A stretch of DNA of 13,349 bases from contig UQFU01000046.1 of the NCBI GenBank assembly GCA_900540425.1, forward strand, positions 1 to 13,349, in the 5' to 3' direction. This DNA is from an uncultured Alphaproteobacteria bacterium (GTDB lineage Bacteria > Pseudomonadota > Alphaproteobacteria > RF32 > CAG-239). Under the pieces are notes generated by a model that was given only the letters and a program-made list of their open reading frames with translations, was not told the origin of the DNA and ran no database searches. The stretch's first letter is position 1; every line of letters starts with the position of its first letter. Shown piece by piece: positions 1 to 13,349 of this stretch. The translations under genes were made by a program, and so were the position numbers.

Positions 1-13
1 AATATTGACCTGG

Positions 14-35
14 ACTCCGGCTCGGAGGCCGGAGT
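14..35. repeat. Inverted repeat at left edge
   Basis: ACTCCGGC (14-21) and GCCGGAGT (28-35) are exact reverse complements around a 6-base loop, giving an 8-bp GC-rich stem. The right arm runs straight into the tandem repeat units that follow, so this looks like the head of a dispersed palindromic repeat. I infer a non-coding intergenic repeat. Its left end may lie outside the window. Confidence 0.6.
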
Positions 36-113
36 GACAGATAAAAAACAGGCCGGAGTGACAGATAAAAAACAGGCCGGAGTGACAGATAAAAAAATAG
101 GCCGGAGTGACAG
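27..113. repeat. 24-bp direct tandem repeat, about 3.5 copies
   Basis: Two identical 24-bp units (27-50 and 51-74) each read GGCCGGAGTGACAG followed by an A-rich tail. A third unit (75-99) is one base longer with a slightly changed tail, and a partial fourth (100-113) ends after GACAG. An open reading frame across these units is highly repetitive and basic (Thr-Asp-Lys-Lys type repeats) and is best read as spurious. Degenerate pieces of the same motif (ATGACCGGGAT, GAGATGACAGAG) continue to about 255, suggesting an old array. Confidence 0.75.
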
Positions 114-718
114 GAGGGGAAAAACGCCATGGTATGTAGAAGAGGGAAAACGTCGTGCTGTGACAGGAAAGAGGAAAATTCGAAGATCTCTTGACGTTTT
201 CTTACGAAAACGAGGGATGACCGGGATAAGAAAGGAGAGGGAGATGACAGAGCGAGGGAGAGGAGGTTGCGATCGAAGGATGTCTTAATAAAGAGAACTG
301 AAAATTTAGCGTGCCTCTATAAGAAGAGAGCAGAAAATGATGGGGGATTATATAGAAAAAGGTAGCTTGAATATGAAAAATAGAGTTTTGGGGCATTTTA
401 TTTGTTTATTCGGGAATTTAGAGAATGGAATCGGGAGGAAATTTGTTTTTGAACGGGAAATAAGTTGAAAAAATTAGTGTAGAGAGTAGAAGTTTAGGAA
501 AAATTTTGAATTGCGACTCGTAATTTGTTTCTATATAAGGGCAAAATTTTAAGTGTCCCTGTGGAAAAAAATAAAATTATTTGGGGTGAAAATGATTTTT
601 TTATGGCTTTTCAAAAAGGTGTGATTTTCTTGCAAATCCAGGCTGGATATTGTGTTTTAAGTGATTATATATCAGCCGGTGTTAATATTTTTCGATATGT
701 GGTGTCGAACTTTGCGTA
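114..718. other. AT-rich intergenic region, no supported gene
   Basis: About 600 bases with no convincing coding region. Open frames are short (65 codons or fewer), start mostly at TTG, have no good ribosome binding site, and encode low-complexity or repeat-derived sequence. Decayed copies of the left-edge repeat occur up to about 255; beyond that the sequence is A/T-rich with no clear hairpin or terminator. Confidence 0.5.
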
Positions 719-746
719 TTGAAAGTTTTCTTTTTTTGATTAAACT
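719..746 (+). promoter_or_regulatory. Candidate sigma-70 promoter of first cold-shock gene
   Basis: TTGAAA (719-724) and TAAACT (741-746) are separated by 16 bases. The -35 matches consensus at 5 of 6 positions and the -10 at 4 of 6. The predicted start, about 752-753, falls on the first bases of a strong hairpin. AT-rich sequence makes chance matches likely. Confidence 0.3.
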
Positions 747-750
747 ATCA

Positions 751-796
751 GTTGTCAGGGCAAAAGCCTTGATAACCGAATAACCTTTCTGGAAGG
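751..796 (+). promoter_or_regulatory. Structured 5' leader of first cold-shock gene
   Basis: An 11-bp stem pairs 751-761 (GTTGTCAGGGC) with 766-776 (GCCTTGATAAC) around an AAAA loop, with two G-U pairs. It is followed by CCTT (784-787), which can pair with AAGG (793-796), part of the ribosome binding site of the gene starting at 806. The first hairpin has no T-run, so it is not a normal terminator. I infer a leader that protects the 5' end of the message, and possibly a weak translational control hairpin. Temperature dependence is plausible for a cold-shock gene but not shown. Confidence 0.45.
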
Positions 797-805
797 AAAT
801 ATAAA

Positions 806-1009
806 ATGTTTTTTGGAAATGTGAAATGGTATAATATGCAAAAGGGTTACGGGTTCATTATTCCTGATGACGCTTCTAAAGATATTTTTGTTCATGCTAC
901 CCAATTGGAAAAGATTGGTTTGAGATCTGTGGCAACCGGACAAAGAATAGCTTATGAACCGTATAATGACCGTGGCCGCATAGCTGCCGGTAATCTTAAA
1001 CTTTTATAA
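806..1009 (+). CDS. Cold-shock domain protein (CspA family), copy 1
   Basis: A 67-residue, single-domain cold-shock protein. Family members are cytoplasmic OB-fold proteins that bind single-stranded RNA or DNA and melt mRNA structure. The RNA-binding motifs are clear: KGYGFI (RNP1, residues 13-18) and DIFVH (RNP2, 26-30), together with the N-terminal VKWY strand. Length is normal for the family. ATG at 806 is preceded by GGAAGGA (791-797) at good spacing. A strong hairpin lies in the leader and an intrinsic terminator follows, so the gene is probably monocistronic. It shares about 39 of 67 residues with the second cold-shock gene at 2322, with no gaps, so the two are paralogues. The tail (DRGRIAAG) is shared by both. 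Role at low temperature is inferred; many such proteins are constitutive or stationary-phase. Confidence 0.93.
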   Translation: MFFGNVKWYNMQKGYGFIIPDDASKDIFVHATQLEKIGLRSVATGQRIAYEPYNDRGRIAAGNLKLL

Positions 1010-1033
1010 TTCTTAAAGCTATTTGGACTCATC

Positions 1034-1062
1034 AACAAGCCGCTTTTGCGGCTTGTTTGTTT
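1034..1062 (+). terminator. Intrinsic terminator after cold-shock copy 1
   Basis: AACAAGCCGC (1034-1043) pairs perfectly with GCGGCTTGTT (1048-1057) around a TTTT loop, giving a 10-bp GC-rich stem followed by a T-rich but interrupted tail. It lies 25 bases past the stop codon at 1009 and before the convergent gene ending at 1087. Confidence 0.8.
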
Positions 1063-1086
1063 ATATGAGGCGTTTGCGAAAAGGGG

Positions 1087-1782
1087 TTATTCTCCGGTTG
1101 TTTGCTCGAACTTATTGCAGATGTCGTATTCCATTGCATAATTGGTGCTGTTGTCGAGTTTTTGGTGTTCTTGTTCCCGGGCGAGGTTAAATTTCTCGAT
1201 GATCGGCATCAATTTAATGGCGTAGTAGCGTTGGAGCAGCGCCAGAGCTAGCCGGTCATCGGTTGGGGTGCTGATTTTTACGGAGCGGGCCTGGCGGATT
1301 ATTTTTTCGGCAGCGCTGCGGATAATTGGCAAAAAATATTGCATGGTTAAAATGTTTATTCGTTGGTGGGTTTGTTCGTGGCGGATAATCAGGGAAAAAC
1401 GGCAGCTGTCTACGGGATATTCTTTGGCGACATATATTGTGGGGTTGGAATAGCCGAAATAGACTTCGATTTCGTCGGGGATAATGCAGTAGTCGTTATC
1501 GGAAATTTTGATACCGTGGGCGGTATTTATACGGATTGATCCGAGGGTTGTTGCAGTTGCCAAGCCATCGATGAGAATGCCTTTTTCCGGGCGGCTGCTC
1601 ATGGCTTGGATTTGATGCTGGGGGGTAGATATGTCATGGACAAGCTGGCCGTAAGAGGTTTTGAAGATAATATGCGGGTTAGGGTTGAGAGCATCGCAGG
1701 AGACGGTGCCGATTTCTGCCGCGTGTGACGGCAACGAAAAAACGGCCAGAGCCGACAGCAGGAAAAATGCAAGTTTGGGCAT
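1087..1782 (-). CDS. Exported HExxH putative zinc metallopeptidase, copy 1
   Basis: 231 residues with a Sec signal peptide (residues 1 to about 21, hydrophobic core then SHAA), so periplasmic or secreted. Residues 135-139 are HEQTH, the HExxH zinc-protease signature, in a helix-like setting (IIRHEQTHQRIN). A second conserved segment near the C-terminus (REQEHQKLDxxT, about 202-213) could supply further metal or structural residues. Four cysteines (29, 99, 127, 222) are all conserved in the paralogue at 3818-4558, suggesting two disulfides. The layout of HExxH followed by a D-x-x-T segment recalls DUF922-type secreted proteases, but that link is from memory and tentative. AAGAGA lies about 9 bases before the ATG. 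The gene is divergent from the small exported protein gene at 1871 with an 88-base gap. Protease activity is inferred from the motif only. Confidence 0.75.
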   Translation of the reverse strand: MPKLAFFLLSALAVFSLPSHAAEIGTVSCDALNPNPHIIFKTSYGQLVHDISTPQHQIQAMSSRPEKGILIDGLATATTLGSIRINTAHGIKISDNDYCIIPDEIEVYFGYSNPTIYVAKEYPVDSCRFSLIIRHEQTHQRINILTMQYFLPIIRSAAEKIIRQARSVKISTPTDDRLALALLQRYYAIKLMPIIEKFNLAREQEHQKLDNSTNYAMEYDICNKFEQTTGE

Positions 1783-1870
1783 ATGTTTGTTCTCTTTTGA
1801 ATGACAATGACAGGATATTATTAAAATATTAAAATAATTTTACTAAAATATCTTTTCAGAGGGAATAAGA
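1783..1870. promoter_or_regulatory. Divergent promoter region of copy 1 pair
   Basis: An 88-base, strongly AT-rich gap separates two divergent start codons and must hold the promoters of both genes. The string GATATTATTAA (1814-1824) also occurs in the equivalent gap of copy 2 (4608-4618). AGAGGG (1858-1863) is the ribosome binding site of the rightward gene. I cannot place -35/-10 boxes with confidence. Confidence 0.5.
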
Positions 1871-2185
1871 ATGAAGATTTTATTAAGTTGCAGCATATTA
1901 TGGGCCGGTATTGCCGGGGCAGTATCGGCAGGAGCGCAGGAAGTGCAGTTTGATGCCGAACTGGCAGCACGTTATCAGGCGGAGGCAGAGGTGGAAGCCG
2001 AAGATCTGCTGCAACGGTTTCAGAGTTCGGTTAAGCCGCGTTATCAAACCGCTTATGAAGATTATCTTTATGATTTGCAGGTTATCGCCCAAACCGGGAG
2101 GGCGCCTGACAATGAAGCTTTGTATGATGATTTGCGCGTGATGAACAATAATGAAACATTTATTTATGCTGATAGTCAAGACTAA
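1871..2185 (+). CDS. Small exported protein, partner of HExxH protein, copy 1
   Basis: 104 residues, no family recognised. The N-terminus is a signal peptide (hydrophobic about 3-19, small residues about 17-22), so the mature protein of roughly 80 residues should be periplasmic or secreted. The mature part is acidic and mostly helical in character, with no cysteine. Residues 61-104 align without gaps to residues 88-131 of the small protein at 4676-5089, with 22 of 44 positions identical, including an AY-x2-YL-x-DL-x-VIA core and an IY-x-DS-x-D end. ATG at 1871 has AGAGGG seven bases upstream. It is transcribed away from the HExxH gene, and that arrangement is repeated in copy 2, so a functional link (substrate, inhibitor, chaperone or co-factor) is inferred but unproven. 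Confidence 0.75.
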   Translation: MKILLSCSILWAGIAGAVSAGAQEVQFDAELAARYQAEAEVEAEDLLQRFQSSVKPRYQTAYEDYLYDLQVIAQTGRAPDNEALYDDLRVMNNNETFIYADSQD

Positions 2186-2228
2186 ATTTTAGTGTAATCT
2201 CATATACCAGCTATACAAGTATTTATTG

Positions 2229-2257
2229 TTGACCATGATTAGTTGTGGCGATAGTGT
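2229..2257 (+). promoter_or_regulatory. Candidate promoter of second cold-shock gene
   Basis: TTGACC (2229-2234) and TAGTGT (2252-2257) are 17 bases apart. The -35 is good and the -10 weak. The predicted start near 2264 again coincides with the base of a hairpin (2262-2280), as in the first cold-shock gene. Confidence 0.35.
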
Positions 2258-2261
2258 TGCT

Positions 2262-2280
2262 TTGTGCCGAAAAGGTACAA
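2262..2280 (+). promoter_or_regulatory. Leader hairpin of second cold-shock gene
   Basis: TTGTGCC (2262-2268) pairs with GGTACAA (2274-2280) around a GAAAA loop (7 bp, one G-U). It lies about 41 bases before the start codon at 2322. It is weaker than the copy 1 leader hairpin and differs in sequence, but holds the same place relative to the predicted transcript start. Confidence 0.35.
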
Positions 2281-2321
2281 GTATTTGTTACGTACTGAAT
2301 TTTTTTATAGGAGATTGCTTG

Positions 2322-2525
2322 ATGAAGCAAGGTACAGTTAAGTGGTACGACAGTAAAAAAGGTTATGGATTTATTTCTCCCGATGGTGAAGCAAAGGACG
2401 TTTTTGTTCATGTAAGCCAGCTGGAAAAGGCGGGCTTACCCGGGCTTGACAGTGCTCAGAGAGTGGGGTTTGAAATTTATGATGACCGCGGGAGAATTGC
2501 GGCCGGACAAATTAAAATTCTGTAA
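2322..2525 (+). CDS. Cold-shock domain protein (CspA family), copy 2
   Basis: A 67-residue cold-shock domain protein, paralogue of the one at 806 (about 58% identical). RNP1 is KGYGFI (residues 13-18) and RNP2 is DVFVH (26-30); the VKWY strand is present. The open frame extends upstream to 2226, but ATG at 2322 is chosen because it gives the normal family length, starts at the usual MxxGxVKWY position and follows TAGGAG (2308-2313). It should act as a cytoplasmic single-stranded nucleic acid-binding protein or RNA chaperone. It has its own candidate promoter, a leader hairpin and a strong terminator, so it is probably monocistronic, although no terminator separates it from the upstream small exported protein gene. 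Confidence 0.93.
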   Translation: MKQGTVKWYDSKKGYGFISPDGEAKDVFVHVSQLEKAGLPGLDSAQRVGFEIYDDRGRIAAGQIKIL

Positions 2526-2547
2526 TCCGATTTTAATATAACTCCTG

Positions 2548-2584
2548 AAGTAAGCTGTAGTCTGAAGCTGCAGCTTACTTTTTT
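2548..2584 (+). terminator. Intrinsic terminator after cold-shock copy 2
   Basis: AAGTAAGCTGTAG (2548-2560) pairs with CTGCAGCTTACTT (2568-2580), a 13-bp stem with one G-U pair and a 7-base loop, followed by a run of six T (2579-2584). It lies 23 bases past the stop codon at 2525. Confidence 0.88.
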
Positions 2585-2640
2585 GGTATATAAAAAATAA
2601 TTGATAAATAAGCCGGGGCGCTTATATTTATATTCAGCAC

Positions 2641-2650
2641 GGAGGCGAGG
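2641..2650 (+). promoter_or_regulatory. Ribosome binding site that sets the MFS start
   Basis: GGAGGCGAGG ends one base before ATG 2652; the GGAGG core is 6 bases away. This favours 2652 over the upstream TTG at 2601 and over the in-frame ATG at 2661. Confidence 0.65.
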
Positions 2651-2651
2651 T

Positions 2652-3821
2652 ATGATTTCTATGCAAAACAGCGAACCGATTTTTACATACAATTTTTTTC
2701 TGATTACATTTATTAACTTTATGGTGTTTTTTTGTTTTCAGATGGTTTTTCCGATATTGCCGCTTTATGTTCAGAAGCTTGGCGGCAGCGATGCCGTGGT
2801 GGGGATGGTTTTGGGGATTTTTACATTTTCTACGGTTTTGGCGCGTCCGCTGACCGGATATTTGTTGGATCGCCATCGTAAGAAATTTATACTAGTAGGC
2901 AGCTTGAGCGTTTTTGCCATGGTTATTTTCTCATACGGGTTGACGGCCAGTATAGGTGCTCTTATGGTCGTGCGGATTATTCACGGTTTTGGATGGGGAT
3001 TTGCCGGGACGACGACTTCGACGATTGCCAGCGAAATGATTCCCAAAGCCCGTTTTGGGGAAGGAATGGGGTATTTTTCTTTGGCAAACTCTTTGGCAAT
3101 GGCGCTGGCGCCGGCTTCCGGCATTTATATTGAAATGCGTTACGGCGATGCTTCGGTTTTTTTTACCGCTGCCGTTTTTGGGGTTTTGGCATTTGCTGCC
3201 GCTTTTTTTCTGAAATGCAAGTCTCCGGAGGTTGTTCGACCGGCAGTTAACGGTGGGTTGTATGAAAAAGAGGCAATTATTCCCGGAGTTATGTTGTTTT
3301 GGGTGGCAATGGCTTATGGCGGCGTGATTAGTTTTCTGCCGTTGTTTGCCGCAGAGAAGGGAATTCAAAATATTGGCGGTTTTTTTGTCGTTTATGCCCT
3401 TTCGATTTTGTTGACAAGGCCGTTGATGGGAAAAATGGTTGACCGTTGGGGATTTGATTATACCGTTATTCCGGGATTTGTATGTTTGTTGATTGCGCTG
3501 GTTTTGTTGGCGGATTTGCGCAGCAGCCGGATGCTGATGGTGGTGGCCGTGATTTACGGTACGGGGTTTGGGGCAATGATTACCAGTTTGCAGACAATGG
3601 CGGTCAGGGACGTTCCGCGCAACCGAATTGGTGCTGCCAATGCGACACTTTTTACCGGAAATGATTTGGGAATCGGTTTAGGAGTTATGCTTTTGGGTAT
3701 GGTTGCCGAAGCATGGGGATATCGCGATATGTATTTATTTACGGCATTTCCGTTGTTGGCTGCTTTGATTTTTTATGTCCTTTTTGTGCGGGGGCATAAG
3801 TTGAAGCTGAAAGAAGCTTAA
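2652..3821 (+). CDS. Major facilitator superfamily (MFS) transporter
   Basis: 389 residues, about 12 hydrophobic segments, so an inner-membrane secondary transporter. The MFS signature loop between helices 2 and 3 is present (GYLLDRHRKK, residues 69-78), with a degenerate second copy in the C-terminal half (GKMVDRWG, 260-267). R108 in helix 4 (VVRIIHGFGWG) matches motif B, and ALAPASG (151-157) in helix 5 resembles motif C of drug/proton antiporters, which suggests export. The overall look is of YfcJ/YwoG-type efflux or uncharacterised exporters; the substrate cannot be told. The stop codon at 3819-3821 overlaps the stop of the convergent gene at 3818, leaving no room for a terminator. It interrupts copy 2 of the duplicated block and has no counterpart in copy 1. 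Confidence 0.9.
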   Translation: MISMQNSEPIFTYNFFLITFINFMVFFCFQMVFPILPLYVQKLGGSDAVVGMVLGIFTFSTVLARPLTGYLLDRHRKKFILVGSLSVFAMVIFSYGLTASIGALMVVRIIHGFGWGFAGTTTSTIASEMIPKARFGEGMGYFSLANSLAMALAPASGIYIEMRYGDASVFFTAAVFGVLAFAAAFFLKCKSPEVVRPAVNGGLYEKEAIIPGVMLFWVAMAYGGVISFLPLFAAEKGIQNIGGFFVVYALSILLTRPLMGKMVDRWGFDYTVIPGFVCLLIALVLLADLRSSRMLMVVAVIYGTGFGAMITSLQTMAVRDVPRNRIGAANATLFTGNDLGIGLGVMLLGMVAEAWGYRDMYLFTAFPLLAALIFYVLFVRGHKLKLKEA

Positions 3822-4558
3822 TACGGGCCGTTTGCGGTACGGAGCGCTTTTTCCCGCCGGCGGTTATATGACTGACACAGTTTTTCATCAATTTTATAGC
3901 CGGTTACTTCGTCAAACTTGCGATGTTCCTGTTCTCTGATTTGGTCAAAAGCGTCCAAAATGGGTTTGACGGCGGCAATGTATTCGTCTTGAAGTTTTTT
4001 AATGTCCTGATTAACGTTTCCCTTGCCCTTGATGACAATCGGATTAATGTTTTGTGTTGCCTGAATGATGGCATCTTTCATCAGCGGCAGCAGGTATTGC
4101 AGCGTATAGATGTTGATTTGCTGGTGAACCTGCTGATGGCGCAGCATGACCGAGAATTCGCAGGGTTTGGAACGGAATTCCTTGGCAATGTAGATAAGAG
4201 GATCTTTATAGCCGATGAAAACTTCTATTTCTTCGGGGATAAGGCAGACATTTTCTTCGGAGATATATTCGGTTATGGCTGAGCTAAGCTTGACATAACC
4301 GTCCGATTGGATTGTGTGATGGCTGGAATCCAGGAAAAGTTTTTCCGGAACGGTTTGGGACTTCTTTATTTCCCGGAGCTGTTTTTCTTCTGTAGAAACA
4401 TCATGAACCAACTGTCCGTAGGCCGTTTTGAATACGATGTGCAACGGAACTTTCATTGCTTCGCAAGAGAAGAAACGTTCTGCTTCGAAGGCAGCCCGGG
4501 CGTTGCCGGAAAACAGCAAAAAACTCAAGGCCAGGAGTGTAAACAATTTTTCTTTCAT
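3818..4558 (-). CDS. Exported paralogue of HExxH protein with HQxxH motif, copy 2
   Basis: 246 residues with a signal peptide (1 to about 22, ending NARA), so exported. It is a clear paralogue of the protein at 1087-1782: the segment around the motif (residues 104-163) matches at 32 of 60 positions without gaps, and all four cysteines (32, 105, 133, 228) are kept. The metal motif reads HQQVH (141-145): both histidines are present but the catalytic Glu of HExxH is Gln (codon CAG where copy 1 has GAA). The C-terminal REQEH-x-K-x-D-x2-T segment (about 208-219) is intact. I infer a zinc-binding but catalytically inactive or altered protein. The ribosome binding site is weak. It is divergent from the small exported protein gene at 4676 (117-base gap) and its stop overlaps that of the convergent MFS gene. 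Confidence 0.75.
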   Translation of the reverse strand: MKEKLFTLLALSFLLFSGNARAAFEAERFFSCEAMKVPLHIVFKTAYGQLVHDVSTEEKQLREIKKSQTVPEKLFLDSSHHTIQSDGYVKLSSAITEYISEENVCLIPEEIEVFIGYKDPLIYIAKEFRSKPCEFSVMLRHQQVHQQINIYTLQYLLPLMKDAIIQATQNINPIVIKGKGNVNQDIKKLQDEYIAAVKPILDAFDQIREQEHRKFDEVTGYKIDEKLCQSYNRRREKALRTANGPY

Positions 4559-4675
4559 CGGGTTTTCTTTAGTTTTATTAAAAGAATATATTTTATAATA
4601 TAATACAGATATTATTAATTTGTTAAAAATATTTGATTATATTTGTCTTATCATAATAAAAATGCAGGTGTAAAA
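4559..4675. promoter_or_regulatory. Divergent promoter region of copy 2 pair
   Basis: An extremely AT-rich 117-base gap between divergent start codons. It contains overlapping TATAAT boxes on the plus strand (4594-4599 and 4599-4604) and GATATTATTAA (4608-4618), an 11-base string also found in the copy 1 gap. Exact -35 elements are unclear. Confidence 0.45.
4666..4670 (+). promoter_or_regulatory. Ribosome binding site for GTG start
   Basis: AGGTG lies five bases before GTG 4676. This favours the GTG over the upstream in-frame TTG at 4643, which would place a dozen polar residues ahead of the signal peptide. Confidence 0.5.
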
Positions 4676-5089
4676 GTGAAAAGAAATGTATTTATTCTGA
4701 CAGCGGGCGCTGCGTTTGGGATTTTGGCCTTGGTTTTCCGTGCCGAAGCCGTGACGGATGATATTGTTTATGAGATTGAGGTTGATTTGCCCCAGAAGCA
4801 GGTGGTGAAGACAGAAAGACAGCTGATTGAGGAACAAGAGAAAAAGCGTATGGATAATGCTCGCAAAGCCGGGGAAGCGGCGGCCGAGATGATGAAACAA
4901 AATTATAAGATTCTGGATACGCCGAATTTTCCGGGAGCGTATTATTATTATCTGGAAGATTTGAAAGTGATTGCTGAAAAGGGGCTGGCACCGGAAAGGC
5001 TGAATTTGTTTCGGGATTTGGAATTGATGAATTCCAAAGACGTTTACATTTATTATGACAGCAACGATGATTACAGTTTGCGGCACTAA
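4676..5089 (+). CDS. Small exported protein, partner of HExxH paralogue, copy 2
   Basis: 137 residues from the GTG start; no family recognised. A signal peptide covers residues 1 to about 25 (KR, hydrophobic core, then RAEA). The mature protein has a charged, coiled-coil-like helix (about 40-75, rich in Glu, Lys and Gln) and then the conserved C-terminal module (88-131) shared with the small protein at 1871-2185. The N-terminal helix is longer than in copy 1. There is no cysteine in the mature protein. It ends in a Tyr/Asp-rich segment (YIYYDSNDDY). It sits divergent to the HQxxH gene as copy 1 sits to the HExxH gene. Role unknown; a partner or ligand of the HExxH-family protein is inferred from conserved gene order. 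Confidence 0.75.
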   Translation: MKRNVFILTAGAAFGILALVFRAEAVTDDIVYEIEVDLPQKQVVKTERQLIEEQEKKRMDNARKAGEAAAEMMKQNYKILDTPNFPGAYYYYLEDLKVIAEKGLAPERLNLFRDLELMNSKDVYIYYDSNDDYSLRH

Positions 5090-5225
5090 TTGGACATTTT
5101 TTAGTTAAGTTGAAAATTCGCTCTTGCTTTTGGGGGGCGGATAACGTAATATACATTCCGATTTAAATATTATTGTGGAGATTATGCTGATTATCATTAA
5201 CATCAACCATGATAATATTGTTATG

Positions 5226-5239
5226 AAATAAATTTATTT
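5226..5239. promoter_or_regulatory. 14-bp perfect palindrome upstream of 5261 gene
   Basis: AAATAAATTTATTT reads the same on both strands and ends 21 bases before the start codon at 5261. It could be an operator, but palindromes of A and T arise easily in sequence this AT-rich. Confidence 0.2.
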
Positions 5240-5260
5240 ATTAATTAAAAACAATACAAG

Positions 5261-6769
5261 ATGAAATTTAATGACAATGTTTTGGTGAAGCAGGCAATTT
5301 TCGGCTTGTATGGCGACGAAGTCAAAAATCAGGCAAAGTTTTGGATCGTCAGAAATCTGATATCGGGAAATGAGATTCCGGTTCCGCTTAACGATTGTTT
5401 TGATGCTTATGACGATTTTGACGAGGTTTTTGCGGATGAGTTTGTCAAGGCTCCAAATTGGCCGGCCTTATGGAATCTGCTGAACAGTTACGATGAAGAA
5501 GACGACTGTTTGTTGGCGACTCCCCGGATTGCGGGTAGTGTGATTGCCCGTTTTATAGATAAAGATGAAACCCGGGAGCTGCAGGACTGGATACAGCTTG
5601 TTGTCGATGACCAGCGTATGGCCGACATTATTTTGGACAAAGCGCGAAATGCACCGGAAATGCTGGAATGGAGTTTGATTTATTTCAAGAAATTTGCAAT
5701 TTTTCGGGATTCTCCGGCATTGATTGCTCTGATTAAAGATGTTGCTCTTCAGCATCCGAAGTTTGTTAAGGAAGCATTGGGGCTTATTATTTATCTCGGA
5801 AGGCATCGAAGCGTACAACATGGTTTAGTTCGGCTGGTTGCGATGGAAGCAATGGCAGAAATTTATGCGCATGTGGAGCTGGATCGTATGCAAAGAAATG
5901 AATTGCTTGAACAAATTGACATCTTTTCGGAAAATATGGAAGCGGTTGAACTGCATATTTTTTTGCAGGAAGATGTTTATCTGCCCTATGCGTTCAGAAT
6001 TCGTTTATCGCAGCGTATTTTGGATATGGCTGACGAAACGGTTAGTGACATTGACTTCGGGAGAGAAGTTTACCGGATTTTTCAGGAAGGTTTGGTTAAA
6101 TGTCCTGATGAAGAGGGGCTGGTCGGAGCGTGGCTGGATTTTGTCCTGCGGCTGACACGGAAGCATCCGGAGTATGTTTACGAGCTGTTTTTGATGCTTA
6201 ATTCTTCGATAGACGATTATGTTCGCGTTCATGGATGGGAAGTTGCTTTGATGAATTGGAATCCGGGAATGAATTTTCAGAATTATTCGGCTGAATTTCG
6301 GAAACTGACATTAACTTCATTGGATTTGGCCAATTTGTCCGGGCATTTTCGTCCTCGTGCTTTTTTGACGGCGCTGAATATCTGGGTGTTTGATGTCGAC
6401 GGCAAATATGATGCAACGTGGTTTGAGCAGTATGTTGACGCCATGCCTCAAAATGCTGATAACGACAGCTATTGGGATGACGATTTGTCCCAATTGTTTG
6501 AACATTTGGCAATGTTATACCGTTATCGGACGGAAATTCAAAAGCAAAATGCCGACTTCCTTGCTGAACAGGCCAAGGTTTTTGTTAAGCGTCTGATGTC
6601 AAATTATGCTCTGATGCCAAATCAGATTGAGCAGTTGAAAGCTTTATGCGTGCGTCTGGAGCTGGATATTGACATTGCGGCAGAAGTCAGAATGATGAAA
6701 CTGCGGCTTGAGCAGATTGCCAGAAAGAAAGAACAGGAACGGCAATATTTATTGGCGCTTTTTTCCTGA
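5261..6769 (+). CDS. Large cytoplasmic helical protein of unknown function
   Basis: 502 residues; I do not recognise the family. There is no signal peptide or membrane segment, so it is probably cytoplasmic. The N-terminal 90 residues are acidic (clusters such as DAYDDFDEVFADEF and SYDEEDD). The rest is a run of amphipathic helices with regularly spaced Leu/Ile/Ala, compatible with an alpha-solenoid (HEAT/ARM-like) fold, and the last 40 residues form a charged helix (about 465-498). Codon use and composition resemble the neighbours and the frame is intact over 1.5 kb, so it is a real gene. No good ribosome binding site precedes ATG 5261 (ACAAG only). A 171-base gap upstream and a terminator downstream suggest a single-gene transcript. 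A protein-protein scaffold is possible but unsupported. Confidence 0.8.
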   Translation: MKFNDNVLVKQAIFGLYGDEVKNQAKFWIVRNLISGNEIPVPLNDCFDAYDDFDEVFADEFVKAPNWPALWNLLNSYDEEDDCLLATPRIAGSVIARFIDKDETRELQDWIQLVVDDQRMADIILDKARNAPEMLEWSLIYFKKFAIFRDSPALIALIKDVALQHPKFVKEALGLIIYLGRHRSVQHGLVRLVAMEAMAEIYAHVELDRMQRNELLEQIDIFSENMEAVELHIFLQEDVYLPYAFRIRLSQRILDMADETVSDIDFGREVYRIFQEGLVKCPDEEGLVGAWLDFVLRLTRKHPEYVYELFLMLNSSIDDYVRVHGWEVALMNWNPGMNFQNYSAEFRKLTLTSLDLANLSGHFRPRAFLTALNIWVFDVDGKYDATWFEQYVDAMPQNADNDSYWDDDLSQLFEHLAMLYRYRTEIQKQNADFLAEQAKVFVKRLMSNYALMPNQIEQLKALCVRLELDIDIAAEVRMMKLRLEQIARKKEQERQYLLALFS

Positions 6770-6782
6770 CGTGTGGTTGGTG

Positions 6783-6819
6783 AAAAAAAAGGAATCTGAA
6801 TTTTCAGATTCCTTTTTTT
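6783..6819. terminator. Bidirectional terminator between convergent genes
   Basis: GGAATCTGA (6791-6799) pairs with TCAGATTCC (6804-6812). Eight A (6783-6790) precede the stem and seven T (6813-6819) follow it, so it works as an intrinsic terminator on both strands. It lies between the stop of the 502-residue protein (6769) and the stop of the hydrogenase (6828). Confidence 0.9.
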
Positions 6820-6827
6820 GTTTTTTT

Positions 6828-8309
6828 TTACATTTTTTCCTTAAGGTCACTTCCCTGAGCCGTGTAGGTTTCAACAGCTTTGGCCGATTTTTTCGGCAAC
6901 GCCACGCAGCCGGGGCCCGCTACGCATCCGCCTTCGCAGCACATCACCTCAATCATGTTGAAGGGGCAGCCGTCGGGGTTGGTACAAACTGCCCCGGAGG
7001 CCGCTTTGGAGCCGTAACGTTTGAGAAGTTTGACGGTTTCTTTGGTCAGGCCGTCAACTTTTAACGGCTGATAGTTCACTTTACCTTCGATCAGGCTGGC
7101 AACGGCGCCGGCTACTCCGCCGGAAACAGAGAAGCCGCGTCCCTGAGCGCAGGAAACTTCGGTGAAGCCGATCGGTTCGCATTCCGCCACGTTAATCTGG
7201 GCGGCATTGAGAATAGCGCCGATTTCTTCAAAGGTGATGACATAATCAACATTGGGGTCGTTTTCGGCTTCAACCCGTTTGGCCAGGCAAGGGCCGATGA
7301 ATACGGTTTTGCAATCCGGCTGTTCTTTTTTGACCAATTCCGCAGTATAATACATCGGTGTTTTGGTATGGGAAACGTAAGGTTGAATTTCCGGAATATG
7401 AATTTCAGCGGCTTTGAAGTAGGCCGGACAGCAGGAAGTTGTCATCAGTTGTTCGCCTTTTTCGGCTTTTTCGATGAACTCGGCGGCTTCTTTCATAGTG
7501 GTAATGTCGGCACCAACGGCGACTTCAATAACGTGGCTGAAACCGATTTTGTTCAGAGCCCCGACCAGATTGTTAATACTGCCGGCAAATTGGCCGAGAA
7601 TGGCCGGTGCCAGCATGGCGACAACTTTTTGTCCCGGGGTGTTGATTTCGCGCAAGACGTCAACCATCTGCGAGGTTTCGACAATTACACCAAAAGGACA
7701 GGAGTTGAGACATTTGCCGCAGGAAATGCATTTGGAATGGTCAATGTGTTCGCGTCCGTCCTCGCCTTTGGTAATGGCTCCGACCGGGCAGGCGTCTTCG
7801 CAGGGCAAGGGGACTTTGATAATGGCGTTGTAGGGACAAACGTCGGCACAACGGCCGCATTTGACGCATTTGGCCTGGTCAATGACAGCCCGGTCGGCAA
7901 CTTCAATTGCCTGTTTGGGGCAGTTGAGCATGCAGGGGCGGGCAAGACAGGCGCGGCAGTTGTCGCTGACCAGATATCTTTGGCTCATGCAGGCGGCGCA
8001 AGATGCTTTGATAACGGAGAGGACGCTCGGGGCTGCAGTTGTCCGGTCAAGGGCTTTTTGTCCGTAGCCGTTCAGCGAGATGTCGGTTCCGTGTTCGGTA
8101 TCGGGATCAAAACCCATTGCCGCGATGGCGGCATATTTAATATAGGTGCGGTCGGCGTCAAGGCTTCCCCGCAAGGGTTGCGAGCCGTCGGGACGGATGA
8201 TTTCGGGAATGCGGTCTGCGTTGGCAAAGCGGTCTTCCAAGAAGCTTTTGGCAACTTGAAGCAAAATTTCCGTACGCAAAAAAGAGGCATTATTTTTAGG
8301 TGTCAACAT
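6828..8309 (-). CDS. Monomeric [FeFe] hydrogenase, group B-like
   Basis: 493 residues. The three H-cluster motifs are present: TSCCPAY (291-297), GPCLAKRVE (339-347) and EVMCCEGGC (454-462), with the cysteine ligands and the proton-relay Cys in place. The N-terminal half is rich in [4Fe-4S] ligands: CAAC (104-107), C118/C121/C126/C130, C148-x2-C-x2-C-x3-C158, C170/C174 and C194-x2-C-x2-C-x3-C204. This Cys-rich N-terminus and the variant L2 (GPC rather than MPC) and L3 motifs fit group B monomeric hydrogenases better than the classic group A. The enzyme family reversibly reduces protons with electrons from ferredoxin; here hydrogen evolution during fermentation is inferred. It is cytoplasmic, with no signal peptide. 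The maturation genes hydE, hydF and hydG, needed to build the H-cluster, are not in this window. The gene is divergent from the sensor kinase at 8512. Subgroup assignment is from motif memory. Confidence 0.9.
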   Translation of the reverse strand: MLTPKNNASFLRTEILLQVAKSFLEDRFANADRIPEIIRPDGSQPLRGSLDADRTYIKYAAIAAMGFDPDTEHGTDISLNGYGQKALDRTTAAPSVLSVIKASCAACMSQRYLVSDNCRACLARPCMLNCPKQAIEVADRAVIDQAKCVKCGRCADVCPYNAIIKVPLPCEDACPVGAITKGEDGREHIDHSKCISCGKCLNSCPFGVIVETSQMVDVLREINTPGQKVVAMLAPAILGQFAGSINNLVGALNKIGFSHVIEVAVGADITTMKEAAEFIEKAEKGEQLMTTSCCPAYFKAAEIHIPEIQPYVSHTKTPMYYTAELVKKEQPDCKTVFIGPCLAKRVEAENDPNVDYVITFEEIGAILNAAQINVAECEPIGFTEVSCAQGRGFSVSGGVAGAVASLIEGKVNYQPLKVDGLTKETVKLLKRYGSKAASGAVCTNPDGCPFNMIEVMCCEGGCVAGPGCVALPKKSAKAVETYTAQGSDLKEKM

Positions 8310-8386
8310 CTCGATTTTCTTTCGTATATGATTAAAAAATATTCAAAATTCAATTTTATGTCTTTTTTTAACATGTAAAGATTATC

Positions 8387-8392
8387 AGTCAA
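8387..8392 (-). promoter_or_regulatory. Possible -35 box of hydrogenase promoter
   Basis: On the minus strand TTGACT lies 77 bases before the hydrogenase start codon; a weak -10 (TAAAAA) follows after 16 bases. No clear FNR-type TTGAT-N4-ATCAA site was found in the gap. Weak evidence. Confidence 0.25.
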
Positions 8393-8429
8393 GGCTATTT
8401 TTGCTTTTTCGGCCTAAAAACAGCTGATT

Positions 8430-8459
8430 TTGGCGAACAGTTTAGCTTGTAATTATAAA
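8430..8459 (+). promoter_or_regulatory. Candidate promoter of sensor kinase gene
   Basis: TTGGCG (8430-8435) and TATAAA (8454-8459) are 18 bases apart, matching consensus at 4 of 6 and 5 of 6 positions. A start near 8466 would precede both possible start codons (8491 and 8512). Confidence 0.4.
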
Positions 8460-8494
8460 ATCAGGAGTTACAATATAAACAAGGAATTATTTGT

Positions 8495-8503
8495 GGAAGG
8501 AAG
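8495..8503 (+). promoter_or_regulatory. Ribosome binding site for TTG start of kinase
   Basis: GGAAGGAAG lies 8 bases before TTG 8512. This is why 8512 is preferred over TTG 8491, which has a weaker AAGGA five bases upstream. The choice changes the protein by only seven residues. Confidence 0.45.
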
Positions 8504-8511
8504 CCGCAGAA

Positions 8512-10602
8512 TTGAGAAAAGTCATAATTGTACTGATGGCGGCGGCGGTGGCCGGTTTGGCCGCGGCCTCGCTGATGTTTAACGGATCCGAAGCTGAGGA
8601 TGCCGCTTTCTCCGAGGCATTTACCGAGCCTTTGCACTTGAATTTTTCGGCCAGCGAGCAGGTATGGCTGAAAGACCACACCCGCCTGAAAGTCGGCGTT
8701 ATTCGCGATATGCCCCCTTATGAGGAATATAATGCCGCGCTGCGGCGGCCGGAAGGTATTGCTGCCGGTTATTGGGAAGTTATTGCCGGAAGCCTGAATA
8801 TGGATTTGAATCCGGTTCCGGTTTCAAACTGGGAAGAGGGGGCGGAATTGCTGCGACAGAAAAAGATTGCCGCCCTGAGCTTTATTTCCGGGGAAAGGGC
8901 CAGAAGCCTGCGTTTGGCAGCGAGCGAATCCTATATCGCGTCGTCGCTGGGGATTTTTACCAATGATTATGGGGCTTTTATCAATAATCTGGACGATGTT
9001 CTGCCTCAGCTGATTGCGATAGACCGGATTACGGCCGGACATCGAATGATTGCCGGCGATTTACGGCATGATTATAAGATTTATCCGACGGCGGAGGCGG
9101 CCATTGCAGCGGTTAATTCCGGCAAGGTTCGGTTTTATGTCGGAGATATTCTGCGAACCAAATATATGATTGAGAAATATAGGCTCAAAAATATGCGTTA
9201 TATTGCGCCGGTTGTCGGTTCTTCTTATGGTTTTTCGTGGGCGGCGGAACCGGAGAACCGGATGTTCATCCGGCTGGTCAATAAGGTTTTGGAGCAAATT
9301 TCCGCCGAACAGGGATTGTATATCCGTTACAAGTGGACGACGGAAAACGAAAGGGGCGGGAGTTTTTGGTCGCATCGTTACGCCCGCTATTTTTTGTGGC
9401 TGTTTTTGGGGTTTGCCTTGGCTTTGGCCGGGGTTGTTTTCCGTAGCCGGACTTTGCGCAAGCGGGTGTTGCAGCTCAGCCAGTCGCAAAAGATGGAATC
9501 TCTCGGCCGTTTGGCCGGCGGGGTGGCGCATGATTTTAACAATATGCTGGCCGGGATACAGGGTGCTGCGGAGTTTATCCGCATGAAGATGACACCGGGT
9601 GAGCAGAAGAAAATCGGCAAATATGTGGATATTATTATCAAGGCCTGTCGCCGCGCTTCGCATCTGACCTCGCAGCTGTTGGTCTTTTCGCGCGAGAAGG
9701 AACGTCGTTTTGAACCGCTTAATTTTAATGAGTTGATTCAGGACAGCATTTTGCTGCTGGAGCACGGGGTATCGAAAAAAACCGAAATTATTTCCCGGCT
9801 GCGGGCGAAAGACTGTTGTGTCAAGGCTAATCGCGATTTGATTCAGAATATGGTTTTGAATCTGGGGTTTAATGCCCGCGATGCAATGCCGTCCGGCGGC
9901 AAGCTGCTGATTGCGACCCGCGATGCGGAGATTGCTCCCGAAGAAGTGCATAATTTTTTGGTGAAAGTCCGTCCGGGGAGATACCTGGAATTGACTGTCA
10001 AAGACAAAGGCAGCGGGATTGCACCGGAAAATCTGAGCAAGATTTTTGAACCTTTTTATACGACCAAAGCCGTTGGCAAAGGGACCGGTCTGGGGTTGGC
10101 GGCGGTTTATGGGATTGTGGTTGAACACCAGGGGACAATCAAGGTTGAAAGCTCTTCCAAAGGGACGACTTTCAAAATTTATTTTCCGCTTTCGGCCGCC
10201 GACGTCTGTATTGAGAAGGAGCCGGTGGTGCCGATGCCGCTGAAGGCTAAGATCATGGCGGTAGATGACGAAAAGATTTTGTCGGAACTGCTGAAAGATA
10301 TTTTGGAAACGCTCGGATGCGAAGTCGTTTCTTTCAATAATCCTTTGGAAGCGGCTGATTATTATGCCGGGCATCCTGATTTTGACGTGGTGATGCTGGA
10401 TGTGCTGATGCCTCATTTGAGCGGAGTGGAGCTGTATTATCGGTTGCAAAAAAGCAATCCCGGCCTTAAGGTGATTTTTATGAGCGGCTACAGCAAAGAT
10501 ACGGAAGTGGAGAAGATTGTGGCCGGAAATTCCCGGACGGCATTTATCAAAAAGCCGTATAACGTGGCCGAACTCGGAGAGAAGCTGCGCGGGCTGTTAT
10601 AA
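8512..10602 (+). CDS. Hybrid sensor histidine kinase with solute-binding-type sensor
   Basis: 696 residues from TTG 8512. Domains in order: a membrane anchor or signal (about 4-23); a periplasmic domain (about 45-280) of the bacterial solute-binding family 3 type, opening with the WLKDHxRLKVGV pattern seen in BvgS/EvgS-like sensors; a transmembrane helix (about 293-311); a dimerisation/phosphoacceptor domain with the H-box GGVAHDFNN (His340); an ATPase domain with N-box (Asn450, Asn454), G1 DKGSGI (498-503), F-box FEPFYTTK (512-519) and G2 GKGTGLGL (522-529); and a receiver domain (about 580-696) with Asp585/Asp586, phosphoacceptor Asp630, Ser658 and the Lys680-Lys681-Pro682 site. All catalytic residues are present, so it should be an active inner-membrane hybrid kinase sensing a small periplasmic ligand. 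No response regulator with an output domain is nearby. It is divergent from the hydrogenase and followed by two degenerate GGDEF/EAL genes. Confidence 0.9.
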   Translation: MRKVIIVLMAAAVAGLAAASLMFNGSEAEDAAFSEAFTEPLHLNFSASEQVWLKDHTRLKVGVIRDMPPYEEYNAALRRPEGIAAGYWEVIAGSLNMDLNPVPVSNWEEGAELLRQKKIAALSFISGERARSLRLAASESYIASSLGIFTNDYGAFINNLDDVLPQLIAIDRITAGHRMIAGDLRHDYKIYPTAEAAIAAVNSGKVRFYVGDILRTKYMIEKYRLKNMRYIAPVVGSSYGFSWAAEPENRMFIRLVNKVLEQISAEQGLYIRYKWTTENERGGSFWSHRYARYFLWLFLGFALALAGVVFRSRTLRKRVLQLSQSQKMESLGRLAGGVAHDFNNMLAGIQGAAEFIRMKMTPGEQKKIGKYVDIIIKACRRASHLTSQLLVFSREKERRFEPLNFNELIQDSILLLEHGVSKKTEIISRLRAKDCCVKANRDLIQNMVLNLGFNARDAMPSGGKLLIATRDAEIAPEEVHNFLVKVRPGRYLELTVKDKGSGIAPENLSKIFEPFYTTKAVGKGTGLGLAAVYGIVVEHQGTIKVESSSKGTTFKIYFPLSAADVCIEKEPVVPMPLKAKIMAVDDEKILSELLKDILETLGCEVVSFNNPLEAADYYAGHPDFDVVMLDVLMPHLSGVELYYRLQKSNPGLKVIFMSGYSKDTEVEKIVAGNSRTAFIKKPYNVAELGEKLRGLL

Positions 10603-10617
10603 ATTGGCAAAGCCTCT

Positions 10618-10626
10618 TGATATAAT
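10618..10626 (+). promoter_or_regulatory. Extended -10 promoter of the GGDEF/EAL-like pair
   Basis: TGATATAAT (10618-10626) is a perfect extended -10 element (TG, one base, TATAAT). There is no good -35 at the right spacing, which extended -10 promoters do not need. The predicted start near 10633 gives a leader of about 48 bases before ATG 10681. It would let the following two genes be transcribed apart from the kinase. Confidence 0.5.
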
Positions 10627-10680
10627 TTTAAAGCAAGTTTATGATGACTCAGATTAAGTGTTAACTTTGCGTAGAGAATA

Positions 10681-11961
10681 ATGGCAAAATCAGCAAATTC
10701 AGGCGAAAAATATCTTTTGGATGCACTAGACCGAGTGGCTCGGAATCCGGTGGATTATTCGGTGCTGTATGTTAATATCTCCAAGTTGAAACCCAAAAAC
10801 CGTCATCCGGAATTTGTGAAGATTTTTGCCCGGATGTTTGACAGTATCGTCGGCGTTATCCGAGGGCAGATGTTTGTGCTGAGCAACGGAGATTTTGCCA
10901 TTTTAGGGAAAAATATTACCGAAGACACGGTTGATGAAGCGGTAAAGAAAATCCGTCTCGGATTGTCTTCCGATCCGGTCGTTCACGGTAGAAGCACCAA
11001 AGATTTTGCGGAGCTGTATTATTTTCCCGAAGACTATACTTCGCTCTATGTCAAGATTCAAAATATGTACGAAGATGACAATTATGAGGTTCCGGAAAGT
11101 CCTGATGAGGGGAAGCGCCCGATACGCGCCGATGAGATTGATGATGTCATTGCCCAGCTTGATACGATTGATATTCCGGAGATTATCAAACGGCAGAGCG
11201 CTCTGCAGATTGTCGGGCCGGGAAAATTCCGGGTTGCGTTTCAGGAATTTTTTGTGGCGGTCAAGGATTTGAGCGCGCATTTGGACAAGAGCCTTGATTT
11301 GCTGGCCAGCCGCTGGCTGTTTCTTTATCTGACCCAGACGCTGGACAAGAAAACGCTGAATGCTTTTTTTAGTTCGGACATTGTGAACTGGCCCCGGCAG
11401 ATTAGCCTGAATCTTAACCTGTCTTCTGTTTTTTCGCATGAGTTTGTTAATCTGGCGAAAAACTTTTTGAAACCGGATCAGAAATTGATTGTGGAAGTGC
11501 AGCTGATGGATGTTTTTAATAATTTGCAGCTGTATTTTAAGGTTAAGGATATTTTGCATGCCGGCGGGCATAAGCTGCTGATCGATACGGTCAGCCCCTC
11601 GTCGCTGAAACTGTTGAACCTGAAGCGGCTTGATCCGGATATGATTAAGGTTTTTTGGGAACCGCTGCTCGAATATGATGCAAATAATGAAATGTTCAGG
11701 CAGGTGGTAGAAAACCTGGGGGCGGATAATGTTGTTTTGGCTAAGTGCGACAGCAATACCGCGCTTAAGTGGGGGCTGGAATATAAACTCAATACTTTTC
11801 AGGGGCCGATTATTGACAGTTTGGAAGTCACATTGCTGCAGAAACATTGTCCGGACGCCTCTCATTGTCCGGCGGCCGACTGCTTGCGTCGCAAGCGGCT
11901 GTTATGGGGGAATTTCCGCGATGAATGTACGCAGAAGGAAATTTTGGAGGAATTGCTGTAG
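10681..11961 (+). CDS. Degenerate GGDEF/EAL-like protein, paralogue 1
   Basis: 426 residues, cytoplasmic. The N-terminal part (about 25-125) has a GGDEF-like outline in which the signature is reduced to NGDF (69-72). The C-terminal part (about 205-380) has an EAL-like outline: strand ISLNLNLSS (241-249), VEVQL in place of ExL (271-275), LIDTVS in place of the DDFG loop (300-305), a kept DMIKVFW Lys strand (320-326) and the closing FQG (373-375). The metal- and substrate-binding acids are missing, so I infer neither cyclic di-GMP synthesis nor cleavage; a binding or scaffold role is possible. After the EAL-like part comes a Cys/His-rich tail (Cys390, 396, 401, 416) absent from the paralogue. 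AGAGA precedes ATG 10681. The stop at 11959-11961 is two bases before the next start, indicating one operon. The domain calls rest on pattern and are moderately sure. Confidence 0.75.
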   Translation: MAKSANSGEKYLLDALDRVARNPVDYSVLYVNISKLKPKNRHPEFVKIFARMFDSIVGVIRGQMFVLSNGDFAILGKNITEDTVDEAVKKIRLGLSSDPVVHGRSTKDFAELYYFPEDYTSLYVKIQNMYEDDNYEVPESPDEGKRPIRADEIDDVIAQLDTIDIPEIIKRQSALQIVGPGKFRVAFQEFFVAVKDLSAHLDKSLDLLASRWLFLYLTQTLDKKTLNAFFSSDIVNWPRQISLNLNLSSVFSHEFVNLAKNFLKPDQKLIVEVQLMDVFNNLQLYFKVKDILHAGGHKLLIDTVSPSSLKLLNLKRLDPDMIKVFWEPLLEYDANNEMFRQVVENLGADNVVLAKCDSNTALKWGLEYKLNTFQGPIIDSLEVTLLQKHCPDASHCPAADCLRRKRLLWGNFRDECTQKEILEELL

Positions 11962-11963
11962 CG

Positions 11964-13238
11964 ATGTTTCTATTTAACAAAAATGCCGATAAGCCGGTGG
12001 TTAAAAAAGATACGGTTATTTTTGATTATCTGCGGAAGATGGAAAAGAGCCTTGACGATTACAGAGCGCTTTATCTGGAAACCGGAAGGCTGGAAAACCG
12101 CAATATGCGCGCGGTGCAGCGCCAGTCGCTGATTGAGACTTTTGAAACGGTTATCAAGAAAAGCGGCGGAGAGCTTTTTGCCTTGCCGAATGATGATGTT
12201 GTCGTGTTTTTTAACCGCACGGCCCAGGAAGAAATTTTGACCTGTTTGGTTAAACTGCGTTTTATTTTGCATGACGATCCGCTTATTCGCAATAATCCCG
12301 ATTTGGAAAAATCAGGTTTTGCCCGTTTTTATGATTTGTCAAACGGGGCAGCTCGGTTTCGCGACATAATCCGCAAAGCAACGGAGAACGGCAGCGCCGA
12401 TACCAAACCGGAGGAACGTTCCGGACGGCCGTCCATGCTGGGACAGGGCGGAATATACGGCGGCGTGCGCAAGCTGCGAAGGCAGTTGACGCCGCAAATG
12501 CTCGGCAAACTGCAAAAGGTTTTGTCAATGGCCGATTTTTCGAGCCTGATCCGGCGGCAGTCGGTTTGTGCGGTTATCGGACGTTCTGCTCCCCAAATGT
12601 TGTTTGATGAGGTTTTTGTTTCGATTGCCGATTTGCGCGATACGCTTCTGCCCGATGTGGATTTGACGGCAAATCCCTGGTTGTTTCAGTATTTGACCGA
12701 AACGTTGGACAAGCGGGTTTTAGCCAGCGTGAGCAAGCACGACGACGGCTCTTTAATCAATAATTTCAGCATGAATCTGAATGTTTCGACGATCCTGTCA
12801 GATGAATTTTTGCAGTTTGACGAAGACATTAACGCTTCCATGCGGTCGACGATTGTTTTGGAATTGCAGCTGGCGGATATTTTCAGCGATATAAAAGCTT
12901 TTATTTTGGCAAAGACTTTTGCACAATATCGCGGCTATAAGGTTTGCATTGACGGAATTACCGTTGACAAGCTTAAATATATTGACCGTGAACAGCTGGG
13001 AGCCGATTTGATTAAAATCATCTGGCACCCGACGTTTATGGATGTTATTAATGAAGACAAGCATTTTACCGATTATGTCAATAAAGCCGAACGCGCCAAG
13101 ATGATTATCTGTCGGGTTGATGATCCTCAGGCGGTTGAAGTCGGCAATTCTCTGGGTATTAATCTTTATCAGGGGCGTTACATTCAGCGTTTATTGTCCG
13201 CCCAGCCGAGAAAAACTATTTTTACAATAAAAAAATAA
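11964..13238 (+). CDS. Degenerate GGDEF/EAL-like protein, paralogue 2
   Basis: 424 residues, cytoplasmic, paralogue of the gene just upstream. Shared landmarks include a PNDDVVVFF segment (75-83, matching SNGDFAIL), the WLFQYLTETLDKR block (239-251, matching WLFLYLTQTLDKK), MNLNVS (270-275), LELQL (299-303), CID (328-330), DLIKIIW (348-354) and YQG (402-404). Again the catalytic EAL and GGDEF acids are largely replaced. A Gly/Arg-rich linker (about 150-172) separates the halves. ATG 11964 is chosen: it is two bases past the previous stop, with GGAGG (11946-11950) upstream at a rather long 13 bases. An in-frame ATG at 11925 would overlap the previous gene by 37 bases. No terminator is visible before the window ends. 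The two products may form a heterodimer; this is inference. Confidence 0.75.
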   Translation: MFLFNKNADKPVVKKDTVIFDYLRKMEKSLDDYRALYLETGRLENRNMRAVQRQSLIETFETVIKKSGGELFALPNDDVVVFFNRTAQEEILTCLVKLRFILHDDPLIRNNPDLEKSGFARFYDLSNGAARFRDIIRKATENGSADTKPEERSGRPSMLGQGGIYGGVRKLRRQLTPQMLGKLQKVLSMADFSSLIRRQSVCAVIGRSAPQMLFDEVFVSIADLRDTLLPDVDLTANPWLFQYLTETLDKRVLASVSKHDDGSLINNFSMNLNVSTILSDEFLQFDEDINASMRSTIVLELQLADIFSDIKAFILAKTFAQYRGYKVCIDGITVDKLKYIDREQLGADLIKIIWHPTFMDVINEDKHFTDYVNKAERAKMIICRVDDPQAVEVGNSLGINLYQGRYIQRLLSAQPRKTIFTIKK

Positions 13239-13295
13239 AGCTAAAAGTTCGTATAATGGTTGTCTAGAGCAGTTTTGGTGGGTCTCGAAAAATCG

Positions 13296-13349
13296 ATCTC
13301 GCAAGCTCGCTCGTCACGTAAGGCTCTGTCTGCGCACGATGTGCTTGCC
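13296..13349. repeat. Possible repeat element cut by the window end
   Basis: GCAAGC near the left of this stretch and GCTTGC at 13343-13348 are reverse complements and flank further imperfectly complementary sequence, including a small GCAC-GAT-GTGC hairpin. The region is GC-richer than the intergenic DNA around it and is not coding in any convincing frame. It may be part of a dispersed repeat that continues beyond the window. Confidence 0.25.

Follow-up and report, generated by a model that had tools for sequence, protein, structure and literature searches.

How does a stretch of bacterial DNA come to carry the same three genes twice in a row, and which of them belong together? The question is raised by a 13,349-nucleotide contig of an uncultured alphaproteobacterium (hereafter the window, meaning the whole stretch that was analyzed), in which a cold-shock gene, a gene for a larger, putatively exported protein (MP) on the opposite strand, and a gene for a small, putatively exported protein (SM) follow one another in two successive copies. 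Copy 1 opens with csp1 (806..1009, + strand), which encodes a 67-residue cold-shock domain protein (Pfam CSD, E = 1.5e-17) and converges with MP1 (1087..1782, − strand; 231 residues), an ORF whose product carries the zincin-like motif RHEQTHQRIN, with HEQTH at residues 135–139 (1366..1380, − strand, from the sequence and its translation). SM1 (1871..2185, + strand; 104 residues), the small partner of MP1, is supported by its ORF and by the family alignment; the N-termini of both MP1 and SM1 look signal-like by eye, and the export of the two families is read from such N-termini. In copy 2, csp2 (2322..2525, + strand; CSD, E = 2.1e-19) is followed by a gene for an MFS transporter (2652..3821, + strand; Pfam MFS_1, E = 1.4e-55), by the MP1 paralog MP2 (3818..4558, − strand; 246 residues), a presumed pseudoenzyme in which HQQVH replaces HExxH, and by its small partner SM2 (4676..5089, + strand; 137 residues), which begins with GTG. 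By coordinates, 88 bases (1783..1870) lie between the start codons of the diverging MP1 and SM1 genes, and 117 bases (4559..4675) between those of MP2 and SM2; both gaps are presumed to be promoter regions. A TTG at 4643 is another possible start for SM2 and would shorten the second gap to 84 bases.

The ORF coordinates place all six genes and the MFS gene where the initial annotation had put them, and its description of both large exported proteins as HExxH proteins is right for copy 1 (HEQTH) and wrong for copy 2 (HQQVH). The two cold-shock proteins are recognized with ease (63.7 and 69.6 bits; CSD cut-off, 27), whereas none of MP1, MP2, SM1 and SM2 reaches the cut-off of any Pfam or NCBIfam family. 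Scans of the window against Rfam, at the gathering threshold, and for tRNAs returned nothing, the viral contigs searched for MP2 contained no relative, and the protein records found for the family are unnamed or called “hypothetical protein.”

All three genes have paralogs across the two copies, as had been claimed. When the local alignment score of each pair was compared with those of 1000 shuffles of one member, csp1 and csp2 scored 216 (38/64 identical; best shuffle, 39), MP1 and MP2 scored 395 (76/203 identical; best shuffle, 81), and SM1 and SM2 scored 127 (27/65 identical; best shuffle, 57). The estimate that about half of the residues are kept thus fits the cold-shock proteins (59%) but is too generous for the aligned parts of MP (37%) and SM (42%). 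At the DNA level just two families of repeats, of 31–32 bases, turned up, so the duplication is old, as the initial annotation had proposed. What finds no support is the idea of a three-gene block: among 112 loci (most of them taken with about 4 kb per side), 6 have a cold-shock gene close to MP, and csp2 is present in two of the five loci in which the pair is doubled. The duplication is real, and its unit is the divergent MP–SM pair; because a cold-shock gene so rarely accompanies MP, it is no more than a local passenger.

The five doubled loci make this point in detail. Two loci besides the window, L001 and L013, contain its double pair; in L003 and L004, a second pair has the order and orientation relative to a hydrogenase gene and csp1 that are seen in the window. 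The arrangement hydrogenase–pair 2–pair 1–csp1 is identical in all five, and L002 has a single pair at the corresponding locus. Between the pairs, csp2 is present in the window and in L013 and absent from L001, L003 and L004, each of which is likewise doubled for MP–SM; in L003 there is a further cold-shock gene, but it lies on the far side, beyond csp1. The MFS gene is likewise shared with L013 and was not found in L001. In L003 and L004, a flagellin-like ORF occupies the interval between the pairs, and an Fe-ADH-like ORF flanks pair 2 (names assigned by eye).

How general is the pairing? A scan of genome contigs with the MP alignment returned 16 loci titled uncultured Alphaproteobacteria or Proteobacteria, Azospirillum sp. 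CAG:239 among them; every one has a divergent SM, and in 15 of the 16 genomes another contig carries an additional MP, again with a divergent SM beside it (15/15). Across the order of L001 (genome G001, an uncultured alphaproteobacterium), to which the window would also belong, given its closeness to L001 and L013, MP occurs in 139/153 genomes, 115 with one match and 24 with more than one. SM, sought at the same E-value, occurs in 102/153; the difference includes genomes with larger, diverged partners and some with SM sequences that need an iterated profile, by which alone they are detected in, for example, L118, L122 and L133. Among the matches listed for these 153 genomes, 123 of 126 SM lie head-to-head with MP when compared with the best 139 MP matches, below which at least 11 more rank. 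Of the three exceptions, two (G343 and G232) begin right at the end of a contig; the third, G306:C6, comes from a genome with two MP matches, one of them in the compared list, and may face an MP match outside that list. The prospect that the two families would turn out to live mostly apart in other genomes, which would have spoken against the initial annotation, has not materialized within the order, and its view that the divergent pair is kept together holds.

The 112 loci give the same picture. All 108 SM ORFs in them are head-to-head with MP, and in the nine loci without an SM that passes the profile, 13 of 14 MP ORFs have a larger ORF in divergent orientation opposite them. Combined in one profile, the C-termini of these larger partners match SM with an hhalign probability of 83.9% (single-pair E = 7.7e-6), while individually just 5/13 match the SM profile at E < 0.05; the segment in common is the conserved C-terminal part of SM, Y..YL.DL..I...G.....L..DL..MN. 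The recurring neighbors of the order-wide pair, named by eye (HAD nucleotidase-like, DksA-like, Maf-like and Rho-like), look like housekeeping genes and indicate no pathway. In a class-wide draw, MP was found in 67/385 genomes, five of which belong to the order (G001, G004, G013, G063 and G221). The 20 loci taken from outside the order hold 31 MP ORFs, often in tandem on one strand, and no recognized SM lies near any of them; pairing therefore seems to be characteristic of the order.

If the pair was duplicated as a unit, did both copies keep the same function? The Glu residue of HExxH acts as the general base and is required for catalysis by proteases of this type. It is present in 117/117 MP ORFs of the order other than copy 2 (110 from the motif table and seven from the sequences of the tree set) and in 31/31 outside the order, and is replaced in all five copy-2 proteins, by Gln in the window, L001 and L013 and by Phe in L003 and L004. 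The rest of the presumed site is intact: His135, His139, Asp210, Cys99, Cys127 and Cys222 are retained in 5/5 copy-2 proteins, and Cys29 is present in the full copy-2 translations of the window, L001 and L013 (the alignment rows are trimmed before the first Cys). Every non-copy-2 row that covers this position has Asp210, and beyond the order the residue hardly varies (90% or more). Of the 22 columns conserved at 90% or more, the window copy 2 retains 16, two of its six misses being trimming gaps, and that of L003 retains 17. Glu is therefore not the sole change in copy 2; judged from the alignment, no other presumed catalytic residue has been lost. Copy 2 remains under constraint: in comparisons among the window, L001 and L013, pN is 0.18–0.24 for MP2 and 0.19–0.26 for MP1, with pS of 0.77–0.84 for both, and for MP2 and SM2 together pN is 0.18–0.25 versus pS of 0.77–0.84. 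Constraint like that on copy 1 is, at the sequence level, the pattern of a kept pseudoenzyme, and MP2, having lost the Glu, may by now serve a non-catalytic function. As PMC3650047 reports, HExxH motifs with substitutions can be conserved, and Gln is the residue that most often replaces the Glu.

What kind of protein is MP? The predicted model of MP1, a confident one (pLDDT 84.2, pTM 0.73), consists of strands leading into a long helix that carries the motif, followed by two helices; MP has four conserved cysteines, and SM is predicted, with low confidence, to be helical. Neither Foldseek nor VIA found a match to the MP1 model in the PDB, folds outside the retrieval of Foldseek being unable to appear, and a PDB sequence search with MP gave nothing below E = 0.31. 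The motif hinted at membership in DUF922 (PF06037), a Pfam family for which a zincin-like fold is predicted in PMC3650047. By eye, MP resembles this family in having HExxH and a downstream D-x-x-[TS]-x-[HY], and differs from it in having more conserved cysteines and a wider interval between the second His of the motif and the Asp, which spans about 71 residues in MP1 compared with about 34 in the L053 DUF922 protein. Membership was not upheld: at E-values of up to 1, neither MP1 nor MP2 had a DUF922 hit, and relatives were hit weakly, 2/25 MPs at the order level (best E = 2.8e-4) and 4/30 at the class level (best E = 0.025). No Pfam family gives weak hits to relatives more often, although one other equals its count at the order level; two relatives with bit scores of 13.9 and 15.1 stay below the Pfam gathering cut-off of 27, and profile–profile comparisons (hhalign) of MP with DUF922 profiles of 11 and 9 sequences gave probabilities of 3.6%, 11.8% and 0.8%, none of them significant. 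No relative with a solved structure was found for the one DUF922 query. MP may nonetheless work like a DUF922-type zincin. Among the same 30 class-level ORFs, one has a Sel1-repeat hit and one has hits such as NCBIfam MerG (E = 3.1e-9); these are probably the same ORF, and the hits are taken as repeats outside the MP part.

Was there one duplication or two, and of what? In the MP tree (54 of 122 rows), a split with support of 100/100 sets group A, with the extra copies (23 rows), apart from the order-wide group B (31 rows), and the tree of SM, built on the last 95 residues of 32 of 108 rows, divides in the same way at 99/96; the matching topologies that the initial annotation had set as a test are recovered to the extent that both families fall into two corresponding groups. 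Within group A, the copy-2 stems are the longest branches in both trees (1.8–2.4 changes per column for MP and 2.2–2.3 for SM), as expected if MP and SM shifted together. One could imagine a single duplication of a csp–MP–SM block in the lineage of the window, with L001 later losing csp2 and the MFS gene and with L003 and L004 doubled separately. The best tree of a further MP set (27 rows) leans this way, toward two origins of the second pair: MP1 and MP2 from the lineage of the window come together in a weak clade (52/78), copy 2 of L003 and L004 groups with copy 1 of L002–L004 (87/99), and in a csp tree of 16 rows csp1 and csp2 of the window lineage cluster (80/83). Yet the tree tool warns that long branches meet at this point, a single clade of all copy-2 sequences is not rejected (p-AU 0.276 for MP and 0.247 for SM), and the scenario requires not only the losses in L001 but also that the same Glu was lost twice, in loci that share one gene order from the hydrogenase to csp1. 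A block duplication is hence possible but less likely than not.

The other readings concern function, or deny it. Might MP be no enzyme at all, its HExxH residues serving in structure or in metal storage or sensing, and copy 2 showing that the Glu is dispensable? The lack of a fold match and of a family above the cut-off for MP1 and MP2 would suit this idea, as would five conserved proteins that do without the Glu, and it deserves to be kept in mind as a possible, if not a likely, explanation; the Glu is, however, universal in the order outside copy 2 and in the ORFs outside the order, and is missing from second copies only, where both His residues and the Asp are intact. The adjacency of MP and SM could also be an accident of gene order that is slow to change, since vertical inheritance would preserve neighbors for some time. 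This is very unlikely given that the pair is retained at separate places within one genome while the MFS, csp2, flagellin-like and Fe-ADH-like neighbors (the names again by eye) come and go, and given the head-to-head count among the listed matches. An enzyme-like protein that adjoins a small, near-obligate partner recalls a secreted toxin with its immunity protein, an explanation that we consider very unlikely as well: MP is carried by nearly the whole order, mostly as a single match, amid housekeeping-like neighbors (by eye); the MP and SM trees have matching groups; the genes are head-to-head and do not form one operon; and the homologs in the loci taken from outside the order have no recognized partner.

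The reading that we prefer, at a probability of about one-half, is that of an exported zincin-like metallopeptidase and a near-obligate partner, encoded head-to-head and duplicated in tandem, with the second copy a conserved pseudoenzyme. MP would be exported and would hold zinc through the HExxH His residues and the distant conserved Asp; SM would be a small exported protein dedicated to MP, to which it probably binds outside the cytoplasm, as an inhibitor, chaperone or adaptor. The first pair is carried almost order-wide; the second arose by joint duplication of MP and SM, leaving two tandem pairs in the lineage of the window. After the tandem duplication, MP2 lost the general-base Glu while keeping the presumed ligands, the cysteines and purifying selection, and it is most likely a non-catalytic paralog that may still bind metal or substrate and work with SM2, with labor presumably divided between the copies. 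The conservation, the pairing, the duplication, the loss of the Glu and the constraint are observed; export, metal binding, proteolysis, contact between MP and SM and the division of labor are inferred.

How does this arrangement compare with known ones? In the zincin pseudoenzymes of PMC3650047 and PMC11266112, as here, the Glu of HExxH is replaced and the remaining presumed site is kept; what differs here is that the Glu-less copy stands in tandem with an intact paralog, and that each has a partner gene of its own. The Asp-zincins (HExxHxxGxxD; PMC3890501) likewise combine HExxH with an Asp, a candidate ligand in MP, but the Asp of MP lies some 70 residues away, outside the motif. Searches of the open literature found no description of this MP–SM pair.

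The association of the two genes is well supported, and the pseudoenzyme signature in the second copy was unexpected. A bolder and rather speculative extension, which we think improbable, would make the pair an undescribed envelope module of the whole order, in which an Asp-liganded exported zincin is controlled by a helical partner encoded head-to-head and, in one lineage, a tandem pseudoprotease pair regulates the active one. Within the order, a partner is almost never found without MP, a protein whose two copies in the window belong to no family above the cut-off. The five loci in which an intact and a Glu-less copy stand side by side offer a natural pair for asking what role a zincin-like protein may play once catalysis is lost.

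Each gap between MP, the putative exported zincin-like metallopeptidase gene, and SM, its small head-to-head partner, holds an AT-rich stretch of 32 bases (1814–1845 and 4608–4639), and the two stretches are 78% alike; they could be the relic of a copied promoter or a product of chance. Near the start of the window, a short stretch, GGCCGGAGTGACAGATAAAAAA, was seen by eye in three copies (27–97).

Beyond the second MP–SM pair lies a minus-strand gene whose product carries the large-subunit domain of iron-only hydrogenases (6828–8309; Pfam E 4.2e-57), followed on the plus strand by a hybrid histidine kinase gene (8491–10602) encoding an N-terminal solute-binding domain (SBP_bac_3) and a C-terminal receiver. 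In the related loci L001–L004 and L013, the hydrogenase-domain gene likewise sits on the pair-2 side, and the kinase gene adjoins it there too. The next two plus-strand genes (10681–11961 and 11925–13238), read by eye, encode adjoining proteins that look like tandem paralogues; a CsrD model shows faint likeness to the second (E 0.003) and scores E 0.11 against the first.

Outside the order of uncultured Alphaproteobacteria that holds L001, MP homologues often form same-strand tandems (L191, L193–L195, L197, L199–L203), and no recognised SM was found at these loci. Within the order, a distinct lineage (L123, L126, L128, L129 and L130) also carries two tandem MP genes; each is divergent from a larger, exported-looking ORF, and both copies contain HExxH, the motif of zincin-like metallopeptidases.
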